Positions 1 to 64,000 of a stretch of 64,000 nucleotides of DNA are shown piece after piece. Both the position numbers and the translations under genes were made by a program. The DNA comes from Halothermothrix orenii H 168. Lineage in GTDB: Bacteria; Bacillota; Halanaerobiia; Halanaerobiales; Halothermotrichaceae. The notes under the pieces are model-generated. The model did no database searches and was not told the origin of the DNA. It was given only the letters and a program-made list of their open reading frames with translations. The first letter of the stretch is position 1. Every line of letters starts with the position of its first letter. The stretch lies in the NCBI RefSeq assembly GCF_000020485.1, contig NC_011899.1, forward strand, positions 1,768,501 through 1,832,500, given 5' to 3'.

Positions 1-528
1 GGTTACATCTGCCTGGTAGGCCTTTTTTCTTTCCCGGGGAGTCATCCCGTTTAAAATAACACCAACAGACAGGCCTAAAAACCGGTATATTTGTCCCATC
101 CATTCACTATCCCTTTTAGCAAGATAGTCATTAACAGTAACCACATGAACACCTTTACCGGTCAGGGCATTGAGATATACCGGCAAAGTGGCAGCCAGGG
201 TTTTCCCCTCACCGGTTTTCATTTCGGCAATTTTACCCTGGTGTAACACAATACCACCCATAAGCTGGACATCATAGTGTCTGAATTTTTCTGAAGTAGA
301 CCTCTGGGCCGCTTCCCGGACTACAGCAAAGGCTTCCGGTAATAATTCATCAAGGGTTTCACCTTTTACAATCCGTTCCTTAAATTCTCTGGTTTTATCC
401 CTCAATTGCTCATCTGAAAGCTTCTTCATATAGGGTTCAAGACTGTTAATCTCATCAACAATGTGCTGTAATTTTTCCAGTTCCCGGGTATTTGAATCTT
501 TAAAGATATTTTTTATAAATTTTAACAA
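1..528 (-). CDS. secA: SecA, preprotein translocase ATPase (N-terminal part, cut by window edge)
   Basis: This is the first 176 codons of SecA, the ATPase motor that drives unfolded proteins through SecYEG at the cytoplasmic membrane. The Walker A stretch MKTGEGKT lies at about residues 102-109, followed by the DEAD-type segment with [19 protein letters not shown], which is diagnostic of SecA. The start is a TTG at 526-528, chosen because AAGGTGG lies five bases upstream (534-540) and the protein then begins [16 protein letters not shown], a normal SecA N-terminus. The gene runs off the window at base 1. It stands apart from the upstream glutamate-synthase-like gene and appears to have its own promoter and leader hairpin. 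Confidence 0.95.
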
Positions 529-553
529 TTTGACCACCTTTTCTTTTTCAACC

Positions 554-588
554 TAAAAATAATGCCAGGGTAAAAATTCCCTGACATT
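554..588 (-). terminator. Terminator-like hairpin in the secA leader (possible attenuator)
   Basis: On the minus strand a 10-bp stem (579-588 with 561-570, one G-U pair, 8-base loop) is followed by ATTTTTA, the form of an intrinsic terminator. It lies downstream of the only good promoter for secA and only about 20 bases before its ribosome site. It may end readthrough from the 752-2389 gene, but it could also attenuate secA itself. Confidence 0.6.
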
Positions 589-607
589 TTAAAATTCTCT
601 AGATTTT

Positions 608-636
608 ATTATAACACCATTTTTGTCAAATCTCAA
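608..636 (-). promoter_or_regulatory. Probable sigma-A promoter of secA
   Basis: On the minus strand TTGAGA (631-636) is separated by 17 bases from a perfect TATAAT (608-613). This predicts a transcript start near base 601, about 70 bases before the TTG start of secA. A TTGACA also lies inside the spacer, but it has no well-placed -10. The call rests on consensus match and position only. Confidence 0.6.
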
Positions 637-647
637 TGAAGAGATTT
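628..647. repeat. Inverted repeat over the secA -35 region
   Basis: AAATCTC (628-634) and GAGATTT (641-647) form a perfect 7-bp inverted repeat with a 6-base centre. The repeat overlaps the proposed -35 box of the secA promoter, so it could be an operator. No regulator is known from the sequence. Confidence 0.4.
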
Positions 648-751
648 ATCTACAGGTTCCAGATGAGCATTTTATATCATGTTACCATACATCTAGCCAT
701 GTTGCCATATATTATTTAAATAAAGGGGGAATCAATTAAGCTCAGGGAAGT

Positions 752-2389
752 TTATTTCAATATTTCCCTGGCTTCTTCATCAAGGGCTTCAGTGACAAAA
801 GGAATTCCTGTTTCCCGCTCGGTTTCACGGTTAGCTGACATCAAATCAGACCTTTTTATTTCTTTAAGGTTAAATTTACGGGCACCTGCCATAAATTGCT
901 GTAAACCTGCCTTTAATTTATCAACAAAGGTATAAAGGGCAACTGCCCCAAAGGGGATATTTTTCATTTCGTCCTTGCCGACCATTTCCTCAACATCATA
1001 CCAGCCGGCAAAAATACTCTCCGGTGTTTCTCCCAGTTCTTTTACAGTCCTGGGCAACTCATCCCAGTGTCCGTTTAATTTCTCCTTCCGGTCCGGATAA
1101 AAGACACCTTCAATATTTGAACCGAGGAAGCCAGGTATCATCGGAGCCCTTCCCATACAGACCAGTTTCACATAAGGGGAACCCATGGCTACTGCCTTAA
1201 AGATATGATCCTCCCGGGCCAGGCCACCGGCAAAGGCCATATCCGGAACCTCATAACCATTTTCTGATAAAATATCAGCATATTCAACTGCTTTTGCATG
1301 AAGTAACAATGACGGTACTCCCCAGTGTTCCATCATATTCCAGGGGCTCATGCCGGTACCACCACCGGCCCCATCTATTGTTAACAGATCAAGCTTAGCC
1401 TCTGAAGCGAATTTCAGGGCCATAGCAAGTCCCTTCATACCATAAGCCCCGGTCTTTAAGGAAATCCGTTTGAATCCCAGGTTTCTTAAAAATTCTACAG
1501 AGTTAAAAAACTCTTCCTTTAACTGATCAACATTTTTCGCCCTGGTTCCCCCGAGGCGACTATGTCGGGCAAAACTCTTAATAGAGCCATTTTTAAAGGC
1601 CTGTTGGTTTTTCTCGACAGTAGGATCAGGGTCTACAACATACCCTCTATCTGCCAGGAATTTAGCATATTCCAGGCTCTTCACCTGAATTTCTCCACCA
1701 ATATCTTTTGCCCCCTGGCCCCATTTCAATTCAATAATGACATCATCACCATATTTATCAATAACATACTCAGCAACACCGTTTCTGGTGTCTTCAACAT
1801 TTAACTGAACAAAAATAGCACCATAACCATTATAATATTTCTGGTAGGTTTCAATACGCCGATCCAGTTCCGGAGCCTTAACTACTTTACCATTTTCGAT
1901 AACTGCCTCTTTATCAACCCCGACTACATTTTCACCGATTACAATGGGGAATCCAGCCAGGGCAGCTCCGATGGCAAAAGAGTCCCAGTACTTAGCAGCA
2001 ATAAAGGTTGAACCCAGGGCTCCAGTCATTATGGGAACCTTACATCTGGTTTCTATTTCATTCCCGAATTCTGTTTCCACATTTGCATTAGGAAAAATAC
2101 AATCATCGGCATCATCTGTTAATCCTTCATTTAAACCATCTGCCCCATGGGTATATCCCTGAATTCTTAAGGAATGGTAACCAACACCGACCGGTGATAT
2201 ATTACCACTCCCTGATGTAATCTCACCAAAATCCCTGGGGTATAATAATTTACGGCCAACAAGGGATGATAACCAGGTTTCACACTTTCCCTTGCAGTCT
2301 GCCCGGCACAGAGTACATAGACCTGACTCAGCCGGATCACCCCTGTTTACTGTTCCCAGTGCATCATTTCTTTTTCTCCAGTTTAACAT
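752..2389 (-). CDS. FMN-binding glutamate-synthase-family protein
   Basis: This 545-residue protein is the stand-alone synthase (FMN TIM-barrel) domain of the glutamate synthase family, without the glutamine amidotransferase and GXGXG domains of full GltB. The core runs from about residue 110 to 480, with the family signatures KWGQGAKDIGG, SRLGGTRA and DGAGGGTGMSP. The N-terminus carries Cys25, Cys28, Cys32 and Cys36, a likely iron-sulfur site. Such proteins are usually called archaeal-type or GltB2-like glutamate synthases, but their ammonia and electron partners are not settled and no gltD neighbour is present here. GGAGGGAG precedes the ATG. It looks monocistronic. Confidence 0.85.
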   Translation of the reverse strand: MLNWRKRNDALGTVNRGDPAESGLCTLCRADCKGKCETWLSSLVGRKLLYPRDFGEITSGSGNISPVGVGYHSLRIQGYTHGADGLNEGLTDDADDCIFPNANVETEFGNEIETRCKVPIMTGALGSTFIAAKYWDSFAIGAALAGFPIVIGENVVGVDKEAVIENGKVVKAPELDRRIETYQKYYNGYGAIFVQLNVEDTRNGVAEYVIDKYGDDVIIELKWGQGAKDIGGEIQVKSLEYAKFLADRGYVVDPDPTVEKNQQAFKNGSIKSFARHSRLGGTRAKNVDQLKEEFFNSVEFLRNLGFKRISLKTGAYGMKGLAMALKFASEAKLDLLTIDGAGGGTGMSPWNMMEHWGVPSLLLHAKAVEYADILSENGYEVPDMAFAGGLAREDHIFKAVAMGSPYVKLVCMGRAPMIPGFLGSNIEGVFYPDRKEKLNGHWDELPRTVKELGETPESIFAGWYDVEEMVGKDEMKNIPFGAVALYTFVDKLKAGLQQFMAGARKFNLKEIKRSDLMSANRETERETGIPFVTEALDEEAREILK

Positions 2390-2438
2390 CTAACTTCTCC
2401 CTCCTGAATAAATATTGGTATAATAAAATGTTCTTCTA

Positions 2439-2491
2439 TTATACGAAAAATCCTTTTCACTATGTGAAAATATATTTAATATTTCGTATAA
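2439..2491. promoter_or_regulatory. Nested palindromes over the promoter of the glutamate-synthase-like gene
   Basis: A perfect palindrome TTTTCAC-TAT-GTGAAAA (2454-2470) sits inside a wider inverted repeat with arms TTATACGAA (2439-2447) and TTCGTATAA (2483-2491). The left outer arm overlaps a TATAAT on the minus strand (2438-2443), and the inner one covers a TTCACA that could serve as -35 (2463-2468, 19-base spacer). The layout is typical of a repressor or activator operator. No cognate regulator is visible in the window. Confidence 0.5.
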
Positions 2492-2563
2492 ATATAAAAA
2501 AACTAATTGAAAAAAATAATTGGCCTGCGCGTACAATCATTTTGAAAAAATTGGCGACACATT

Positions 2564-2587
2564 AAAAAAAGCCACCGCATGGGTGGC
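2564..2587 (-). terminator. Intrinsic terminator of hpf
   Basis: On the minus strand GCCACC (2582-2587) and GGTGGC (2571-2576) form a 6-bp GC-rich stem with a 5-base loop, followed by seven U residues (2564-2570). It lies about 95 bases downstream of the hpf stop codon. Confidence 0.85.
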
Positions 2588-2682
2588 TAAAATTCGATAA
2601 ATAACAATTATCTGTCACTATTTGTATTAAATTGTTGGCACTTAAGATATTCCATTATGCTGGTTTAATTATATCCAGTATT

Positions 2683-3237
2683 TTAAAATGTAGGCTCAAT
2701 CAATCCATAATTACCATCTTTTCTTTTATAGACCACATTAACCTGTTCCGTATTGGCATTTGTAAAGACAAAGAAATCATGGCCAAGCAAATCCATTTGC
2801 ATGGCGGCTTCTTCTACAGACATTGGTTTTATAGCAAATTTTTTGGTCCTGACAATTCTGGGTTTAAATTCATCCTCCTCACTATTTAAAATCTCTTCTC
2901 TTCTCTCTTCTTTATATTCTTTTTTAAATTCCTGTTTCCTCTCCCTTATTTTTCTATTAATTTTGGTTTTATATTTATGAACCTGACGTTCCAGTTTTTC
3001 CAGTACTCCGTCAATAGAGGCATACATGTCCTGAGATTCTTCTTCCCCCCTTAAAATAAGACCGTTGAGGTAGGCAGTTACTTCGACAATGTGCCTGCCC
3101 TTTTCTACTTCCATAGAAATATGGGCTTCCTGGGGCTCACCATCAAAGTACTTTCCTAATTTACTTACCTTTTCTATAGCATATTCTTTTAAAGCAGGGG
3201 TAACATCAATATTCTTTCCATATGTGGTAATCTTCAA
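2683..3237 (-). CDS. hpf: Ribosome hibernation promoting factor, long form
   Basis: A 184-residue long-type HPF. The N-terminal S30AE/YfiA domain (residues 1-100, starting MKITTYGKNIDVTPALKEYA) binds the 30S decoding region. The C-terminal domain (about 125-184, with FAIKPMSVEEAAMQMDLLGHDFFVF) dimerises ribosomes into inactive 100S particles. A longer reading to 3303 is possible, but the TTG at 3235-3237 has AGGAG nine bases upstream and gives the standard N-terminus, so it is preferred. In Bacillus the homologue yvyD sits next to fliT; here it is about 50 kb away from fliT. It appears to be transcribed alone. Confidence 0.93.
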   Translation of the reverse strand: MKITTYGKNIDVTPALKEYAIEKVSKLGKYFDGEPQEAHISMEVEKGRHIVEVTAYLNGLILRGEEESQDMYASIDGVLEKLERQVHKYKTKINRKIRERKQEFKKEYKEERREEILNSEEDEFKPRIVRTKKFAIKPMSVEEAAMQMDLLGHDFFVFTNANTEQVNVVYKRKDGNYGLIEPTF

Positions 3238-3240
3238 TAC

Positions 3241-3509
3241 TGCCCACTCCTTTCGTTCCCTTTTATTAATAATATTCGACAAAAAGAAAATAATTCCTGC
3301 CAACCAGATAATTTATTTTATTAATATTTTTTAAATTAATAATATTCCATCATAATTCCATTTTTATAATTATTTATACAAATAAATGTTTAAATATAAT
3401 ATTTTAAAATATAATATCCTTCCCTTTAATTCCTTTATATTTTATAACATAGTTACTTTTTTATTCTTATCTTAAACAAATTGACTGAAGCTCTACTCTA
3501 ATTATTATT
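3241..3509. other. AT-rich spacer between csp and hpf, no gene seen
   Basis: This stretch is very AT-rich and holds no convincing ORF. On the minus strand TGTTATAAA at 3441-3449 resembles an extended -10 element and could be the hpf promoter, which would give a leader of about 200 bases. No good -35 accompanies it, so this is weak. Confidence 0.35.
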
Positions 3510-3540
3510 AAAAAACCCTGACTACAACAGTAGCCAGGGT
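3510..3540 (-). terminator. Intrinsic terminator of the cold-shock gene
   Basis: Arms 3530-3540 and 3515-3525 pair over 11 positions with one mismatch around an AACA-type loop, and on the minus strand the hairpin is followed by a run of U (3510-3515). It lies 40 bases after the csp stop codon. Confidence 0.85.
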
Positions 3541-3580
3541 TTAAATTTCTGTTTAACCTGTAAGTACAATAAAACGGGTC

Positions 3581-3784
3581 TTACAATTTAACTACATTAG
3601 CAGCCTGTGGGCCACGTTCACTTTCAACGATTTCAAATTCTACCTCTTGACCTTCTTCTAACGTTTTGAATCCTTCTTCCTTAATAGCAGAGAAGTGTAC
3701 GAATACGTCGTCTCCTTCATCTCTTTCAATAAATCCATAACCTTTTTTAGGATCGAACCATTTTACCTTACCAGAATAAATCAT
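3581..3784 (-). CDS. csp: CspA-family cold shock protein
   Basis: A 67-residue single cold-shock domain, the normal length of the family. It binds single-stranded RNA and DNA and melts secondary structure in mRNA. The RNP1-like motif KGYGFIER (about residues 14-21) and the RNP2-like motif DVFVHFSAI (about 26-34) are both intact. A GGGGGA lies ten bases before the ATG. It has its own promoter and terminator, so it is a single-gene transcript between comF and hpf. Confidence 0.95.
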
Positions 3785-3813
3785 CTTTAAACATTCCCCC
3801 TGTAATTTCTTTA

Positions 3814-3846
3814 AATGGGTCCAAGAAGTTTATTTTGAAACCCATT
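3814..3846 (-). promoter_or_regulatory. Hairpin at the 5' end of the csp leader
   Basis: AATGGGT (3814-3820) and ACCCATT (3840-3846) are perfectly complementary and enclose 19 bases. The stem would form at the very start of the csp transcript. Cold-shock mRNAs often have temperature-sensitive leaders; whether this one does is inference. Confidence 0.4.
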
Positions 3847-3852
3847 AGTTAA

Positions 3853-3881
3853 ATTATATCATATGGACAAGAAGTTTGCAA
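3853..3881 (-). promoter_or_regulatory. Sigma-A promoter of csp
   Basis: On the minus strand TTGCAA (3876-3881), a 17-base spacer and a perfect TATAAT (3853-3858) are followed by a leader of about 60 bases before the csp ATG. Confidence 0.7.
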
Positions 3882-3900
3882 TATATAATTGTGGATTTTA

Positions 3901-4632
3901 CTACCCTTTAAACCTGGCCCTGGCTACTGTCAGGACGTATATTTTATTAACCCGGCACCTTTCCCGCAAAACAGTACTAACCTCATTTACAGTGGTTCCA
4001 CTTGTATATATATCATCAACAATCATTATATTAGCCCCTTCAATAAGTGGGCTCTCCTCCCCGGGGGCAAAACTACCGGAAATTATGTTCCGGCGTTCTT
4101 TAAGTCCATGTTGAAAAAGAGGTGCTCCCTCTTTAACCCTCTGTAAGGCCCCGGGTAGACACTGTATATTTACCTTCCTGGCCAGGCCTTCTGCCATAAG
4201 ACTGGCCTGGTTAAATCCCCGCAAACGTTTTCTTAAATAATGCATTGGAACTGGAACTATATAATCAATACCATAGTCTTTAAAGTACTCCCTGAAGGTA
4301 AAAGACAGTAGTTCAACCAGTGGTTTCTTTAACTCTTTTCTCTGTTTAAACTTAAATTCCAGCAACATTTGCCTGGTAATTCCATCATATGAAGCACCAC
4401 TATGTATAAAGTCGTAAGCAGGTTCAAATGTTTTGCAATAACTGCAGATATTCCTTTTATCCTCTACTTCCCGACCACATCGCGAACAACTTTCAGTTAT
4501 AAAATGAATATTGCTGAGACATTCCTGACAGAGACCTGTTAATTCGGAAAATATTGTTAACTTCCTTCCACAGACAAGACAATGATTTTCTGGCGGATAA
4601 ATTATATCAAGAAAAAATTCAATTATATTCAC
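3901..4632 (-). CDS. comF: ComF-family phosphoribosyltransferase-like protein
   Basis: A 243-residue ComF protein, linked in Bacillus to DNA uptake during competence, probably helping strand translocation in the cytoplasm. The N-terminal 70 residues carry paired zinc-binding cysteines (CLVC, CQEC, CSRC, CSYC). The C-terminal half is a type I phosphoribosyltransferase fold with the PRPP loop IMIVDDIYTSGTT at about residues 202-214. It begins with GTG two bases after the sigH stop codon, so the two genes are probably cotranscribed. No comFA helicase gene is adjacent. Confidence 0.9.
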   Translation of the reverse strand: MNIIEFFLDIIYPPENHCLVCGRKLTIFSELTGLCQECLSNIHFITESCSRCGREVEDKRNICSYCKTFEPAYDFIHSGASYDGITRQMLLEFKFKQRKELKKPLVELLSFTFREYFKDYGIDYIVPVPMHYLRKRLRGFNQASLMAEGLARKVNIQCLPGALQRVKEGAPLFQHGLKERRNIISGSFAPGEESPLIEGANIMIVDDIYTSGTTVNEVSTVLRERCRVNKIYVLTVARARFKG

Positions 4633-4634
4633 GG

Positions 4635-5258
4635 TTAACCAACCAAATCATTAATATTATAATTACGTTTAATCCGTTCTATCTTTTTCCGGGCCCGTTG
4701 CAGGGCATTATCAACCGTTTTAAGATTAACTTCAAGCTGATTTGAAATTTCCTGGTATGACTTATTGGCCAGGTATTGCATAAAAACTTCCCGTTCCAGT
4801 TCAGTTAATTCCTTTTCAATATCTTCAAAAATCATTTTTAGCTGCTCCTGGTATATAAACTTCTCTTCAAGGTTTTCATCTTCATTGGGTAATATATCGT
4901 TATAACTCCTGCCATTTTCACTGTTATCAATAGAACGGTCTATTGAAGTTGAGGTGTTAAGGGGGATGTGTTTTTGTCTGTTGGCTCTTTTAATAGCAGA
5001 AACGAGCTGTCTATGGACACATAGCTGGGCAAAGCCACGGAACGAGGCTCCTTTTTCAAATTTAAAATCGCGGATCGCCTTAAACAGGCCAACCATTCCT
5101 TCCTGAATAACATCATCTTTATCTAGCCCCTTGATAAAAAAGTATTTGGCCTTTGCATAAACTATATCCATATTGGAATTAATCAAATATTCAATAGCAC
5201 GCCTGTTTCGATTCTGGGCCTGCCTGATAATCTCTTCTTCTCCCTGCTTATTCACCAT
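4635..5258 (-). CDS. sigH: Sigma-70 family factor of the SigH type
   Basis: This 207-residue factor has sigma region 2 (DKDDVIQEGMVGLFKAIRDF, about residues 52-71) and region 4 (LEREVFMQYLANKSYQEIS). The block FRGFAQLCVHRQLVSAIKRA followed by NRQKHIPLN is close to the SigH pattern that controls the transition to stationary phase, competence and sporulation onset in Bacillus and clostridia. The ATG at 5256-5258 has AGAGGTGA upstream and is preferred over the longer reading to 5318. The usual downstream genes (rpmG, secE, nusG) are missing; comF follows instead. Whether this organism sporulates cannot be told from the window. Confidence 0.88.
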   Translation of the reverse strand: MVNKQGEEEIIRQAQNRNRRAIEYLINSNMDIVYAKAKYFFIKGLDKDDVIQEGMVGLFKAIRDFKFEKGASFRGFAQLCVHRQLVSAIKRANRQKHIPLNTSTSIDRSIDNSENGRSYNDILPNEDENLEEKFIYQEQLKMIFEDIEKELTELEREVFMQYLANKSYQEISNQLEVNLKTVDNALQRARKKIERIKRNYNINDLVG

Positions 5259-5268
5259 AGAATCACCT

Positions 5269-5442
5269 CTAATGCAGAATGAATTTAAATACCTGATCAA
5301 ATGAAATTCCGAGGTCAACTATAGTAGCCATTACCATTAATATAATCAGCGTCAAAACCATATTAAACTCCCAGCTCCTGAGAAATTTTTCATTGCTTTT
5401 TTTACTTTTCTCACTTTTTCTATATTTTTTCAGGAATTTCAT
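5269..5442 (-). CDS. Small single-span membrane protein upstream of sigH
   Basis: A 57-codon ORF starting ATG at 5440-5442, with GAGAGGCGA about nine bases upstream. The first 20 residues are mostly Lys, Arg and Ser, followed by one hydrophobic helix (about residues 27-45, VLTLIILMVMATIV) and the tail DLGISFDQVFKFILH. Its TAG stop overlaps the ribosome site of sigH, which suggests translational coupling. The tail resembles the last segment of SecE (D-x-GIS), and secE is a common sigH neighbour, but the helix is about ten residues short and the usual W-P is absent. The function is unknown; a SecE relic or an anti-sigma-like membrane peptide are both possible. Confidence 0.55.
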   Translation of the reverse strand: MKFLKKYRKSEKSKKSNEKFLRSWEFNMVLTLIILMVMATIVDLGISFDQVFKFILH

Positions 5443-5583
5443 AAATTAATCGCCTCTCGCTTTTAACTTATTAGAACAAATTGGCCTCTTGTCATAATTA
5501 TTTAAAAGATAAACGACAGCCTCATATATTAAACATAAAACATTTGCCGTTGGAATTTGGACTGATAGAACTATCTAAATAAA

Positions 5584-6060
5584 TTAAGTATGAGACTTTA
5601 TTTTATTTATAATTTCCGTTGTTGATTTCCCCTTGACTTCCTTAACGAGCTCTACCCGACTACCCAGTTCTTTAACCACCGGCCATTCGGGTAAGGTCTC
5701 CAGGGTATAGTCACCTCCTTTTACATAAACATCTGGTTTGATTTCTTTAATAACATTAGAGCAGGTAAGCTCATCAAATATAAATACATAATCTACCATT
5801 TCAAGGGCTGAAAGTAACTCGGCCCTTTCCCTTTCATTTATAATGGGACGGTTTTCTCCCTTTAACTGACGGACCGAACTATCACTGTTGACAGCCACTA
5901 TTAAAATATCACCAAATGATCTGGCCCTGTATAAATACCGGATGTGGCCCACATGAATGAGGTCAAAACAACCATTGGTAAAAACCAGGGTTTTCCCTCC
6001 CTGTTTTAAGGTTTGAACAATCGTTTGCAAAGAATTTATATCCTGAATTTTATTTCTCAT
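5584..6060 (-). CDS. rfaE2: D-glycero-beta-D-manno-heptose 1-phosphate adenylyltransferase
   Basis: A 158-residue nucleotidyltransferase equal to the C-terminal domain of HldE. It makes ADP-heptose from heptose 1-phosphate and ATP, a precursor of LPS inner core or other glycans. The sequence has FTNGCFDLIHVGHIRYL with the HxGH motif (about residues 37-40) and the closing KGKSTTEIINKI with the STT signature. It overlaps the kinase gene upstream by 11 bases, so the two activities are encoded by separate but coupled genes. It ends the long run that starts in the rod and ring genes. Confidence 0.92.
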   Translation of the reverse strand: MRNKIQDINSLQTIVQTLKQGGKTLVFTNGCFDLIHVGHIRYLYRARSFGDILIVAVNSDSSVRQLKGENRPIINERERAELLSALEMVDYVFIFDELTCSNVIKEIKPDVYVKGGDYTLETLPEWPVVKELGSRVELVKEVKGKSTTEIINKIKSHT

Positions 6061-7045
6061 TTTTTATCACTTCTTCCATTAACTCTCCTGGTTTTACTGT
6101 AGCCACACCTGATTTCCTGACCACAATACCGGCAGCAGTATTGGCCAGATCCATGGCTTCTTCCATGGTTGCCCCGGCACCCAGGGCCAGTGAAAGGGTT
6201 GCTACCACAGTATCTCCGGCCCCGGTTACATCATAGACCTCGGTATAGTTGACAGCTGGAATATGCTGGAATTCCCCTTCCTTATTAAAAAGGGTCATCC
6301 CATCTCCACCCTGGGTTATAAGTAAGTATTCCATATCCATGTGACCAATGATTTCTTTACCGGCTTTAATAACTTCATCTCTGGTCTTAATCTCCCATCC
6401 AACGGCATAACTGGCTTCCTCAAGATTTGGGGTAGCTATCGTAATCCCCTGGTAATCAAGAAGGTTATAACGGGTATCAACTGCAATAAATTTTCCTCTA
6501 CTTCTCCCTGCTTTAATAATTTCCCGTTTAACCCTTTCAGTAAACAAACCATTTCCATAATCAGATATTAAAATCCCATCAACATTTTTAATATTGTCCC
6601 TGACATTTAATATTATTCTTTCTTCCAGGTCCCGGTCAATGGGGGAATTATCCAGGCGATCAATTCTAACCACCTGCTGTTTTACAATACCACCACCACC
6701 GGCCAGTATCCTGGTCTTAACACAGGTAGGCCTGTCCTCAGCAACCACAACACCGTTTACATCCACCCCGTGTTCTTCCAGATAACGGCATAATTTATTT
6801 CCAGGTTGATCTGGTCCTATTATCCCGACCAGATTCACTCTTCCCCCGAGACTGGATATATTATGGGCGGCATTGGCACCACCTCCCGGTAATATTTGCT
6901 GATTATGGTGTCTCAGGATAAGAACAGGTGCCTCCCTTGATATTCTCTCAGGTTCTCCTGTAATAAATTCATCAGCGATTAATTCACCAACAACCATTAT
7001 TTTTATATTATTAAATTGCTGAATATAGCCTGTAAGTTGTTTCAT
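6050..7045 (-). CDS. rfaE1: D-glycero-beta-D-manno-heptose 7-phosphate kinase
   Basis: A 331-residue PfkB/ribokinase-family sugar kinase matching the N-terminal half of HldE, which phosphorylates heptose 7-phosphate at C1. It has the substrate region LPGGGANAAHNISSLGG (about residues 51-67) and the catalytic DVTGAGDT near residue 273. The start at 7043-7045 is chosen because AGGAGG lies six bases upstream; the ORF is open to 7066. Together with rfaE2 it supplies ADP-heptose, which fits an organism with an LPS-bearing outer membrane. gmhA and gmhB are not in the window. Confidence 0.92.
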   Translation of the reverse strand: MKQLTGYIQQFNNIKIMVVGELIADEFITGEPERISREAPVLILRHHNQQILPGGGANAAHNISSLGGRVNLVGIIGPDQPGNKLCRYLEEHGVDVNGVVVAEDRPTCVKTRILAGGGGIVKQQVVRIDRLDNSPIDRDLEERIILNVRDNIKNVDGILISDYGNGLFTERVKREIIKAGRSRGKFIAVDTRYNLLDYQGITIATPNLEEASYAVGWEIKTRDEVIKAGKEIIGHMDMEYLLITQGGDGMTLFNKEGEFQHIPAVNYTEVYDVTGAGDTVVATLSLALGAGATMEEAMDLANTAAGIVVRKSGVATVKPGELMEEVIKNEK

Positions 7046-7055
7046 TAGTTTCCTC

Positions 7056-7604
7056 CTATAAATCAACTTTTATTCCAATATTTAAGTTGATATCATTACG
7101 GTCCCAGTAGGAATTCCCGACCCCGAGAGTCAGGAAAGTATCAGGAGTTACTGGCAGACCAAGGCCAGCTCCATAGACCCAGGCTTTTTCATCAATAAAA
7201 TAATCTATATTCCAGAAATACCGGTTCTGGACCAGATATATCCCTTCACCACTCAGTCCGATGGCCTTACCAAAACCCGATTCATTCAAGCCGGTGGTTA
7301 ATGATAAACCTAATTGTAAACTATAAAGGCTCCTCTTTAAAAATCTTATATTCCAGGTGCCCTGCATCTTTATGTCTTCACCATTATAAACCCCCAGAAG
7401 GTCCAGATTATTAATGTCATCGAGTTTATAACCTAAATCAAGTTTTAAAGAACTTATTGTTGTTCCCTGTCCACTTACTATGTAATGGACAGTATCCAGT
7501 TCAGGACCGGCTGAAGCCCTGATAGAGACTAAAGACATTACCACAAAAACCACGATAAAAAAGATTCCAGCATGTCCCTCTGGCTTTGATATTAACCTTC
7601 TCAT
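7056..7604 (-). CDS. Secreted beta-rich protein, candidate outer-membrane barrel
   Basis: No named family is recognised in this 182-residue protein. It has a Sec signal peptide (hydrophobic core about residues 15-28, cleavage expected after ASA near residue 32). The mature part of about 150 residues is made of short alternating beta-like strands with many Gly, Tyr and Trp, such as YSLQLGLSLTTGLN and DTFLTLGVGNSYW, ending DINLNIGIKVDL. This is the look of a small 8-strand outer-membrane barrel, although it lacks a C-terminal Phe. ATG 7602-7604 has GAGGTG six bases upstream; a GTG at 7613 is less well placed. It lies between an envelope hydrolase-like gene and the heptose genes. Confidence 0.6.
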   Translation of the reverse strand: MRRLISKPEGHAGIFFIVVFVVMSLVSIRASAGPELDTVHYIVSGQGTTISSLKLDLGYKLDDINNLDLLGVYNGEDIKMQGTWNIRFLKRSLYSLQLGLSLTTGLNESGFGKAIGLSGEGIYLVQNRYFWNIDYFIDEKAWVYGAGLGLPVTPDTFLTLGVGNSYWDRNDINLNIGIKVDL

Positions 7605-7656
7605 GGCATTCACCTCAATCGCATATTTTATAGTCTATTTCTGACATGTTGAATTT

Positions 7657-10158
7657 TTATTGTCTGTACTTTATCAATAGACCATTACTGATAAGCCTTT
7701 TATCACTGGGGTTGTTCATTGTATAACCTCTGACCACCATCCGGGAAGAAGCCCCACCATCGAGATTCATGGCCTGTACTACATTATATTTTAACATAAA
7801 CTGGGCCAGTTCTTCCAGAGTCATCCCGATACTGAATCCGGGCTGTCTTCCATCAACAGTAACCATTATTAGATGGTTTCCGGAAGTAATCCCCAGAGCA
7901 GTCCGGGGGGCCCTACCCCTGAGAATATCTGGCTGAAACCCTTCGGCCTTTCCTGTAATATATATTTTACCATTTTTTATCAAAGTAGGTCCAGCTCCGA
8001 GGGCCATCTTTATATCTTTATTTGTGAGGCCCGGGCCGAAATTATTCTGCAATACAACTTTATCTCCCTCTTTAAATAATTTCAGAAACTGTCGGGACTG
8101 CCCATGGGCCTGGATAATAAACCCATTATCTGGAATTACTGTCCCGGGGCTACCGTCTTTTATCGACTGGACTACTCCATTGGAAACTACCAACTCTGTT
8201 ATCCATTCCCGGGCCGGAGGAGCTACCTGGCCATAATATTTGTTTATAATAACCGCTTCATCGGTCCGGGGACGCCTGTTAGCACCTTCAATAAGTATTT
8301 CTTCACCCCTGGTATTGGTTAAGCGGGCTGTCCAGTCTATCCTGTCAATGATTATATCATCAGGAGTTATTACCAGAGCTGTTCTCCCCATAATATCCTC
8401 ACTAACAATCTCGCCATTAATCATAAATAAACCCAGGGGACGGCCTGTATAACTGTAAAATCCCCCGTTAATTCCGGCCAGGGCTTTTTTCCCGGACACT
8501 ACCTGACTCAAATCAGATAGACCAGACAACTTTCCACTGGCCAGAAATGGCTCCACATATAAAAAGTCATTATTCAAATCAAGGTCAAGCATTGTTATTA
8601 ACCGGGGCCCCCACCAGGTAAGCTGTTCAATTTCATAATATCTAAGACCTCTTATAACCCGGGCTTCAACCCTGACCTTTTCTTTTATCTCACCGGTCAG
8701 GTCAATTACTTCTACATTTTTATAATAATGCTTTAATATATCCCTGTAGTCATAGCCCTTTTCAGACAGCTTTAAGGCTCCCAGTTGAGACATCCCAAGA
8801 CCATGTCCCTGACCGACTCCTTTAATTGTCAGCTGATGAAGATACCCGTTTTTAAAACCTTTATCCAGTTCAAATATGGTACTCGGCAACAGGCCCTCAG
8901 TAGTAGAAAAAAACGATCTGATATTATCTTTATAAACAGAATATATTCCAAAATCTGTAACAAAATCCACCCTGATAACCCGGCCATTTTCATCGGTTAC
9001 AGTCTTTATATCCCTTATCCCCGGGCATAATATCTCCAGATCCAGTTTATCCTTTAACAACCCGGTAAGTCTTTTTTCGAGTTCATGCCCGGAAAAAACC
9101 TTATTCCAGATTTTGCTTTTTAACCCGTCAGTAACCGGTTTTAAATAGGGAATCTCTTCTGCCAGGACATCTTTACTGTCAGCGGTCAAACCACCACTAT
9201 CTTCATGGTAAACAGCTTTAATTATCCTCCCATCATAGACCAGGACTTCTCCTGAAGTGAGGTTTACGGCCATCTTTGCCAGATAATTAACCCCCTCAAG
9301 CCCCCGGTAATTATTAAATGTAAAAACCTCTTCATTACCATAAAAAAGCTCATGGAGGATAAAACTCCGGGAAGCCACAGCCTGGGCTTTAGCCGCTTCC
9401 AGATGTTTTCTGTCTTTAATAGACAATTCACCGGCCACTAGGCCATAAAGGAGGTCCCTTAACGGAACCAGGTTATAGACTGTAAGAGAATGTCCGGACA
9501 TAACAATTTCTGTCTTTCCCGGAAAAAGTCCATAATTCTCAATCTTTACCTCTCCCCCTAGTTCCAGGACCTTACCCCTGAAAATAACCTCTTTTTTATA
9601 AAAGATCTCTATCCAGTTACCACTCCGTGGTGTAAAAGGACCGGAAACCACCCAGGTTTCCCAGCCCTCTCCATTCAGTTTACTGGCAACTTCTCCTGCC
9701 TTCTCCCTTGAACTATAATCACCTATCTGGACTTTATACCATTTCCCATCCCGGACAATAAAGACTTTTTGATATCCCGCTTCCTGCAATTGATTTTTTA
9801 CATTCAAAGACTTATTTTTATCAAAACTGGCAAACACCTGGACTCTATATCCCAGGCTACGGGTCGGACCCACACCCGTAACTCTGAGAGTGTAGACCTC
9901 ACCCCTTTTAAGCCTGTAGTTCTTTTTTGTTGTATAATCATATACCTCAATATCAGATTGGGGGGTCAGGGTTAATCTGGTAATATTTTCTTCTATTTTT
10001 ACATTAATAGTTTTACCATCTTCGATAAACTGGGTCATCTCCTGGGATAAGGCAAATACATCAATATTTATAAAAAAAAGGCCGGCCAGGATTACTAAAA
10101 AAATTAAAAGAAAGTGTCCGGGCCAGATAGTCTCATGTAGTATAGCTGTTTTTTTCAC
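7657..10158 (-). CDS. SPOR-SpoIID-phosphodiester glycosidase (NAGPA) fusion protein
   Basis: This 833-residue exported protein has three modules. After one N-terminal signal or anchor helix (about residues 15-36) comes a SPOR domain (about 103-176, YRVQVFASF and WYKVQIGDYSS) that binds denuded glycan strands. A SpoIID/LytB domain follows (about 225-490), with the likely catalytic Glu in GLVAGELS, AAKAQAVASRSF and GHGLGMSQLGA; SpoIID is a lytic transglycosylase acting on peptidoglycan without stem peptides. The C-terminus is a phosphodiester glycosidase domain (about 580-833) with VDGRQPGFSIGMTL and AMNLDGGASS. It starts with GTG after a G-rich ribosome site, 29 bases after flgJ. Confidence 0.88.
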   Translation of the reverse strand: MKKTAILHETIWPGHFLLIFLVILAGLFFINIDVFALSQEMTQFIEDGKTINVKIEENITRLTLTPQSDIEVYDYTTKKNYRLKRGEVYTLRVTGVGPTRSLGYRVQVFASFDKNKSLNVKNQLQEAGYQKVFIVRDGKWYKVQIGDYSSREKAGEVASKLNGEGWETWVVSGPFTPRSGNWIEIFYKKEVIFRGKVLELGGEVKIENYGLFPGKTEIVMSGHSLTVYNLVPLRDLLYGLVAGELSIKDRKHLEAAKAQAVASRSFILHELFYGNEEVFTFNNYRGLEGVNYLAKMAVNLTSGEVLVYDGRIIKAVYHEDSGGLTADSKDVLAEEIPYLKPVTDGLKSKIWNKVFSGHELEKRLTGLLKDKLDLEILCPGIRDIKTVTDENGRVIRVDFVTDFGIYSVYKDNIRSFFSTTEGLLPSTIFELDKGFKNGYLHQLTIKGVGQGHGLGMSQLGALKLSEKGYDYRDILKHYYKNVEVIDLTGEIKEKVRVEARVIRGLRYYEIEQLTWWGPRLITMLDLDLNNDFLYVEPFLASGKLSGLSDLSQVVSGKKALAGINGGFYSYTGRPLGLFMINGEIVSEDIMGRTALVITPDDIIIDRIDWTARLTNTRGEEILIEGANRRPRTDEAVIINKYYGQVAPPAREWITELVVSNGVVQSIKDGSPGTVIPDNGFIIQAHGQSRQFLKLFKEGDKVVLQNNFGPGLTNKDIKMALGAGPTLIKNGKIYITGKAEGFQPDILRGRAPRTALGITSGNHLIMVTVDGRQPGFSIGMTLEELAQFMLKYNVVQAMNLDGGASSRMVVRGYTMNNPSDKRLISNGLLIKYRQ

Positions 10159-10187
10159 ATTACCCCCCCTTTATTCTCCACATTAAC

Positions 10188-10556
10188 TTACCTCTGTTGA
10201 CGGCTAAGCTGTTCATAAAGCAGGCGGCTTAAGTAATTAAAGCCCTGTCTGACACTCTGTTTACTTATTTCACCATCTAGCATATCGGTAAATACATCTT
10301 CAGCAAAACCACCATCTATAAGTCCCTTTTCAGGAACCGTATCCCGCATTGTTTTTAACATTTGTTTTACAAATATAGCCACAAACTGGTCAGCTGCCTC
10401 TTTTAATTTCTGATCCCGGGTCCCGTTATTGTTATCATTGACAGCCTTAACCTGTAAGCCTTTATGGTGACTCTTTTCATCTATAGAGTTCAATTTTTCA
10501 TTCATAGAACGGTAGGGTTGTTGCCACCCATTGTTAATATTAAGGTTAATATCCAT
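10188..10556 (-). CDS. flgJ: FlgJ-type rod-binding protein (no muramidase domain)
   Basis: A short 122-residue FlgJ that holds only the rod-binding domain: KLKEAADQFVAIFVKQMLK, then DGGFAEDVFTDML and a C-terminal helix ending LYEQLSRQQR. In the periplasm this domain caps the growing rod. In enteric bacteria a C-terminal glucosaminidase opens the wall; here it is absent, and the SpoIID-type fusion immediately downstream is a plausible separate wall-opening enzyme. AGGAG at 10566-10570 suits either ATG 10556 or GTG 10559. It belongs to the flgF-flgG-flgA-flgH-flgI-flgJ run. Confidence 0.88.
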   Translation of the reverse strand: MDINLNINNGWQQPYRSMNEKLNSIDEKSHHKGLQVKAVNDNNNGTRDQKLKEAADQFVAIFVKQMLKTMRDTVPEKGLIDGGFAEDVFTDMLDGEISKQSVRQGFNYLSRLLYEQLSRQQR

Positions 10557-10579
10557 CACAATCCACTCCTACTATATAA

Positions 10580-11731
10580 TTATATCAGTTCTACCCTGGC
10601 ATGCAAAGCCCCGGCTCTCTTAATAGCCTGAATAATCCCGATAATATCCCGGGGACTGGCCCCGATTGCATTTAAGGCTGCCACCAGGTCACTGATCCTG
10701 GCATTACGGGGAATAACCATCATATGCTGCTCTTCTTCTTCAACCTGGATTTCAGTTTCAGTAGTTACCTCAGTTTCTCCATCTGTAAAGGGTTCGGGCT
10801 GGGAGACATTTTCCCGGGAAGTTATAGTTACAGTCAGATTACCATGGGAGACAGACACCGTTGAAATCCTGACATTATGGGTAAAAACAACCGTCCCTGT
10901 CCTTTCATTAATAATTATTCTGGCTTCTGTACCGGCCCTGACCTGGAGATTATTAATCTTGGCAATAAAATCAACCACATTATTCCGGTATTCGTCAGGG
11001 ACTGTTACTTCTATTTCCCGGGCATTTATAGCCCTGGCCAGTTTATCAACTCCCGGAATAAATTGAAATTGCTGGTTGATAGCCATGGCTACAAAATTGG
11101 CTGTTTCAAAATTATTCTGTTCCAGAATGAAGGTCAGTTCCTCATTATTGAGTTCCATATCCACCGATCTTTCAACTATAGCCCCGTTAGGAATCCGGGC
11201 TACCGTTGGATGATTTTGTCTGACCTGATTTCCTCCCTGGCGGACATTAAAACCACCAATAGATAAAGGTCCCTGGGCCACGGCATACACATCACCATTG
11301 GGGGCTTTCAGTGGAGTCATAAAAAGAGTCCCCCCCTGTAAACTCCTGGCATCCCCGATTGAACTTACTGTTATGTCAATCGTATCCCCCGGCTGGGCAA
11401 AGGGAGGTAGCTTGGCAGTAACGACAACCGCAGCTACATTCCGGGCCCTGACCTGATCCGGAGTAACATTTATACCAAAGTGTTTCAACAGATTGGCATT
11501 ACTCTGAATGGTAGGTTGAAATCTACTGCTATCTCCGGTCCCTGCCAGTCCAAACACCAGTCCAAACCCGCTTAACTGGTTATATCTGACCCCCTCTATC
11601 CTGGTAATATCACCAATAGACACCAGGGGGTCCTGAGTAGTTAACGCAAAAGCAGGCAGGGTTGCCAGTAATATTATAAGTAAAAACAGGATATGTTGAA
11701 AAAGATATCTCAATCTATATGCAAAGGTCAT
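10580..11731 (-). CDS. flgI: Flagellar P-ring protein FlgI
   Basis: A 383-residue FlgI, the periplasmic subunit of the P-ring that serves as a bushing for the rod at the peptidoglycan layer. A signal peptide (residues 1-29, ending PAFA) precedes the conserved VSIGDITRIEGVRYNQLSGF and GLVFGLAGTGDSS. The length is near the family norm of 365-380. P-rings are absent from monoderm Firmicutes, so this gene marks an envelope with an outer membrane. It is 20 bases from flgH and 20 from flgJ. Confidence 0.95.
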   Translation of the reverse strand: MTFAYRLRYLFQHILFLLIILLATLPAFALTTQDPLVSIGDITRIEGVRYNQLSGFGLVFGLAGTGDSSRFQPTIQSNANLLKHFGINVTPDQVRARNVAAVVVTAKLPPFAQPGDTIDITVSSIGDARSLQGGTLFMTPLKAPNGDVYAVAQGPLSIGGFNVRQGGNQVRQNHPTVARIPNGAIVERSVDMELNNEELTFILEQNNFETANFVAMAINQQFQFIPGVDKLARAINAREIEVTVPDEYRNNVVDFIAKINNLQVRAGTEARIIINERTGTVVFTHNVRISTVSVSHGNLTVTITSRENVSQPEPFTDGETEVTTETEIQVEEEEQHMMVIPRNARISDLVAALNAIGASPRDIIGIIQAIKRAGALHARVELI

Positions 11732-11751
11732 TGACCTTGACCCCCTCTCTC

Positions 11752-12330
11752 CTAAAAAATCCAGTTCATAATTCTTTCAAACAAACCCGGTTTCTGTTTT
11801 TCGGTAACAATTCCTTCCCCTTCAAATTCAATCGAAGCCTCAGCCACTTTAGTCGACAGGACTGTATTATCCAGGGTAACATCTTCAGGCCTGATAATAC
11901 CTGATAGTTTTATATACTGTTCTTCACCATTTATTTTAATTGTTTTCCGGCCAACAATCCTGAAATTACCACCGGGAAGAATCTCAACAATCTGGGTTGT
12001 AAGGTCTGCTTCAATAATACCACTCCGCTGGGTCTGACCATCGGCCTGACCCTCATCAGAATAACTAAAACCAAAGGCCTTAATAAAATCAAAAATACCC
12101 AGTCCAGGCCCGGCATCAATATTGCTTTCCTGGCTGGTGGAAGTATTGGCACTCTGGACAGCACTGGAATTCTCTTCAATGACTACTGTAATAACATCCC
12201 CGACTTTAAATTCCTGACGATCTTCATAGATACTGGCCGATTCGTCAGACCAGAGTGAATTGTTATCAGCTCCAGTTAGCGGACTAACCAGTAACAAAAG
12301 ACAGACCATAAAAATCAAGCTTTTTTTCAT
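11752..12330 (-). CDS. flgH: Flagellar L-ring protein FlgH
   Basis: A 192-residue FlgH, the L-ring subunit that passes the rod through the outer membrane. Typical motifs are SLWSDESASIYEDRQEFKVGD, DVITVVIEENSSA and GNFRIVGRKTIKINGEEQ. The protein has a Sec signal peptide (cleavage expected near LTGA-DNN, residue 21), but no lipobox: the only early Cys, at position 10, is preceded by Val. Classical FlgH is a lipoprotein, so outer-membrane attachment must work differently here. AGGAGG precedes the ATG. Confidence 0.94.
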   Translation of the reverse strand: MKKSLIFMVCLLLLVSPLTGADNNSLWSDESASIYEDRQEFKVGDVITVVIEENSSAVQSANTSTSQESNIDAGPGLGIFDFIKAFGFSYSDEGQADGQTQRSGIIEADLTTQIVEILPGGNFRIVGRKTIKINGEEQYIKLSGIIRPEDVTLDNTVLSTKVAEASIEFEGEGIVTEKQKPGLFERIMNWIF

Positions 12331-12348
12331 AGGAATTACCTCCTGTAA

Positions 12349-13359
12349 TTAGCGGACGACCCTGACCAGTCTCGAATTAATAACCCTGGCTTTAAATTCA
12401 TAACCGGTTTCAGGGTTTATAACCTTTACATAATCGCCCACCCGGCCACTACCCAGGGCCTTAACACTGGTAGAGACCTTAACATTCCTGACAATAACCT
12501 CTGCTTCTACTATATCCCCCCAGTGTATGACCACTGGTTGCTCCAGGTGATCAGTAGTCAGTATCTCTCCCTTCTGTAAAGGGATCTTAACAATGGAATA
12601 TGACAGCCGGGGGTCATTAAAATCATTTATAATCTCTCCCCTGACTCCAGTTATCTTCTCAGTTGTCAGGGCCAAATCCTCTTTACAGATATTGCTCCCT
12701 CTTTTTATATTCCGGGTCGCTACAAGGACTTTCATCCTGAGTTCAACTTTATAACCTAAATAGATACGCCGCCACACCTTACCATTAACTATAATTTCAA
12801 TGGGAAGGGAGATATTTCCGATTAATTTATCCGGATCCTCCTCGAGAAATTTTAAACTATATTCCCCATCCGGTATTACTACATTCCGGGGGGTAATAGT
12901 AGGGGTTATAGCCACCCCTTCTGCCCGGGGGGCCAGTTTATTTAATATAAATTGACGCCCCTCCTCCAGTAGCTTTTCCCCCTCTATTTCTCTACTGGAG
13001 GTTTTTACAATAACAACTTCAGGGACCATGAGCTTGATGTCGATAAAACCCTTTTCCTTTAATATAAGGGATATTAACTCCCGGGTTATTTCCCGGAAAT
13101 AGCCGGGTAAGGGGGCCCGTCCCAGACTAATTTTATTTAATTCAGTTAGTTTTTGTCCACTGACACCCGTAAAGCTACCTATATCACCAAGGTAAATTTG
13201 GGGAGAGGAAATAATGACCTCAGTCCTACTTATCTTATAAATTATCTCCTCCCCGGCCAGGATATCAGCAGATAAAGTCACTAATAATAAAACTGTTACC
13301 AGCAGCAGCAAAATTAATCTGGATATTTTAACACCCTTCTGTCCGGTACGCTTTACCAT
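12349..13359 (-). CDS. flgA: FlgA, P-ring assembly chaperone
   Basis: A 336-residue periplasmic protein with a signal peptide or anchor (about residues 14-35) and a C-terminal SAF-type FlgA domain (about 205-336: ATRNIKRGSNICKEDL, PLQKGEILTTDHL, GDYVKVINPETGYEFKARV). FlgA helps FlgI polymerise into the P-ring. It is longer than the 220-residue enteric FlgA because of an extra N-terminal segment, as in several diderm non-Proteobacteria. It precedes flgH and flgI in the same run. Confidence 0.9.
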   Translation of the reverse strand: MVKRTGQKGVKISRLILLLLVTVLLLVTLSADILAGEEIIYKISRTEVIISSPQIYLGDIGSFTGVSGQKLTELNKISLGRAPLPGYFREITRELISLILKEKGFIDIKLMVPEVVIVKTSSREIEGEKLLEEGRQFILNKLAPRAEGVAITPTITPRNVVIPDGEYSLKFLEEDPDKLIGNISLPIEIIVNGKVWRRIYLGYKVELRMKVLVATRNIKRGSNICKEDLALTTEKITGVRGEIINDFNDPRLSYSIVKIPLQKGEILTTDHLEQPVVIHWGDIVEAEVIVRNVKVSTSVKALGSGRVGDYVKVINPETGYEFKARVINSRLVRVVR

Positions 13360-13478
13360 AATTGGTCCCTACTTTATCATGGAGTTATTTAAACACAGGT
13401 ATCTTAAGCCCGTATATCTTAAACCCGGGTATAATACTAAATCAACCAGTAAACCAAATTCAACTCAGGAAATCAATT

Positions 13479-14267
13479 TTACCGGCGCAACTGGGATGCA
13501 GTTCTGAGCATTTCATCAGCTGCCTGAATAGCCTTGGAATTAATTTCATAAGCCCGCTGGGCAGCAATCATATTTACCATTTCTTCGACAACCTTGACAT
13601 TGGACATTTCCAGAAAACCCTGGGCAATGGTTCCAAACCCGGGACTACCCGGAGTTCCTACAATAGGATCACCGGAGGCCACGGTTGGTTTGAACAGGTT
13701 CCGTCCAATACTATTCAAACCGGCTGGATTGGAAAACCGGGCAAGTTCAATCTGCCCTATCTGCTGGGGCTGATTACTGCCATTAATCTCAACAGCTATG
13801 GTACCATCTGAAGTAATACTGATACTGCTGGCGTCTTCCGGAATATATATCTCGGGTTGAATAGGATAACCATCAGAAGTAACAATCCGACCCATACTGT
13901 CCCTCTTTAAAGAACCATCTCTGGTATAGGCAAGGGTTCCATCGGGCAACAGAACCTGAAGGAAACCATCACCTTCAATTAAAATATCCAGGGGGTTATC
14001 AGTATTCTGAATGTTCCCCGGTGAAAAAATCTTCTGGGTCGCTGAAACCTTAACACCATGACCCACTTCTATTCCAACTGGAATTTGCCCTCCCTGGCTG
14101 TTTGGTGTCCCCGGTTGCCTGATATGCTGATACATCAGGTCCTGAAAATTAACCCGGGTTTTTTTAAATCCAGTGGTATTGACATTGGCCAGGTTATTTG
14201 AAATCGTATCAATATTCGTCTGCTGGGCATCCATTCCTGTTGCCGCAGTCCATAAAGCTCCGATCAT
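13479..14267 (-). CDS. flgG: Flagellar distal rod protein FlgG
   Basis: A 262-residue rod protein starting [19 protein letters not shown], with the rod/hook signature [24 protein letters not shown] (about residues 23-47) and the C-terminal helix [25 protein letters not shown]. The body contains [11 protein letters not shown] and TSDGYPI, typical of FlgG. It forms the distal rod inside the P/L rings. It is preceded by the related flgF and a structured 227-base spacer. Confidence 0.92.
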
Positions 14268-14341
14268 TTAAACCACTCCCTGTCAACGGTTATTTTTAAA
14301 AAGCTATGTAACTCTCAAGCTATGTTCCGGTCGATATTCCC

Positions 14342-14394
14342 CTGCTACCTCAGTCATTTAGTAGCAGACAGCCTCCCTAACAGGGTCCAGCTGT
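14342..14394 (-). ncRNA. Two adjacent stem-loops between flgF and flgG (structured leader of unknown class)
   Basis: On the minus strand a hairpin with outer arms ACAGC/GCTGT and inner arms CCCT/AGGG (14394-14368) is followed directly by CTGCTAC/GTAGCAG with a 12-base loop (14367-14342). Neither is followed by a U run, so they are not ordinary terminators. A short direct repeat CATAGC follows downstream. No known riboswitch class was recognised. The rest of the 227-base spacer is AT-rich. Confidence 0.4.
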
Positions 14395-14494
14395 ATTTAA
14401 TAACGGATATATTTATATATAATTTATAGAAATTAATAATATTATAATAATCTTTATTCTAATAAGCTTATAAAAAGCTTAACAAAAATAAGAT

Positions 14495-15241
14495 TTAACC
14501 GAGCTTACCAACATTATTAACAGCCTTACTCAGAGTTTGATCAGCATTTTTAATAACCTTCTGGTTAACCTCAAAGGCGCGATTTACCTCTATCATTCTG
14601 ACCATCTCTTTAACAATATTAACATTCGATGTTTCCAGATAACCCTGTTTAATCTGATAATCACTGGCCTGGATTTCCCGGATTCCTTCATTAACATATA
14701 AGTTTTCTCCAATTTTCCTTAATCCCTGACGATTTTCAAAGTCTACAATTAAAAGGCGATCCCCTTCAAGATTATCGAGATATAACTGACCATCTGTATT
14801 AATACTAATATTACGCCCCCTGATGGTCTGGAGAGGACCCCTTTCACCAAGAACCGGGTATCCCTGCTGGGTAACAATCTGACCCTGTTCATTGACAGTA
14901 AAATTGCCATTCCTGGTATAACGACGTCCCCGGGGAGTCTCAACTACGAAAAACCCGTTGCCATCAATGGCCACATCCAGGGGATTACCGGTATGGTTCA
15001 TCTGTCCTTCTCTAAAGTCGGTATAGTCTTCTTCAATTTTAACACCGGTCCCCAGCTCCCCTAGAGGGGTAGCCTGTCCTTTTTCAAGGCGTGAGATAAA
15101 AACCTCTGGAAAGGAAACCTGAATACCTTCATCCCTTTTATAACCTGCTGTATTAACATTGGCCAGATTATTGGCAACAAGCTTCATCTTCCTCTGGTTG
15201 GTTACCATACTGGAAGCAGCAGTATAGATTCCTTTAATCAA
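14495..15241 (-). CDS. flgF: Flagellar proximal rod protein FlgF (FlgF/FlhO-type)
   Basis: A 248-residue paralogue of FlgG and first gene of the rod/ring run. It starts MIKGIYTAASSMVTNQRKM, carries [16 protein letters not shown] (about residues 25-40), GFFVVETPRGRRYTRNGNF, and the helix MVRMIEVNRAFEVNQKVIK at the C-terminus. The TTG at 15239-15241 is taken as start because GGGGGTG lies just upstream; the GTG at 15250 falls inside that ribosome site. In Bacillus the matching pair is flhO-flhP. A 223-base AT-rich spacer upstream probably holds its promoter. Confidence 0.88.
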   Translation of the reverse strand: MIKGIYTAASSMVTNQRKMKLVANNLANVNTAGYKRDEGIQVSFPEVFISRLEKGQATPLGELGTGVKIEEDYTDFREGQMNHTGNPLDVAIDGNGFFVVETPRGRRYTRNGNFTVNEQGQIVTQQGYPVLGERGPLQTIRGRNISINTDGQLYLDNLEGDRLLIVDFENRQGLRKIGENLYVNEGIREIQASDYQIKQGYLETSNVNIVKEMVRMIEVNRAFEVNQKVIKNADQTLSKAVNNVGKLG

Positions 15242-15464
15242 TTTTTTCACCCCCTTTTAAATATTTTTAAACCTTTATCTAACTTTTTTTAGATAAACAA
15301 ACTCCATATTTCTATAAACAATTTAGAATAATTGATTATCAACAGAAGTTTCAAAAGGTGTTTTATATACATTTTTAAATCAAGCCTTTTAAAAAGCCCT
15401 TTTATTAGACCATCTGTAAAATTTTTAAAACCAGATACAAAATAACTGACTTCTACTGTTTTTT

Positions 15465-15863
15465 CTACTTAATTATTATTTTTGACAAAATATTTAAAAT
15501 ACCTTCTTTTTTGGCAAAAGTATATTCCCCTGCTTTAATTCGGGACTCAAGTCGGAACAGGTTAATGTATTTCAGAAATTCCTGACTCTCTCCCAGCCCT
15601 TTATCAGCCAGAATCCTGGCCACTTCGAGACCGGTTGCCCCTCTGGGTATCTTAACCTCTACAAATTCTGGTTTTTCTTCAAATTTATATTCAAGTTCCC
15701 GATGGGTAAGGTCAAAACTATCAATATCATATATAGCTGGAGATGGGTATGCGGCTGTAGAATCTTCAGCAAAAACCAGGAAAATACCACTCCCAACCAG
15801 GATAACCCCGGCGATTATAATTAAATCACTTATAATTGTTTTCCTGAAATCAAATTTAACCAT
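15465..15863 (-). CDS. Small membrane protein with MltG/YceG-like LysM-type module
   Basis: A 132-residue protein with one membrane helix (about residues 12-32) and an outside domain (about 68-132) beginning VEVKIPRGATGLEVARILADKGL and including RIKAGEYTF. This matches the small LysM-like module at the N-terminus of the endolytic transglycosylase MltG, but the catalytic domain is absent. It could bind glycan strands at the flagellar base. ATG 15861-15863 has GAGGT nine bases upstream, and the gene overlaps the preceding swrB-like gene by eight bases. It is the last gene of the sigD block. Confidence 0.7.
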   Translation of the reverse strand: MVKFDFRKTIISDLIIIAGVILVGSGIFLVFAEDSTAAYPSPAIYDIDSFDLTHRELEYKFEEKPEFVEVKIPRGATGLEVARILADKGLGESQEFLKYINLFRLESRIKAGEYTFAKKEGILNILSKIIIK

Positions 15864-16437
15864 CTTCACCGGACCTCTTTCCTTTATATAATCTAAGTAT
15901 TAGCCTGGTCTCCCGGATCCCTAAATCAAGCTTTTTAGCAATTTTTTCAGGGGAATACCCCTGTTCAGAAAGGGCAATAATGTCACGGTATTTCTCAGGA
16001 AGATGTTGCCCCTTAAGTTCTTCATAGGTTTTATAGAAGATATCATTAAAATGAACTTTCCTGTCCTGGTCCTCATAAGCCTCCAGGTTCCTAACTGCCT
16101 TTTTGATTTCATCTTCTTTTCGCTGGATTTCAGCCAGGATAACATCCAGGTTCTGACTAATGTTTTTAAGCCGTTGAACCCTTTCCAGAAAATCAGTATC
16201 TTCTCTTATATCATTTCCTGCCACAGAAGGACCGGTGGTATCTCCATCAGTAGTATCCTTTTTAGTTTCTTTTATAATATCTTCATCAGTATCTTCTACA
16301 ATACCATCTGCAGTAATTTTCCTGGTGGCTGCTTCTGTTCTATAGATAAAAACCTTAATCTGCTGGTACCCTCTGTATTTAAAATAAAAACCAAGCACAA
16401 TAAATAAACTACCTGCCAAAATCAAAAACCAGCCCAT
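15856..16437 (-). CDS. SwrB-like membrane protein (DUF6115/DUF2802-type C-terminus)
   Basis: A 193-residue protein with an N-terminal membrane helix (residues 2-20), an acidic spacer, a coiled coil (about 83-120) and a helix-turn-helix-like end (about 150-185, IIALSEQGYSPEKIAKKLDLG). The same architecture and position, shortly after sigD at the end of the big flagellar run, belong to Bacillus SwrB/YlxL, which helps activate the export apparatus. Sequence similarity outside the C-terminal domain is low, so SwrB-like is a context-based call. Confidence 0.68.
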   Translation of the reverse strand: MGWFLILAGSLFIVLGFYFKYRGYQQIKVFIYRTEAATRKITADGIVEDTDEDIIKETKKDTTDGDTTGPSVAGNDIREDTDFLERVQRLKNISQNLDVILAEIQRKEDEIKKAVRNLEAYEDQDRKVHFNDIFYKTYEELKGQHLPEKYRDIIALSEQGYSPEKIAKKLDLGIRETRLILRLYKGKRSGEDG

Positions 16438-16452
16438 TTTACCACTCCCGTT

Positions 16453-16764
16453 TCAAACCTTAACATCGATAAAAAAACCCTTACCATCATCAGGACGGTG
16501 TTTGTCTTCATTATCACTGTTATTATTTTGCTCCTTATTACCCTGCCGGCCGTTATTATTAGATTCCTTTTCTTCATCCCTTATTCTGGCTTCTTCTGAT
16601 TCTGTATTCTCATTGACCTTTTGCTGTCTCTGCTTTTCCTCTACCTGGTTTTGCTGGGCCAGCTGTCCCTGTTGCTGGACATCATGAAGCTGCTTTATTT
16701 GATGGATTTTATCGACCTGAAGGGACATGGGTAAATTGGTATGGGGGTTAATAGGGTGAGTCAT
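16453..16764 (-). CDS. Short, charged low-complexity protein of the flagellar run
   Basis: This 103-residue protein is rich in Gln, Asn, Glu and Lys and is probably disordered, with a long acidic and basic middle (about residues 40-90). It ends GKGFFIDVKV, a short hydrophobic tail also seen in small unnamed proteins at this place in other Firmicute flagellar operons. There is no signal peptide or membrane helix. GGTGGTGA precedes the ATG. The function is not known. Confidence 0.6.
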   Translation of the reverse strand: MTHPINPHTNLPMSLQVDKIHQIKQLHDVQQQGQLAQQNQVEEKQRQQKVNENTESEEARIRDEEKESNNNGRQGNKEQNNNSDNEDKHRPDDGKGFFIDVKV

Positions 16765-16777
16765 CAGAATTCACCAC

Positions 16778-18613
16778 CTATACAGGGACCTGCCTTATCT
16801 CCCCTTCATCTTCAATGAAACAGGTCCTGTTCATTTCATCATGGACATTATACTGGGAGTTACCGATGGCAATCTTAACACCTGGGTAAATCTTCTGATT
16901 GACAACAAGGCGACCCCGGGTTTTATTTGCAATCTTCTCTTCAAGCTGTTTATAGATCCTCTCTTTAGATTCAATCATACTTTCCAGTTTTTTTACTGTT
17001 TTCGTCAGGCGATCATACATAATCTCCTTCTGCTGGGGAAGCTGGCCTCTCTGTTTTTTAAGCTGTTCCATGATATTTAAGGCTTTTTTTGTTTTTGTAA
17101 TATTCATCTCTGCTTCTTCTATTTCCTTTTTAATCTTTTTTAATCTTTCCTTCATCATGGGGTCGACCCCAACCTCAAGGCGGGTATCGGTAGCCAGTAC
17201 TGAACCTATGATATTGGCTTCAAGCTCTTTTCCAGCTTTACAAATTCCACCGACCAGTAATCCCTTTTTCTCCTTTATTTCTATTTTACGCCCTGCTGTC
17301 AACCGGCTATGCATGGCCGCATCACTGATAATTATATTTTTTCCAGCCTCAATGGTTCCATTTTCAACAAACTTTACCCTGACATTACCATCGGCCTTAA
17401 TACGGCTCTTATTTTTTCCAACAAAACCTTTATGGATTATTAACTCCCCGCCACATTCAATATTGGCTGCTGAGACATGCCCCCTGACCTCAACATTACC
17501 ATCAGCTCTGATTTCAAAGCCTTCCAGAACATTATCCCTGACATATACATTACCAACAAAATCTATATTACCTACACTTAAGTCAACATCACCTTTAACC
17601 TCATAAACCGGTAAAACACTGACTTTATTACCCCGTTTTACAACCTGCCCCGATACAGTAGCAACCAGGGTATTGTCATCTTTTCTTTCTACATTTTTTC
17701 CCCCTGGCAACTCTCTATCCCGCGGTTTCGGTGGGGGAAGTTCTTCCCCGGTAACCGTTTTACCCGGCTCTCCCGGCTGGGGGTCAATTTTGGTGACCAG
17801 AACTTCACCGGGTTTAACATTGGTAATTAATCCAAGGTTATAAAAATCTATACTACCATCTTCCCGCTGGGTACCAACTGACTCTTCCCTGGTCTCAAAG
17901 TGGTAGACCAGTTCAGCATCAATTCCCGGGGTAGGTTCTTCACCTTCTGCCACCAGAACTTTATCAATCGGTTCATCTTCCTCCAGTATTTCTATCAGCT
18001 TATCTTCTTTGATACCATAAACTACCCCTGATTCCTTTAAGATATCATGAAGATCATCTATGGTCAGGTCTTTTCCACCGAGGGGAGGTTTATAGGACAT
18101 AAAGGCCTTCAGTTTATCACGGCTTATCTCCACCTCGGCCTCTGCATCCCGGTCAAGCTCGGGATAACGCGGGGCAATCTTAACCCATTCTTCTGATTGT
18201 TTATTCAATGCCTCCTGTATCGACTGCCAGTCTACTTCGACTATTTCCTTTTTATCAAGGGCAGTCTTTATATCATGGTAGTGAACAGGATCACCTTCTC
18301 CCTCAGGTGGGATGATCCTAAGAAATATTCCGTTATCACTGACCCTGATTCTAAAGTCCCCATCAATTCCCAGATTCTCCATGACCATATCCAGTAGTTC
18401 TTCTTTTTGTTCAATAGACTCTTCTTCTTCGTAAGTGACTTCATAGACATTTTTCCTGCTTTTAAGTCCAAGAAAACCCTTCTTTTCCCTTACTAACGTA
18501 ACCTTGAGTTTATCTACAGCTACAACCTGTCCTGTTTTTGCCTCCAATTCCTTTTTACCTATTTCCAGGGCCTTTTTCTCATCGGGAGCAGTAACACGAA
18601 CTACCTCTATCAT
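16778..18613 (-). CDS. fapA: FapA-family protein (DUF342) with N-terminal Jag-like domain
   Basis: A 611-residue protein. Residues 1-60 (VTAPDEKKALEIGKKEL, KKGFLGLKSRKNVYEV) resemble the Jag N-terminal domain. The centre (about 200-470) is the DUF342 repeat that predicts a beta-helix, with runs such as VEVRGHVSAANIECGGELII and GNVRVKFVENG. The C-terminus (about 485-560) is a coiled coil. DUF342 proteins are called flagellar assembly protein A; their action is not well defined, but roles at the cell surface or in polar localisation have been proposed. It follows sigD by 22 bases. Confidence 0.85.
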   Translation of the reverse strand: MIEVVRVTAPDEKKALEIGKKELEAKTGQVVAVDKLKVTLVREKKGFLGLKSRKNVYEVTYEEEESIEQKEELLDMVMENLGIDGDFRIRVSDNGIFLRIIPPEGEGDPVHYHDIKTALDKKEIVEVDWQSIQEALNKQSEEWVKIAPRYPELDRDAEAEVEISRDKLKAFMSYKPPLGGKDLTIDDLHDILKESGVVYGIKEDKLIEILEEDEPIDKVLVAEGEEPTPGIDAELVYHFETREESVGTQREDGSIDFYNLGLITNVKPGEVLVTKIDPQPGEPGKTVTGEELPPPKPRDRELPGGKNVERKDDNTLVATVSGQVVKRGNKVSVLPVYEVKGDVDLSVGNIDFVGNVYVRDNVLEGFEIRADGNVEVRGHVSAANIECGGELIIHKGFVGKNKSRIKADGNVRVKFVENGTIEAGKNIIISDAAMHSRLTAGRKIEIKEKKGLLVGGICKAGKELEANIIGSVLATDTRLEVGVDPMMKERLKKIKKEIEEAEMNITKTKKALNIMEQLKKQRGQLPQQKEIMYDRLTKTVKKLESMIESKERIYKQLEEKIANKTRGRLVVNQKIYPGVKIAIGNSQYNVHDEMNRTCFIEDEGEIRQVPV

Positions 18614-18635
18614 CTCAATTCTCCTTTCTTATAAA

Positions 18636-19400
18636 TCATAATAAATCATATTTTCTCCTGGCTAAATAACCCCTTAACCTGTAAACCGCCCTTTTATGGA
18701 TCTGGGAAATTCGTGCTGGAGACAACCCCATAACTTCTGCAATTTCTTTCTGGGTTAATTCCTCATAATAATATAGAGAAATAACAGTCCGCTCCGATTC
18801 ACTTAACCGGTCTATTGCCCTGGCCAGGAGTTTTATCCTCTCCTTTTTATCCAGTATCCTGTCAGGGGGAAGGCAATCACCTTTAATAAAATTGAATACT
18901 GTCGACTCGCCCCAGTCTTCATACAGGGACACCCATTTAGCTGAATTTAACTTTGAATAGATTTTTGTGACCTTTTCCCGGGAAATATTAGTCTTATTTG
19001 CCAGTTCAGCTACAGTCGGTTTTCGTCCCAGTTCTTTAGCCAGTTTATCAGCTACCTTCTGGAGTTCTTTCCCTTCCCGGCGGAGAGAATGGGGTAACCA
19101 GTCAAGTTTCCTGAGGTGATCAATAATAGATCCTCTGATTCGTCGGGAAGCATATGTGTTAAACTTGATACCCAGTCTGTAGTCATATTTTTCAATAGCA
19201 TCTATTAAGCCAATTATCCCGTAGCTTTCCAGATCATCTTCCTCTATAAAATCAGGTATGATCATTTTGACCCTCTCTACCTGGTATTTAACGAGGGGTA
19301 AATAGTTTAGTATTAATTCCTTTCTGGCCTCCTGGCTACCTTTACCCTTATAGGCCTCCCACAAGTCAAGATACTCAACTTTTTCCTGAGAAACTGCCAT
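18636..19400 (-). CDS. sigD: RNA polymerase sigma factor SigD/FliA (sigma-28)
   Basis: A 254-residue sigma-28 factor that directs transcription of late flagellar genes. Region 2 has YLPLVKYQVERV, DLESYGIIGLIDAIEKYD and TYASRRIRGSIIDHLRKLDWLP; region 3 follows; region 4 holds SESERTVISLYYYEELTQKEIAEVMGLSPARISQIHKRA. All are standard for FliA/WhiG factors of this length. Its anti-sigma factor FlgM is not in the window but would be expected just upstream of flgN. It lies in the same run as flhF-flhG, as in Bacillus. Confidence 0.96.
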   Translation of the reverse strand: MAVSQEKVEYLDLWEAYKGKGSQEARKELILNYLPLVKYQVERVKMIIPDFIEEDDLESYGIIGLIDAIEKYDYRLGIKFNTYASRRIRGSIIDHLRKLDWLPHSLRREGKELQKVADKLAKELGRKPTVAELANKTNISREKVTKIYSKLNSAKWVSLYEDWGESTVFNFIKGDCLPPDRILDKKERIKLLARAIDRLSESERTVISLYYYEELTQKEIAEVMGLSPARISQIHKRAVYRLRGYLARRKYDLL

Positions 19401-19415
19401 AATTTATCCCCCTTA

Positions 19416-19775
19416 TTACTCCTCTCTATTATCTACCTCCAGGATAGGAGGATCGAGCGGGGTAAATTCACTGTTATCACCTGTATCACTGTTATTATTT
19501 TCAGATTGTTTAGTTTCACTATCTTCTCCTGTTTCCTGTTGAGACCCCCTGGTCTTACTGCTATTATAATCATTATTAATCTGAAATTCATGTTTCCGGG
19601 ATAAGGTTTCCAGGGTATAGGTTATCAACCAGCCACCTGCAGCAAAAAAGGCTAAAGCACCCAGACTCCAGGTAAAAATAGATGATAAGTCCATCCCCAG
19701 TATTACCCCGATAACAATAACACTCATATAAGCCAGGGTACCGGCAAATAAAGCCGTAAATGCCCTCAGTCTCAT
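19416..19775 (-). CDS. Small two-helix membrane protein between pilZ and sigD
   Basis: A 119-residue protein with two hydrophobic helices (about residues 5-27 and 33-52) and a polar, acidic, Asn/Ser-rich tail of about 60 residues, probably disordered and cytoplasmic. It is not a recognised family. The ATG at 19773-19775 begins just after the pilZ stop codon, with AAAGGA ten bases upstream; a longer frame to 19817 overlaps pilZ and is less likely. It occupies the position where Bacillus has the cheB-cheA-cheW-cheC-cheD genes. Confidence 0.65.
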   Translation of the reverse strand: MRLRAFTALFAGTLAYMSVIVIGVILGMDLSSIFTWSLGALAFFAAGGWLITYTLETLSRKHEFQINNDYNSSKTRGSQQETGEDSETKQSENNNSDTGDNSEFTPLDPPILEVDNREE

Positions 19776-19776
19776 C

Positions 19777-20427
19777 TTATAACAATCCTTTCTGCCTGAG
19801 CTCCCTCTGGTATTCAAATAACCAGCTGATTATCTTCTCTCTGGATTGATGATCAATATCTGTAAACTTAACACCCACGGCCGGGGGATCTTCATTTCCA
19901 TACTGATTTACAACCTTACCTATTATACTGCTTCTTTCCAGTCCGGGCAAGTCCAGTAACAGCTCCACTTTACCTTCCAGTGGAAGCATTTTATCTACTG
20001 CCATTTTAATACCCCCACCGCTGATATCAATGGTATAGGTCTCACTAAAGGGTTCAACTGGATGTAAATTATCATCCAGAGCCCGGTATTTAACCTTTCT
20101 TTTGACCTCTTCCCGGAAGAACTCCCTCCTCTGTATCTTCCTGTAATCCCCTGTATTCTTTAACACTAACAAATGAACCGGTTCCTTCTCCCTGTCCACA
20201 ATAACTGTATTTAAATAATAAGCTGCGTATTTGTCATTAAAATAAACCTTTACAGGGAGATTAACCCTGAGGGGCATTATTTCTCCTTTAACAAAAGGAG
20301 GGGTTACTTTTATATATTCTCCGGTTACTGAAGCTATCTTGCTCAGGTATTTTCCCTCATAGGGCGGTCTGTCTACTTCAAGTTCTACTTTTTGATTTAC
20401 TTTTAACCTTTCCGGCGTCTTGTTCAT
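19777..20427 (-). CDS. YcgR-type PilZ domain protein
   Basis: A 216-residue protein with an N-terminal PilZN/YcgR-type domain (about residues 5-95) and a C-terminal PilZ domain (about 98-215). The c-di-GMP ligands are present: RREFFREEVKRKV gives the RxxxR motif and DISGGGIKMAV the DxSxxG motif. Such proteins slow or stop the flagellar motor when c-di-GMP is high (Bacillus YpfA/DgrA). It sits between flhG and sigD, so it is likely made together with the basal body. Confidence 0.88.
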   Translation of the reverse strand: MNKTPERLKVNQKVELEVDRPPYEGKYLSKIASVTGEYIKVTPPFVKGEIMPLRVNLPVKVYFNDKYAAYYLNTVIVDREKEPVHLLVLKNTGDYRKIQRREFFREEVKRKVKYRALDDNLHPVEPFSETYTIDISGGGIKMAVDKMLPLEGKVELLLDLPGLERSSIIGKVVNQYGNEDPPAVGVKFTDIDHQSREKIISWLFEYQRELRQKGLL

Positions 20428-20439
20428 GAATTTCCCTCC

Positions 20440-21306
20440 CTAATTGCGGCCAATAATTCCAATGATCTTTGATACAAAACCCTTCATGCCCTTTGGTTTT
20501 TTGGTCCGGGTCTGATTTAATACTCTTTCAGCAATCCCGGAAAAGGCCTTTCCGGCTTTACTGCCAGGGTAAAGATGGACTACTGCCTGTTGTGCCTTTA
20601 CAGCCTGTCTAATATGTTCATCAAAAGGTATGTATCCCATAACCCTGACGTCAAGTCCCAAATATTCCTCAATAACCTTTGTCATCCTTCCTGTAACCTT
20701 ATCCCCCTCCTGCTGGTTACTGACCTGATTTATCAAAAGGCTTATATCCCTGTTGTAACCATGATTTGCCATTATTTTTATTAAACTATAGGCATCCATC
20801 ACCGCAGTTGGTTCAGGGGTAAGGACTACAACTACTTCATCACATCCCATAATAAAATTTATAACACTATAATGAATACCGGCTCCAACATCTATTAATA
20901 TTATATCATAATTTTCCTCCATCTGGTTAAATGTTTCTATCAATCTATTTACTTCCCGGGAACTGATATTAATTAAATCTTCCACCCCGGAAGTTCCGGG
21001 AAGAACGTGTAAACCCTCCGGCCCCTCAAGGAGGGCCTCATAAAAATCACATTTACCTTTTAAAACATGATTGAGGTTATATTTAGGGGTTAGCCCCAGC
21101 AGAATATCAACATTGGCCATTCCCAGGTCGGCATCCAGCAATAATACCCGTTTTCCTTTCTTTTGCAGGGCCAGTCCCAGATTTACGGCAACATTGGTTT
21201 TCCCGACTCCCCCTTTGCCACTGGCAATTGCTATGACTCTGGTTTCAGAACCCTTTATTTCTTTTGCTTTGACTAATTTCCTCAGCCTTGTTGCCTGATC
21301 AACCAT
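20440..21306 (-). CDS. flhG: MinD-like ATPase FlhG (YlxH/FleN)
   Basis: A 288-residue MinD/ParA-family ATPase that sets flagellar number and position together with FlhF. The deviant Walker A motif IASGKGGVGKTNVAVNLG is at about residues 27-44, LLDADLGMANVDILLG follows, and ILIDVGAG marks Walker B. The N-terminal basic segment DQATRLRKLV matches the FlhF-activating DQAxxLR peptide. Its ATG overlaps the end of flhF by eight bases. Confidence 0.95.
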   Translation of the reverse strand: MVDQATRLRKLVKAKEIKGSETRVIAIASGKGGVGKTNVAVNLGLALQKKGKRVLLLDADLGMANVDILLGLTPKYNLNHVLKGKCDFYEALLEGPEGLHVLPGTSGVEDLINISSREVNRLIETFNQMEENYDIILIDVGAGIHYSVINFIMGCDEVVVVLTPEPTAVMDAYSLIKIMANHGYNRDISLLINQVSNQQEGDKVTGRMTKVIEEYLGLDVRVMGYIPFDEHIRQAVKAQQAVVHLYPGSKAGKAFSGIAERVLNQTRTKKPKGMKGFVSKIIGIIGRN

Positions 21307-22369
21307 TTAAATCACCTAATATATACTGTATTAACTCCTCTTTCCGGGCTGGCTTAATATCATCAGGGACATCCTGCCCATATGTAATATAGGAATAGGG
21401 TAATTTATACTCTCTTTTGATATTAACTATATCACCATAGGTTGTTGTTTCATCAAGTTTGGTTAATAAAAGCTTATCAGGCTTAATTATAGAAAACTTC
21501 TTTAAAATACCTTTTATATCTTCACTTTTGGTACTCATACTTATCAATAAATGAATTTCATCAACATAATTCCGGCTGGCAAACTTCTTCAATCTCCCCA
21601 GCTGGAGCTGGTCATTCCAGCTACTACCGGCCGTATCTACCAGGATTAGCTGGTATTTTTTCAGCTTGTCCCGGATAATCTGGCTCAATTCCCTTTCATT
21701 GTAAACAACATGTAAAGGAATGTTTATAATATCACTATAGGTCTGTAACTGCTGAACGGCTGCAATACGGTAGGTATCAGCTGTTATTAACCCCACCTTA
21801 ACTTCCTTATCCAGGGCAAACCGGGCGGCCAGCTTTGCTATAGTGGTCGTTTTCCCCACTCCGGTCGGTCCGGCAAATAATACAACCTTTTGCTCATTTC
21901 TATTAACCCTGATGGGTTCAGGATTACCTATAACCTGGTTCAGTTTGCGCTCAAGTAGTGATATTAATGATTTCTGACTATCTACACTGGCATTTTTAAG
22001 CTTTTTCATTAACTCCTGACAGTACCCTTTGTCCACCCTCTGATTGACCAGGTATTTGTAAATTGAAGACAAATTATCAGGTAGTTTATTTAAAAAGGAA
22101 TCAGATTCCCATTTTTCATTCATTGCCTGAACCATTTTCTTCAGGTTATTAATCTCCTTCAAGGCCTTCTCCGAATTTTCATCCCGGTGGGATGTTTTTT
22201 TATCCTCAAGGGCGGCCAGGACTTCAACCTTTGTCCGGGAAAATAACCCCATAAACCCACCCTGTTTGTATTTACGGGTATTTAAAATTATGGCATCAGG
22301 GCCTAAATCGGCTTTGACCTTAAAGATAGTATCCTGGATCGTGTCTCCTACATATTTTTTAACACGCAT
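21299..22369 (-). CDS. flhF: SRP-type GTPase FlhF
   Basis: A 356-residue FlhF: a basic N-terminal region (MRVKKYVGDTIQDTIFKVKADLG), a middle N domain and a C-terminal G domain with the P-loop GPTGVGKTTTIAKLAAR (about residues 165-181), DTYRIAAVQQLQTY and LVDTAGSSWND. It places the export apparatus at the pole or along the cell. It begins immediately after the flhA stop codon, and the flhA-flhF-flhG order is conserved in Firmicutes. Confidence 0.95.
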   Translation of the reverse strand: MRVKKYVGDTIQDTIFKVKADLGPDAIILNTRKYKQGGFMGLFSRTKVEVLAALEDKKTSHRDENSEKALKEINNLKKMVQAMNEKWESDSFLNKLPDNLSSIYKYLVNQRVDKGYCQELMKKLKNASVDSQKSLISLLERKLNQVIGNPEPIRVNRNEQKVVLFAGPTGVGKTTTIAKLAARFALDKEVKVGLITADTYRIAAVQQLQTYSDIINIPLHVVYNERELSQIIRDKLKKYQLILVDTAGSSWNDQLQLGRLKKFASRNYVDEIHLLISMSTKSEDIKGILKKFSIIKPDKLLLTKLDETTTYGDIVNIKREYKLPYSYITYGQDVPDDIKPARKEELIQYILGDLNG

Positions 22370-24439
22370 TTATGTCACCGTCCCCAAAACCTCAATTTTA
22401 GTATCTGGCTGTAGTTCATTATATGATAGAACAACCAAATCCTTAAAGCTTCTATATGTTAATTCTTTAAGGGGCCTTCTGATAAGTGGTGTTGTCAGTA
22501 ATATGGGGTCATGCCCCTTTTCCAGTAATACCTTTAACCGGACACCTATTTTATTAAGAAGATCCTGGGCCCTGGATGGTTCCAGGGTGAAATAACGCCC
22601 CTGATCAGACTGCTCTAACGCCTGGGATAATTCATCTTCAATCTGGGAATCCATATTAATAATATAAAGGGTACCATCATCTTCTGTAAAGAGACTGGTT
22701 ATCTGTCTAGACAGGGACTGCCTGACATACTCTGTTAAAAGTTGAATATCCTTGGTCTTGCCGGCATAATCGGCCAGAGTCTCCAGGATTGTTACCAGAT
22801 TTTTAATCGGTATTCCTTCCCAGAGTAAATTCTGTAATACCTTCTGGATTTCACCGAGATTCATGAGATCCGGTACCAGTTCTTCAACTACAGCCGGGTA
22901 GTCCTCTTTAATACCATCTATAAGTTCCTTAACCTCCTGGCGACCCAGGAGTTCGTAAGCGTGTTGCCTGATAAGTTCAGTCAGGTGGGTTGCCATAACT
23001 GAAGGCGGGTCTACTATTGTATAGTTGGACAGTTCCGCTTCTTCTTTCTGTCTTTCAGTAATCCAGATAGCGGGTGTCCCGAAGGCCGGTTCTTTCGTCT
23101 CTATTCCTTTAATCTCTTTGGTAGTTATCCCCGAATCCATGGCGAGATAATGGTCAGGGAGAATTTCATACCGGCTAATCTCAACACCCTGTAATTTTAT
23201 ACGATAGACATTTGGTTCCAGCTGTAGATTATCCAGTATCCTGACCGGGGGAATAATAATTCCCAGCTCCATGGCCGTCTGTCGCCTGATCATGGCCACC
23301 CGGTCCAGGAAATCTCCCCCCTGTTCGGGAAGGACGAGAGAAATCAGGTTATAACCAACCTCCACTTCAATGGGGTCAACCTTTATCAATTCATTTAATT
23401 CTTCCTTTTCAGGCCGTTTCGGGGCAACGGTTTCTTCTTCGGGTTTGGCCTCTCTCTGTTCCCTTGATTTCAGCTGTAAATTCATTACATAACCAACCCC
23501 ACCGACAATACCTGAAAGTATAAAAAAGGGAAGTGTTGGTAACCCGGGGGCCAGTCCCAGAATCGCCAGAACTCCACTGGCTATCCAGAGGGCTTTGGGC
23601 TGGGCTGTAAGCTGTCCTGAAAATTCTCTGCCCATACTGCTCTCAGAGGCAGCCCGGGTAACAACAAGGCCAGTGGCGGTTGATATTAAGAGGGCCGGAA
23701 TCTGGGTCACAAGCCCGTCACCGACCGTTAACAGAGTATAGGTCTGGGCGGCCTGGGCCAGGGGTAAACCCTGCTGCAAGACCCCGACAATCAGACCACC
23801 AATTATATTTATAAAAGTTATAATAATACCGGCAATAGCATCACCTTTAACAAACTTACTGGCACCGTCCATGGCCCCATAAAAGTCTGCTTCCTGCCTG
23901 ATTAATTCCCGCTGGCGCTGGGCTTCCCTTTCATCAATTATACCCGCATTCAAATCAGCATCAATGCTCATCTGTTTACCGGGCATAGCATCAAGGGTAA
24001 AACGGGCGGCAACTTCAGAAACCCTTTCAGCACCTTTGGTAATAACAACAAACTGAATAACTACAATTATGATAAACATAATAAGTCCGACTACATAATT
24101 ACCGCCAACCACAAAATCACCGAAACTCATAATGATTTTCCCCGCATAACCATGGGTTAAAATAAGCCTGGTTGTTGATATATTCAGGGATAACCGGTAT
24201 ACTGTTGCAAATAACAACAGTGACGGGAAAACTGAAAACTCTAAAGGATCAGTAATATAAATGGTTACCAGGATTACTACCATAGAAAAGGTAATATTGG
24301 TAGCCAGCAGAATATCCATTAAAACGGTGGGTAGTGGTATAATAAACATCATAATAATACCCACCAGTAATATAGCAAATACAATATCTGTATTCTTGCT
24401 TATTTTGTTTAATAGGGTATTTTCAGTTAATGCAGGCAC
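22370..24439 (-). CDS. flhA: Flagellar export gate protein FlhA
   Basis: A 689-residue FlhA, the nonameric export gate that uses the proton motive force. The N-terminal half has eight predicted membrane helices with the FHIPEP-type region around LEFSVFPSLLLFATVYRLSLNISTTR and the cytoplasmic loop MPGKQMSIDADLNAGII (about residues 150-165). The C-terminal half (about 345-689) is the cytoplasmic docking platform for chaperone-substrate complexes. Length and motifs are normal. It lies between flhB and flhF. Confidence 0.97.
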   Translation of the reverse strand: MPALTENTLLNKISKNTDIVFAILLVGIIMMFIIPLPTVLMDILLATNITFSMVVILVTIYITDPLEFSVFPSLLLFATVYRLSLNISTTRLILTHGYAGKIIMSFGDFVVGGNYVVGLIMFIIIVVIQFVVITKGAERVSEVAARFTLDAMPGKQMSIDADLNAGIIDEREAQRQRELIRQEADFYGAMDGASKFVKGDAIAGIIITFINIIGGLIVGVLQQGLPLAQAAQTYTLLTVGDGLVTQIPALLISTATGLVVTRAASESSMGREFSGQLTAQPKALWIASGVLAILGLAPGLPTLPFFILSGIVGGVGYVMNLQLKSREQREAKPEEETVAPKRPEKEELNELIKVDPIEVEVGYNLISLVLPEQGGDFLDRVAMIRRQTAMELGIIIPPVRILDNLQLEPNVYRIKLQGVEISRYEILPDHYLAMDSGITTKEIKGIETKEPAFGTPAIWITERQKEEAELSNYTIVDPPSVMATHLTELIRQHAYELLGRQEVKELIDGIKEDYPAVVEELVPDLMNLGEIQKVLQNLLWEGIPIKNLVTILETLADYAGKTKDIQLLTEYVRQSLSRQITSLFTEDDGTLYIINMDSQIEDELSQALEQSDQGRYFTLEPSRAQDLLNKIGVRLKVLLEKGHDPILLTTPLIRRPLKELTYRSFKDLVVLSYNELQPDTKIEVLGTVT

Positions 24440-24535
24440 TTTTCGTTTGCCTCCCTGTCTGTTTTGACCATCTTAATTATTCCTGTACTCTTAATAACTC
24501 CAGATATCTTACATTTTAATTTATCCATATGTCCA

Positions 24536-25606
24536 TTATTGAGGACGATATTTATTGTTTTTATAGAGAAAGGCCAGTACTTCAGCCACAGCCTGATAGA
24601 GGTCAACCGGTATCTCCTCTCCTATCTCAGTGGTAGCATTAAGGGCCCGGGCCAGGGGCTTATTTTCAACTATCTCTATCTTCAGTTCCCTGGCTTTTTC
24701 CTTTATTTTTTTTGCAATAAAACCTTCACCTTTAGCCACGACAACAGGGGCTTCCATTGAGTTAATATCATATTTTAAAGCTACAGCAATATGGGTCGGG
24801 TTGGTAATGACTACATCGGCCTCTTCCATGGCCTTGATCATCCGGTTTAAGGTCATCTCCCTTTGCTTTTCCCGGCGCTTACTTTTAATCCGGGGGTCAC
24901 CCTCTATCTCTTTATGTTCCTCTTTTACTTCCTGTTTGGTCATCTTTAAATTCCTGATATATTCCCACTTTTGATATATGTAGTCAGCTATTCCCAGGAC
25001 CACCAGGCAGATGATAATTGTAATGGCCACTTTGAATATTAAATGGCCAAGGTAGGCTACTGCTTCTGTAATTCCCTGTCTGGAAAGGTTTATTAAGGTC
25101 TGCCAGGAGTTTTTAAGTTGTAAATAGGCCAGAATAGCTACTATAGCAATTTTAAATAATGACTTTATAAGTTCCACAACTGACTTTAATGAAAACAACC
25201 TTTTAAACCCGGAAATTGGATTAATCTTCTTTAAATCTGGTTTAATTAAATCCGGGACAAAAAGAGGACCAACCTGGAGGAAATTAACCACCAGCCCGAT
25301 AATGGCTGAAGCCAGTAATACCGGAGAAATTAATCTGGCTATAAAATAGAAACTGTCTATCAGGATATATAAGCTATTAACATCATTAATCTTATTATAG
25401 GCCTCCAGAGACAAAAAATATGACATCCTGTTGGTCAAAGAGTAGATAATATTTTTTATAATAAAGAATAAGACCAGAAAGCCTCCCATTAAGGTAAAGG
25501 CTGATGATAATTCCTGACTCTTGGCAACCTGTCCCTGCTGACGGGCTTTCCGTAATCGCCTCGGCGTCGGTTTTTCCGTCTTTTCGCCTGACTGGTTTAC
25601 CGGCAT
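24536..25606 (-). CDS. flhB: Flagellar export substrate-specificity switch FlhB
   Basis: A 356-residue FlhB with four membrane helices in residues 30-210 and a cytoplasmic domain containing the autocleavage site NPTH (about residue 268, VVITNPTHIAVAL). Cleavage after Asn switches export from rod/hook to filament subunits. The N-terminus SGEKTEKPTPRRLRKARQQG is a family hallmark. It sits between fliR and flhA; the 97 bases after it hold no further ORF. Confidence 0.96.
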   Translation of the reverse strand: MPVNQSGEKTEKPTPRRLRKARQQGQVAKSQELSSAFTLMGGFLVLFFIIKNIIYSLTNRMSYFLSLEAYNKINDVNSLYILIDSFYFIARLISPVLLASAIIGLVVNFLQVGPLFVPDLIKPDLKKINPISGFKRLFSLKSVVELIKSLFKIAIVAILAYLQLKNSWQTLINLSRQGITEAVAYLGHLIFKVAITIIICLVVLGIADYIYQKWEYIRNLKMTKQEVKEEHKEIEGDPRIKSKRREKQREMTLNRMIKAMEEADVVITNPTHIAVALKYDINSMEAPVVVAKGEGFIAKKIKEKARELKIEIVENKPLARALNATTEIGEEIPVDLYQAVAEVLAFLYKNNKYRPQ

Positions 25607-25616
25607 ATTCTCCCCC

Positions 25617-26396
25617 CTAACCCATCAGCTTAATAATTTTGATAAGTTCCCGATAAAATTCAGAGAACAGATCCTGGAAAAAGTAAACTGCTACTCCCAG
25701 GGATAATATTAACATTATAAAACCAATTAATATTTTCATGGGAAGCCCGATAATAAAAATATTCATCTGGGGAACAGTGCGGGCCAGAAAACCAAATACA
25801 ACATCGGCAATAAAAAGAGTTCCCATCACCGGTAGGGCAATTTTAAAGGCTATGATAAACATATTACCGGTGGTTCTAAATAAAAGGTTAAATACTTCAG
25901 AACCCAGGGTTAAACCCCTCAATGGTATTATCTGAAAGGACCTGTATAAACCTTCAAGAAGCAGGTGATGCCCGTTAATTGCCAGAAAAACCAGTATGGC
26001 CATTATATTCTTGAACTGGCCCACGACTGGGGCAGTAACTCCTGAAATGGGGTCCATAACATTGGCTATGGCAAAACCCATCCTGACATCAATAAACTGT
26101 CCAGCAAGCTGAATTGAAGCGAATACAAGATAAAAAATATAACCTATAATAAATCCTATTAAAGACTCCCGTATCACATCAAGCAGAATACCGACAGTCT
26201 GCTGTGGTAGTTCCACGGTCTGTCCACCAATTAGCGGCAGGGTAATAAAGGTTAACATCAATGCCAGAGACACTTTAACCCTGACAGGATAAACCCTGCT
26301 ACCAAAAACGGGTGCTATTAAAAAAAGACCTAAATATCGAAACATAATAAGTAGAAACTGGTATGTCTGGTTAACGAGCATATCTTCTAAAGTCAT
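25617..26396 (-). CDS. fliR: Flagellar export gate protein FliR
   Basis: A 259-residue integral membrane protein with about six hydrophobic segments, including LGLFLIAPVFGSRVYPVRVKVSLAL and GFLARTVPQMNIFIIGLPMKI, both typical of FliR. Together with FliP and FliQ it builds the core of the export gate in the cytoplasmic membrane. It follows fliQ by 12 bases and precedes flhB by 10. Confidence 0.95.
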   Translation of the reverse strand: MTLEDMLVNQTYQFLLIMFRYLGLFLIAPVFGSRVYPVRVKVSLALMLTFITLPLIGGQTVELPQQTVGILLDVIRESLIGFIIGYIFYLVFASIQLAGQFIDVRMGFAIANVMDPISGVTAPVVGQFKNIMAILVFLAINGHHLLLEGLYRSFQIIPLRGLTLGSEVFNLLFRTTGNMFIIAFKIALPVMGTLFIADVVFGFLARTVPQMNIFIIGLPMKILIGFIMLILSLGVAVYFFQDLFSEFYRELIKIIKLMG

Positions 26397-26408
26397 CAGG
26401 AACTCACC

Positions 26409-26678
26409 TTATCCAATATATGTAGGAATATGCTGAAATAATGAAGTCACAAAATCGACAATTGTGCTCAACATCCAGGGACCGAATATAGCTATTGAGA
26501 TTAAAACTGCCAGTATTTTGGGAACAAAGGCGAGAGTCTGTTCCTGAATCTGGGTTGTGGCCTGGAAAATGGCAACAAGGAGTCCGGTTATCAAACCAAA
26601 GCCGATTACCGGTGCAATAATCTTTAAAACAACAAACAGAGCATTCCGGCCAATATCTATTACCAGTGCTTTATCCAC
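26409..26678 (-). CDS. fliQ: Flagellar export gate protein FliQ
   Basis: An 89-residue protein with two membrane helices, the normal size of FliQ. The stretch GLITGLLVAIFQATTQIQEQTLAFVPKI is diagnostic. It starts with GTG after GCAGGTGA. FliQ packs around the FliP-FliR core of the gate. Gene order fliP-fliQ-fliR is intact. Confidence 0.95.
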   Translation of the reverse strand: MDKALVIDIGRNALFVVLKIIAPVIGFGLITGLLVAIFQATTQIQEQTLAFVPKILAVLISIAIFGPWMLSTIVDFVTSLFQHIPTYIG

Positions 26679-26693
26679 CTACATTCACCTGCC

Positions 26694-27458
26694 TCAGTAA
26701 AATGTCTTAACCAGGGATTCTATTACCAGATACCAGCCGTCTACCAGAATAAACAGTAAGAGCTTAAACGGCAGGGAGATAATAATCGGAGGCAACATCA
26801 ACATCCCCATTGACATCAGAATACTGGCCACTACCATGTCTATCATTAAAAAAGGCAGATAGATTAAAAACCCTATCTGAAAGGCCGTTTTCAGTTCACT
26901 TATAACAAAGGCAGGAATCAGGACATATGTTGGAATGTCTGCCCGGTTTTCAGGCCTTTCTATTCCCGTCATATTAACAAATAAGGCCAGATCCTTTTCC
27001 CTGGTTTGCTTAAACATAAAATCCCTGATCGGTTTAATACCTCGATCATAGGCTTGCTGGGTGGTAATTTCATTATTTAAGTATGGTTGCAGAGCCTGTT
27101 CGTTTATGTCCTGCCAGACTGGGGCCATAATGAATACTGTTAGAAATAAAGCCAGTCCTATCAGAACCTGGTTTGGCGGCATTCTCCTGGTAGCCAGAGC
27201 CTGCCTGATCAATCCGAGAACAACGATTACCCTGGTAAATGATGTTACCATAACCAGAAGGGCAGGTGCCAGGGATAATACAGTTAAAAGTAATAAAATT
27301 CTCAGTGACAGGACCAGGTCTTCTCCTTCAGCAGGATTAGAACCATTGATCTGGAGGTTTATATCCGGTAATTGAAATTCAACTGCACCTGCTTTACAAC
27401 TCAAAATACCTGTCAAGATAATAACTGTCAATAAAACTACTGCAATCTTTTTATTCAT
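26694..27458 (-). CDS. fliP: Flagellar export gate protein FliP
   Basis: A 254-residue FliP with a cleavable signal sequence (about residues 4-25), a short periplasmic stretch, four membrane helices and the signatures MVTSFTRVIVVLGLIRQALATRRMPPNQV and FLIYLPFLMIDMVVASILMSMGMLMLPP. It forms the pentameric part of the gate. ATG 27456-27458 is preferred over GTG 27467; the start overlaps the end of fliO by eight bases. Confidence 0.95.
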   Translation of the reverse strand: MNKKIAVVLLTVIILTGILSCKAGAVEFQLPDINLQINGSNPAEGEDLVLSLRILLLLTVLSLAPALLVMVTSFTRVIVVLGLIRQALATRRMPPNQVLIGLALFLTVFIMAPVWQDINEQALQPYLNNEITTQQAYDRGIKPIRDFMFKQTREKDLALFVNMTGIERPENRADIPTYVLIPAFVISELKTAFQIGFLIYLPFLMIDMVVASILMSMGMLMLPPIIISLPFKLLLFILVDGWYLVIESLVKTFY

Positions 27459-27792
27459 CCTGATCACGCCTGTTACGGGAAATTAAATTCTGGAAATAAC
27501 CCTTGAAATTTACTTCCTGCTTTAAATCAGGAATATCTATATCCTGATCATCCCACTCAGATATTACATGAAAACCCTTTTCATCAATACCTACCAGAAC
27601 AAGTTTTTCTTTAACCAGGAGTAAAACCAGACTTTTTTTTGGTCCCAGAAAAACCCTTTCAATTATATGAATATGCCTTCCTGTTTTCTGGTAACCCAGG
27701 CCCCTTTTCCAGAGGTAAAAACCCAGGTAGATTAATCCTATAATTAATAAAGTATATATTGTCACTCTGGCAAGTTCCCAGCCGTAATTCAT
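27451..27792 (-). CDS. fliO: Flagellar biosynthesis protein FliO (FliZ-type)
   Basis: A 113-residue protein with one N-terminal membrane helix (about residues 9-27, VTIYTLLIIGLIYLGFYLW) and a small cytoplasmic domain with HIIERVFLGPKKSLVLLLVKEKLVLVGI, the FliO/FliZ pattern. It is a scaffold for FliP assembly. The Bacillus counterpart (fliZ) has the same place between fliY/cheY and fliP, but is longer with an extracellular part. Confidence 0.87.
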   Translation of the reverse strand: MNYGWELARVTIYTLLIIGLIYLGFYLWKRGLGYQKTGRHIHIIERVFLGPKKSLVLLLVKEKLVLVGIDEKGFHVISEWDDQDIDIPDLKQEVNFKGYFQNLISRNRRDQDE

Positions 27793-27810
27793 ATTTTTTC
27801 CCCTTTGTGA

Positions 27811-28938
27811 CTAAATATTGTTTAACCTCTCCATGGGACTTATAATATCTTTGACCCTGAAACCAAAGTTTTCATCTATAACTACAACTTCACCTTTGGC
27901 GATAAGTTTTCCATTAACCAGCAAATCAACCGGTTCCCCGGCCAGTTTCTCCAGTTCAACTATAGAACCTTCCCCCAGATCCAGAATCTGCTTAATAGTC
28001 ATCCGGGTCTTACCGAGCCGCACGGTAACTTCGAGGGGTACATCCTGGATAAGCTCCATATTCTGGGGAAGAGGTGCCGTATTCCCATTATCAAAGGAAG
28101 GGAATTGAGCCCTCTTGACATCTACATTTTCTTCACCGGCTGATACCCTGTTGGCACTACCTGATACAGGTTGACCGGTAGTAGATGCAGAACCTGTAGA
28201 AGCTGTAGCAGCCACTGTTTTCCTGGCCTCCCCTTTTTCCTCCTCAGCATCCTTAGCCGTCAAGCCTCCCATTTCCTCAACCAGTTTTACAGCCAGCTGT
28301 TTGGTAAAGCCCATGGGAGCTATCTGTTTAAAACTACTATCAATTAAATCGCCAACCTTTAACCGGAATGAAATACTGACTACTTTTTCATCATCACTAC
28401 CCAGGTACTTTTCCCTTTTACCATTCAATTCATCAATATCCAGATATTTGGTCTCAGGTGGTGATATATTTACTACTTCGTTAAGGATGCTGGACATTGA
28501 AGTAGATGAGGAACCCATCATCTGGTTCATGGCTTCACCGATGGCACTGAGGTGGATTTCATCCAGTTTTTCATCACTGGTGCCATCTCCACCCATCATT
28601 AAATCAGCTATAACCATAGCATCTTCTTCTTTGATAATCAGAAGGTTTATGCCCTCCAGTCCGGAAATATATTTAACCCTGACCAGAACACAGGGCCGTT
28701 CATATTCCTGACTTAATTCTTTAAAGGTCACTACCTCAACTTTCGGGGTGGTTATTTCTACCTTCTGATCAAGTATGGTAGACAAAGCTGTAGCTGCCGA
28801 CCCCATTGCAATATTACCTATTTCACCCAGAACATCCCTTTCCTCATGGGTTAACTCATTGCTATCCTCATCACTGTTATCCATAAGGGCATCAATTTCT
28901 TCCTGGGATAGTATATCTTTATCCTGGTTATCCATCAT
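27811..28938 (-). CDS. fliY: Flagellar switch protein FliY (CheC domain plus FliN domain)
   Basis: A 375-residue switch protein. The N-terminus LSQEEIDALM is the short peptide shared with FliM. Residues about 35-225 form a CheC-type phosphatase domain (ERDVLGEIGNIAMGSAATALS and a second LSAIGEAMNQMMGS), expected to act on CheY-P. After a Ser/Thr/Ala-rich linker the C-terminus (about 295-370) is a FliN/SpoA domain (VPLEVTVRLGKTRMTIKQILDLGEGSIVEL). ATG 28936-28938 with AAGGTG six bases upstream is the likely start and overlaps fliM by 11 bases. Confidence 0.95.
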   Translation of the reverse strand: MMDNQDKDILSQEEIDALMDNSDEDSNELTHEERDVLGEIGNIAMGSAATALSTILDQKVEITTPKVEVVTFKELSQEYERPCVLVRVKYISGLEGINLLIIKEEDAMVIADLMMGGDGTSDEKLDEIHLSAIGEAMNQMMGSSSTSMSSILNEVVNISPPETKYLDIDELNGKREKYLGSDDEKVVSISFRLKVGDLIDSSFKQIAPMGFTKQLAVKLVEEMGGLTAKDAEEEKGEARKTVAATASTGSASTTGQPVSGSANRVSAGEENVDVKRAQFPSFDNGNTAPLPQNMELIQDVPLEVTVRLGKTRMTIKQILDLGEGSIVELEKLAGEPVDLLVNGKLIAKGEVVVIDENFGFRVKDIISPMERLNNI

Positions 28939-29932
28939 TCTCTTCACCTTCCTCTTCATTACTGATAACATCAGTAATTTTTACAGCCATATGTTTATTA
29001 CTAACCCCGGCAACCCCCTGAAATTTAACGTTTTTCCCGATACGTATATCAACCTTTTCTTCGGCCTTTTTGTCTAGCCTGATGACATCACCGGGTTGAA
29101 GATATAGTAAATCAGTAACAGTAAGCTGGGTTTTCCCTACTTCAGCAATAACCTCAAGAGGGGCCCGCTTAAGTTTCTTCTTGATAGCCTCAATATGCTG
29201 GGCTGTTCTTTCTTCCCTGGTATTGGAAAACCACTGCTGGGCATTTAATTGTGGTACAATGGGTTCTATCATGATGTAGGGAATACAGACATTTACCAGA
29301 CCTTCACTATTTGCTATCTTGGCTGACATGGTAATCAGGATAGTCATATCATTACTGGGAACAACCTGGGTAAACTGAGGGTTGGACTCTATTTCCCTTA
29401 ACCTCGGTTTAACCCTGATAATGTTTTCCCAGGCTTCCGGTAAACCACTCAAAAACCAGGATATTACCTTTCGTAAAACAACCTTTTCAATATCTGTATA
29501 GGTCCTGACCCTGTCCAGGGGATTCCCCATTCCCCCGAATAACCTGTCAATGATAGCAAAACCAATATCAGGGTTTATTTCAAAGATAAACTGTCCGTTA
29601 AAGGGCTCCATCTCGCTGATACCGATAATGGTCGGTTCTGGTAGAGACCGGATAAATTCTTCATAGGTTAACTGTTCAATAGAAGCCACCTCAAAATCGA
29701 CTCTACTCCTGAGCTGGGTGGATAAGGTAGTGGTCAGGATTCGGGCAAAGTTTTCATGGATCATTTCCAGGGTTCTCATCTGTTCTTTAGACAGCTTATC
29801 GGGGCGCCGAAAATCATAAACCTTTACCTTTTCTTCTTCTGTCTCTTTTTTTATCTCCTCGACATCCACATCACCGGATGACAGGGCAGATAGTAACGAA
29901 TCTATTTCACTCTGACTCAATACATCAGCCAT
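28928..29932 (-). CDS. fliM: Flagellar motor switch protein FliM
   Basis: A 334-residue FliM with the CheY-P-binding N-terminal peptide LSQSEIDSLLSALS, a middle domain containing GGMGNPLDRVRTYTDIEKVV (about residues 130-150), and a C-terminal SpoA domain (VIAEVGKTQLTVTDLLYLQPGDVIRLD). With FliG and FliY it forms the C-ring that sets rotation direction. It is 12 bases downstream of fliL. Confidence 0.96.
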   Translation of the reverse strand: MADVLSQSEIDSLLSALSSGDVDVEEIKKETEEEKVKVYDFRRPDKLSKEQMRTLEMIHENFARILTTTLSTQLRSRVDFEVASIEQLTYEEFIRSLPEPTIIGISEMEPFNGQFIFEINPDIGFAIIDRLFGGMGNPLDRVRTYTDIEKVVLRKVISWFLSGLPEAWENIIRVKPRLREIESNPQFTQVVPSNDMTILITMSAKIANSEGLVNVCIPYIMIEPIVPQLNAQQWFSNTREERTAQHIEAIKKKLKRAPLEVIAEVGKTQLTVTDLLYLQPGDVIRLDKKAEEKVDIRIGKNVKFQGVAGVSNKHMAVKITDVISNEEEGEENDG

Positions 29933-29944
29933 ATGATTAACCTC

Positions 29945-30382
29945 CTACTGAACCACCAGCTGAGTAAACCAAACACTGGTGATTTTCCCGGTAGTTAAAA
30001 CCTGATTTAACTCAGCCCTGACTCTATTTTTTATGGTTCTGGCCCCCGGTTCCTCTATATCGGCCATTTTCTGGTCCCTTAAAATTGAAATAATAATATC
30101 CCTTATCTGGGGACTCCTTTTATCCAGTTCACGAATTACACTGTCCTGACTAACTTCAACTACAATACTTGCTTTTATGTACTGGTATCCACCTGTACCG
30201 GAGAGATTGACGATAAAATCTCCCAGTGAATAGGTAGGGCCAATATCCTTGCTTTCAAGAACATGCTGGGAATTGGTCCGGTCAAAGTAGGTCATAAAGC
30301 CATAACTTGTCCCGGCTGCAATTAAAACCATCATAATTACTATACCAATGAAAGATTTTACTCCTCCACCTTTATCAGCCAT
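29945..30382 (-). CDS. fliL: Flagellar basal body-associated protein FliL
   Basis: A 145-residue single-pass membrane protein (helix about residues 10-29) with a periplasmic stomatin-like domain containing YSLGDFIVNLSGTGGYQYIKASIVVEV and ending VLTTGKITSVWFTQLVVQ, the FliL end pattern. FliL stabilises stator units. AAAGGAGG precedes the ATG. It lies between motB and fliM. Confidence 0.93.
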   Translation of the reverse strand: MADKGGGVKSFIGIVIMMVLIAAGTSYGFMTYFDRTNSQHVLESKDIGPTYSLGDFIVNLSGTGGYQYIKASIVVEVSQDSVIRELDKRSPQIRDIIISILRDQKMADIEEPGARTIKNRVRAELNQVLTTGKITSVWFTQLVVQ

Positions 30383-30388
30383 TACAAA

Positions 30389-31126
30389 CTACCTCCTTTC
30401 CATTGCCTTATTGTGTAGTGTATTGAGAATTACTATTTCAACCCTTCTATTTTTGGCCCGGTGTTCAACTGTATCATTGGGATAAAGGGGTCGGTATTCA
30501 GAATACCCTGCTGCAGATAAACGGGATGGATCAATACCGTGTCTTTCTATAAAGTATTTGATAACATTGGTGGCTCTGGTAGTTGATAATTCCCAGTTGG
30601 ACGGAAATTGTTCATTATGTATTGGCCAGTTATCGGTGTGGCCTTCGACAGCTATTTCATTTGGAATTTTTTCTATGATACCGGCAATTTCGTCCAGAAG
30701 CCTTTTTCCTCCTGGCTTAATTTCTGCCTTCCCGATATCATAAAGGACCTGTCCGGTTAATCTTACCACCAGCCCACGTTTGGTAAGTTCCATTTTAACC
30801 CTGTCTGATAACTTTTCCTTTTCAACATACCGGTTTATCTGGCCCATTACCTTCTCAAAAACCTGATTTGATGGATTGAACCTGTTTCCAATTGAACCCC
30901 TTGATAACAATTCCTCGTCCATTATCGTCTTACCACCAGGCATTACACCAAGTTTAGCCTGAAGGGCAGAAATAAATCCCTCAAATTTTTCCACATTCAT
31001 CACTGAAAAAGAATACAGGAAAACAAAGAAAACTAACAGTAAGGTCATCATATCCCCGTATGTAACCATCCATCCCGGGGAAGTATTCTTATTTTCCTCT
31101 TCCAGGTCTTTTTTGAGTTTAGGCAT
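30389..31126 (-). CDS. motB: Flagellar stator protein MotB
   Basis: A 245-residue stator subunit. One membrane helix follows GWMVTYGDMMTLLLVFFVF, in which Asp25 is the ion-carrying residue. The periplasmic OmpA/MotB domain (about residues 125-235) includes VEGHTDNWPIHNEQFPSNWELSTTRA and NRRVEIVI, for binding peptidoglycan. ATG 31124-31126 overlaps the motA stop and is preferred over the open frame to 31201. Whether protons or sodium drive it cannot be told from the sequence; a halophile could use either. Confidence 0.94.
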   Translation of the reverse strand: MPKLKKDLEEENKNTSPGWMVTYGDMMTLLLVFFVFLYSFSVMNVEKFEGFISALQAKLGVMPGGKTIMDEELLSRGSIGNRFNPSNQVFEKVMGQINRYVEKEKLSDRVKMELTKRGLVVRLTGQVLYDIGKAEIKPGGKRLLDEIAGIIEKIPNEIAVEGHTDNWPIHNEQFPSNWELSTTRATNVIKYFIERHGIDPSRLSAAGYSEYRPLYPNDTVEHRAKNRRVEIVILNTLHNKAMERR

Positions 31127-31922
31127 TTTCACCCACCGCCATCTCTTCGAACCTGGGTGCCTCCGAAGCAATCCTTTCTCTTTCAGTAGCCAGGAAGGCA
31201 TTTAACTTTTCTCTTACTATCCTCGGGTTTTCACCGGCCTGAATGGACAAAACCCCTTCAATCATAACTTCTTTTAACAGTACCTCTTCAAGACTCCTTA
31301 TCCGCAACTTACCTGCCAGCGGATTAAATAAAAGGTTTGCCAGGAGGGCACCATAAAGGGTAGTAATAAGGGCTACAGCCATACCAGAACCTAAATTGGT
31401 CGGATCATCAAGCTGGCTTAACATCTGGATTAAACCGATGAGGGTCCCGATTAATCCAAATGACGGAGCCAGCTGACCCATGGTACTGAAGAGTCCTCGC
31501 CCTTTTTGATGCCTTTCTTCAAGGAAGGTAAGTTTTGTTTCAAGGATGTTTCTGACAAGCTCGGGATCTGTACCGTCAACTACCAGCTGAATACCCTTTT
31601 GTAAAAACGGGTCATTTATTTCCATGACATCCTGCTCCAGGGCCAGCAAACCCTCACGCCTGGCCTTTTCAGCAAAACCAACAAGTATATCTATTATTTC
31701 ATCTGAATCAAGAGTATGTTCCTGAAAGGCCACCCTTATTAATGATGGTATTTTCTTTAATTCGTTAAAAGAGTAACTTACCATTGTCCCGGCCAGTGTT
31801 CCCCCAAGAACAATCATCAGTGACTGAACACTGAGGAAAATAACTGCATTTCCTCCCATAATGATAGCGCCACCAAGGAGGACTATTCCTGTCAGGATAC
31901 CAATTAAAGTCGACAAATCCAT
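31119..31922 (-). CDS. motA: Flagellar stator protein MotA
   Basis: A 267-residue stator subunit with four membrane helices, two near the N-terminus (about residues 3-50) and two in 150-205 (FSTMGQLAPSFGLIGTLIGLIQML and ALITTLYGALLANLLFNPLAGK). The cytoplasmic loop between them carries the charged residues that touch FliG. It is followed by motB with an eight-base overlap and preceded four bases away by flbD. Confidence 0.95.
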   Translation of the reverse strand: MDLSTLIGILTGIVLLGGAIIMGGNAVIFLSVQSLMIVLGGTLAGTMVSYSFNELKKIPSLIRVAFQEHTLDSDEIIDILVGFAEKARREGLLALEQDVMEINDPFLQKGIQLVVDGTDPELVRNILETKLTFLEERHQKGRGLFSTMGQLAPSFGLIGTLIGLIQMLSQLDDPTNLGSGMAVALITTLYGALLANLLFNPLAGKLRIRSLEEVLLKEVMIEGVLSIQAGENPRIVREKLNAFLATERERIASEAPRFEEMAVGENA

Positions 31923-31926
31923 TATT

Positions 31927-32130
31927 TCACCCCTCTTCTACCTTCAGGTTACCAAAAACCTTCTGCTTATACTCTATCACCTTTTTTATAATATCGTCAA
32001 CATCATCCAGTACCAGGATTTTTTTATTGGTTGTCAATGTAATTACTGTATCAGGGGTGGCCTGAACTGTTTCCATTAGGTCTGCATTAATGACAATTTC
32101 ATCACCATTAATTTTTTTAACTTTAATCAT
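31927..32130 (-). CDS. flbD: FlbD-family protein (SwrD-like)
   Basis: A 67-residue small protein of the Firmicute FlbD family, called SwrD in Bacillus, where it raises motor torque for swarming. It has the family pattern INADLMETVQATPDTVITLTTNKKI followed by VIEYKQKVFG. It lies directly before motA and after flgE, the same neighbourhood as in Bacillus. There is no membrane helix. Confidence 0.88.
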   Translation of the reverse strand: MIKVKKINGDEIVINADLMETVQATPDTVITLTTNKKILVLDDVDDIIKKVIEYKQKVFGNLKVEEG

Positions 32131-32204
32131 ATTAAAACCTTCCTTTTTAAAGTTTGTAAGACTCCCCTCACGTTCTATAAACCTGGCCGGATTTTATTCC
32201 TGTA

Positions 32205-32232
32205 ACCGGGGATAGTAACAACTACCCCCGGT
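32205..32232 (-). repeat. Strong intercistronic hairpin between flgE and flbD
   Basis: ACCGGGG (32205-32211) pairs with CCCCGGT (32226-32232), and after one mismatch the stem continues with TAGT/ACTA around an AACA loop, 11 pairs in all. It is not followed by a U run on either strand. It lies in the only long spacer between flgE and the motor genes, so it may be an RNA-processing or stability element. Confidence 0.5.
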
Positions 32233-32320
32233 ACTTTATAAATATTGTTGAGTTTATAAATTTAGCCTGAACTGACTTCAGTTAATTTAGATAATATATT
32301 ACTAGATAATAATTTATCCA

Positions 32321-33880
32321 TTATCTCTTGAGGTTAACCAGGTCCTGGAGCATCTGGTCAGTGGTAGTAATAATCTTGGAATTGGCCTGGAAACCACGCT
32401 GGGTCGTAATCATGTCCGTAAACTGTTCTGCAAGGTCCACATTGGACATTTCCAGATTACCGACCGATATCTTGCCACGACCTCCACTACCTGCTTCCCC
32501 TATCTGGGGATCACCTGAGTTCTCTGATGGTGAAAAGAGGGTTTCTCCTTCCTTCATTAACCCGGACGGATTGACAAAATAGGCAATGGCAATCTGCCCG
32601 ATGGGCCTTACAAGTCCATTAGAATAACTACCGGTGATGACACCACCATCATCTATGGTAAATCCTTCTAAAGCACCGGTTTCATATCCATCAGAATTTA
32701 TTTTGAAGTCAAACCCTTCAGCCAGCTGGGTCAGGGCTGAAAAATCAAGATTTATGGTCTGACCGGTAGCGGCACCATTGGTCGGGTCAAAGGCAATACT
32801 ACCATTGGACCCACTATTTATTGTCCCGTCTGGATTGAAGGTTATAGTTCCTGATGCAGGCGAAGCAGGAAGATTAGCATCAGTTACATCTACTAAATTC
32901 CAGTCCCAGGTATTGCTGGGTGGATTGGAAAGGGTTATAGCTCCAGCTCCATCAAAATCTGTCATAGCCCCGGTTGTGGTAGCCGTAATATCTACAGAGG
33001 CAAGCCCATTGGCATTTAAGGCATCATTTATAGCGTTTTCAATAGCTTCTAAATCAGCAGGAGCATTTGTACTGCTGTTATCCCAGTCAGCAGCTACAGT
33101 TACAGTATTGGTACCACTATTATAACTTGCATTTATCTGACTATCATCATCAGCAAGAAAATCAATTGTCAAATTATTTAAATTAATATCTGGTTCAGTT
33201 GCTCTAAAATTTAGATCCCAGCCACCAATTGTTGTGGTAAGCTCAGGTACCCTTTTTGTAAAGGACAGGGTTACAGTATGCATTTCCCCCAGGGAATCAA
33301 GGACATCAACAGTAATTTCCCTGGTCCCACCAAATTGACTATCAAGATTACCACTTATAGTGGCATTCCCGGTGGCCCGGGCATTCATAATTGAATATTC
33401 ATCGGTAATATGGATATTCTCGGGGTCCTGCCCGGAATTAATGGTACCAGTACTGATGTCGGCCATCCAGCCCTGAATTACAAAACCGTTAGAAACATTA
33501 ACAAGATATCCATTATCGTCGAGGTTTAGCCTACCGGCCCTGGTGAACAGGTTTTTCTGACCATTATTGACAACAAAATATCCATTACCCTGAATGGCAA
33601 GATCAGTAGTAACACCGGTTGGCTGCAGATTGCCCTGGGTATGGTCAACAGTTATACTGCCAACTCCTACCCCGAGGCCGACCTGCATGGGGTTAACTCC
33701 CCCGCGGCCTCCCTGTGGTGCCTTAGCACCGCGCAGGGTCTGACTTAACATCTCTTTGAAAGTAACACTACTGCTTTTATAACCAACTGTATTCACATTG
33801 GCAATATTATTACCAATGACATCCATCCTAGTTTGATGGGCTTTTAAACCGGAAACACCGGCATACATGGAACGCATCAT
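32321..33880 (-). CDS. flgE: Flagellar hook protein FlgE
   Basis: A 519-residue hook protein starting MMRSMYAGVSGLKAHQTRM, with NNIANVNTVGYKSSSVTFKEML (about residues 24-45) and the C-terminal helix FTDMITTQRGFQANSKIITTTDQMLQDL. The middle (about 180-390) is a variable Asn/Thr/Ser-rich surface domain of low complexity, which makes it longer than the 400-residue core FlgE. The ATG pair at 33875-33880 follows AGGAGG by about 12 bases; a TTG at 33892 directly abuts the ribosome site and is unlikely. A switch-like leader precedes it. Confidence 0.93.
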   Translation of the reverse strand: MMRSMYAGVSGLKAHQTRMDVIGNNIANVNTVGYKSSSVTFKEMLSQTLRGAKAPQGGRGGVNPMQVGLGVGVGSITVDHTQGNLQPTGVTTDLAIQGNGYFVVNNGQKNLFTRAGRLNLDDNGYLVNVSNGFVIQGWMADISTGTINSGQDPENIHITDEYSIMNARATGNATISGNLDSQFGGTREITVDVLDSLGEMHTVTLSFTKRVPELTTTIGGWDLNFRATEPDINLNNLTIDFLADDDSQINASYNSGTNTVTVAADWDNSSTNAPADLEAIENAINDALNANGLASVDITATTTGAMTDFDGAGAITLSNPPSNTWDWNLVDVTDANLPASPASGTITFNPDGTINSGSNGSIAFDPTNGAATGQTINLDFSALTQLAEGFDFKINSDGYETGALEGFTIDDGGVITGSYSNGLVRPIGQIAIAYFVNPSGLMKEGETLFSPSENSGDPQIGEAGSGGRGKISVGNLEMSNVDLAEQFTDMITTQRGFQANSKIITTTDQMLQDLVNLKR

Positions 33881-33913
33881 ACCTGAATCCAACCTCCTTT
33901 AGAGTTCAACTGG

Positions 33914-33973
33914 CAAACACCGCTATCAGTTGGTGTTTGAGAGGCCTCCTGATCCAGGTCCAGCCTCAACACC
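33914..33973 (-). promoter_or_regulatory. Leader of flgE with mutually exclusive hairpins
   Basis: In transcript order segment A (GGTGTTGAGGC, 33973-33963) can pair with segment B (GCCTC plus AACACC, within 33945-33932). B can instead pair perfectly over 8 bp with segment C (GGTGTTTG, 33921-33914). A-B and B-C exclude each other. The last segment ends 16 bases before the flgE ribosome site (33893-33898). This is a switch geometry read from complementarity alone. Confidence 0.45.
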
Positions 33974-34015
33974 AGTTGTCAAATAATTAATCACTTTTTA
34001 GATTTTATAAACACT

Positions 34016-34414
34016 TTACATAAACACAGCACTATCTATATTTGTAAAGACATTTTCCTTAATATTGCTGTCATCAATAGCTGTAATCACCGTTTTGTTC
34101 TCAACACTGACCACATAAGCTACATTGTTTACCATAATGAGGGAATCCCTTGAGCCCTTTTCCTCTGCTTTCTTTATCCCGTTTTTAAGCTGGTTAAGGT
34201 CCTTTTCAGTTAAATTGATATTACGGGATACCAGTCGATTCTGGGCATGTTTCGAGAATTTAACCCCGGTCTTCTCTTTTAACTGCCGGGATAAAACCTT
34301 TTTAAAATCAACCTTTTTGCCCTGTTTATCGGTTTTATCCGGAGCTGCCGGTTTTTTCTGAACCTTACCGGCCGGGTTTATGGGGTGGTTAACTATCAAA
34401 CGGTTATCAACCAT
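34016..34414 (-). CDS. Flagellar operon protein, TIGR02530 family
   Basis: A 132-residue cytoplasmic protein of the small family found between flgD and flgE in many Firmicutes. The core VKFSKHAQNRLVSRNINLTEKDLNQLKNGIKKAEEKGSRDSLIMVNN is split here as residues about 50-98. A basic, Pro-rich N-terminus (PAGKVQKKPAAPDK) is probably disordered. Its biochemical role is not known; its constant place next to the hook genes suggests help in hook assembly. Confidence 0.85.
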   Translation of the reverse strand: MVDNRLIVNHPINPAGKVQKKPAAPDKTDKQGKKVDFKKVLSRQLKEKTGVKFSKHAQNRLVSRNINLTEKDLNQLKNGIKKAEEKGSRDSLIMVNNVAYVVSVENKTVITAIDDSNIKENVFTNIDSAVFM

Positions 34415-34439
34415 TTTTAATCACCCACTTTCTAATCCA

Positions 34440-34868
34440 TTAACTGATTGAAGTAATAGTATCTACAGGTATTTTTACATCATTATCGAGATGGGCATAC
34501 AGGGTTCCCGATTCATAAACTACCTTGGTCACTTTACCACTTAAAATCCTTCCACTTTGACTATCTACATACTCAACGTTTCTACCAATCAAAGCTGCCC
34601 CCTGGGACAGACTTTCCATTCGCATAAAGGTACTTAAGTTTTCATTCATATTGGCCATCTGTTCTAAGGAACTAAATTCAGCCATCTGGGCAATAAACTC
34701 TCTATCTTCCATTGGTTTCAAGGGATCCTGGTGCCTTAACTGGGTAATTAATAGTTTGAAAAAAGCATCTTTATCAAGGTTATTGCCATCATTTCTTTCC
34801 ATAGTGACTTTTTCATTACTCTGGCTGGTCTGTGGAGTAACACTAAAGGTTCTGGCCAGCATTGTCAT
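34440..34868 (-). CDS. flgD: Hook capping protein FlgD (short form)
   Basis: A 142-residue FlgD that holds the conserved N-terminal part: LDKDAFFKLLITQLRHQDPLKPMEDREFIAQMAEFSSLEQM (about residues 31-71), then one short beta region ending IPVDTITSIS. The enteric protein is about 230 residues and has extra FnIII and tudor-like domains; short forms like this are usual in Firmicutes. It caps the growing hook and is exported early. Confidence 0.92.
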   Translation of the reverse strand: MTMLARTFSVTPQTSQSNEKVTMERNDGNNLDKDAFFKLLITQLRHQDPLKPMEDREFIAQMAEFSSLEQMANMNENLSTFMRMESLSQGAALIGRNVEYVDSQSGRILSGKVTKVVYESGTLYAHLDNDVKIPVDTITSIS

Positions 34869-34884
34869 AAATATCCCCCCTTTT

Positions 34885-36387
34885 TTATGCCAGTAAATCC
34901 ATTCGATGGAGGTAATACCCCAGTGAAGACCAACGTGGTAGGTATTCTCTTAACCTTTCCAGTTCTTCGGGACTGAGATCACCGGACCGGGCCAGTTCTT
35001 CTCCATTAAAGTAATTTTTACCAGGCTGTCTGTTTTCGTCTCTATTCTGTTCCTGTTGTTGGGAATACTGATGTGAGCCCGTATCTTCATTGGAATCAGC
35101 AGTCTCTATATAGATGTTTTCAACATTTAAACCCTGATTGGTCAGGTTAGTTTTTAAGGTATGTATGTTCTGTTCCAGCATTCCTTTGACATATTGATTC
35201 TCTACCATAAGTCTGGCGATAACTTCACCGGCTTCCACCTTTAAATTAAATTTAACCTTACCCAGAAACCTGGGTTCTAACTGGAATTCGAGTTCATTTT
35301 TGTTACCACGGTTAATTACCCTGAGCTGGTCTACTATCTGGTTAATAAATTCATACCTGTTTGCTGTAACTGCAGAATGTTCGACCTTTGACTGGTTCTC
35401 ACTACCCGTTTCCGGCATAAATAGTGGTGAATAACTCCCTGTAAAGGAATTCATGTCTCTAACACCACTATCAGAGTTATTACCGGCAAAACCTGGATTA
35501 ACCCTGTTTTGTCCATCTGCTTTTGAGGAAAGGAGCCTGTTAATAATATTTTTATTCTCATCTGTAACCCTGTTATCCAGGCTATCGTTAAAATTAAAGT
35601 TATTTTGTTTATTATCCATTTCAAATTTAAATTGAAGGGTTTTACCCTGTTTATTACCCTGATTGTCTCTGGCCTTAACGTTATGGCTGGCTTTCTCAGT
35701 ATTGTTTGACTTTTGAATATCCAATTTTTCAGTTTCAGAAATATTTAATTTATTTTTGCCATCGCTTTTAATTCCGTTCAGTATTTTTTCTGTATCAGTC
35801 TCTGGTTGTTTACTGTTTCCCTGGATAGTTGTTTTATTACCCTCTCCATTATTCAGGCCCGTCTCTTTTGCACCCAAACTGGTTTTACCTGGCATGGAAT
35901 CAGTTTTTTGGTCAGAAGTTTCATTCTCTCCTGTAACCATTACCTTTTGATTACTCCGTTGATTCAATAATTTATTAACCATCTCTCCCAGCTGGCTTAT
36001 CTTCTGTTTCAGCTCTTCTGTCTTCAAAGCTCCCATTTTACCATGAACTTCACCGGTAAATTGAGGTAGAATATCAAACCAGAAGGCTGCGAGAAGTGTT
36101 TTCAATTCCATTAGTTCATCTCTGTTTAACTTTGAAAGCTGTTTTTTTAGTTTATCGGGTGGTAATTTGAGAAGGTCAAACACCAGTTTAAACTCAGGTT
36201 TAATTAAACTTGATTCCAGCTTACTGTCTTTTGTTGCTGAATTTAAAACTAAATCTTTAAATGACTGGCCTGTAGAATCTGTTGAATTTATCCCGGAACC
36301 TCTGGTACCACCGGTTACATTACTCTGATTAATCCGGGAGCCAGGACTGCTATTATTTACAGCATGGAGTGGTGCTAAAAATGTCAT
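34885..36387 (-). CDS. fliK: Flagellar hook-length control protein FliK
   Basis: A 500-residue FliK. A long low-complexity, Asn/Gln/Lys/Ser-rich N-terminal and middle part serves as the ruler, and the conserved C-terminal domain (about residues 360-435) has ELEFQLEPRFLGKVKFNLKVEAGEV and LKTNLTNQGLNVENIYIE. It measures hook length and triggers FlhB. The ATG at 36385-36387 has GGAGG four bases upstream and overlaps the stop of a six-residue leader ORF. A GTG at 36411 would start inside a ribosome site. Confidence 0.9.
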   Translation of the reverse strand: MTFLAPLHAVNNSSPGSRINQSNVTGGTRGSGINSTDSTGQSFKDLVLNSATKDSKLESSLIKPEFKLVFDLLKLPPDKLKKQLSKLNRDELMELKTLLAAFWFDILPQFTGEVHGKMGALKTEELKQKISQLGEMVNKLLNQRSNQKVMVTGENETSDQKTDSMPGKTSLGAKETGLNNGEGNKTTIQGNSKQPETDTEKILNGIKSDGKNKLNISETEKLDIQKSNNTEKASHNVKARDNQGNKQGKTLQFKFEMDNKQNNFNFNDSLDNRVTDENKNIINRLLSSKADGQNRVNPGFAGNNSDSGVRDMNSFTGSYSPLFMPETGSENQSKVEHSAVTANRYEFINQIVDQLRVINRGNKNELEFQLEPRFLGKVKFNLKVEAGEVIARLMVENQYVKGMLEQNIHTLKTNLTNQGLNVENIYIETADSNEDTGSHQYSQQQEQNRDENRQPGKNYFNGEELARSGDLSPEELERLREYLPRWSSLGYYLHRMDLLA

Positions 36388-36404
36388 TGTTCCTCCCAAT
36401 TCAT
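36384..36404 (-). CDS. Possible six-residue leader ORF coupled to fliK
   Basis: AAAGGAGGTGAAAT, the best ribosome site near fliK, precedes an ATG (36402-36404) that reads MNWEEQ and stops at TGA (36384-36386). The TGA overlaps the fliK ATG as ATGA, so ribosomes ending on it could restart on fliK. Real translation is unproven. Confidence 0.3.
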   Translation of the reverse strand: MNWEEQ

Positions 36405-36463
36405 ATTTCACCTCCTTTCAATAAAGTTAGTCTGTTAAGTTTTATGAAACTTGAGTAGCTTCC

Positions 36464-36512
36464 TTCCCGGGATTAAAATGGTTTTAAAAAACTTTACAAT
36501 ACCTCCCGGGAA
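36464..36512 (-). repeat. Inverted repeat TTCCCGGGA between ylxF-like gene and fliK
   Basis: TTCCCGGGA (36464-36472) and TCCCGGGAA (36504-36512) are perfect inverted copies separated by 31 AT-rich bases. The hairpin lies in a 176-base spacer and is not followed by a U run, so it may stabilise or mark the end of processed mRNA. Confidence 0.45.
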
Positions 36513-36563
36513 AAAAACCAGGAATTACAACCAGATCAAAAGTTAAGTGTCCAAGACGATACA

Positions 36564-37094
36564 TCACTCCTGTAACTGACGGGTGAGTTCAGCAGCTTTA
36601 TCTGGCTCGAGATTGACCAGTATCTCGGCTACAATATCCTCTTTCATGTTGGTCAGGATCTCAAGGGTGAGTTCACGATCAAGGGAATCAACTATTCTGG
36701 CCGCTTCCTCGGGATCCATTTCTGAATAGATTTTGACGAGTTTGTTTACCTTTTCCTGATGGTTTAATTTATCTTTACTTAATTTTGTTAGTTCTTCCTG
36801 AAGGTTACTTATGGCCAGTGCCCTCTCGTCAGCTATCTCTTTTAAGCTTTTCAACTCCTTGTTCAGCCTGTTTACTTCAGCAGACAATTGTATATTTTCC
36901 TCACGGATATTCTCCCAGGAGTTAAAGAGATTATCAAAGGCCTGATCTGTTTTGTAATATTCTTCTAAAACAGGAGCAGAAGTCAAAACCTTCTCTCCCC
37001 AGGCCTTTAAGGAAATAATTTCAAAATAGTTTAACCCAAATAAGACAGCTCCCAGAAAAACTATTATAAGGAGTGTATAAAGCAGTTTCTTCAT
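36564..37094 (-). CDS. YlxF/MotE-like membrane protein with MgtE N-type domain
   Basis: A 176-residue protein: one N-terminal membrane helix (about residues 4-22), a coiled coil (about 55-115) and a C-terminal MgtE-N-like helical domain (YSEMDPEEAARIVDSLDRELTLEILTNMKEDIVAEILVNLEPDKAAELT). The Bacillus homologue YlxF has the same place between fliJ and fliK; the related MotE of alpha-proteobacteria is a MotC chaperone. ATG 37092-37094 with GGGGGA upstream is preferred over 37136. Confidence 0.8.
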   Translation of the reverse strand: MKKLLYTLLIIVFLGAVLFGLNYFEIISLKAWGEKVLTSAPVLEEYYKTDQAFDNLFNSWENIREENIQLSAEVNRLNKELKSLKEIADERALAISNLQEELTKLSKDKLNHQEKVNKLVKIYSEMDPEEAARIVDSLDRELTLEILTNMKEDIVAEILVNLEPDKAAELTRQLQE

Positions 37095-37095
37095 T

Positions 37096-37533
37096 TCAAT
37101 CCCCCTGTATCCCACTACTTCTCTGGCCGATTTCATCCAGTATCTTCTGTTCAGTGCGGAAAAATTCCTTCATATATTTCTGATTTTCCTTCTCCTTTAA
37201 TTTTTCCAGAACTTTTTTATTTTTTCGCCTGTCTATATATTCTTTCTGATGTCTGGCGACTACATCCCTTTGTCTATGTAATTTATCTTCAGTATTATTT
37301 ATCCTCTTTCTATTATAAACAAGGTATTTTCGGGCCTCGATAGTCCCCTGAATATCGAGGTTATTTTCCCTGAGGTAATCATATAACTCCCTCTGAGTTG
37401 AATTCATTTCCCGGAGTCTAGATTGAATTTCCCTTTCCTTCTGGCGGGCTGCCAGCAACTTATTCCGGGCCAGATCCTCTTCTAAACTCCGTACTTCCAG
37501 AACTTTTTGTAGATTAAATTCAAATTTCTTCAA
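37096..37533 (-). CDS. fliJ: Flagellar export protein FliJ
   Basis: A 145-residue, highly charged protein that is almost wholly coiled coil, beginning KKFEFNLQKVLEVRSLEEDLARNKLLAARQ, the FliJ N-terminal pattern. FliJ is the stalk of the FliI ATPase ring and connects it with FlhA. It lies between fliI and the ylxF-like gene, in the conserved order. Confidence 0.9.
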   Translation of the reverse strand: MKKFEFNLQKVLEVRSLEEDLARNKLLAARQKEREIQSRLREMNSTQRELYDYLRENNLDIQGTIEARKYLVYNRKRINNTEDKLHRQRDVVARHQKEYIDRRKNKKVLEKLKEKENQKYMKEFFRTEQKILDEIGQRSSGIQGD

Positions 37534-37564
37534 AGAAAGTTCACCTCACTCTGGAGGGATACTA

Positions 37565-38878
37565 TTACTTTCCAGCAATTTGCTTTAACATAGTTACCGT
37601 TTCTTCAAAACTGGACTTTTGGCCAATACCCTGTCTCAGGAAGGTATTAATATCATTTATATTTTCAAGGGCCCTGTCAATGGCCGGATTACTACCCGGT
37701 TTATAGGCCCCGATATTTATCAGGTCTTCTGATTCTCGATAATCAGCCAGCATTTTCTTAACCTCACCGGCCGCCTGCAAATGCTCTTCATCTACAATAT
37801 CAGGCATCAAACGGCTGACACTCTCCAGGACATCTACAGCCGGATAATGATTCCTTGAAGCCAGGTCCCGGGATAACACAATATGGCCATCCAGAATACC
37901 CCGGACCGTATCAGAAACGGGTTCATTAAAGTCATCACCTTCGACTAATACCGTATAGAGGGCTGTAATGGTGCCATGCTGGTTTGTCCCCGCTCTTTCC
38001 AGGAGTTTGGGTAATTCAGCATAGACCGAAGGGGGGTAACCCCTGGTAGCTGGAGGTTCACCAACAGCTAGACCCACTTCACGGAAGGCCATAGCCACCC
38101 TTGTTACCGAATCCATCATTAAGAGGACATTTTTCCCCTGGTCACGGAAGAACTCAGCAATAGCAGTGGCTACATAGGCAGCCTTAACCCTGACCAGGGC
38201 TGGCTTATCCGAGGTGGCAACGACCACAATTGACTTTTTTAAACCCTCAGGACCGAGGTCCCTTTCAATAAAGTCGCGGACCTCACGGCCACGTTCGCCA
38301 ACAAGTCCAATAACATTAATGTCTGCCTCGGTGTTACGGGCAGCCATTCCCAGCAGGGTACTTTTACCGACACCACTACCGGCAAAAATACCGACACGCT
38401 GCCCCCGGCCACAGGTTAAAAGACCGTCAATGCTACGGATTCCAAGGCTTAAAGGTTCAGTAATTCTTTTTCTCAACAGGGGATCGGGGGGCTGGGCCAT
38501 GACGGGGACTTCAGTAAAACCATGCCTCATTTTTAAACCACTACTGATAGGCTGGCCCAGACCGTTTAATACCTGTCCCAGCAGGCCTTCCCCGACCTTA
38601 ACTGTCAATTTTTCACCGGTGGCCACGACCCTGGCCCCGGGGTTTATTCCCCTCATTTCCCCGATGGGCATTAATAAGACCTTATCCTTATCAAATCCAA
38701 CCACTTCTGCCTTAACAGACCGTTTACCGTTTTTTATTAAACATATTTCTCCAATACTGACTTCTGGTCCTTTGGACTCTATAATTAAACCAACTACCCG
38801 GGTTATATGGCCATAGTTTCTGGTCACCCGGGCCCTGTCTACAACTGAAGTCAGCTGGGAAAAATCAATCCCCTTCAT
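37565..38878 (-). CDS. fliI: Flagellum-specific ATPase FliI
   Basis: A 437-residue ATPase related to F1-beta. The Walker A GIFAGSGVGKSTLLGMAARN is near residues 164-183, VGERGREVRDFIE follows, and the Walker B LLMMDSVTRVAMAFREVGLA is diagnostic of FliI. It powers unfolding and release of export substrates from chaperones with FliH and FliJ. It overlaps fliH by 14 bases. Confidence 0.96.
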   Translation of the reverse strand: MKGIDFSQLTSVVDRARVTRNYGHITRVVGLIIESKGPEVSIGEICLIKNGKRSVKAEVVGFDKDKVLLMPIGEMRGINPGARVVATGEKLTVKVGEGLLGQVLNGLGQPISSGLKMRHGFTEVPVMAQPPDPLLRKRITEPLSLGIRSIDGLLTCGRGQRVGIFAGSGVGKSTLLGMAARNTEADINVIGLVGERGREVRDFIERDLGPEGLKKSIVVVATSDKPALVRVKAAYVATAIAEFFRDQGKNVLLMMDSVTRVAMAFREVGLAVGEPPATRGYPPSVYAELPKLLERAGTNQHGTITALYTVLVEGDDFNEPVSDTVRGILDGHIVLSRDLASRNHYPAVDVLESVSRLMPDIVDEEHLQAAGEVKKMLADYRESEDLINIGAYKPGSNPAIDRALENINDINTFLRQGIGQKSSFEETVTMLKQIAGK

Positions 38879-39653
38879 GGATCCCGGCTCCTTTTAGTAG
38901 TTCTTTTTCAACCAGCTCCAGTTTGGTTTCAATTAAACCATCTTTGCCACCCAGTTCTGTCTCAACAGTACAATCACCGGGTTTAAGGGAATCATCTGGC
39001 AAAATCTTAATCTTCTGCCTGTTGAAACCGGATTTAATATCTTCTTCATCAAGGTATTCAAACATCCCGGGGTTTATCTTTATATAGACTTCTTCAGCCC
39101 GGGTAATACCATCAAGCATCCCTTTTACTATAGGATTTATGACCCCGGGCTCAAGTTCAATCCTGGTATTCACTATTTTTTCTGCAATCCTGACAGCAAG
39201 TTTAATTATCTCCCCGGGAAGCCTGTCAACCTCCTTATTCAATTCGGCTTCAGTCTCGGTAACAGACTTTTCAATGGTTGAAATAAGGGATTGAAGATTA
39301 TTTAAAGCTGTTTCATAGCCTTCCTCATAACCCTGTTCATGACCTTTGTTAAAACCCTCTTCATACCCCTTTTCAGTCAACTCTTCCGCCTTTTGTCTGG
39401 CATCATAAAGGATATTTTCTGCCTCTTCTTCTGCCTTTGAAATGATGTCTTCTTTTCTCTGATTGGCTTCAGCTATGGTCTTTTCCATAATTTCCTTTTT
39501 CCTGCTATTAAGTTCCTTCTCCACAGCAGAAGTTTCACGATTTTTTTCTCCGGATTTAGCCATTCTACTATTTTTTTTATCCTTATCTCCATGACGAACA
39601 TCTTTTATGCGGTATTCCCCTATAATGCGGGATGATTTTATAACTTTAGACAA
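38865..39653 (-). CDS. fliH: Flagellar export regulator FliH
   Basis: A 262-residue FliH beginning MSKVIKSSRIIGEYRI. A charged coiled coil (about residues 35-115) ends in a Gly-rich repeat region (EKGYEEGFNKGHEQGYEEGYE, split here as 97-117) typical of FliH, followed by a V-ATPase E-like C-terminal domain. It is the FliI partner and inhibitor. The TTG start at 39651-39653 overlaps the end of restored fliG by eight bases, which supports the frame correction in fliG. Confidence 0.9.
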   Translation of the reverse strand: MSKVIKSSRIIGEYRIKDVRHGDKDKKNSRMAKSGEKNRETSAVEKELNSRKKEIMEKTIAEANQRKEDIISKAEEEAENILYDARQKAEELTEKGYEEGFNKGHEQGYEEGYETALNNLQSLISTIEKSVTETEAELNKEVDRLPGEIIKLAVRIAEKIVNTRIELEPGVINPIVKGMLDGITRAEEVYIKINPGMFEYLDEEDIKSGFNRQKIKILPDDSLKPGDCTVETELGGKDGLIETKLELVEKELLKGAGIHEGD

Positions 39654-40652
39654 TTACCTCACTCTCCCCGCCTCTGGCGATAACAATCTCTCCACTATCT
39701 TCCAGCTGGCGGATCACATTAACTATTCTCTGCTGGGCCTCTTCAACTTCCCTTAACCTTACAGGACCCATATATTGAATGTCTTCTTTCAGCATTTCAG
39801 CAGCCCGCTTGGACATATTCCGGTATATTTTTTTTCCACATCACTACTGGCTGTTTTAAGGGCCAGGGCAACATCCTGAGTATCAACCTGCCGTAAGACA
39901 AGCTGAACGGCCCTGTTGTCCAGAAGGACAATATCTTCAAAGACAAACATCCTCTTCCTGATCTCTTCGGCAAGTTCAGGATTGGTTTCATCCAGTTTTT
40001 CCAGTATATTTTTCTCAGTACCCCGGTCAACAGAGTTTAAGATATTGACAATGGTATCAATACCACCAGCTGTGGCATACTCATTGGTAACCACAGAGGA
40101 TAGTTTCCTTTCAAGTATAGATTCAACATCCTTAATAATATCAGGTGCAGTCCTGTCCATTAAAGCAATTCTGCGGGATACGTCTGCCTGGACCTCCTGG
40201 GGTAGAGAAGATAAAACCTGGGAAGCCTGCTCCGGCTGGAGATAGGCCATTATTAAGGCAATTGTCTGGGGGTGTTCGTTTTGAATAAAGTTTAACAGCT
40301 GGGAAGGATCGGTCTTACGTATAGCATCAAAGGGCCTGACCTGAAGAGTTGCAGTCAGACGGCCTAAAATACTGTTAGCTCGTTCCTGACCTACCGCCTT
40401 TTCAAGGATTTCCCGGGCATATTCAATACCACCACGATTAATATAATCTTTGGCCTGACATAACTGATAGAACTCTTCCAGGACCTCATCCTTGGTTTCA
40501 GATTCTATCTTCTGTAAATTGGCAATCTCAAGGGTTAATTCTTCTATTTCTTCATCATTCAAGTGTTTAAATATCTGGGCCGAAATATCGGGTCCAAGGG
40601 AGAGTAATAATACAGCAGCCTTCTGTTTGCCGCTTAAATCATCTCTCCGCAT
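39646..40652 (-). CDS. fliG: Flagellar motor switch protein FliG, split by a -1 frame change
   Basis: FliG is the C-ring torque subunit that binds FliF, FliM and MotA. The ATG frame runs 40652-39789 and gives 287 residues with an unrelated end (YTGICPSGLLKC). A shift to the -1 frame at the 8-A run (39828-39835) instead continues as IYRNMSKRAAEMLKEDIQYM, then GPVRLREVEEAQQRIVNVIR and ends GEIVIARGGESEVIV at TAA 39646. This is the conserved last helix set of FliG and gives a normal 335 residues. The N and middle domains include KAAVLLLSLGPDISAQIFKHL and NEHPQTIALIMAYL. It may be programmed frameshifting, polymerase slippage, a mutation or a base error. Confidence 0.9.
39828..39835 (-). other. 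8-A slippery run inside fliG
   Basis: On the coding strand the sequence reads GTG GAA AAA AAA TAT, with eight A in a row. One extra A in the mRNA, or a -1 ribosomal slip, restores the full FliG frame; the unslipped frame stops at 39789-39791. Runs of this kind are known sites for both kinds of slippage. Confidence 0.7.
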
Positions 40653-40670
40653 CTTTACACCTCCCCCAAA

Positions 40671-42230
40671 TTAATCCTCTAATAACCAGCTCTTAAGTAT
40701 CTGGGCAACCTCATCAGGTTTCTCATTAACAAGTTCAGCGATCTCAGTCTTCATCTTCTGACGTTTCTTTTCTTCTTCAGTTAACTCTGTAGCAGCCATT
40801 TCTTCTTCAGCCTCTTCCCCAACCATATAGTCGATGGCTTTACCAACCATATCTTCCTCACTTTCTTTAGAACGCTTAAAGGAAAGAAGGAGAATTGACA
40901 ATATAATAAGTATTAAAACTATGAGACCACCATATATGTACATCCTTGTTTTCTGGGCCTGCAGGGCCGAGGACTGGGCCTGTGCCACCTGCTGTTTAAG
41001 CGTCTCATCGAAGTCCATACTGGTCACAGTTACCATATCACCGCGTTCAGGGTCATATCCAATAGCCGCCTGAACAGCGTTCCTGATCTTTTGAAGCTCA
41101 TCTCTTTCCAGGGAACTATTTACTATAACAGCTACTGAAAGCCTTTCCACACTACCAGGGGAATAGACATGCTTTTCTATCTTTTCATTTATTTCATAAT
41201 TGGTAATAACATCAGAGCTTTCATAGGTTCCCCCGCTGTTTTCTTCTTCAACTGACTGGTACTGGGGAATATTAGAAGTTGTCCCTGGAACTCCTGTGGC
41301 TACAGGGTTTTCACCCTCATAACTTTCCTCATGTTCCTGCTGGCTGCGAACAATTCCCTCATCACCAACAACCGGTGAATAGGTCTTGCTCTCAACCTGT
41401 CGTTTATCAAAATTTAACCAGGCCTTGACCTGAACCGTAAAATTATCAGGGCCCAGTACCTTAAACAGAAAGGCCCTGAGGTCATTTTCCAGAGATTCAG
41501 CAAATTTACGCTGAATCTCAAACTGGTTCATGGTAAGCTGACTATTATAAAAATCTTTATCAGTATTCCGGGAAAGAAGGTTACCTGAGGTATCGACAAT
41601 GGTAACCTTATCGGGATCCAGTCCCTGAACACTGCTGGCAACCAGGTTAGATATAGCCTTGACCTGGTCCGGGCTCAATTTGTGCCCGGGAACAAATTTT
41701 AATAAAACAGAAGCCTCGGCAGGTTGCTCCTCCTCAATGAAAAGGCTTTCTTTGGGAGCCGTAATCTGAACCTTGGCATACTCAATGGCCTCCATGGCCT
41801 GAATTGAACGGCTCAATTCCCCACCCAGAGCTCTATAAAAATTTACCTTTCTTTCAAAATCTGTTGTCCCGAAGTTGCTCTGGTTAAAGATTTCAAATCC
41901 AACAACACCCTGGGATGGTAAACCTTCTCCAGCCATATCAAGCCTGGTTTTGTAAACATGCTGAGAAGGAACCAGGATTGTCTGGCCATTATCTGTTAAC
42001 CGGTAGGGAATCCCCTGTTCATCCAGCTTCTCAATAATGGCATCAGCATCTCTGGGGTTTAAATTACTAAACAAAGGTTGATAATCAGGGCTGCTCCCCA
42101 TAGCTATTATTAAAATCAGGGTTAGCAAATCCACTCCCACCCCTGATATGATAACAACCTTTGCCCGTTTATTTAAATTGGACCATAATTCTTTAAATTG
42201 TTCTATGTAGTCTTGAAACCAGGTACCCAT
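40671..42230 (-). CDS. fliF: Flagellar MS-ring protein FliF
   Basis: A 519-residue FliF with two membrane helices (about residues 25-44 and 427-447), ring-building domains between them (SPDYQPLFSNLNPRDADAIIEKLDEQGIPY and RALGGELSRSIQAMEAIEYAKVQITAP), a Ser/Glu-rich loop and a C-terminal tail that binds FliG (KKRQKMKTEIAELVNEKPDEVAQILKSWL). It is the first ring to assemble in the cytoplasmic membrane. fliG follows 18 bases later. Confidence 0.96.
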   Translation of the reverse strand: MGTWFQDYIEQFKELWSNLNKRAKVVIISGVGVDLLTLILIIAMGSSPDYQPLFSNLNPRDADAIIEKLDEQGIPYRLTDNGQTILVPSQHVYKTRLDMAGEGLPSQGVVGFEIFNQSNFGTTDFERKVNFYRALGGELSRSIQAMEAIEYAKVQITAPKESLFIEEEQPAEASVLLKFVPGHKLSPDQVKAISNLVASSVQGLDPDKVTIVDTSGNLLSRNTDKDFYNSQLTMNQFEIQRKFAESLENDLRAFLFKVLGPDNFTVQVKAWLNFDKRQVESKTYSPVVGDEGIVRSQQEHEESYEGENPVATGVPGTTSNIPQYQSVEEENSGGTYESSDVITNYEINEKIEKHVYSPGSVERLSVAVIVNSSLERDELQKIRNAVQAAIGYDPERGDMVTVTSMDFDETLKQQVAQAQSSALQAQKTRMYIYGGLIVLILIILSILLLSFKRSKESEEDMVGKAIDYMVGEEAEEEMAATELTEEEKKRQKMKTEIAELVNEKPDEVAQILKSWLLED

Positions 42231-42305
42231 ATTACAACCTCTTTCATTTATTTATATAAAGGTTTTATCTTTATAAAATACCGGCACACTTTACCTGTTA
42301 TAATT

Positions 42306-42363
42306 ATGTACTTGATTTTATGTACTTGATTTCCAGCCTGAATAATAATAAGATTTTATTATT
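42306..42363. repeat. Short direct repeat and AT palindrome between fliE and fliF
   Basis: ATGTACTTGATTT occurs twice in tandem (42306-42318 and 42320-42332, one base between), and an AT-only inverted repeat AATAATAA/TTATTATT follows and reaches the fliE stop codon. Nothing links them to a function. Confidence 0.4.
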
Positions 42364-42664
42364 AAATCTGCATCCTCATAATTTCCTTATAAGCAGATAC
42401 AACCTTGCTCTGTATGGCAAGGGTAAGCTTCAGGGCCAGTTGGGCCTTTTCTGTAGCAATGGTTACATCATGGATATCATCTACTTTACCCAGGGCAAAA
42501 TCCCTGGCAATTTTATCAGCTTCAACCTGAAGGTGGTTCACATCACCTATTTTTTCCTTTATCAGATCTGCAAAAGATTTATAGGAGACTTCTTCATTTC
42601 TATTTAATCGATTAGAACCATCACTTAAAAGATTGACATTATTACCAACCGGGTTTATCATCAT
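42362..42664 (-). CDS. fliE: Flagellar MS-ring/rod adaptor FliE
   Basis: A 100-residue FliE with SYKSFADLIKEKIGDVNHLQVEADKIARDFALG (about residues 27-59) and the C-terminal VTIATEKAQLALKLTLAIQSKVVSAYKEIMRMQI, which is the family hallmark. It joins the MS-ring or export gate to the proximal rod and is the first exported protein. The ATG at 42662-42664 is preferred over an upstream GTG. Confidence 0.93.
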   Translation of the reverse strand: MMINPVGNNVNLLSDGSNRLNRNEEVSYKSFADLIKEKIGDVNHLQVEADKIARDFALGKVDDIHDVTIATEKAQLALKLTLAIQSKVVSAYKEIMRMQI

Positions 42665-42709
42665 TACACACCACACCCTTTTTCCTTATCTAATAATTAA
42701 AATTATATT

Positions 42710-43147
42710 CTAACCCTGTCCAATCTGCAGGGCCTTAAGGGCCATATTTTTGGCAGTATTTAAAGCAGTAACATTGGCTTCATAAGCCCTGGAAGCACTT
42801 ATCATATCAACCATTTCTGTGGTAATATTGACATTGGGCATAGCTACATAACCTTCTTCATTGGCATCGGGATGCCCTGGATTATACACCATCTTAAAGG
42901 GAGAATCGTCTTCCCTGATGCCAACTACTTCGACACCACGCCTGTCTGTATCCTTTCCGAGTTTACTTTGAAAAACCCGGGCAAAACTATCTGCCTCCCT
43001 TTCCCTGAAAACGGGAAGCTTACGGCGATAGGGACCACCATCCTCGGTTCTGGTGGTGTTGACATTGGCAATATTATCAGCTATTATATCCATCCTCAAC
43101 CTCTGGGCAGTAAGGCCAGAAGCACTGATATTCAGACTATCAAGCAT
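42710..43147 (-). CDS. flgC: Flagellar proximal rod protein FlgC
   Basis: A 145-residue rod protein starting MLDSLNISASGLTAQRLRMDIIADNIANVNTTRTEDGGPYRRK, which is the FlgC signature over residues 1-43 in two parts. The C-terminus has MPNVNITTEMVDMISASRAYEANVTALNTAKNM. It stacks above FlgB in the proximal rod. It begins two bases after the flgB stop region. Confidence 0.94.
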   Translation of the reverse strand: MLDSLNISASGLTAQRLRMDIIADNIANVNTTRTEDGGPYRRKLPVFREREADSFARVFQSKLGKDTDRRGVEVVGIREDDSPFKMVYNPGHPDANEEGYVAMPNVNITTEMVDMISASRAYEANVTALNTAKNMALKALQIGQG

Positions 43148-43149
43148 AA

Positions 43150-43545
43150 TTATCTACTCCCCTTATCAATGGTCTCATTAAGAATTTTAAACTTCTGAGA
43201 AATTTGTTGAACCAGGGTATTGTAATATAAGTTGTTTTTGGCGAGTTCAGCCATTTCAACCTCAATATCAACATTATTACCATCATTACGATAACTGGTG
43301 TTAGTTATCCTGTATTCTTTAAAAGGTTTTAAAACAGAACCTGTTCCGGAAATGTGTCCATCATCAGTGGTTTCAAGTTTAAGTTTTGCATTTTGACTGG
43401 CAATTGACTTCAATGTAGAGACAAAATCGACATCTTTCCTCTTGTAATTCGGGGTATCAACATTGGCAATATTATCAGCCAGGGCCCTATGCCGTTTACT
43501 GGCTCCATCCAGCCCCAGTTTTAAAAAATCCAGGGTAAAATCCAT
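43150..43545 (-). CDS. flgB: Flagellar proximal rod protein FlgB
   Basis: A 131-residue rod protein and first gene of the large basal-body run. It contains RHRALADNIANVDTPNYKRKDVDF (about residues 18-41) and the C-terminal MAELAKNNLYYNTLVQQISQKFKILN, both typical of FlgB. GGGTGG lies four bases before the ATG. A candidate promoter lies about 75 bases upstream. Confidence 0.94.
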   Translation of the reverse strand: MDFTLDFLKLGLDGASKRHRALADNIANVDTPNYKRKDVDFVSTLKSIASQNAKLKLETTDDGHISGTGSVLKPFKEYRITNTSYRNDGNNVDIEVEMAELAKNNLYYNTLVQQISQKFKILNETIDKGSR

Positions 43546-43617
43546 TTTTCCACCCCACTCTCAACTTGAATATTTATCCAAAACTTATGTATATCATATA
43601 TATATATTAGCTATTTA

Positions 43618-43646
43618 ATTATAACATAAATTGTTAAAATATTAAA
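43618..43646 (-). promoter_or_regulatory. Candidate promoter of the flgB basal-body operon
   Basis: On the minus strand an extended -10 element TGTTATAAT (43618-43626) has a weak -35 TTTAAT 17 bases away (43641-43646). A perfect TTGACA occurs further upstream at 43700-43705, but its best -10 (TAAAAT, 43679-43684) is only 15 bases off. The 270-base spacer holds no ORF. Confidence 0.45.
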
Positions 43647-43791
43647 TGCTCAGGAACTATTTGTGCCTTTTTATGTAAATTTTAGTATTATTTTAATGCT
43701 GTCAATATAAATTATTTGACAAAGCTCTCCTGTTTTCCTCTTAGTTTCTATGTATTTTAACAAAATAGTAAAATAGACATATTAATTTAAC

Positions 43792-43823
43792 ATCTTAAGT
43801 CTATAAGTCTATATACTTAAGAT
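43792..43823 (-). repeat. AT-rich hairpin overlapping the cheY stop codon
   Basis: ATCTTAAGT (43792-43800) and ACTTAAGAT (43815-43823) form a 9-bp stem, with an inner TATA/TATA pair. It covers the cheY stop. On the minus strand it is followed by GTTAAATT rather than a clear U run, so termination there is doubtful. Confidence 0.4.
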
Positions 43824-44170
43824 AATTTTTTTACAGCCTCGATTACCCTCTCTTCTTTAAAGGGTTTTACAATAAAATCCTTGGCCCCTGCTTCTATTGC
43901 CTCAATAATCATTTTTTGTTGCCCCATGGCACTACAGACGATTATATTGGCATCAGGGTCAATATCCTTAATGGCCCTTATTGCTTCCAGGCCATCCATA
44001 ACCGGCATGGTAATATCCATGGTCACAATATCTGGATTTAACTCCTGATACATTTCAACTGCTTCCTGACCGTTTTTAGCCTCACCCACTATTTCATAAT
44101 CATCTTTAAGGATGTTTTTAAGGTTCAACCTCATAAATGCTGCATCATCCACAATAAGTACTGTCTTCAC
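43817..44170 (-). CDS. cheY: Chemotaxis response regulator CheY
   Basis: A 117-residue single receiver domain. The acidic pair Asp8-Asp9, phospho-acceptor Asp52 (PDIVTMD), the Ser in IIVCSAMGQQK and the Lys in FIVKPFK are all present, so it should be phosphorylated by CheA and bind FliM/FliY. No output domain exists. The GTG at 44168-44170 is chosen because GGAGGG lies seven bases upstream. It stands between the glycan block and flgB, whereas Bacillus has cheY next to fliY; cheA is not in the window. Confidence 0.92.
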   Translation of the reverse strand: MKTVLIVDDAAFMRLNLKNILKDDYEIVGEAKNGQEAVEMYQELNPDIVTMDITMPVMDGLEAIRAIKDIDPDANIIVCSAMGQQKMIIEAIEAGAKDFIVKPFKEERVIEAVKKLS

Positions 44171-44272
44171 CAACCGACCCTCCTTTTGTCTTTTTATCCT
44201 AATTCTACTTTTTATTTCTCTATAATTCGTCCAATTCCTGCAAAAAAATTAAGTTTTAAGATAATAATATTA

Positions 44273-44312
44273 AAGACCCAACTTATATTTTGTGTATAAA
44301 GTCCCGGGTCTT
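44273..44312 (-). terminator. Probable terminator at the end of the glycan block
   Basis: AAGACCC (44273-44279) pairs with GGGTCTT (44306-44312), and an inner stem ACTTATA/TATAAAGT extends it. On the minus strand TTAATATTATT follows. The U run is interrupted, so efficiency is uncertain, but it lies just after the last glycan gene. Confidence 0.45.
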
Positions 44313-44326
44313 CTGGATGAGGTTGT

Positions 44327-45508
44327 CTATATTAAATCAAAATCTATGTCATAGAATTCTTTCTTTAAATTTATCTTATTATTAGATAAATAATCCTCAA
44401 TTATATTAATAATTTTTTTGGATGTATTTCCGGCCCCATATGGATTATTAATGTTGTTAAGTTTTTTTCTAAATCTACTACTGTTTATTACATCTAATGA
44501 TTTAACTATATTTTTTTTCACAGGATCACAATCTATTACTGATTCAGCTTTAACCCTTCCTTTCTGCCTATCACCAATATTTATCGTAGGCACTTGAAAA
44601 CTTGGAGCCTCTAAAATACCACTGGAAGAATTACCAACTATACACCAGCTATGCCTTAATAAACTTAAATATGTTTTTACGGGTAAAGATGTAAACGAAT
44701 AGGCCTTTTCTTGTCCCTCAACAAAACTATCTATCATCTGATTAATGATTCTTCCTCCATTATCAGAATTTGCCTTAATAAATATTTTAACAAGATTTTT
44801 ATTATAGGAATTTAAAGCATCTAATAATTCACTGAATTGTTTATGAACTGTTTGCTTTTCAAGGGTTACAGGATGAAAGACCACTAAAAAGTATTTGTCC
44901 AGCAGGTTAATATTTAGTTTTCTTTCCAGATCTTCTTTAGAATAGAAGTTTAAATTTAAAATGTTTTCTACCCCTAAAGCCCCTACGTTAAAAACTCTAT
45001 CCGGCTCTTCACCTAACTGTATTACTCTTTTCCTGTATTCTTCTGTTGATGTAAAATGTAAATAAGCCATTTTTGTCATACAATGACGAAATGAATCATC
45101 AAATGCTCCCTGGGTAAGCTCTCCCCCGTGAATGTGGGCTACTGGAATTTTAGATACTGTTGCTGCCGCCATAGCAGAAAAAACCTCAAATCTATCTCCA
45201 AGTATTATAATTAAATCAGGGTTTAACCTTTGATATGCCTCCGAAAAACTAATCAAAGTTAAACCCATTGATTTAGAAACTCCAACAGGAGTGTCAGAGC
45301 TCAACAATATTTCTATTTTTTCATCAATTTTAAAACCATCATCTTCAATATATCTATAAGTGAGTCCAAATTCTGGAGATAAATGCATACCCGTAACAAT
45401 TATCTGTAATTCAAGCAGATTTGATTCATTAATTCTTTTTATTAATGGTCTTAAAAGGCCATATTCAGCTCTTGTTCCAGTAACAACACATACTTTCTTT
45501 TTTATCAT
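44327..45508 (-). CDS. neuC: Hydrolysing UDP-N-acetyl sugar 2-epimerase (NeuC/LegG type)
   Basis: A 393-residue GT-B-fold enzyme that hydrolyses a UDP-HexNAc and inverts C2, releasing a free ManNAc-type sugar for the synthase. Motifs: VVTGTRAEYGLLRPLI at the N-terminus, IILGDRFEVFSAMAAA and HIHGGELTQGAFDDSFRH (about residues 95-145), and GNSSSGILEAPSF near 288-300. The HGGE-D-R pattern is that of NeuC rather than WecB. With LegB, LegC and NeuD in the same run, its substrate is probably UDP-2,4-diacetamido-trideoxyglucose, giving the legionaminic precursor. It overlaps neuB by four bases. Confidence 0.9.
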   Translation of the reverse strand: MIKKKVCVVTGTRAEYGLLRPLIKRINESNLLELQIIVTGMHLSPEFGLTYRYIEDDGFKIDEKIEILLSSDTPVGVSKSMGLTLISFSEAYQRLNPDLIIILGDRFEVFSAMAAATVSKIPVAHIHGGELTQGAFDDSFRHCMTKMAYLHFTSTEEYRKRVIQLGEEPDRVFNVGALGVENILNLNFYSKEDLERKLNINLLDKYFLVVFHPVTLEKQTVHKQFSELLDALNSYNKNLVKIFIKANSDNGGRIINQMIDSFVEGQEKAYSFTSLPVKTYLSLLRHSWCIVGNSSSGILEAPSFQVPTINIGDRQKGRVKAESVIDCDPVKKNIVKSLDVINSSRFRKKLNNINNPYGAGNTSKKIINIIEDYLSNNKINLKKEFYDIDFDLI

Positions 45509-46500
45509 AACTCAATCAACTCATCCTTTTTATAATCTCTTTTAGCGACTTTCCCAATAATTTGATCCCAATACATGGGACTTATACCATTCCCTGGTCT
45601 CTTAACTGTTAAATTACCTTCAGTAAATCTTTCTCCTTTTCTAATGCTGTGAGCAGCAACAATACTTTTCCTAACAATATCCTTATTTTTAATTTCAGAT
45701 TTAGAAGGTTTTTTAATACCATCCCCTAGAGCTTTCTCAATATTCCTTATAAATTCTATCATTATTTTAAGTTCTTCTGGCTCCAGGCTAGCTTTATGAT
45801 CAGGGCCCTCCATATCCCTATCCAAAGTAAAGTGTTTTTCAATTACCTCAGCCCCTAAGGCCACTGCTGCAATAGGAACTTCAATCCCCCTGGTGTGATC
45901 AGAATAACCTACTTTTACTTTAAATGCATTTTGTATAGTTTGCATTGCCTTTAAATTAACGTCTTCTATAGGGGTTGGATATTCTGTATTACAGTGTAAG
46001 ACTGTTATATCATTTACACCCTGGTCTTTGAGAACATCCAGGGCAACTTCTATCTCTGATAAATTGGACATTCCAGTAGACATAATAACTTTCTTTTTGA
46101 GGTGCCCGATCTTTCTTAAGTAAGGAAGGTTAGTTATTTCTCCAGAAGGTATCTTCCAGATTTCCATCCCCAAATTAGCTAATAAGTCAATACTCTCTAA
46201 ATCAAAGGGTGAAGACATAAATATGATATTTTTCCTGTCACAGTATTCCTTCAGTGCTCTAAAATCATTTACAGTAAACTCTAATTTTTTTAACATTGTA
46301 TATTGAGACTCATCTTTCCCTACCATTTCTTTTTGATAGTCTGCTTTTCTAGCTATTTTGGAGGCAAGTTTATCTGCCCTGAAGGTCTGAAATTTTATTG
46401 CATCAGCCCCGGCCCATACAGCTTTGTCTATTAATTCTTTAGCTAACTTAATGTCACCATTATGATTTACACCAGCTTCAGCAATAACAAAGACACCCAT
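45505..46500 (-). CDS. neuB: Nonulosonic acid synthase (NeuB/LegI type)
   Basis: A 331-residue synthase that condenses phosphoenolpyruvate with a ManNAc-type sugar to a nine-carbon nonulosonic acid. The TIM barrel (about residues 1-245) has VIAEAGVNHNGDIKLAKELI, GADAIKFQTF, HCNTEYPTP and HFTLDRDMEGPDH; the C-terminal SAF/antifreeze-like domain (about 270-331) has RKSIVAAHSIRKGERFT. All are typical of NeuB/LegI. It lies between the NeuD-type acetyltransferase and NeuC. Confidence 0.92.
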   Translation of the reverse strand: MGVFVIAEAGVNHNGDIKLAKELIDKAVWAGADAIKFQTFRADKLASKIARKADYQKEMVGKDESQYTMLKKLEFTVNDFRALKEYCDRKNIIFMSSPFDLESIDLLANLGMEIWKIPSGEITNLPYLRKIGHLKKKVIMSTGMSNLSEIEVALDVLKDQGVNDITVLHCNTEYPTPIEDVNLKAMQTIQNAFKVKVGYSDHTRGIEVPIAAVALGAEVIEKHFTLDRDMEGPDHKASLEPEELKIMIEFIRNIEKALGDGIKKPSKSEIKNKDIVRKSIVAAHSIRKGERFTEGNLTVKRPGNGISPMYWDQIIGKVAKRDYKKDELIEL

Positions 46501-46502
46501 TT

Positions 46503-47132
46503 TTATCTCTCCTTACAGGGGACTCCAAATGCTTTTTTATTATCACCAATGTCGTTAACTACTACACTACCAGCTCCAATTATAGTGTCACTGCCAATTG
46601 TTATACCCTGAATAACACTGGTACCTATACCAATCCATGTCCTTTTCCCCACTTTAACATTACCAGCCAGTGCTACATCGGGGGATATATGAACATAGTC
46701 ATCAATAACATTATCATGTTCCACAATGCTACCTGTATTTATAATACAGTGCTTTCCTATGTGGGTACAACTATTAATAACAGCATTAGCCATTACAACA
46801 GTTCCTTCTCCAATTTTAACACTACTGGAAATGATAGCTTCGGGATGGATTGCTGTATAATATTTAACTTGATAAGATTTTGCTATATTCTCCCTGACCA
46901 GGTTGTCACCAATAGCTATAATGAAGTATGTATTGTGATCATCTATTTTATTTATTTCATCTAATGTTCCCAGAACAGGTATATCTAAATAATATACTTC
47001 TTTAGTTTCAAAATTATCATCTAAAAATCCTTTAATTTTTATATCTTCTCCTAAATCTTTTCGTCTTTGTAATATTATATCAGCCACAACTTTTCCATGA
47101 CCACCAGCACCAATAATTATTATGTTTTTCAT
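46503..47132 (-). CDS. NeuD-family sugar acyltransferase (LegH/PglD-like)
   Basis: A 209-residue left-handed beta-helix acetyltransferase. Residues 1-75 form a Rossmann-type half starting NIIIIGAGGHGKVVADIIL, and the hexapeptide repeats fill about 95-205 (VKIGEGTVVMANAVINSCTHIGKHCIINTGSIVEHD, split by short turns). PglD/LegH enzymes acetylate the 4-amino group of UDP-4-amino sugar with acetyl-CoA; NeuD enzymes act on sialic acid. In this run the former role, after LegC, fits best, and His in EHDNVIDD is the likely catalytic base. Confidence 0.85.
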   Translation of the reverse strand: MKNIIIIGAGGHGKVVADIILQRRKDLGEDIKIKGFLDDNFETKEVYYLDIPVLGTLDEINKIDDHNTYFIIAIGDNLVRENIAKSYQVKYYTAIHPEAIISSSVKIGEGTVVMANAVINSCTHIGKHCIINTGSIVEHDNVIDDYVHISPDVALAGNVKVGKRTWIGIGTSVIQGITIGSDTIIGAGSVVVNDIGDNKKAFGVPCKER

Positions 47133-47143
47133 TCTAAACCGCC

Positions 47144-48319
47144 TTATTTCTTAAAGCCTTTTAATTTGTCTATAACCTGCAAGACCTGCTCTTTTTTCAA
47201 ATTAGTACTACAGGGTATGTTAATCAAATTATTAACATAATATCTAGCCTTTTCTATTTTATAGGCGAAGTAGTTTTTATAGGGTTTTTGCTTACTGACA
47301 AGCCCCCAGAGAGGTCTTGTTTGTATCCCAACACTATTAAGTTTATGTAATAGTTCATCTCTATTAAGTCCATATTTTTCAGAATTGACAATTAAGGAAT
47401 AAAACCAATAATTGGGCCTCGTTCCCTCGTTAAAGGGCAAAAGCTCTAACCCTTCAATATTGTTAATCTCTTTTTTATATAGATGATAATTTTCTTTTTT
47501 TATTTTAACAAAATCCTCAATTTTGTCAATTTGACTTGTCCCCAAAGCAGCAGCTATATTGGTAAGGCGATAGTTGTAACCTATCTCATCATGTTTAAAA
47601 TAAAGGGGGTCTGTTTTGGCCTGAGTAGATAAAAAGCGAGCTTTATTCACTAATTTTTTATCCTTAGCAACAATCATTCCCCCTCCACCAGTCGTTAGTA
47701 TCTTGTTAGCATTAAATGAAAACACTCCTAAATCCCCGATTGTTCCCGTATGTTTCCCTTTATATTTACCACTGATATAAAATGAACCTAAAGATTCAGC
47801 GGCATCTTCCAATACTTTTAACCTGTATCTACCAGCTATTTTCATAACCCGTTCCATATCAATGGGGTTACCAAAAATATGAGTGACAGTTAACACTTTT
47901 ATAATTCTCTTGCTTTTTTTATTTAATAAACCCTTATCAGTTATTTCACAGTGACTATCAAGAAATTCTTCAAGTTTATCCAGGTCCATATTTAAAGTAT
48001 CGTCACAGTCCATAAATACAGGATGGGCTCCCAGATAAGTTATGGGGTTAACTGTAGCAATGAAGGTCACGGTAGGAACGATTACTTCGTCCCCGGGTTT
48101 AACCCCTAACAATTGATAACCGAGATGAAGAGCTCCCGTGCCACTCTGCACTCCAACGGCTTCTTCAACTCTTACATATTTAGCCACTTTATCCTCAAAT
48201 TCTTTTATAAATCTTCCCCCCGTTGAAACCCACCCCGTTTCAATACACTCTTTTAAGTTATCAAGTATATCTAAAGATAGATTAGGTACTGATAACGGAA
48301 TATTTAGTTTGTCTTCCAT
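47144..48319 (-). CDS. legC: LegC-family PLP aminotransferase
   Basis: A 391-residue DegT/DnrJ/EryC1-type aminotransferase that puts an amino group on C4 of a UDP-4-keto sugar. PLP binding is shown by VQSGTGALHLGY, the EDAAESLGSFY aspartate and the Schiff-base Lys in FSFNANKILTTGGGG near residue 200. The opening IPLSVPNLSLDILDNLKECIETGWVSTGG follows the LegC subgroup. GAGGAG precedes the ATG. The gene overlaps the end of the upstream dehydratase gene by 38 bases. Confidence 0.88.
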   Translation of the reverse strand: MEDKLNIPLSVPNLSLDILDNLKECIETGWVSTGGRFIKEFEDKVAKYVRVEEAVGVQSGTGALHLGYQLLGVKPGDEVIVPTVTFIATVNPITYLGAHPVFMDCDDTLNMDLDKLEEFLDSHCEITDKGLLNKKSKRIIKVLTVTHIFGNPIDMERVMKIAGRYRLKVLEDAAESLGSFYISGKYKGKHTGTIGDLGVFSFNANKILTTGGGGMIVAKDKKLVNKARFLSTQAKTDPLYFKHDEIGYNYRLTNIAAALGTSQIDKIEDFVKIKKENYHLYKKEINNIEGLELLPFNEGTRPNYWFYSLIVNSEKYGLNRDELLHKLNSVGIQTRPLWGLVSKQKPYKNYFAYKIEKARYYVNNLINIPCSTNLKKEQVLQVIDKLKGFKK

Positions 48320-49745
48320 CTATATTCTCCTCACTATAACTATTGTCTTTATAAGTAGGTACCAATTCTTTAAGCTTTTTTACCAGTTTTTTTCTGTCAA
48401 AAGACATCAAATATCGTTTTAAATCCTGTAAACCTTTTTCTATATCTACATTTTCTTCTCTTATCTTTGCAATATATATTTTTTTATTCTGTGTCTTTTC
48501 ACAAGAGTTAATATCATGCATAAGTTCTTCATGTAATTTTTCACCAGGCCTTAAACCAGTAATTTTTATATTAATATCCCTACCCAGGGTTAAACCTGAC
48601 AACTCAATCATCTTTTTAGCTAAATCTATTATTTTAACAGGTTCACCCATATCCAGAACAAAAACTTCTCCCCCTTTACCTATAAAACCAGCTTCAAGGA
48701 CAAGTTGGACAGCTTCCGGTATGGTCATAAAGTAACGGGTTGCCTCTTCATGGGTAACTGTTAAATCTTTACCCTCTTTAATTAAAGTTTTAAATAAAGG
48801 TACCACACTGCCATTACTTCCTAAGACATTTCCAAATCTTACTGCCATGTACTGGGTTTTAGAATATTTATTGATCTTCTCCAACATAATTTCTGATAAA
48901 CGTTTAGTAGCCCCCATAACATTGGTAGGATTAACGGCTTTATCAGTTGATATTAAAACGAACTTTTCCACTCCATATTTGTCAGAAAGATCCAGCAGGT
49001 TTTTAGTACCAAAAACATTATTTTTTATAGCTTCATCTATATTTTTTTCCATTAATGGTACATGTTTGTGGGCTGCAGCATGGAATACAAGCTGAGGTTT
49101 GTAATAGTTAAATAAATATTCTAATTTGCTTTTTTCCCTTATATTACATATTTCTAAACTGACATTTAAATTATAATGTCTTTTTAAAAATAGATTTAAA
49201 AAATAGAGTTCATTTTCATTTATGTCTAATATTATTAACTCCCGGGGATCATATTTAGCAATCTGGCGACAAAGTTCACTTCCTATTGATCCAGCAGCCC
49301 CAGTAACCAACACCTTTTTATGATTGATATATTTATAGATGTTATCACTATTAATTTTTACAGGCTCTCTACCTAATAAATCTTCTACCCTTACTTCTCT
49401 CAATTGTTTAGTGAAAGGTTCTTCCATAAGTAACTCTTGAAGGGTTGGTAAAACTTTTATCCCAATTTGAAATTTCTTTGTGTTTTGGTATATTTTTTCT
49501 AATCCAGCACGGTCAATTTCTGTAGTGGCTACTATAACTTCATCAACACTGTATTGATCAATATAAAAGGAAATATTATCATGATGACCTAAAACTTTAT
49601 AGCCATGAATGCTTGTCCCATGCTTATTAATATCAGCGTCTAAAAAACCAATTATATTATAATTATAGCTCTCGTTATTTTTTAAAATTTCCTCAAGAAC
49701 AAGCTTACCGGCACTTCCAGCTCCTATAATTAATAAATTTTTCAT
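48282..49745 (-). CDS. legB: UDP-GlcNAc 4,6-dehydratase (LegB/CapD-type, without membrane anchor)
   Basis: A 487-residue protein with an N-terminal CoA-binding-like Rossmann domain (about residues 1-125, NLLIIGAGSAGKLVLEEIL) and a short-chain dehydrogenase domain (about 140-430) with VLVTGAAGSIGSELCRQI, HAAAHKHVPLME and ISTDKAVNPTNVMGATKR. The STDK motif is that of WbpM/PglF/FlaA1 dehydratases. Those usually have four N-terminal membrane helices; this one starts directly at the first Rossmann fold, so it is probably soluble. It makes the 4-keto-6-deoxy sugar used by LegC. ATG 49743-49745 has AAAGGTGA upstream. Confidence 0.87.
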   Translation of the reverse strand: MKNLLIIGAGSAGKLVLEEILKNNESYNYNIIGFLDADINKHGTSIHGYKVLGHHDNISFYIDQYSVDEVIVATTEIDRAGLEKIYQNTKKFQIGIKVLPTLQELLMEEPFTKQLREVRVEDLLGREPVKINSDNIYKYINHKKVLVTGAAGSIGSELCRQIAKYDPRELIILDINENELYFLNLFLKRHYNLNVSLEICNIREKSKLEYLFNYYKPQLVFHAAAHKHVPLMEKNIDEAIKNNVFGTKNLLDLSDKYGVEKFVLISTDKAVNPTNVMGATKRLSEIMLEKINKYSKTQYMAVRFGNVLGSNGSVVPLFKTLIKEGKDLTVTHEEATRYFMTIPEAVQLVLEAGFIGKGGEVFVLDMGEPVKIIDLAKKMIELSGLTLGRDINIKITGLRPGEKLHEELMHDINSCEKTQNKKIYIAKIREENVDIEKGLQDLKRYLMSFDRKKLVKKLKELVPTYKDNSYSEENIDGRQTKYSVIST

Positions 49746-49784
49746 TATTATCACCTTTTCTATACCCAACCAGAGAAACTTCTA

Positions 49785-50585
49785 TTATTGACTATATATC
49801 TCTTCTTTAATTTTGTTAATAGTTTTTATATTATCTAGAAAATTTTTTTCAATAATTTTAAGGGTCTTATCGTCTAAATTTAGCTGGGTGCAATTAGAAT
49901 TTATAGAAACAATTTCAGGGTTTTGATCCAGGTAGTCAATTACATCATATAATTTTATAACATTTTTAAAGGGAACATTTTTATATATGTTGTTTAGCAA
50001 AACATAATCTTCTATGTAATCCAGTGTTAGTCTATAATCAGGCCTTCTTAAGAATTGATCTACTTCAATAGTTTTTATATTAAATAATTCCGGTCTATCA
50101 ATTAAAGGGCCCCAGATTTCTGTGTCGACAATGTTTTTCACTGCACAGATAGTCTCTAAGGCCTTTACTTTCATCCCATATGTAGCACACCCTAGAGGTA
50201 AACCCTTCAATTTTATGTAATCATAATTGTTTCTTTTAAATTCATCAACTATACGGTTAGAATAATAGATAGTAAAGAGGGGATTATCAGCAGTTATGCC
50301 TACGATATAGTCCATACTATACAATTGGGATGCCGATAAAAGCCTTTGTAATACATCTTCTTCACTGCCATTAAAATAGTAAATGTCATTCTTTTTAGCA
50401 ATATCTATAAGGGGTTTATCTTGAGGGTTTGTTGATGTACATAAAACTATTTCTGATATATCATCAACTTCTTTAGCCCTGTCAATAATACGTTCAATGA
50501 CCTTTTTACCATTTAAGTCCTTTAAAATTTTAAACGGTAACCTGCTTGATTTTAAACGGGCTGTTATTAGAAAACCTATTTTCAC
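49785..50585 (-). CDS. SpsF-like cytidylyltransferase-family protein
   Basis: A 266-residue nucleotidyltransferase of the SpsF type (spore coat polysaccharide F), with GFLITARLKSSRLPFKILKDLNGKKVIERII at the start and GITADNPLF, the nucleotide-binding aspartate region, near residue 98. Canonical CMP-nonulosonate synthetases carry ARGGSKxIPxKN; here this reads ARLKSSRLPFKIL, so the activated sugar is uncertain. In this run it is the only candidate for loading a nonulosonic acid onto CMP. It follows the SpsE-like synthase by three bases. Confidence 0.78.
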   Translation of the reverse strand: MKIGFLITARLKSSRLPFKILKDLNGKKVIERIIDRAKEVDDISEIVLCTSTNPQDKPLIDIAKKNDIYYFNGSEEDVLQRLLSASQLYSMDYIVGITADNPLFTIYYSNRIVDEFKRNNYDYIKLKGLPLGCATYGMKVKALETICAVKNIVDTEIWGPLIDRPELFNIKTIEVDQFLRRPDYRLTLDYIEDYVLLNNIYKNVPFKNVIKLYDVIDYLDQNPEIVSINSNCTQLNLDDKTLKIIEKNFLDNIKTINKIKEEIYSQ

Positions 50586-50588
50586 GTA

Positions 50589-51641
50589 TTAATCCTCCAA
50601 TCCTCCAGTTAAATCAGAGTATGATTGTTTATTAAATCTGTACTTTACTTTGGAAAAATCTATAATTTCATCTTTATCAATATCCTGGTAAGCCTCAATT
50701 CCAAGCAAATTAATAAACATTTTCTGGGGAACAGGGGACTCTTCTTCTGTTCTTTTAAAACAAAGGTTACTAAAGGTGAGTTTTTCACCTTTTTTTATGG
50801 GACGACGGGCTACAATAGCCTTTTTCATAGGACCTGTATTCCCATATTTTAATTCACTGTCTGACATTGAAAGAGATCCATCCCCTAAAACAGTAAGGTA
50901 CAACTCCATTTTATCTTTAATTTGTTTCATTTGCTTTTTACCCACCGCGGCATGATAGTCTATTCTTTTAACCCCATAGTCAGGGGTATAATGTTTTTCC
51001 AGGATATTAATTCCCATAGCGGCTGCCATCACTGAAATATCTACGTTATATTTGTCATCATAGGCAGTATGATCAGCGTAACCTACTGGCAAGTTGAATA
51101 AATTTTTTAGCTTTTGCATTTTAGCCAGGTTAATTTGAGTATAATCAGTTGGATAGGATTGAAAACCATACATTAATATAATATCTTCTTTGCCTCTTTG
51201 TTTCAAGAAATTGACGGCATACTCAATCTCATCCAGAGTTGAACCACCAATTCCTAAGATGACGCTATTTGGAAAATCTCTGGCTTCTTCTAATAAAAAA
51301 TAATCATTAAGGGAAGAGGCGTGTATCTCTATTCCCTTCAAGTCACGATGATATTTTTTTATAAATTTTAATGAGTCCAAATCATCACAAAGGGCTATCA
51401 TATCAAGCCCTTTTTGTTTTGAATAATTAATAATCTCATCCCATTCCTTTTCAGTAAAAATCCATTCTTTTATTTTTTTAATTAAAGGGTGTTTATTTTG
51501 TAAATAACTCTCTGGATTTAATAACAAATGAAATTTAACTGCCTGGAGACCTATTTCAGCAATGTCATCAATCATTCTTTTTAAATAATGGATGTCACCT
51601 TGATGATTATAAGCTGTCTCACCGATGATATAGGGTTTCAT
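50589..51641 (-). CDS. Second NeuB-type synthase (SpsE-like)
   Basis: A 350-residue PEP-condensing synthase with the same layout as NeuB but clearly divergent. The barrel starts YIIGETAYNHQGDIHYLKRMIDDI and has GYADHTAYDD and NILEKHYTPDYGVKRIDYHAA; the SAF domain has KKAIVARRPIKKGEKLTFSNL (about 270-292). The pairing with an SpsF-like gene mirrors the spsE-spsF pair of Bacillus. It may make a second nonulosonic acid or a seven- to nine-carbon relative for the same glycan. Confidence 0.82.
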   Translation of the reverse strand: MKPYIIGETAYNHQGDIHYLKRMIDDIAEIGLQAVKFHLLLNPESYLQNKHPLIKKIKEWIFTEKEWDEIINYSKQKGLDMIALCDDLDSLKFIKKYHRDLKGIEIHASSLNDYFLLEEARDFPNSVILGIGGSTLDEIEYAVNFLKQRGKEDIILMYGFQSYPTDYTQINLAKMQKLKNLFNLPVGYADHTAYDDKYNVDISVMAAAMGINILEKHYTPDYGVKRIDYHAAVGKKQMKQIKDKMELYLTVLGDGSLSMSDSELKYGNTGPMKKAIVARRPIKKGEKLTFSNLCFKRTEEESPVPQKMFINLLGIEAYQDIDKDEIIDFSKVKYRFNKQSYSDLTGGLED

Positions 51642-51662
51642 TAATATACCACCTCTTGAATT

Positions 51663-52595
51663 CTAGGAAAACAACAATTTATTTATCTGTTGCTTGTTTT
51701 TACCTAATCGTTGCACTAAATTTTCATGTTCTTGTTTCATTTTGTCTACCTCTTGTTTTATAGAAAAATCATTTTTATCTAATTCCATATAATCATACCC
51801 TAACTTTTGAATATAATCCAGGGTTTCCATATAAATATATTTGACTATAAATTCACTTCTATTCTTCCATCTTTCAACAGCTCTTAAATCAAAAAGTTTA
51901 TCAACATCAGAAAAAGAAGAGTTCCCAATAAAACTCTTGTTTTCATGCGACTTAGCTTCATTAATATTATAGTCTATGTTAATTCCAAGAAATCCCTCAA
52001 GTTTACTTTTTAAATACAAATCCTTTTTTATTAAATCCTCAAATCTGATAACTAGCAATTTATTAGAATTTATTTTTAATATTTTATCTATAGCCTTTTT
52101 CCAACTGGTTACTGCATGAAATACAGAATTACCAAACTTTTTAACAGCAGATAATACTGCATCTCGCGGGTCCCTGATGATATATAAAACTTTCATATCA
52201 GTATTGCTCAATATATTTTCTACATTGATTTCAACCTCAGTAACCTTATGTCCAACTACCTTATCCCCTGGTTTATGTATAGAATCTAATAAAAGTTCAT
52301 ATAATTCTTTGGCTGTTGTAAATTCTTCTGGTTTAACTTGTAACTTATAATTTGTTTTGTCCCCGAGCATCTCTAGACCAACTTTTATATAATGTAAATA
52401 TATATCTTTTTCTTTACTTGTCAACTTTTTATGGTAATTTATCACTTTAGTTTGAACTGGTTGAGATAAAAACTTGCCTGCTACTACATGAAAAATATCA
52501 CTAAACAAGGTTATTTCCTCTTGAGCGTTCAAAAAATTTGTTAAAAACGTTGTCCCACTTCTAGTCCGGCCCGTAATCAATAATTTTTGTGGCAA
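51663..52595 (-). CDS. Sulfotransferase-family protein
   Basis: A 310-residue P-loop sulfotransferase. The 5'-phosphosulfate loop LLITGRTRSGTTFLTNFL is at the N-terminus, and the 3'-phosphate site VLYIIRDPRDAVLSAVKKFGNSVFH lies near residues 135-160. Such enzymes move sulfate from PAPS to sugars or other hydroxyls. It is encoded between the FliT-like gene and the SpsE-like synthase, so a sulfated flagellar glycan is plausible. The last 50 residues form a coiled coil. TTG 52593-52595 with GGGGGA six bases upstream is the likely start. Confidence 0.82.
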   Translation of the reverse strand: MPQKLLITGRTRSGTTFLTNFLNAQEEITLFSDIFHVVAGKFLSQPVQTKVINYHKKLTSKEKDIYLHYIKVGLEMLGDKTNYKLQVKPEEFTTAKELYELLLDSIHKPGDKVVGHKVTEVEINVENILSNTDMKVLYIIRDPRDAVLSAVKKFGNSVFHAVTSWKKAIDKILKINSNKLLVIRFEDLIKKDLYLKSKLEGFLGINIDYNINEAKSHENKSFIGNSSFSDVDKLFDLRAVERWKNRSEFIVKYIYMETLDYIQKLGYDYMELDKNDFSIKQEVDKMKQEHENLVQRLGKNKQQINKLLFS

Positions 52596-52628
52596 TCTAA
52601 TTCCCCCTATTTGCAACTAAATAATATA

Positions 52629-53066
52629 TTAATATTTTTTATCAATAATCCTACGATGTAATTTTACTTGATTTTTTTCGTAACCACTTTTAATTTTTTT
52701 CTTTTTGCGAATTGTAAAATATTTTTGTAATATATCATTTTTAGCATGCTTTAACTTTTTATGTAGCTTCTTATTGATTTTTAAATTTTTTTCTATATAC
52801 AATTTAATATTCTCTTTATCACTTTCAAATTCAGATTCTGATAAGTCGTATTTATATAAATAATTATTTATGTTTTTTTCGAGGCGTTCTATTTGAGTTA
52901 TTAACTCTTGTCTTTTTTTTATAATATTTAAAACACTTTGCCCATCTTTATTGTTAATAATTTGTTTTAATTTCAGGCTTAAATCGTAAAACAAATTATA
53001 CTTTTTTTCCAAAAGCTTAAAATTTTCTTTAACAACTTTACATGCATCATAGGAGTTATCCTTCAA
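52629..53066 (-). CDS. FliT-like flagellar chaperone candidate
   Basis: A 145-residue Lys-rich helical protein with two to three predicted coiled coils and no membrane helix. Sequence similarity to FliT is weak, but place and size fit: it overlaps the end of fliS by 11 bases, as fliT does in Bacillus. FliT would guard the FliD cap. The start is TTG 53064-53066, eight bases after GGGAGG; the longer frame to 53156 lies within fliS. The basic C-terminus (RKKKKIKSGYEKNQVKLHRR) is longer than in FliT. Confidence 0.6.
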   Translation of the reverse strand: MKDNSYDACKVVKENFKLLEKKYNLFYDLSLKLKQIINNKDGQSVLNIIKKRQELITQIERLEKNINNYLYKYDLSESEFESDKENIKLYIEKNLKINKKLHKKLKHAKNDILQKYFTIRKKKKIKSGYEKNQVKLHRRIIDKKY

Positions 53067-53478
53067 GAGAAAATCCTCCCTGCTTTTTCTGACCGGCATA
53101 CTTAGTCTTATGTACCTGTAACATAGCCTCTTTCCACGTTTCATGAAGTTCCTCAACCATTTTTTTAACCTCTTTTACAGGCTCAATTTCCTTTTTTAGA
53201 TTAGCTTCAATTAGACGTCTTTGCATATAATCGTACAGGCTGTATAGATTTGTTGCAATCTCTCCTGCTTCTGGATTTAGACTTACCATTAATTCATTAA
53301 TTATATCCTGAGATTTTTTCAGGGATTCATTAATAAGTTCAATATTATCTTCTTCCATACCCTTTTTAGCATGATTAAGACTTTTAATTGCCCCTTCATA
53401 AAGCATTAAAATCAATTTTTCCCTGTTTGCAGTTTCAAACCTGGTTTTTTTATATTTCTGGTAAGGATTTTCTGGCAT
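53056..53478 (-). CDS. fliS: Flagellin export chaperone FliS
   Basis: A 140-residue four-helix chaperone with NPYQKYKKTRFETANREKLILMLYEGAIKSL (residues 4-35) and IATNLYSLYDYMQRRLIEANLKKE, the FliS hallmarks. It keeps flagellin monomeric in the cytosol and brings it to FlhA. In Bacillus it also binds FliW-free CsrA circuits through flagellin levels. It follows the Maf gene by 13 bases. Confidence 0.94.
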   Translation of the reverse strand: MPENPYQKYKKTRFETANREKLILMLYEGAIKSLNHAKKGMEEDNIELINESLKKSQDIINELMVSLNPEAGEIATNLYSLYDYMQRRLIEANLKKEIEPVKEVKKMVEELHETWKEAMLQVHKTKYAGQKKQGGFSLEG

Positions 53479-53491
53479 AAAAACTCACCCC

Positions 53492-55348
53492 TTATTTACT
53501 TTCATTTAACAAATCTAATAAATCTTCAAGATAATCTTCCATTGTACTGTATATATTAATTAAAGCAGAGAACAATTCTCTGGATTGGTTTAATATAGCA
53601 GCAACTTTTTCTTCATGCCCACCATTAATAATAGTCTCATCAATTTCCTCATTATTTAATATTCGACTTACTTCTGAAAATGCAATCACTTCACTTAATT
53701 GATTAACAGATTGTCCCTTTTTAATCCGAGATTCAATATCCTCAAGTTGCAAAAATAAATCCTGTAGCTCCACTTCTTTTATATTAAACAAAATTTTATC
53801 TTCATCAGGAATCATCTCCAAACCTTCTTCTGCAAGCTTTTTAAGACAATTTAAATTACTAATATTTTCTTTAAAATGTTTAATTAACACTTCCTTTTTC
53901 CTGGAGCAAAACTGTCTATGTAATTCATCTAGTTTACTGTAAATATCTGCCCGTGTATTACAGTACTTATCGAGAGCATCTTTAAAGTCCATTACTTTTG
54001 TGCCCTTAATCTTTGCACCACCTTCAGTAGCATCGATAATAAGCTTTTTTTCAGGAAGCATTGCTAATCTTTTTTCAAACCATCTTAGAAATGAATAAAA
54101 ACGCACAGGAGTTTCAACATTTGTACCATCTATTCCTTCTACCTCCATTAAACTTTCCCCAGATTCATCTTTCTCTACACTGTAAATTGTATTTGAAGCA
54201 TGGGTAGTTCCATCTTCTTTAATGGCAAGATCCTGCCCTATAAAAATTACGGGCTCACACCCCATTAACAGAGCAAGCTCCATAGCAGAATGCGAAACAG
54301 AACCTCCACCTCTAAGTGGTGGTAAACCATATTCATCTGGTAATAATTTTTGAATTACATTGTATGCCGAAGTGGAAAAGAAAAATTTTTTACCATTATG
54401 CTGGTCAAGTATTTTATAATAACTCAATATATCTCCCACCAGATAAACATCATCATAATCAGTACTTTGGAAATGTTTCCAGTTGGCCTCAGCAGGGTCA
54501 ACGGAAACAACTATATCAGGTCTAACTCCAGTATTTTGTATTGCCTTAAGTGATGTACCAACACCAATAATTACAGCCTTATCTTTAGCCTGTTTTAATA
54601 AATGAATATTTTTATCCAGTGAAGGACCTGCAGATACAATAATAGCCGGGAATTTCACAAATTTATTTTTTAAGACATCTATTCCAGGATGTTGAAATAG
54701 ATAAGTCATATTGTGTTTAAAATTATTTAACCAATTATATTTAAACGTTACAGTTGTATTAAAATTAATAATACAGCTTATAAGATGATCTTTTATAAAA
54801 CTATTCAGTTTTGCAAAAACATCTTTGTGGTATATTCCAGTCAAAGGGGTAGTTACTGAAAAAAAGGTTTTCATATTAAGCATATCAATACTGGCTAATA
54901 CCTGTCTGATATAATTTTCATTTTCACCTTTACTATAAACAAATATTAATTTATTTTCACGAATATAATTAGAATAATCATATATATGAAAACTCCAGTA
55001 TAATGTTGATAATTCAGGTTCAATTACAATAATATAATCAATACCTTTTTTTCTTTCCAGCAAAAATCTTAAATGATACCCGAGGCCAAGCCCAAGAAAG
55101 AAAATTTTTTTTCTCCCTTTAAAATTAATCTTTTTAACCCATTTATCAGCCTCCCTTTCAGGATTATATCGACTATGAACCAACCTGGTGGTTTTCCCTT
55201 CTTTAATTTTCAAGGTAGGACTCCCGTTTCTAGCTTTATCCAGTAAAAATTTGTCACTGTCAGGATTAAAATTACATAATTTTTGATACAAAGATATATT
55301 ATACTTAGCCATTGCCTGCATATTTTTGTTGAATAAATTTTTGTCCAT
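53492..55348 (-). CDS. maf: Maf-type motility accessory factor (DUF115), flagellin nonulosonate transferase
   Basis: A 618-residue cytoplasmic protein of the Maf/DUF115 family. The central domain (about residues 225-420) starts KFPAIIVSAGPSLDKNIHLL and has IIGVGTSLKAIQNTGVRPDIVVSVDPAE, GGGSVSHSAMELALLMGCEPVIFIGQDLA and the THAS motif. Related Maf proteins attach nonulosonic acids (sialic, pseudaminic, legionaminic) to Ser/Thr of flagellin before export. The flanking parts are an N-terminal alpha-beta domain and a helical C-terminus. Place between fliD and fliS and next to the nonulosonate genes supports this role. Confidence 0.88.
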   Translation of the reverse strand: MDKNLFNKNMQAMAKYNISLYQKLCNFNPDSDKFLLDKARNGSPTLKIKEGKTTRLVHSRYNPEREADKWVKKINFKGRKKIFFLGLGLGYHLRFLLERKKGIDYIIVIEPELSTLYWSFHIYDYSNYIRENKLIFVYSKGENENYIRQVLASIDMLNMKTFFSVTTPLTGIYHKDVFAKLNSFIKDHLISCIINFNTTVTFKYNWLNNFKHNMTYLFQHPGIDVLKNKFVKFPAIIVSAGPSLDKNIHLLKQAKDKAVIIGVGTSLKAIQNTGVRPDIVVSVDPAEANWKHFQSTDYDDVYLVGDILSYYKILDQHNGKKFFFSTSAYNVIQKLLPDEYGLPPLRGGGSVSHSAMELALLMGCEPVIFIGQDLAIKEDGTTHASNTIYSVEKDESGESLMEVEGIDGTNVETPVRFYSFLRWFEKRLAMLPEKKLIIDATEGGAKIKGTKVMDFKDALDKYCNTRADIYSKLDELHRQFCSRKKEVLIKHFKENISNLNCLKKLAEEGLEMIPDEDKILFNIKEVELQDLFLQLEDIESRIKKGQSVNQLSEVIAFSEVSRILNNEEIDETIINGGHEEKVAAILNQSRELFSALINIYSTMEDYLEDLLDLLNESK

Positions 55349-55366
55349 TTTTAACCACCTTTATTT

Positions 55367-55972
55367 CTACAAATACAGTTCCTTTATTTTTTGATTTAAA
55401 TTCTGCCATTTCTCAAGTTTAGGAACTATTTCATACTCAAACAAATCCCTTATAAGAACATAATCTCTTCTTTCAATGGCCCTGTTAATCTCTGCAAAAA
55501 AATTATTAGTATTTGACATGTAGTTATCAAAATCTTTAAAATCAATCTCTTTCTCTATATCATTTAAGAGAAAATCTCTAAATAACATTAAGTTGTTAAT
55601 AACCCAATGTAAACCTTCTGTAGCTTTAGCTATTAAACTAAATGCATCACTTAAACGGTTTTCTTCAAGTAAATTTATAATTTCATATACACCTGATTTT
55701 AACTTAGGTAAATAATCTTCAAGCATCTGAACTCCTTCACTAAAAAGCTCTTCAGCAGATTTGGTTTCATATTCAATAGTATCCACATCTGATATATCCA
55801 TTTCCTTTACCTTGTCAAGTGTAAATTCTTCCAGGGGAACACCATCAATATGAACAGTATTTATTGCTTTATTACTTTGATTAATTTCTTTTTCTATTAC
55901 CTTTAAACATTCCAGTAAATTTTCTGGTAGCTTTTCAATTTTTACTATTTGCTCATCAATAATTACCTTCAC
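55367..55972 (-). CDS. Conserved helical protein between fliD and maf, unknown function
   Basis: A 201-residue protein with no recognised family. The first 75 residues look like a small alpha-beta fold (VIIDEQIVKIEKLPENLLECLKVIEKEI, INTVHIDGVPLEEF), and the remainder is acidic and all helical, with WVINNLMLFRDFLL and YVLIRDLFEYEIVPKLEKW. There is no signal peptide or membrane helix. It starts with GTG after AAAGGATGG and is 18 bases before maf, so a role as a Maf partner or flagellin handling factor is suggested by context only. Confidence 0.7.
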   Translation of the reverse strand: MKVIIDEQIVKIEKLPENLLECLKVIEKEINQSNKAINTVHIDGVPLEEFTLDKVKEMDISDVDTIEYETKSAEELFSEGVQMLEDYLPKLKSGVYEIINLLEENRLSDAFSLIAKATEGLHWVINNLMLFRDFLLNDIEKEIDFKDFDNYMSNTNNFFAEINRAIERRDYVLIRDLFEYEIVPKLEKWQNLNQKIKELYL

Positions 55973-56015
55973 TGTAAACCATCCTTTTCATCAATTCTTA
56001 ATAATTTAATTTTAT

Positions 56016-56050
56016 TAAAAAGAATACCCAGGCAAAAAATACCTAGGTAT
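56016..56050 (-). terminator. Terminator-like hairpin after fliD
   Basis: On the minus strand ATACCTAGG (56042-56050) and CCTGGGTAT (56024-56032) form a 9-bp stem with one mismatch, followed by TCTTTTTAA. It lies 28 bases after the fliD stop and may set the fliD transcript off from the glycosylation genes. Confidence 0.6.
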
Positions 56051-56077
56051 AAACACCCATCTTATAGAAAATCGATC

Positions 56078-57424
56078 TTATATGCCCAGTGAACTTAGTC
56101 CAGAGCTCATGTTAGAAAACTGTCCCTGTAACCAGGAAAGCTGATTATTCATAGAAGCTACTGCATTCTCCATGGCAATAAAATCCTGCCGTAATTTTTG
56201 TTCTCGTAATGTCATACTGTACTCCAGATCCTGAATTTCCTCGTTAATATCGTCAATCTGCTCTTGCAACATCTCCTTGGTTCCATCAACAAAACCATTA
56301 GAATCCAGTATACTTGAAAGATAGTTACTCATGCGTTCCTGTAAACCACTGTATCCTTCTGTACTGCTTGTAGCTGTAAATAATGCTTTAACATCTTCAA
56401 AGCTGTTTTCCAGTGCATCACTTAATTCAGTCTCATTTACAGAAATATTACCATATCTATCAGATTCTATACCAATTAATGAAAGCTGGTTAATTGCACT
56501 GTTATCAGCGAAAAAGGGATCTGTCAAATTTCTGCGCAGTTTGAATGCAATTTGATTAAGAGTTACATCACCCTGTAGTTCGCCATCTTTTTCAGTCATG
56601 GAAGAAATGGTACCTGCAGCACTGTTATAGCTACCAATTAATGCTTTAATTTCTTCAATCATTCCGCCAATATCTTTATTAACTGTAAACTGAGTGCTTG
56701 CTCCGCCTCCCTTTTTTAATGAAATGGTAACCCCTTGAATCACGTCATTTATTTCATTTGAACTACGGGTAATTGAAAGGCCATCAAGGCTGAAAATAGC
56801 ATCCTGGGCAGTCTGAAGTTCGTTCTTTATCGTACCGGCTGCATCAGAAATTAATCCCAGTTGTTGAGCGACAGAATCTGATACATCACTTATACTAATA
56901 CTATTAGTTGTCCCTGTTTCATTACTCTTTAATACTAACGTATTATCTATAATATTGGCCGTAACACCTGTATCACTTGTTTGGTTGATTAGATTCTTTA
57001 TATCTTCTAATGAATCATCAGTATTAACAGTTATATCAGTACCGTTAATAGAAAAAGTACCACTCAAATTTAAGTTTGATGTACTATCATCCTGGGCATC
57101 AGAAGCTACCGCATGAGACTGTGCCAGCTGGGTAATTTCTATATTGTATGTACCGAGAGAAGCAGAAGAATCAACTGTAACATCTACTACTTCAGTATCA
57201 TTTACAGTAACAGCCATTTTCCCAAAGATAGACTCAATATCATCGACTTTTGATTTAAATGAATTCAATTTACTTTCTACAGAACCCCATGCTGATAAAT
57301 CTGATTGAATTTCTTCCTGCTGTTGCTGCAGTAAATAAATGGGGCGCCTTTCAATTTGCATCATCTGATCAATGATTTGATTGGTGTCCAGCCCTGTACC
57401 TAAACCACCTATACTGAAACTCAT
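56078..57424 (-). CDS. fliD: Flagellar filament cap protein FliD
   Basis: A 448-residue cap protein. The N-terminal part has FSIGGLGTGLDTNQIIDQMMQIERRPI (residues 3-29) and a long coiled coil; the middle is rich in beta structure (VDVTVDSSASLGTYNIEITQLAQSHAV, typical of FliD_N); the C-terminal (about 235-440) ends in a coiled coil with MENAVASMNNQLSWLQGQFSNM. FliD sits at the filament tip and folds incoming flagellin. It follows flaG by 16 bases. Confidence 0.94.
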   Translation of the reverse strand: MSFSIGGLGTGLDTNQIIDQMMQIERRPIYLLQQQQEEIQSDLSAWGSVESKLNSFKSKVDDIESIFGKMAVTVNDTEVVDVTVDSSASLGTYNIEITQLAQSHAVASDAQDDSTSNLNLSGTFSINGTDITVNTDDSLEDIKNLINQTSDTGVTANIIDNTLVLKSNETGTTNSISISDVSDSVAQQLGLISDAAGTIKNELQTAQDAIFSLDGLSITRSSNEINDVIQGVTISLKKGGGASTQFTVNKDIGGMIEEIKALIGSYNSAAGTISSMTEKDGELQGDVTLNQIAFKLRRNLTDPFFADNSAINQLSLIGIESDRYGNISVNETELSDALENSFEDVKALFTATSSTEGYSGLQERMSNYLSSILDSNGFVDGTKEMLQEQIDDINEEIQDLEYSMTLREQKLRQDFIAMENAVASMNNQLSWLQGQFSNMSSGLSSLGI

Positions 57425-57440
57425 TTATTACACCCCCTGA

Positions 57441-57788
57441 CTAAACTAATTCATTAATTACCATTCCAACCATTTTCTTTATTTTTGCTATTATATCCAA
57501 CAATTCTTCCGGGGGAATTTCTTTAATTACCTCCTGGGTTTTTATATCTACCACCTGGACCATCATTCGATCGGCTTCTTCGTAATATTCAAATCTTAAA
57601 TCCTGATTATATTCTTTTAGAGTACCATTAACCTTTTCCAGGGCCTTATTAATTTCTTTCTGATTTAATGTTTCAGTTTTACAGCTTTTTTCATCCGAAT
57701 TTTCTTCTTTTTGAAAAACACTGCTTTCAGGATTAATCTTATTTAACGTTCTTGGTTGAGTAATATTATCAGACTCTCGAATATTCAT
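57441..57788 (-). CDS. flaG: FlaG-family protein
   Basis: A 115-residue small protein with a disordered N-terminus and the FlaG core EINKALEKVNGTLKEYNQDLRFEYYEEADRMMVQVVDIKTQEVIKEIPPEELLDIIAKI (about residues 47-105). FlaG (YvyC) affects filament length in several bacteria. It lies between fliC and fliD, as in Bacillus, after the flagellin terminator. Confidence 0.9.
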   Translation of the reverse strand: MNIRESDNITQPRTLNKINPESSVFQKEENSDEKSCKTETLNQKEINKALEKVNGTLKEYNQDLRFEYYEEADRMMVQVVDIKTQEVIKEIPPEELLDIIAKIKKMVGMVINELV

Positions 57789-57806
57789 AGCTATCTCTCC
57801 TTATTT

Positions 57807-57836
57807 AAAAAGGCCAGCCGAATACTCCGGCCGGCC
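57807..57836 (-). terminator. Intrinsic terminator of flagellin
   Basis: GGCCGGCCG (57828-57836, minus strand) pairs with CGGCTGGCC (57812-57820) over nine positions with one G-U pair and a 7-base loop, followed by UUUUU (57807-57811). It stands 20 bases after the fliC stop; partial readthrough would supply flaG and fliD. Confidence 0.88.
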
Positions 57837-57856
57837 CTCTAAAAATAAAGCTAATA

Positions 57857-58705
57857 TTAACCAAGCAGCTGCAGAACAGCCTGAGGCTTAGCATTAGCCT
57901 GAGCCAGCATAGCAGTACCGGCCTGAACCAGAATCTGCTGCTTGGTGAACTTCATCATTTCAGCAGCCATATCAGCATCACGAATTCTTGATTCAGCAGC
58001 CTGCAGGTTTTCTTTGGTAACATTTAAGTTATTTACTGTATGCTCGAGTCTGTTCTGAACAGCACCAAGTTTAGCTCTCTGCTGAGAAATTTGGTTAATG
58101 GCAGTATCTATAGAATCAAGAGCAATTTCTGCATTAGATTGAGTAGAAATAGATATAGCAGCTAGATTGGCAACATCAGCAGTAGAACCTATAGCGTTAG
58201 CATTCATACTTGCAACGTTAACATTTATGGTCTGATTAGCATTAGGACCAATATGGAATATAGCAGTACCTCCTGCAGAAGCATCAAATGAGCCATTAAG
58301 AACCTGCATTTCGTTAAATTCTGTTTGACTACCTATACGATTAATTTCATTAATTAATTCAGTAACCTCAGCATTGAGGTGAGCACGGTCTTCATCTGTA
58401 TTGGTATCATTAGCAGCCTGTACAGCCAGTTCACGCATACGGTTTAACATGCTGTGTACTTCGGTTAAAGCACCCTCAGCACTCTGTACCAGGGAGATAC
58501 CGTCCTGAGCATTACGGATAGCTTGGTTTAAACCTGTAATTTGAGCACGCATCTTTTCTGAGATAGCCAGACCTGCAGCATCATCTGCAGCTCTATTGAT
58601 GCGGTAACCAGAAGAAAGTTTTTCCATGGTTTTACCCATCTTCACATCATTAAACTGCAGATTACGATAAGCATTCATAGCACTAATGTTGTGATTAATA
58701 ATCAT
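57857..58705 (-). CDS. fliC: Flagellin
   Basis: A 282-residue flagellin, the filament subunit. The D0/D1 N-terminus [19 protein letters not shown] and [27 protein letters not shown] (about residues 30-56) and the C-terminus with [43 protein letters not shown] are classical. The variable central part is minimal (about residues 135-200), similar to Bacillus Hag. Ser/Thr residues in that part, such as SISTQS, are possible Maf glycosylation sites. AGGAGG lies ten bases before the ATG within a CsrA-type leader. Confidence 0.97.
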
Positions 58706-58715
58706 AAAATATCAT

Positions 58716-58835
58716 CCTCCTTGATTTTTTTAGGGGCCTCCCTGCCCCATTTTAAGATTATATGTAGCCGGCCGACTACAAGTGTTGCTTGTATCAGCAA
58801 CAGATCAGCAACCTAAAAAATTTTTTAAGTTGCTG
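58716..58835 (-). promoter_or_regulatory. Structured flagellin leader with two CsrA-type sites
   Basis: Going to the ATG the leader has a 15-bp palindromic stem (58835-58806), GTTGCT/AGCAAC (58801-58784), GTAG/CTAC around CGGCCG (58779-58764), and a small GC stem GGGGC/GCCCC (58748-58733) whose loop is AGGGAG. A second AAGGA (58718-58722) overlaps the AGGAGG ribosome site. AGGGA in a hairpin loop plus ARGGA over the ribosome site is the arrangement by which CsrA represses hag in Bacillus. csrA and fliW are adjacent. Confidence 0.65.
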
Positions 58836-58901
58836 GTCCCTTGCTAATAAATTAATTATAAAAATAATATTTTAAAAAATATTTAATATGATTTTAAATA
58901 T

Positions 58902-59034
58902 TTATCGTTTCTTGTCTCGGCATATCACTTACTCACATATCACTTACTCATGTTCATTATTAATTATCGTAATAAAAATGACATTCTTGAACACTAATTT
59001 ACAGAAATGTATTACTGTTATAATAAATTATCGT
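58902..59034 (-). promoter_or_regulatory. Flagellin upstream region: three ACGATAA copies
   Basis: On the minus strand ACGATAA occurs at 59028-59034, 58964-58970 and 58902-58908, about 62-64 bases apart. CGATAA is the core of the sigma-28 -10 box. The matching TAAA 15 bases upstream is not perfect at any copy (TCAA at the middle one), so which, if any, is the fliC promoter remains open. Confidence 0.35.
58921..58950. repeat. Perfect 15-bp tandem repeat upstream of flagellin
   Basis: CATATCACTTACTCA is present twice without spacer (58921-58935 and 58936-58950). It lies between two of the ACGATAA copies. It could be a regulator binding pair or a simple slippage duplication. Confidence 0.6.
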
Positions 59035-59091
59035 CACTTTTCTGTATTATGCTATCCTATTCAGCTTATTTACTCATTTTCTGAGTTTTTT

Positions 59092-59337
59092 CTAGCCCTT
59101 TTTCGCTATAAACTCTTTAATGCGGCTGGTATAATCTCTGTTAAGAACCCTCTTTTGCTTCAAGGCCTGTTTATTTTCTTTTAGAATTTCTTTCAAAACC
59201 TCTTCCCTATGAATGGTAACATCATCAGGGGCTTCTATCCCAAGTTTAATTTTATTCCCGTCTATTTCAACCACTTTTACCTTTATCTTATCATCAATAA
59301 TAATGGCTTCATCCTTTTTTCGGGTTAATATAAGCAT
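59092..59337 (-). CDS. csrA: Carbon storage/translation regulator CsrA
   Basis: An 81-residue CsrA beginning MLILTRKKDEAIIIDD, with IKLGIEAPDDVTIHREEV (about residues 31-48) forming the RNA-binding strands and helix. It dimerises and binds ARGGA in hairpin loops, blocking translation. FliW, encoded 14 bases upstream, sequesters CsrA until FliW is titrated by flagellin. The C-terminal tail is Lys-rich and about 15 residues longer than the enteric protein, as in FliW-regulated CsrA. Confidence 0.95.
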   Translation of the reverse strand: MLILTRKKDEAIIIDDKIKVKVVEIDGNKIKLGIEAPDDVTIHREEVLKEILKENKQALKQKRVLNRDYTSRIKEFIAKKG

Positions 59338-59351
59338 AAAAATCCCACTTT

Positions 59352-59798
59352 CTATTTCAGGGCCTGTGAAAATTTTTTGAATAATGGGTACTTGAGATCA
59401 TATTTATCACTATCCAGCACTACCTGTTTTCCAATATTCCCGGATAGATTAATAACGAGAGGTCCCTTTAAATTAACAGTGATGTCCTCAATATCGTCTG
59501 CAAAATTAACAATATTAAAAACCTGTACTATATCACCTTCACTGTAATTTAAAGCTTTTTTGTCAGCAGATGTCAGCTTTATTTTGTAATCAGTGAAAAA
59601 CTCATCTGCCTTTATAAGGATAAAGTAAAAATCATTTTCTTCTGTTGAATAAAGGGTATAAAAAGGGAGACTTTTATCCCAGCATGAAAGCAATAAATAT
59701 TTTTTATATTTAGGCAAACCCAGCAGGCCAGTTTTAAAGATAATTATATCTTCTGTATTAAACTCTAATTCCCCATATAATTCTGTATTAAGTTTCAT
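59352..59798 (-). CDS. fliW: Flagellar assembly factor FliW
   Basis: A 148-residue FliW with KLNTELYGELEFNTEDIIIFKTGLLGLPKYKKYLLL (residues 2-37, the family opening) and GPLVINLSGNIGKQVVLDSDKYDLKYPL near the C-terminus. It binds either flagellin or CsrA, coupling flagellin translation to export. ATG 59796-59798 with GGGAGG six bases upstream is chosen; the frame is open to 59822. Confidence 0.95.
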   Translation of the reverse strand: MKLNTELYGELEFNTEDIIIFKTGLLGLPKYKKYLLLSCWDKSLPFYTLYSTEENDFYFILIKADEFFTDYKIKLTSADKKALNYSEGDIVQVFNIVNFADDIEDITVNLKGPLVINLSGNIGKQVVLDSDKYDLKYPLFKKFSQALK

Positions 59799-59825
59799 AT
59801 TAACCTCCCTACTACCTCCCATAGA

Positions 59826-59930
59826 TTAAGTTTCACTTTAAGTTCCATTCTTACTTTATGACAGCCTAGACCTAAAAAAGTGGTGAGTATAACCTGTTAA
59901 GTTAATTTTCATTTAGGTTCCATTCTTAAC
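59826..59930. repeat. Imperfect direct repeat between yviE-like gene and fliW
   Basis: A block of about 29 bases ending TTCCATTCTTA is present at 59826-59854 and again, with a few changes, at 59902-59930, where it covers the stop codon of the upstream gene. It may be a relic of the duplication that gave the two yviE-like genes. Confidence 0.45.
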
Positions 59931-60489
59931 CCTTAATATTTACTTTATTCCCCCTATATGTAACCTCAACCATGCCTTTTTCTTTTAGATACACCCGGGT
60001 TTTACCTGGCTCCCCACTTATTTTAGAGAACACTTCTTTTTTAATAACATCAACCCTTCCCCAGTCTAATTCAGTTTTGACCCCTGATCTAATAATATTT
60101 ATATCAGGCGGGTGCTGTGGTATCAACCCCACATTACCATTAAATAATTTATCATTAAAATTTTCCCGGGCAATCCTTGCAATAACTTTATAGTTGTTAT
60201 CTTCGATTCTGGCGAGCCTGTCCCCTTCTTTTGCAATTTTACCGGTGGCCTTTAAACCCTTATCAATACTTTTTTTGATATGGTCCCTGTTTAATTGTTT
60301 TATCGTTTTAATTCCGAGGTCATATTTAGTCTTACGCCAGTCAATTTCAAGTTTTGCTTTGCCAGTTTTAAGTCTCATCCGGGGTAATTTTTTCTTCATG
60401 GAAAAATCCCTGTTGCTCTTTATATATACTCTTCCTGGAATAGATTTTACCCCTATTTTACTGTAGGTAGTCTCTATATCGAGTTTCAT
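59926..60489 (-). CDS. DUF6470 (YviE-like) protein, copy 2
   Basis: A 187-residue protein of the DUF6470 family. The start KLDIETTYSKIGVKSIPGRVYI and the end KTRVYLKEKGMVEVTYRGNKVNIKG are shared with its upstream neighbour. The middle is basic and probably helical (KQLNRDHIKKSIDKGLKATGKIAKEGDRLARI). The Bacillus homologue yviE has the same place between flgL and fliW; its function is not known. There is no signal peptide. ATG 60487-60489 is preferred over 60513. Confidence 0.82.
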   Translation of the reverse strand: MKLDIETTYSKIGVKSIPGRVYIKSNRDFSMKKKLPRMRLKTGKAKLEIDWRKTKYDLGIKTIKQLNRDHIKKSIDKGLKATGKIAKEGDRLARIEDNNYKVIARIARENFNDKLFNGNVGLIPQHPPDINIIRSGVKTELDWGRVDVIKKEVFSKISGEPGKTRVYLKEKGMVEVTYRGNKVNIKG

Positions 60490-60548
60490 TAATACCAGCA
60501 CCCTTGAGTTCAAATTTAACAGAGATACTTCTTAAAATAATAAATCAC

Positions 60549-61121
60549 TCACATTAAACGATTAACTTTCTTCCCCACATAGTCAACCTTTACATACCCT
60601 TTCTGACGCAAGTATATTATTGCATCTCCGGGTTTATAATCTATATCCGGGAAATTTGGGCGGCTATAAACCTTTAAGAAGGGTTTGGTAGCTTTAATAT
60701 TAACCTGACCCAGGTCAAATCTGACCTCAGGCTTGTTTTTGGGCATAAACCCAGGTTTTGTATTAAGCGCCGGTTTATCTTTAAGAACCTTATCTCGAAT
60801 TACTTCAGGGTCTACTTTACCCTTATTGGCAATAGCTTTTAAAATATGTTTCTCCTTATGTATTGAATTAATCTTTTTAATCCCTTTCTGGATATTTTCC
60901 TGTTTCTTTACCTTAATAAAACTCATAGGTTTATAATAACCGATAGCTTCTTTGATTTTCTTCTGGTCTATATGAACCCTTGGCGTGGTGGAATCAATAT
61001 AAACCCTGGAAAATCTGGATTTGATTTTAAAATTATGGGCCAGATCATACCTTACCCTCATTCTGGACGGGATATTTTTTACACCTATAAGGGAAGGACG
61101 TTGCTCAATTTTTAGTCCCAT
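60549..61121 (-). CDS. DUF6470 (YviE-like) protein, copy 1
   Basis: A 190-residue paralogue of the next gene. It has LKIEQRPSLIGVKNIPSRMRVRYDL at the start, a basic central part, and DAIIYLRQKGYVKVDYVGKKVNRLM at the end. The two copies share N- and C-terminal blocks but differ widely between, so the duplication is old. Most Firmicutes carry a single copy here. It follows flgL by 23 bases. Confidence 0.8.
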   Translation of the reverse strand: MGLKIEQRPSLIGVKNIPSRMRVRYDLAHNFKIKSRFSRVYIDSTTPRVHIDQKKIKEAIGYYKPMSFIKVKKQENIQKGIKKINSIHKEKHILKAIANKGKVDPEVIRDKVLKDKPALNTKPGFMPKNKPEVRFDLGQVNIKATKPFLKVYSRPNFPDIDYKPGDAIIYLRQKGYVKVDYVGKKVNRLM

Positions 61122-61144
61122 CTTCCCTCACCCCTTCAGCTTTT

Positions 61145-62050
61145 TTATCTTATAAAATCAACCAGGCTCGGTTGAATGATTCTGGCTCCAGAAGCCAGGG
61201 TTGCCCTGAAAACATTTTCCTGCATCTTGAGGTTCATTATAGTTTCTGCCATATCTGCATCTTCGTTACGGGAAATTAATTGATTTAAATTAAGTTCCTC
61301 ACTGGATAATCTGTTTTTCGATAAGTCCAGACGATTGGTCTTGGCTCCGATTATAGAGAAGTGTTTCATTATATTATCCATCTCTGCTTCTAATTCCCCA
61401 ATCCGGGTTTCAATAGCATCCCTATTATCGTTTTTTAGATTCTGGCGCAAATTCTCCAGAATATTAAAGAGCTCACCATTAGGACCAAAAACATCCTCTC
61501 CACTAATATTATAATCCACCGGGACACCGGGACTTATCTCCGCAGTTAGACTAACATTATCGCCCTGATAATGAGTAAATGTATAGGTATCTGTCCCACT
61601 ATTATAATTAGCCACATAGGCTTTTGTATCCGTAGCACTGCCACTGAATATATATTTACCGGCAACCTTTGTATTGGCCAGCTGCACCAGGTGCTGGTTT
61701 AATTCTTCTATTTCCTGAGCAATAGCTTCTCGCTCTTCATCAGATACAGTATCATTGGCTCCATGTTCAGCCAGTTGGTAAGCCCTCTGCAAGACATCAT
61801 TAACATCATGTAAGGCTGATTCTGTATTCAAAAGCCAGTCCTGGGCATGGTCTACATTTCGCTGATACTGTTTATTGGCTTTGAGAGCAGAGTGAAGAAT
61901 CATGCTCCGTTGGGTTGCAATCGGGTCTTCCTCCGGTAAGGTAAACTCCTTCCCGGTAGCCAGTTTCTTATTATATTTATCCAGGGCTTTCATACCCCGC
62001 TGTAAATAGTTCTTTAAATTGGTAACCATTATATTATTGGTAATTCGCAT
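61145..62050 (-). CDS. flgL: Hook-filament junction protein FlgL
   Basis: A 301-residue FlgL, related to flagellin. The N-terminus MRITNNIMVTNLKNYLQRGMKALDKYNKKLATGKEFTLPEEDPIA is split here as residues 1-44; the C-terminus has NEDADMAETIMNLKMQENVFRATLASGARIIQPSLVDFI. It connects the hook to the filament next to FlgK. Length is the family norm. Confidence 0.94.
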   Translation of the reverse strand: MRITNNIMVTNLKNYLQRGMKALDKYNKKLATGKEFTLPEEDPIATQRSMILHSALKANKQYQRNVDHAQDWLLNTESALHDVNDVLQRAYQLAEHGANDTVSDEEREAIAQEIEELNQHLVQLANTKVAGKYIFSGSATDTKAYVANYNSGTDTYTFTHYQGDNVSLTAEISPGVPVDYNISGEDVFGPNGELFNILENLRQNLKNDNRDAIETRIGELEAEMDNIMKHFSIIGAKTNRLDLSKNRLSSEELNLNQLISRNEDADMAETIMNLKMQENVFRATLASGARIIQPSLVDFIR

Positions 62051-62062
62051 TTTTCACACCCC

Positions 62063-63478
62063 TTATATCATACCATTGATTAAAGTATTGAGCATTTCAT
62101 CAACTTTGGAAACCATCTTGGCAGCAGCATTATAGGCCTGCTGAAATTTAATCATATTGGCCATCTCTTCATCCAGGGAAACTCCTGATATACTGGCCTG
62201 TTTATTCTCAAGGTTATTGATCATTACTTCCTGGTTATCATACATCATATTGGCCTTTTCAGCTTCGACACCTAAACCTGAGATAATGGAGGTATAAAAT
62301 TCATTAAAGGTAGATTTATTACCGGACATAGTTAATGCATTCTGTAGTTCAGCTATGGCTTCAGCATTCCTGCCGTCACCAACACCACCACCTGTTTGTG
62401 CAGCAGCTATAGCATTAAGGTCAGATTCAATCGCCGAGTCGAGGGACATGGTGTCGGCTGTGGTCTTACTGGAATCAAAAAAGTCTACACCAGTATTTCC
62501 ATTGAGATCCTCACCAGAAGAATGGATACTGTTAACTTCAGTAACAATACCTTCTACCAGTTCATTAAGCTTATCAATATATTGGATTATATCCTTATCC
62601 CTTACATCCATGGCGCCTTTTATCTTGCCTGAAGTAATAGTCACATCACTGTTAATATGACTCCAGACTGGTTTAACAACTTTATAACTGGTAGTACCTG
62701 GTAGAGTAATTTCCTCCAGCTCTATTTTATGAAATGTATCCCCGGTCACAAAAGAAACTCCGCCGATACTGAGGTTCAAATTGCCTTGACCATCTTCATG
62801 GGCCTGTACATTAATATACTTTGCTAACTTTTTTACCAGCAGGTCCCTTTTATCCCTGAGATCATTGGCTCTCTTCTGGGGATCAGATTCTACCGCTACA
62901 ATTCTCTTGTTTAACATGGCAATTTTTTCACCCAGGGTATTAACCCTCTGAACATTTACATCAATATCATGGTTGATATCATCTTTAAGTTGGATTAATT
63001 GGTTATATGTACTCTTAAAACCCTCTATCAGGGTTTTTGCCTGTTCCCGGACAGTTGACCTGACCCCTTCGCTTTCGGGGTTTAATGATAATTCATGCCA
63101 GCTTGACCAGAATAAATCCATCAGATTTCTTAGTCCATTTTCAGACGGCTCATTAAAAATAAGTTCAATCTGGTGTAAATTATCCTTACGGGCCTCCCAG
63201 GCCCCCAGATCCTGGGTTTCATTATTAATACGGGAAGTAATAAAATCATCCTTTAACCTTACTATCTGTTCAATTTTAACTCCGGTTCCTACCTGGCCGG
63301 CCCCGGCCGGGCTTGTAAACCCGGGAACGGTATAGGGATCGGTTGTGGTATGAACCGCCCTCTGCCGGGAATAGCCCTCTGTATTGGCATTGGCAATATT
63401 ATGACCTGTTACATCAAGTGATTTTTTCTGAACCTGTAAAGCTCTTTTTCCCAATTCTATTCCATAAAATGTTGACAT
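62063..63478 (-). CDS. flgK: Hook-filament junction protein FlgK
   Basis: A 471-residue FlgK with TFYGIELGKRALQVQKKSLDVTGHNIANANTEGYSRQRAV (residues 3-42 in two blocks), a helical middle including FWSSWHELSLNPES, and the C-terminal SGVSLDEEMANMIKFQQAYNAAAKMVSKVDEMLNTLINGM. It is the first junction protein on the hook. ATG 63476-63478 with AAGGGG six bases upstream is likely; the ATG at 63484 is two codons earlier. Confidence 0.95.
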   Translation of the reverse strand: MSTFYGIELGKRALQVQKKSLDVTGHNIANANTEGYSRQRAVHTTTDPYTVPGFTSPAGAGQVGTGVKIEQIVRLKDDFITSRINNETQDLGAWEARKDNLHQIELIFNEPSENGLRNLMDLFWSSWHELSLNPESEGVRSTVREQAKTLIEGFKSTYNQLIQLKDDINHDIDVNVQRVNTLGEKIAMLNKRIVAVESDPQKRANDLRDKRDLLVKKLAKYINVQAHEDGQGNLNLSIGGVSFVTGDTFHKIELEEITLPGTTSYKVVKPVWSHINSDVTITSGKIKGAMDVRDKDIIQYIDKLNELVEGIVTEVNSIHSSGEDLNGNTGVDFFDSSKTTADTMSLDSAIESDLNAIAAAQTGGGVGDGRNAEAIAELQNALTMSGNKSTFNEFYTSIISGLGVEAEKANMMYDNQEVMINNLENKQASISGVSLDEEMANMIKFQQAYNAAAKMVSKVDEMLNTLINGMI

Positions 63479-63492
63479 ACACATCCCCTTCC

Positions 63493-63990
63493 TTAAGCCC
63501 TTCTATCTATTATGTGATCCGAACCTTCATCCTTTTTACCGGGTTTTTTGTAGGTTACATTCTTTCCAGCCGCCTGGCGAATCAACTGTAAAGTAAAGTT
63601 GTTTATCTTCAATGAATCCTCAATTAACTGGCGGTTACTTTCATTGGTAGTCTGCAAATCACTTAAAACCTCCAGAAAATCTTCCTTTAATTCCTTCAGT
63701 TCAGCCTTATCTTCTTCGGGAAAGAGTGTAAACAACTGCTGGAATGATATCTTGTCCCCTTCAAAACCCTGTTTATGAGCAATTTCAGCTAAAAGCTCCC
63801 GCCTTTTCTCTTCCATATCACTAATTTTATCAATGAGTTCCTGCTCATTGTGCATTATCTCTGTCAGCTTTTCTACATTATTATCTACTATAGCTTCCTG
63901 CTTCCTTTCAGCCATATCTTGTAGCTGGCAATAAAGTTCATATTCTTTTTTAAATAGATTTAGGAAATTTTCATATAGCAATTGCCTCAC
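63493..63990 (-). CDS. flgN: FlgN-family chaperone
   Basis: A 165-residue, strongly helical cytoplasmic protein with KKEYELYCQLQDMAERKQEAIVDNNVEKLTEIMHNEQELIDKI (about residues 14-56), the FlgN pattern, and a polar tail. FlgN guards FlgK and FlgL before export. The GTG at 63988-63990 or the TTG three codons later may be the start; the window ends ten bases upstream, so the ribosome site is hard to judge. flgM would be expected just outside. Confidence 0.88.
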   Translation of the reverse strand: MRQLLYENFLNLFKKEYELYCQLQDMAERKQEAIVDNNVEKLTEIMHNEQELIDKISDMEEKRRELLAEIAHKQGFEGDKISFQQLFTLFPEEDKAELKELKEDFLEVLSDLQTTNESNRQLIEDSLKINNFTLQLIRQAAGKNVTYKKPGKKDEGSDHIIDRRA

Positions 63991-64000
63991 TCCAGAATAC

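Follow-up and report, generated by a model that had tools for sequence, protein, structure and literature searches.

A SPOR-SpoIID-NAGPA protein of Halothermothrix orenii with a conserved predicted glycosidase core in an envelope locus of diderm Firmicutes

Using domain searches, structure prediction and comparison of gene neighbourhoods, we characterized a protein of Halothermothrix orenii that unites a SPOR domain, a SpoIID lytic-transglycosylase-like domain and a NAGPA phosphodiester-glycosidase domain. Judged by sequence comparison, the NAGPA part is the conserved core of the protein, whereas the SpoIID part decays in most lineages. Our best explanation is a periplasmic, peptidoglycan-targeted phosphodiester glycosidase that most likely hydrolyses a sugar-1-phosphodiester of a wall glycopolymer, and we give this explanation as a whole an even chance of being right. 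The fusion is a variant of known enzyme families, and the conserved envelope locus in which it lies is of greater interest than the fusion as such.

Results

Domain architecture and predicted structure

The gene lies in a window of 64,000 nucleotides, the whole stretch of DNA that was analysed, in a genome of 2,578,146 bases. Upon ORF analysis, its start codon was found to be GTG. The parts of the protein are encoded as follows:

7657..10158, minus strand: SPOR-SpoIID-NAGPA protein of 833 residues (open reading frame, domains, model, fold)
10069..10158, minus strand: predicted signal peptide or membrane anchor, an N-terminal hydrophobic helix at residues 1-30 (hydrophobic sequence; helix 13-30 in the model)
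9646..9852, minus strand: SPOR domain, residues 103-171 (Pfam; fold matches 1x60 and 6i09)
8698..9495, minus strand: SpoIID lytic-transglycosylase-like domain, residues about 222-487 (Pfam, NCBIfam, fold, motifs)
within 8698..9495, minus strand: SpoIID motif residues E244, R264, H318xxSGG and G451HGxGMSQ
7663..8691, minus strand: NAGPA phosphodiester-glycosidase domain, residues about 490-832 (Pfam, fold, signature residues)
within 7663..8691, minus strand: NAGPA signature residues N564, R592, R752, D769, R771, N798 and D800 (alignment)

All three domains scored far above chance. Pfam matched SPOR (PF05036) at residues 103-171 with 43.4 bits against a cut-off of 21, SpoIID at 222-308 with 38.9 bits (cut-off 23) and NAGPA (PF09992) at 656-829 with 154.5 bits (cut-off 25); NCBIfam matched SpoIID_LytB (TIGR02669) at 228-484 with 158.2 bits (cut-off 83.3), and sequence matches to solved structures agreed with this placement. 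An AlphaFold2 model of the 833 residues (mean pLDDT 86.7, pTM 0.72) returned the corresponding folds: the SPOR part matched 1x60 (Z 11.1) and 6i09, the SPOR domain of RlpA with denuded glycan (Z 10.1); the SpoIID part matched 5i1t (Z 18.2) and 4rwr (Z 16.1); and the NAGPA part matched 6pku_A (Z 28.9, rmsd 2.3 over 229 residues) and 3ohg (Z 31.2 over 239 residues). The three-domain architecture proposed in a preliminary description of this DNA was thus confirmed by Pfam, NCBIfam and fold matches alike. Overall, sequence and model show, as predictions, a helix for export or anchoring and three folds: a SPOR fold of the type found in binders of denuded glycan, the SpoIID fold, and the NAGPA fold, whose signature residues do not vary.

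Each enzyme part resembles a characterized family. With SpoIID lytic transglycosylases (4rwr, 5i1t and chlamydial SpoIID), the H. orenii protein has in common the fold, the position of the catalytic Glu and the GHGxGMSQ motif, next to an HxxSGG motif. Its E244 aligns with E101 of Clostridioides difficile SpoIID, which is described as the catalytic Glu in the available text of PMC6221140, as is E88 of Bacillus subtilis SpoIID in that of PMC6635528. The latter also provides a precedent, in a septal SpoIID of chlamydiae, for SpoIID working outside sporulation. Unlike true SpoIID, the fusion scored below the cut-off of the stage II sporulation protein D equivalog (TIGR02870; 123.1 versus 234.75), and the true equivalog is a separate H. 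orenii gene (G000:C1:1903797, 335.8 bits). We rejected a role in sporulation because the equivalog is this other gene and the locus is not specific to sporulation; confinement to sporulation loci, which the preliminary description had weighed against its own reading, was not what we found.

The NAGPA part shares its fold with the NAGPA/DUF2233 enzymes (PF09992), namely, the vertebrate uncovering enzyme (6pku, 6pki, 6u11) and a Bacteroides ovatus protein (3ohg), at Z 26.6 to 31.2, and its RTA..G, DG[RQ] and NLDGG motifs align with those of the characterized vertebrate enzymes. It differs from these enzymes in being fused to SPOR and SpoIID, within a bacterial protein of envelope context. Over the whole region, the folds closest to the C-terminal part were those of Slr0280 of Synechocystis (5h3k, Z 33.4) and BPSS2145 (6ozd, Z 37.8), whose N-terminal parts have no match to the H. 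orenii protein. Our literature search found no account of a SPOR-SpoIID-NAGPA protein, and a search for SpoIID together with phosphodiester glycosidase gave none.

The NAGPA domain is kept and the SpoIID domain decays

Upon searching the class with the C-terminal half of the protein, we obtained an orthologue in 37 of 38 Halanaerobiales genomes, H. orenii counted; the single genome without a match (G042) is 80% complete. The resulting set of 37 comprises 36 proteins taken from fetched loci and the H. orenii protein, and alignment A1 holds 36 of them, omitting that of G028, which is identical to that of G020. Most orthologues are 620-760 residues long and lack a stretch matching residues about 310-455, which is nearly absent in 34 of 37 (11-24 of 146 alignment columns filled). 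Only H. orenii, G009 and G032 retain the C-terminal half of SpoIID. The aligned catalytic position is Glu in five of the 37, and a complete GHGxGMSQ occurs in H. orenii alone; G009 has GSGLGLSQ in its place, and G032 has GHGMGLPL and has lost the catalytic Glu. R264 is retained throughout (37/37), and H. orenii is the only one to keep every SpoIID and NAGPA motif that was checked.

By contrast, the seven NAGPA signature residues (N564, R592, R752, D769, R771, N798 and D800) are identical in all 37 proteins. Among the 36 orthologues scanned with Pfam, every one matched NAGPA (PF09992) and 35 matched SPOR, the stretch being lost in G016. Hence, the preliminary claim that both catalytic signatures are intact holds for H. 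orenii, but in none of the other 36 orthologues does it hold for SpoIID, and a dual cutter is not supported as a general rule: a search for the same architecture finds the gene in nearly the whole order, with a full-length SpoIID in three proteins only.

The three full-length proteins do not form a single group on the NAGPA tree, and their SpoIID cores are nearer to each other than to three other SpoIID-like loci of H. orenii. Because of these two observations, the simplest reading of the sequences is that SpoIID was repeatedly lost from a full-length ancestor. That the SpoIID core was acquired from a paralogue by gene conversion is not favoured, given the mutual closeness of the full-length cores in a comparison that covered the paralogues of H. 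orenii only.

Gene neighbourhood and flagella

The genes that surround the fusion in H. orenii are:

7056..7613, minus strand: orf185, predicted 10-strand outer-membrane beta-barrel with signal peptide (model, fold matches)
6050..7066, minus strand: heptose-7-phosphate kinase (rfaE domain I), overlapping orf185 by 11 bases (341 bits, slightly below the cut-off of 345)
5584..6060, minus strand: heptose-1-phosphate adenylyltransferase (rfaE domain II; 198.4 bits, cut-off 181.5)
10188..10559, minus strand: FlgJ, 123 residues, rod-binding domain only, without muramidase domain (Pfam)
10580..14267, minus strand: flgI, flgH, flgA and flgG, the rest of the P/L-ring and rod cluster that ends at flgJ (Pfam for flgI, flgH and flgA)
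14495-15250: flgF

The names of flgG and flgF were taken from sequence and gene order and from the available text of PMC5007114. Neighbours in Halanaerobiales were counted by hand from a listing of the 37 loci, H. orenii included. The gene orf185 is the next one downstream in 34 of the 37, and the heptose kinase lies at most two genes downstream in 25. We found no match to orf185 in Pfam or NCBIfam (in alignment A3, the window's orf185 is aligned with 26 of its 33 matches). Its model (pLDDT 89.4) shows a signal peptide and ten strands and matches the outer-membrane barrels Pla (Z 18.6) and OpcA (Z 17.3) and a designed 10-strand barrel (Z 14.9); Foldseek matched the KdgM porin. Nitrobindin-type soluble barrels match as well, at Z about 12, and we prefer the membrane reading because the outer-membrane matches are stronger and a signal peptide is predicted.

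On the upstream side, flgJ directly precedes the fusion gene in H. orenii, 29 bases away; the preliminary description had placed the gene next to flgJ. Across the order, flgJ takes this position in 13 of 37 loci, where the end of the contig or of the fetched stretch was reached at the G015, G028, G034 and G040 loci. FlgI was detected in 26 and flagellin in 24 of the 38 genomes, and five genomes that lack both (G034, G038, G039, G041 and G043, each at least 90% complete, G043 being 6% contaminated) nevertheless keep the gene. We therefore regard flgJ as a neighbour and not a partner. A flagellar peptidoglycan hydrolase would occur only together with flagella and have an intact hydrolase part; this protein does not fall into that class, because the gene is kept without flagella and SpoIID is lost or altered in the other flagellated species. 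With adjacency restricted to a minority of loci and the gene surviving in flagella-less genomes, the flagellar setting fails as an explanation, and we rejected a flagellar role as the main function. Function is not to be read off the flagellar neighbour, as the gene stays when flagella go. Pattern scans for promoters and terminators and a tRNA scan returned nothing that bears on the role of the protein.

A counterpart in the same locus of Negativicutes

NAGPA domains behind a peptidoglycan-binding module, as in H. orenii, also occur elsewhere, as AMIN-NAGPA proteins in Negativicutes and SPOR-NAGPA proteins in Bacillaceae and Nostocales; unlike in the H. orenii protein, no SpoIID was found in those scanned. 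Alignment A2 combines 34 of 53 NAGPA loci from outside the order with three loci of the class, and Pfam scans of these 37 proteins from outside Halanaerobiales gave AMIN in eight, SPOR in four and SpoIID in none.

In Negativicutes, an AMIN-NAGPA homologue (E 1e-20 or better) was present in 131 of 150 genomes drawn from the larger group. One locus of this group reads flgI, flgJ, AMIN-NAGPA, a biotin/lipoyl-like protein, an S55 peptidase and MlaE. The gene occupies the same genomic slot in Negativicutes as in Halanaerobiales. We inspected the neighbourhoods in 40 of the 131 positive genomes, hand-picked for long contigs and to include a divergent group. By script, flgJ was immediately upstream in 18 of these 40 loci, and three further loci, which raise the count to 21, have the flg cluster upstream with a spurious ORF in between or an uncalled flgJ. 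S55 or MlaE lies within four genes downstream in 38 of the 40. Pfam scans of 41 Negativicutes proteins gave AMIN in 38, NAGPA in 40 and SpoIID in none.

The NAGPA signature is intact in 34 of these 41 proteins, R592 being His in two of them, and broken in the remaining seven (L186-L192), with changes in the ING, APRT, DGR and NLDGG motifs; the genes for these seven still sit ahead of the S55 gene. At the sequence level, this is the mirror image of Halanaerobiales: SpoIID decays there, and NAGPA decays in a subgroup of Negativicutes.

On the NAGPA tree, Negativicutes, Halanaerobiales, family f9, Vampirovibrionales/Melainabacteria and one Clostridia row stand apart from 31 other sequences, with moderate support for the split (81/76). 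Because of the shared genomic slot and this moderate tree support, we infer that the genes of Negativicutes and Halanaerobiales may descend from a common ancestor, with front domains exchanged. The difference in front domains between the two classes and the moderate support of the tree (81/76) also count against our best explanation.

The setting itself has been described. In both groups, a conserved envelope locus includes a flgF-flgG-flgA-flgH-flgI-flgJ cluster (Antunes et al. 2016, PMC5007114, available text), and the locus of our gene shares this cluster and other envelope genes with that outer-membrane locus of diderm Firmicutes. The description includes hypothetical proteins, and its main text, as far as available, contains neither "phosphodiester" nor "glycosidase". 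A MlaEFD-TolC-TamB arrangement is reported for all Negativicutes in the available text of PMC10665443. From these comparisons, it thus seems that the conserved outer-membrane locus of diderm Firmicutes includes a peptidoglycan-targeted NAGPA whose front domains can be exchanged.

Candidate substrates

LpxC was found in 55 of 59 Halanaerobiia genomes, among them all 13 genomes of families f10 and f11, none of which has NAGPA. We hence rejected the presence of LPS as a predictor of NAGPA. The LCP domain (PF03816) was likewise found in 55 of 59 genomes, and LCP does not demand NAGPA, since the same 13 genomes carry LCP and lack NAGPA. Three NAGPA-bearing Halanaerobiales genomes (G036, G037 and G040, 76-90% complete) gave no LCP match. 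At least two LCP matches occurred in 30 of 44 NAGPA-bearing and in 0 of 15 NAGPA-less Halanaerobiia genomes; as a predictor of NAGPA in this class, a second LCP copy carries little weight, because the pattern follows family lines.

In Negativicutes, we compared NAGPA with LCP across 60 genomes, calling LCP canonical at a best match of E 3e-46 or better, the other set lying at E 1e-24 or worse. Canonical LCP was present in all 34 genomes with an intact NAGPA, and in the 19 genomes without it, NAGPA was dead in seven and undetected in 12. Seven small genomes (1.3-2.0 Mb) have canonical LCP and no detected NAGPA. The 19 genomes without canonical LCP form one clade in an rpoB tree of 59 genomes (SH-aLRT 100; G202, which gave no rpoB match, is not in the rpoB trees), and the joint change of NAGPA and LCP therefore counts as a single evolutionary contrast. 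For this reason, we set aside a Fisher test of the association (p about 1e-10), and a sign test cannot reach significance with one contrast. The data fit but do not prove the idea that NAGPA depends on a polymer made by LCP. A wall glycopolymer is favoured as the candidate substrate, on evidence that is weak and not independent. We know of no wall glycopolymer in H. orenii. The word "teichoic" is absent from the main text of the H. orenii paper, as far as available (PMC2626281).

Discussion

The comparisons demonstrate, at the level of gene and protein sequence, a conserved NAGPA core, a gene that outlives flagella and an AMIN counterpart of SPOR-SpoIID in the same locus of Negativicutes. Several other explanations could be given for such a protein. 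NAGPA might strip a sugar phosphodiester from the core or O-polymer of LPS and thus remodel outer-membrane glycolipids together with the barrel and heptose genes, which adjoin it (34/37) or lie within two genes of it (25/37); the Negativicutes counterpart beside MlaE, in an outer-membrane gene cluster described in the available text of PMC5007114 and PMC10665443, points the same way. We consider this unlikely, as LpxC is nearly universal in Halanaerobiia (55/59) and occurs in all 13 f10 and f11 genomes without NAGPA, and as SPOR and AMIN indicate peptidoglycan and not lipid. Less likely still is a wall hydrolase in which SpoIID and NAGPA form one coupled machine, with H. orenii as its ancestral working form. 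H. orenii retains all the motifs examined in the two parts, and the mutual closeness of the full-length SpoIID cores fits an old fusion, but loss or alteration of SpoIID in 36 of 37 orthologues means that the coupling is not required, and the free C6-OH that a lytic transglycosylase needs would not be restored by NAGPA.

The flagellar neighbourhood invites the idea that the SpoIID-bearing protein opens the peptidoglycan for the rod, since the FlgJ encoded 29 bases upstream has the rod-binding domain only. The intact SpoIID part of H. orenii would suit this task, and the arrangement recurs: flgJ lies upstream in 13 of 37 Halanaerobiales loci, and 21 of 40 Negativicutes loci have the flg cluster on that side (in 18 with flgJ strictly adjacent). 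Yet no orthologue outside H. orenii has kept SpoIID unaltered, not even the 12 that also have flgJ next to them; five flagella-less genomes keep the gene; and in Negativicutes the counterpart carries AMIN, with no SpoIID found. A flagellar opener is hence quite improbable. We give hardly any credence to the notion of a structural adaptor that mainly holds peptidoglycan, with enzyme activity secondary or absent. Seven Negativicutes proteins without the NAGPA signature whose genes stay in the same locus speak for it; against it, none of the seven signature residues varies among the 37 Halanaerobiales proteins, and 34 of 41 proteins from Negativicutes keep them (R592 = His in two).

For the peptidoglycan-targeted phosphodiester glycosidase that we prefer, the following mechanism can be envisaged. 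LCP ligases make a link between a sugar-1-phosphate and position 6 of MurNAc. SPOR or, in Negativicutes, AMIN would bring NAGPA to peptidoglycan, SPOR doing so at naked glycan of division or wall-turnover sites. There, NAGPA would act on a glycopolymer that is bound to the peptidoglycan or lies close to it, hydrolysing a sugar-1-phosphate diester at its C1-O bond. The LCP-made link is the most likely target; cutting it would set the polymer free, and MurNAc-6-phosphate would remain. Lytic transglycosylation of denuded strands is a probable second activity in H. orenii, where the SpoIID part is intact; this reaction forms 1,6-anhydroMurNAc and requires a free C6-OH on MurNAc. Because NAGPA would leave a 6-phosphate, the two parts could not simply act one after the other on a single residue and would clear a region of wall side by side; the easy loss of SpoIID is in line with this. 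The released glycan could exit through the small outer-membrane barrel encoded next door.

A wider reading, which we offer tentatively and would sooner bet against, is that an ancestral, peptidoglycan-targeted enzyme of the diderm-Firmicutes outer-membrane locus edits teichoic-like polymers anchored by phosphodiesters in a wall that lies under an outer membrane, that lineages swapped its targeting front, which is either AMIN or SPOR plus a lytic transglycosylase, and that it died where canonical LCP was lost. If true, the enzyme would mark a wall chemistry common to monoderm and diderm Firmicutes.

The protein presents two enzyme parts in one chain, one of which is conserved while the other decays. 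If correct, the glycosidase explanation would suggest what a widespread envelope gene does in Negativicutes and Halanaerobiales, groups that serve to study the loss or retention of the outer membrane in Firmicutes, and it would predict a phosphodiester-linked wall polymer beneath that membrane.

Genes flanking the SPOR-SpoIID-NAGPA gene

Downstream of the SPOR-SpoIID-NAGPA gene, we located two features in the window:

5584-7066, heptose kinase and adenylyltransferase genes
7056-7613, orf185, predicted by modelling to form a 10-strand outer-membrane barrel

Searches of orf185 against Pfam and NCBIfam returned no match, and the gene adjoins the SPOR-SpoIID-NAGPA gene in 34 of the 37 Halanaerobiales loci compared. 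The heptose kinase and adenylyltransferase are encoded in the window by two distinct genes that overlap each other; in other bacteria, the two are united in a single protein, HldE. The orthologue of one further genome, G016 (locus L044, 8640-10526), is missing the SPOR stretch while retaining the remainder of the protein.

A second group of genes lies beside flgF:

15465-16764, small genes lying between flgF and a DUF342-like gene, named by sequence only

In other Halanaerobiales, flagellar loci repeat this gene order. Judging from its sequence, this interval holds a short putative MltG-like protein (134 aa), together with two unnamed proteins.

LCP and LpxC across Halanaerobiia

Among the Halanaerobiia genomes, most Halanaerobiales as well as family f9 carry an additional LCP that is divergent, scoring about 60-90 bits; the LCP search found no such second protein in f10 or f11. 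The family f5 genomes G033-G038 differ from most of the order in their LpxC matches, which are weaker in G033 (238 bits) and G038 (197 bits) and fall into two pieces in G035 and G036; the search of G034 and G037 gave no match.

Negativicutes loci

In the Negativicutes, a peptidase-domain protein occupies a constant slot, with AMIN-NAGPA on one side and MlaE on the other:

L103, 2830-4710, S55 (SpoIVB-type) peptidase-domain protein, also present in surveyed Negativicutes loci

In seven Negativicutes loci (L186-L192), whose genomes measure ~2.0-2.5 Mb and carry a divergent LCP as their sole LCP, the signature residues of the NAGPA domain are gone. Despite the broken domain, the gene keeps its position ahead of the S55 gene.

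Follow-up and report, generated by a model that had tools for sequence, protein, structure and literature searches.

Putative CsrA sites and a conserved two-hairpin RNA in the flagellin leader of Halothermothrix orenii

Introduction

Flagellin is among the most abundant bacterial proteins, and its control by CsrA and FliW is a textbook partner switch. In Bacillus subtilis, the leader of the flagellin gene hag has two CsrA sites, BS1 (A51–A55) and BS2 (C75–G82) (PMC8523840, PMC7652899). In Halothermothrix orenii (published genome size, 2,578,146 bp; PMC2626281), the ORF listing of the window, the stretch of 64,000 nucleotides analysed here, gives the minus-strand gene order fliW, csrA, a gap of 386 nt, and hag. 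A sequence-only reading had proposed that this gap rebuilds the two-site CsrA arrangement of Bacillus hag within a much larger RNA structure. The locus raises the question of whether H. orenii hag carries the sites for such control and, if so, what the structured RNA upstream of them is.

Results

In terms of gene context, csrA and fliW are indeed the next genes upstream of hag, as that reading had stated (Table 1), and the start codon of hag is the ATG at 58705 on the minus strand. H. orenii CsrA has L4 and R44, which are RNA-binding residues in E. coli CsrA. The hag leader contains AAGGAGG at 58722–58716 (minus strand), of which the ARGGA part, 58722–58718, overlaps the Shine-Dalgarno sequence. 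A second ARGGA lies upstream in the loop of a GC stem, and the two are 21 nt apart from start to start with 16 nt between them, which bears out, on the minus strand, the expected stem with AGGGAG in its loop some 20 bases from a ribosome-site AAGGA.

Table 1. Features of the H. orenii flagellin locus, in window coordinates
Feature	Position	Strand	Basis
hag (flagellin), 282 aa	57857..58705	-	PF00669, E 1.5e-48; ORF
BS2, putative CsrA site overlapping Shine-Dalgarno, AUC[AAGGAG]GAU	58714..58725	-	sequence; small stem covaries
BS1, putative upstream CsrA site, hairpin GGGGC[AGGGAG]GCCCC	58733..58748	-	sequence, fold; stem covaries in 6/6 pairs
Flagellin-leader RNA element, divergent H. orenii copy	58749..58849	-	only R2 match in 64 kb, 28.9 bits, E 8.2e-5
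Hairpin B, UGUAG UCGGCCGG CUACA; loop holds palindrome CGGCCG (58774–58769)	58763..58780	-	fold, loop comparison
Alternative helix C of H. orenii, GUUGCU (58801–58796) with AGCAAC (58789–58784)	58784..58801	-	fold energy
Hairpin A: 9 bp, mismatch, 3 bp, mismatch, 13 bp, 4-nt loop	58792..58849	-	fold; same architecture in relatives
Candidate sigma-28 promoter, weak, TCAA-N15-TACGATAA	58964..58990	-	CGATAW box count
csrA, 81 aa	59092..59337	-	PF02599, E 2.5e-23; sequence
fliW, CsrA antagonist	59352..59822	-	PF02623, E 3.6e-33

Flagellin leaders were collected from 38 genomes of the order to which H. orenii belongs. Most of them have both an ARGGA-loop hairpin and AAGGA on the Shine-Dalgarno sequence, with the sites 21–49 nt apart in relatives (mostly 24–30). 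Among 17 distinct BS1 hairpins, all six stem pairs show two-sided change while the loop stays ARGGA, and the covariation score of 0.739 is reached by none of 500 shuffles (0.215 ± 0.046). The small stem of BS2 behaves likewise (0.418 versus 0.150 shuffled; 0 of 500). The alignment of relatives that the sequence-only reading had called for thus finds both sites and their stems kept, with covariation, across the order and the class. Of the 38 genomes, 22 have both csrA and fliW. One Halanaerobium (G011) has flagellin but lacks csrA and fliW, and its leader, a single one, carries no ARGGA and neither site; this leader is a natural control for the CsrA-site reading. Judged from sequence, the CsrA-hag reading of the H. 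orenii leader is well supported: the anatomy, the conserved covarying sites and the absence from G011 uphold the proposed match to two-site control of Bacillus hag.

The H. orenii hag leader is predicted to fold at −55.4 kcal/mol, compared with −31.9 ± 3.4 kcal/mol for dinucleotide shuffles (z = −7.0; 0 of 200). The structured region, first placed at 58716–58835, is present and reaches slightly beyond those limits, from 58849 to 58714. The 15-bp palindromic stem reported within it exists, its size having been underestimated: it is part of the larger hairpin A. Repeats expected to pair in more than one way can do so, with both GTTGCTG and AGCAAC occurring twice. Hairpin B, with its CGGCCG loop, lies inside the same region and had gone unnamed.

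To place this structure among relatives, 13 of their leaders were aligned without H. orenii, and hairpins A and B proved common to all of them. A covariance model built from this alignment (R1) finds its best match in the window at the H. orenii leader (18.9 bits). The same layout is present in flagellin leaders of the other families of the class (59 genomes), and in most of these leaders R1 locates it at the corresponding position. In a joint alignment of 29 sequences (A5), hairpins A and B have 31 pairs, of which 28 change on both sides; cells with such change number 187, versus 55 in shuffles, and the signal is lost when the partner strand is slid. Because A5 was aligned to the structure of R1, its pair counts lean in that direction, and an independent set aligned with MAFFT only, which holds fewer sequences, is the cleaner statement; it agrees with A5, with covariation in 15 pairs (0 of 500 shuffles). 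A further model, R2, also trained without H. orenii, has its sole match in the window at the homologous place in the H. orenii leader (Table 1).

Matches to this structured RNA of about 100 nt were found in 30 of the 59 class genomes, and by comparison of coordinates all 33 forward matches with E ≤3e-4 in class genomes lie directly upstream of flagellin genes. In a draw of 398 Bacillota genomes, matches were confined to members of the class (0 in the 383 others). At genome scale the order-trained R1 misses most of the wider class; restriction of the element to the order was nevertheless rejected, since class leaders read directly contain the layout. The class concerned is probably Halanaerobiia of GTDB. 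A core-string pattern scan of 84,980 genomes returned 18 stretches, 12 from Halanaerobiales and six from unrelated genomes that we take as chance; R1 matched none of the six. Rfam gave no match to the leader element above the gathering score, only sub-threshold ones with E of at least 0.19, and a literature search for a leader RNA of flagellin genes in these bacteria found no paper. The RNA upstream of BS1 and BS2 is a new, uncatalogued conserved family tied to flagellin genes.

The element does not accompany every flagellin gene. In several relatives (G002, G005, G007, G008) the leader is short and carries CsrA sites but no element, which means that flagellin can be expressed without it. Individual loci vary in other ways. 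In G024 (L086, 1501–1950) the leader is unusually long: more than 200 nt separate the element and a BS1-like hairpin from the flagellin ATG downstream. G016 (L087, 1500–2000) has two near-identical tandem flagellin starts with ribosome-site stretches and masked sequence between them, and the element is visible before the first start only. G435 (L145–L149) also has tandem flagellin genes; the later copies (L145–L147) have BS1 and BS2 without the element, which is found only at L149, where the BS1 position reads AAAGA rather than ARGGA.

A second fold of the element is predicted from pairing of hairpin A. Past hairpin B stands a segment (consensus AGUAACC) that is complementary to the 3′ strand of hairpin A (consensus GGUUACU); across 23 representatives, this downstream region gives better pairing with that strand than shuffled regions (helix C; Fisher p 1.7e-8, treating as independent representatives that, being relatives, are not strictly so). 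The controls gave p 0.45 for the 5′ strand of hairpin A and p 0.21 for the reversed segment. Where the segment changes, its partner changes as well (GAUC/GGUC in L087, GUUGCU/AGCAAC in L153, AUUGUUCA/UGAACAAU in L155); these partners were chosen by eye, and the Fisher test is for that reason the fair test of helix C. With an alternative partner available downstream of hairpin B, two folds of similar energy compete, lying within 2–9 kcal/mol of each other when the element is folded alone and within about 6 kcal/mol, in either direction, in full leaders. The H. orenii copy is divergent, in that the helix C partner stands before hairpin B and not after it, and the helix C fold, which excludes the base of hairpin A, lies 5.5 kcal/mol above the minimum-energy fold.

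The loop of hairpin B shows a further regularity. It usually has 9 nt, arranged as two bases, a 6-nt palindrome and one base; in H. orenii it has 8. A palindrome of at least 6 nt is present in 21 of 23 distinct loops, H. orenii included, versus 4.8 expected from shuffles, the loops of sequences outside A5 having been delimited by hand. The loop stays self-complementary as its letters change (CGGCCG, CGUACG, CCUAGG, GUGGCCAC). The exceptions are L165 (AUUAGCCUA) and L166, together with L167, whose UAAUUA is AU-only and off-register. The 3′ flank is A or G in most loops, and the 5′ flank is mixed.

We considered direct ways in which the element could act on expression. The idea that the switch masks the ribosome site was rejected, because the predicted accessibility of the Shine-Dalgarno sequence and AUG shows no consistent difference between the two folds. 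In H. orenii, UAAUCUUAAAAU may pair with the start-codon region in the predicted fold; pairing of this type is absent from the minimum-energy folds of relatives. A transcription attenuator was likewise rejected, as a search of the leader for an intrinsic terminator hairpin with a U-run found none. That the conserved stretch is a promoter element instead of an RNA was also rejected, given that the spacing of the conserved strings UAAA and GCCGA is too large for sigma-28 and the stems covary.

Three CGATAA boxes (GACGATAA, TACGATAA, AACGATAA) lie upstream of hag between 58902 and 59035 on the minus strand, those besides the TACGATAA box of the candidate promoter being at 59028–59035 and 58902–58909. 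The three CGATAW occurrences compare with about 0.12 expected per 250 nt, and the boxes probably represent one or more sigma-28 promoters. A sigma-28-like −10 box precedes the start of the element by 15–36 nt in several genomes. In Halanaerobium (L100, L104, L106, L110), the space between flgL and hag has lost csrA and fliW, the element directly adjoins the stop codon of flgL, and no CGATA[AT] box was found in the 150 nt upstream of it; such a layout would be consistent with hag being processed or stabilised separately from flgL. Between csrA and the H. orenii leader element there is also a near-perfect tandem repeat, GAGTAAGTGATATG in two copies (58920–58950, minus strand), possibly a regulatory site.

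Discussion

Taken together, we think it likely that the flagellin leader combines two modules, a pair of CsrA sites and a distal, conserved two-fold RNA that would tune flagellin mRNA after transcription. In the proximal module, BS1 and BS2 each carry ARGGA in the loop of a small hairpin, that of BS2 overlapping the Shine-Dalgarno sequence; a single CsrA dimer would bridge them and block ribosome binding. Export of flagellin would free FliW, which would then take CsrA off the leader. Binding and repression by CsrA at H. orenii hag are what we infer by analogy with B. subtilis. The distal module is a two-hairpin RNA specific to flagellin leaders of the class. In it, the 3′ strand of hairpin A is predicted to have two possible partners, the 5′ strand of that hairpin or, forming helix C, sequence past hairpin B (the AGCAAC directly before hairpin B in H. 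orenii), and hairpin B retains its self-complementary loop. The structure, the conservation and the two competing folds of this module are supported by the data above, and the expectation of extra control upstream of the CsrA sites finds structural support in a conserved RNA with its own conserved alternative pairing. The predicted shape suggests a two-state switch, possibly one that pairs with itself. Its function is most likely post-transcriptional tuning, which would work through stability or processing of the mRNA, possibly with loop-loop dimerisation, and not through direct masking of the ribosome site or transcription termination.

Several other explanations were weighed. It is very improbable that the ARGGA motifs serve just as purine-rich ribosome sites of the usual kind and are no targets of CsrA. 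AAGGAGG does make a normal Shine-Dalgarno sequence, but the ARGGA farther upstream plays no part in ribosome binding, lies within a covarying stem and is missing from the leader of the csrA-less genome. For the upstream part, a sizeable though lesser probability falls to a passive 5′ stabiliser or RNase-processing hairpin of an abundant mRNA, the sequence details of which would be irrelevant. The length of hairpin A (20–25 bp) and its position just past a sigma-28-like −10 box in several leaders agree with such a role, as does the Halanaerobium hairpin A that follows the flgL stop without a box, which is expected if it separates hag from flgL mRNA. A passive hairpin, however, would not preserve the 3′ strand UGGUUACURAAAC, its downstream partner UAACC and a self-complementary loop. 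A ligand-binding riboswitch of unknown class, in which helix C would be the P1-like stem in competition with the base of hairpin A, would account for mutually exclusive conserved helices of similar energy and for the conserved nucleotides. We regard it as improbable, as the element is associated with one gene family only, is restricted to one clade, shows no visible expression platform and matches no Rfam riboswitch.

The palindromic loop itself could be a kissing loop that pairs flagellin mRNAs, the dimer altering their translation or decay. The resemblance to RNA kissing dimers lies in the 9-nt loops with a hexamer that remains self-complementary through changes of letter. Against this stand the three exceptional leaders, the partial overlap of the palindrome with a stem extension (C1–G6), and the 8-nt loop of H. 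orenii, and the dimer is hypothetical; we hold this reading to be rather doubtful. More unlikely still is the stronger form in which the flagellin mRNAs of the class carry a retrovirus-like dimerisation hairpin, the exposure or geometry of which is set by the two-state leader fold. If true, flagellin output would depend on pairing between mRNAs, and hence on the concentration of flagellin mRNA, on top of CsrA-FliW control.

The preferred two-module account bears on known systems in different ways. As in the CsrA-FliW-hag system of B. subtilis, one ARGGA lies on the Shine-Dalgarno sequence and a second about 20–30 nt upstream, with csrA and fliW adjoining. Unlike in B. subtilis, both sites lie in covarying hexaloop hairpins, and in H. 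orenii they follow a conserved RNA of about 100 nt, which, to our knowledge and as we assume from its short leader, B. subtilis hag does not have. Selection on the two-site geometry is strong throughout the class and accompanied by compensatory change, and the geometry is joined by a second, uncatalogued RNA module tied to flagellin mRNA only. A flagellar riboswitch is known in the c-di-GMP-I element of the Clostridioides difficile flgB operon, which likewise lies in the leader of a flagellar gene and can fold in alternative ways; the present element differs in having no Rfam match and no terminator and in preceding flagellin genes only. The HIV-1 dimerisation initiation site and the kissing loop of oskar mRNA (PMC5874298, PMC7357161) differ in that the present loop stands in a bacterial 5′ leader, is not consistently flanked by purines on its 5′ side and measures 8 nt in H. 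orenii; its dimerisation is hypothetical. What they share with it is an mRNA hairpin loop containing a GC-rich hexamer that is self-complementary even as its letters change, and a true kissing loop would make flagellin a rare case of a dimerising bacterial mRNA.
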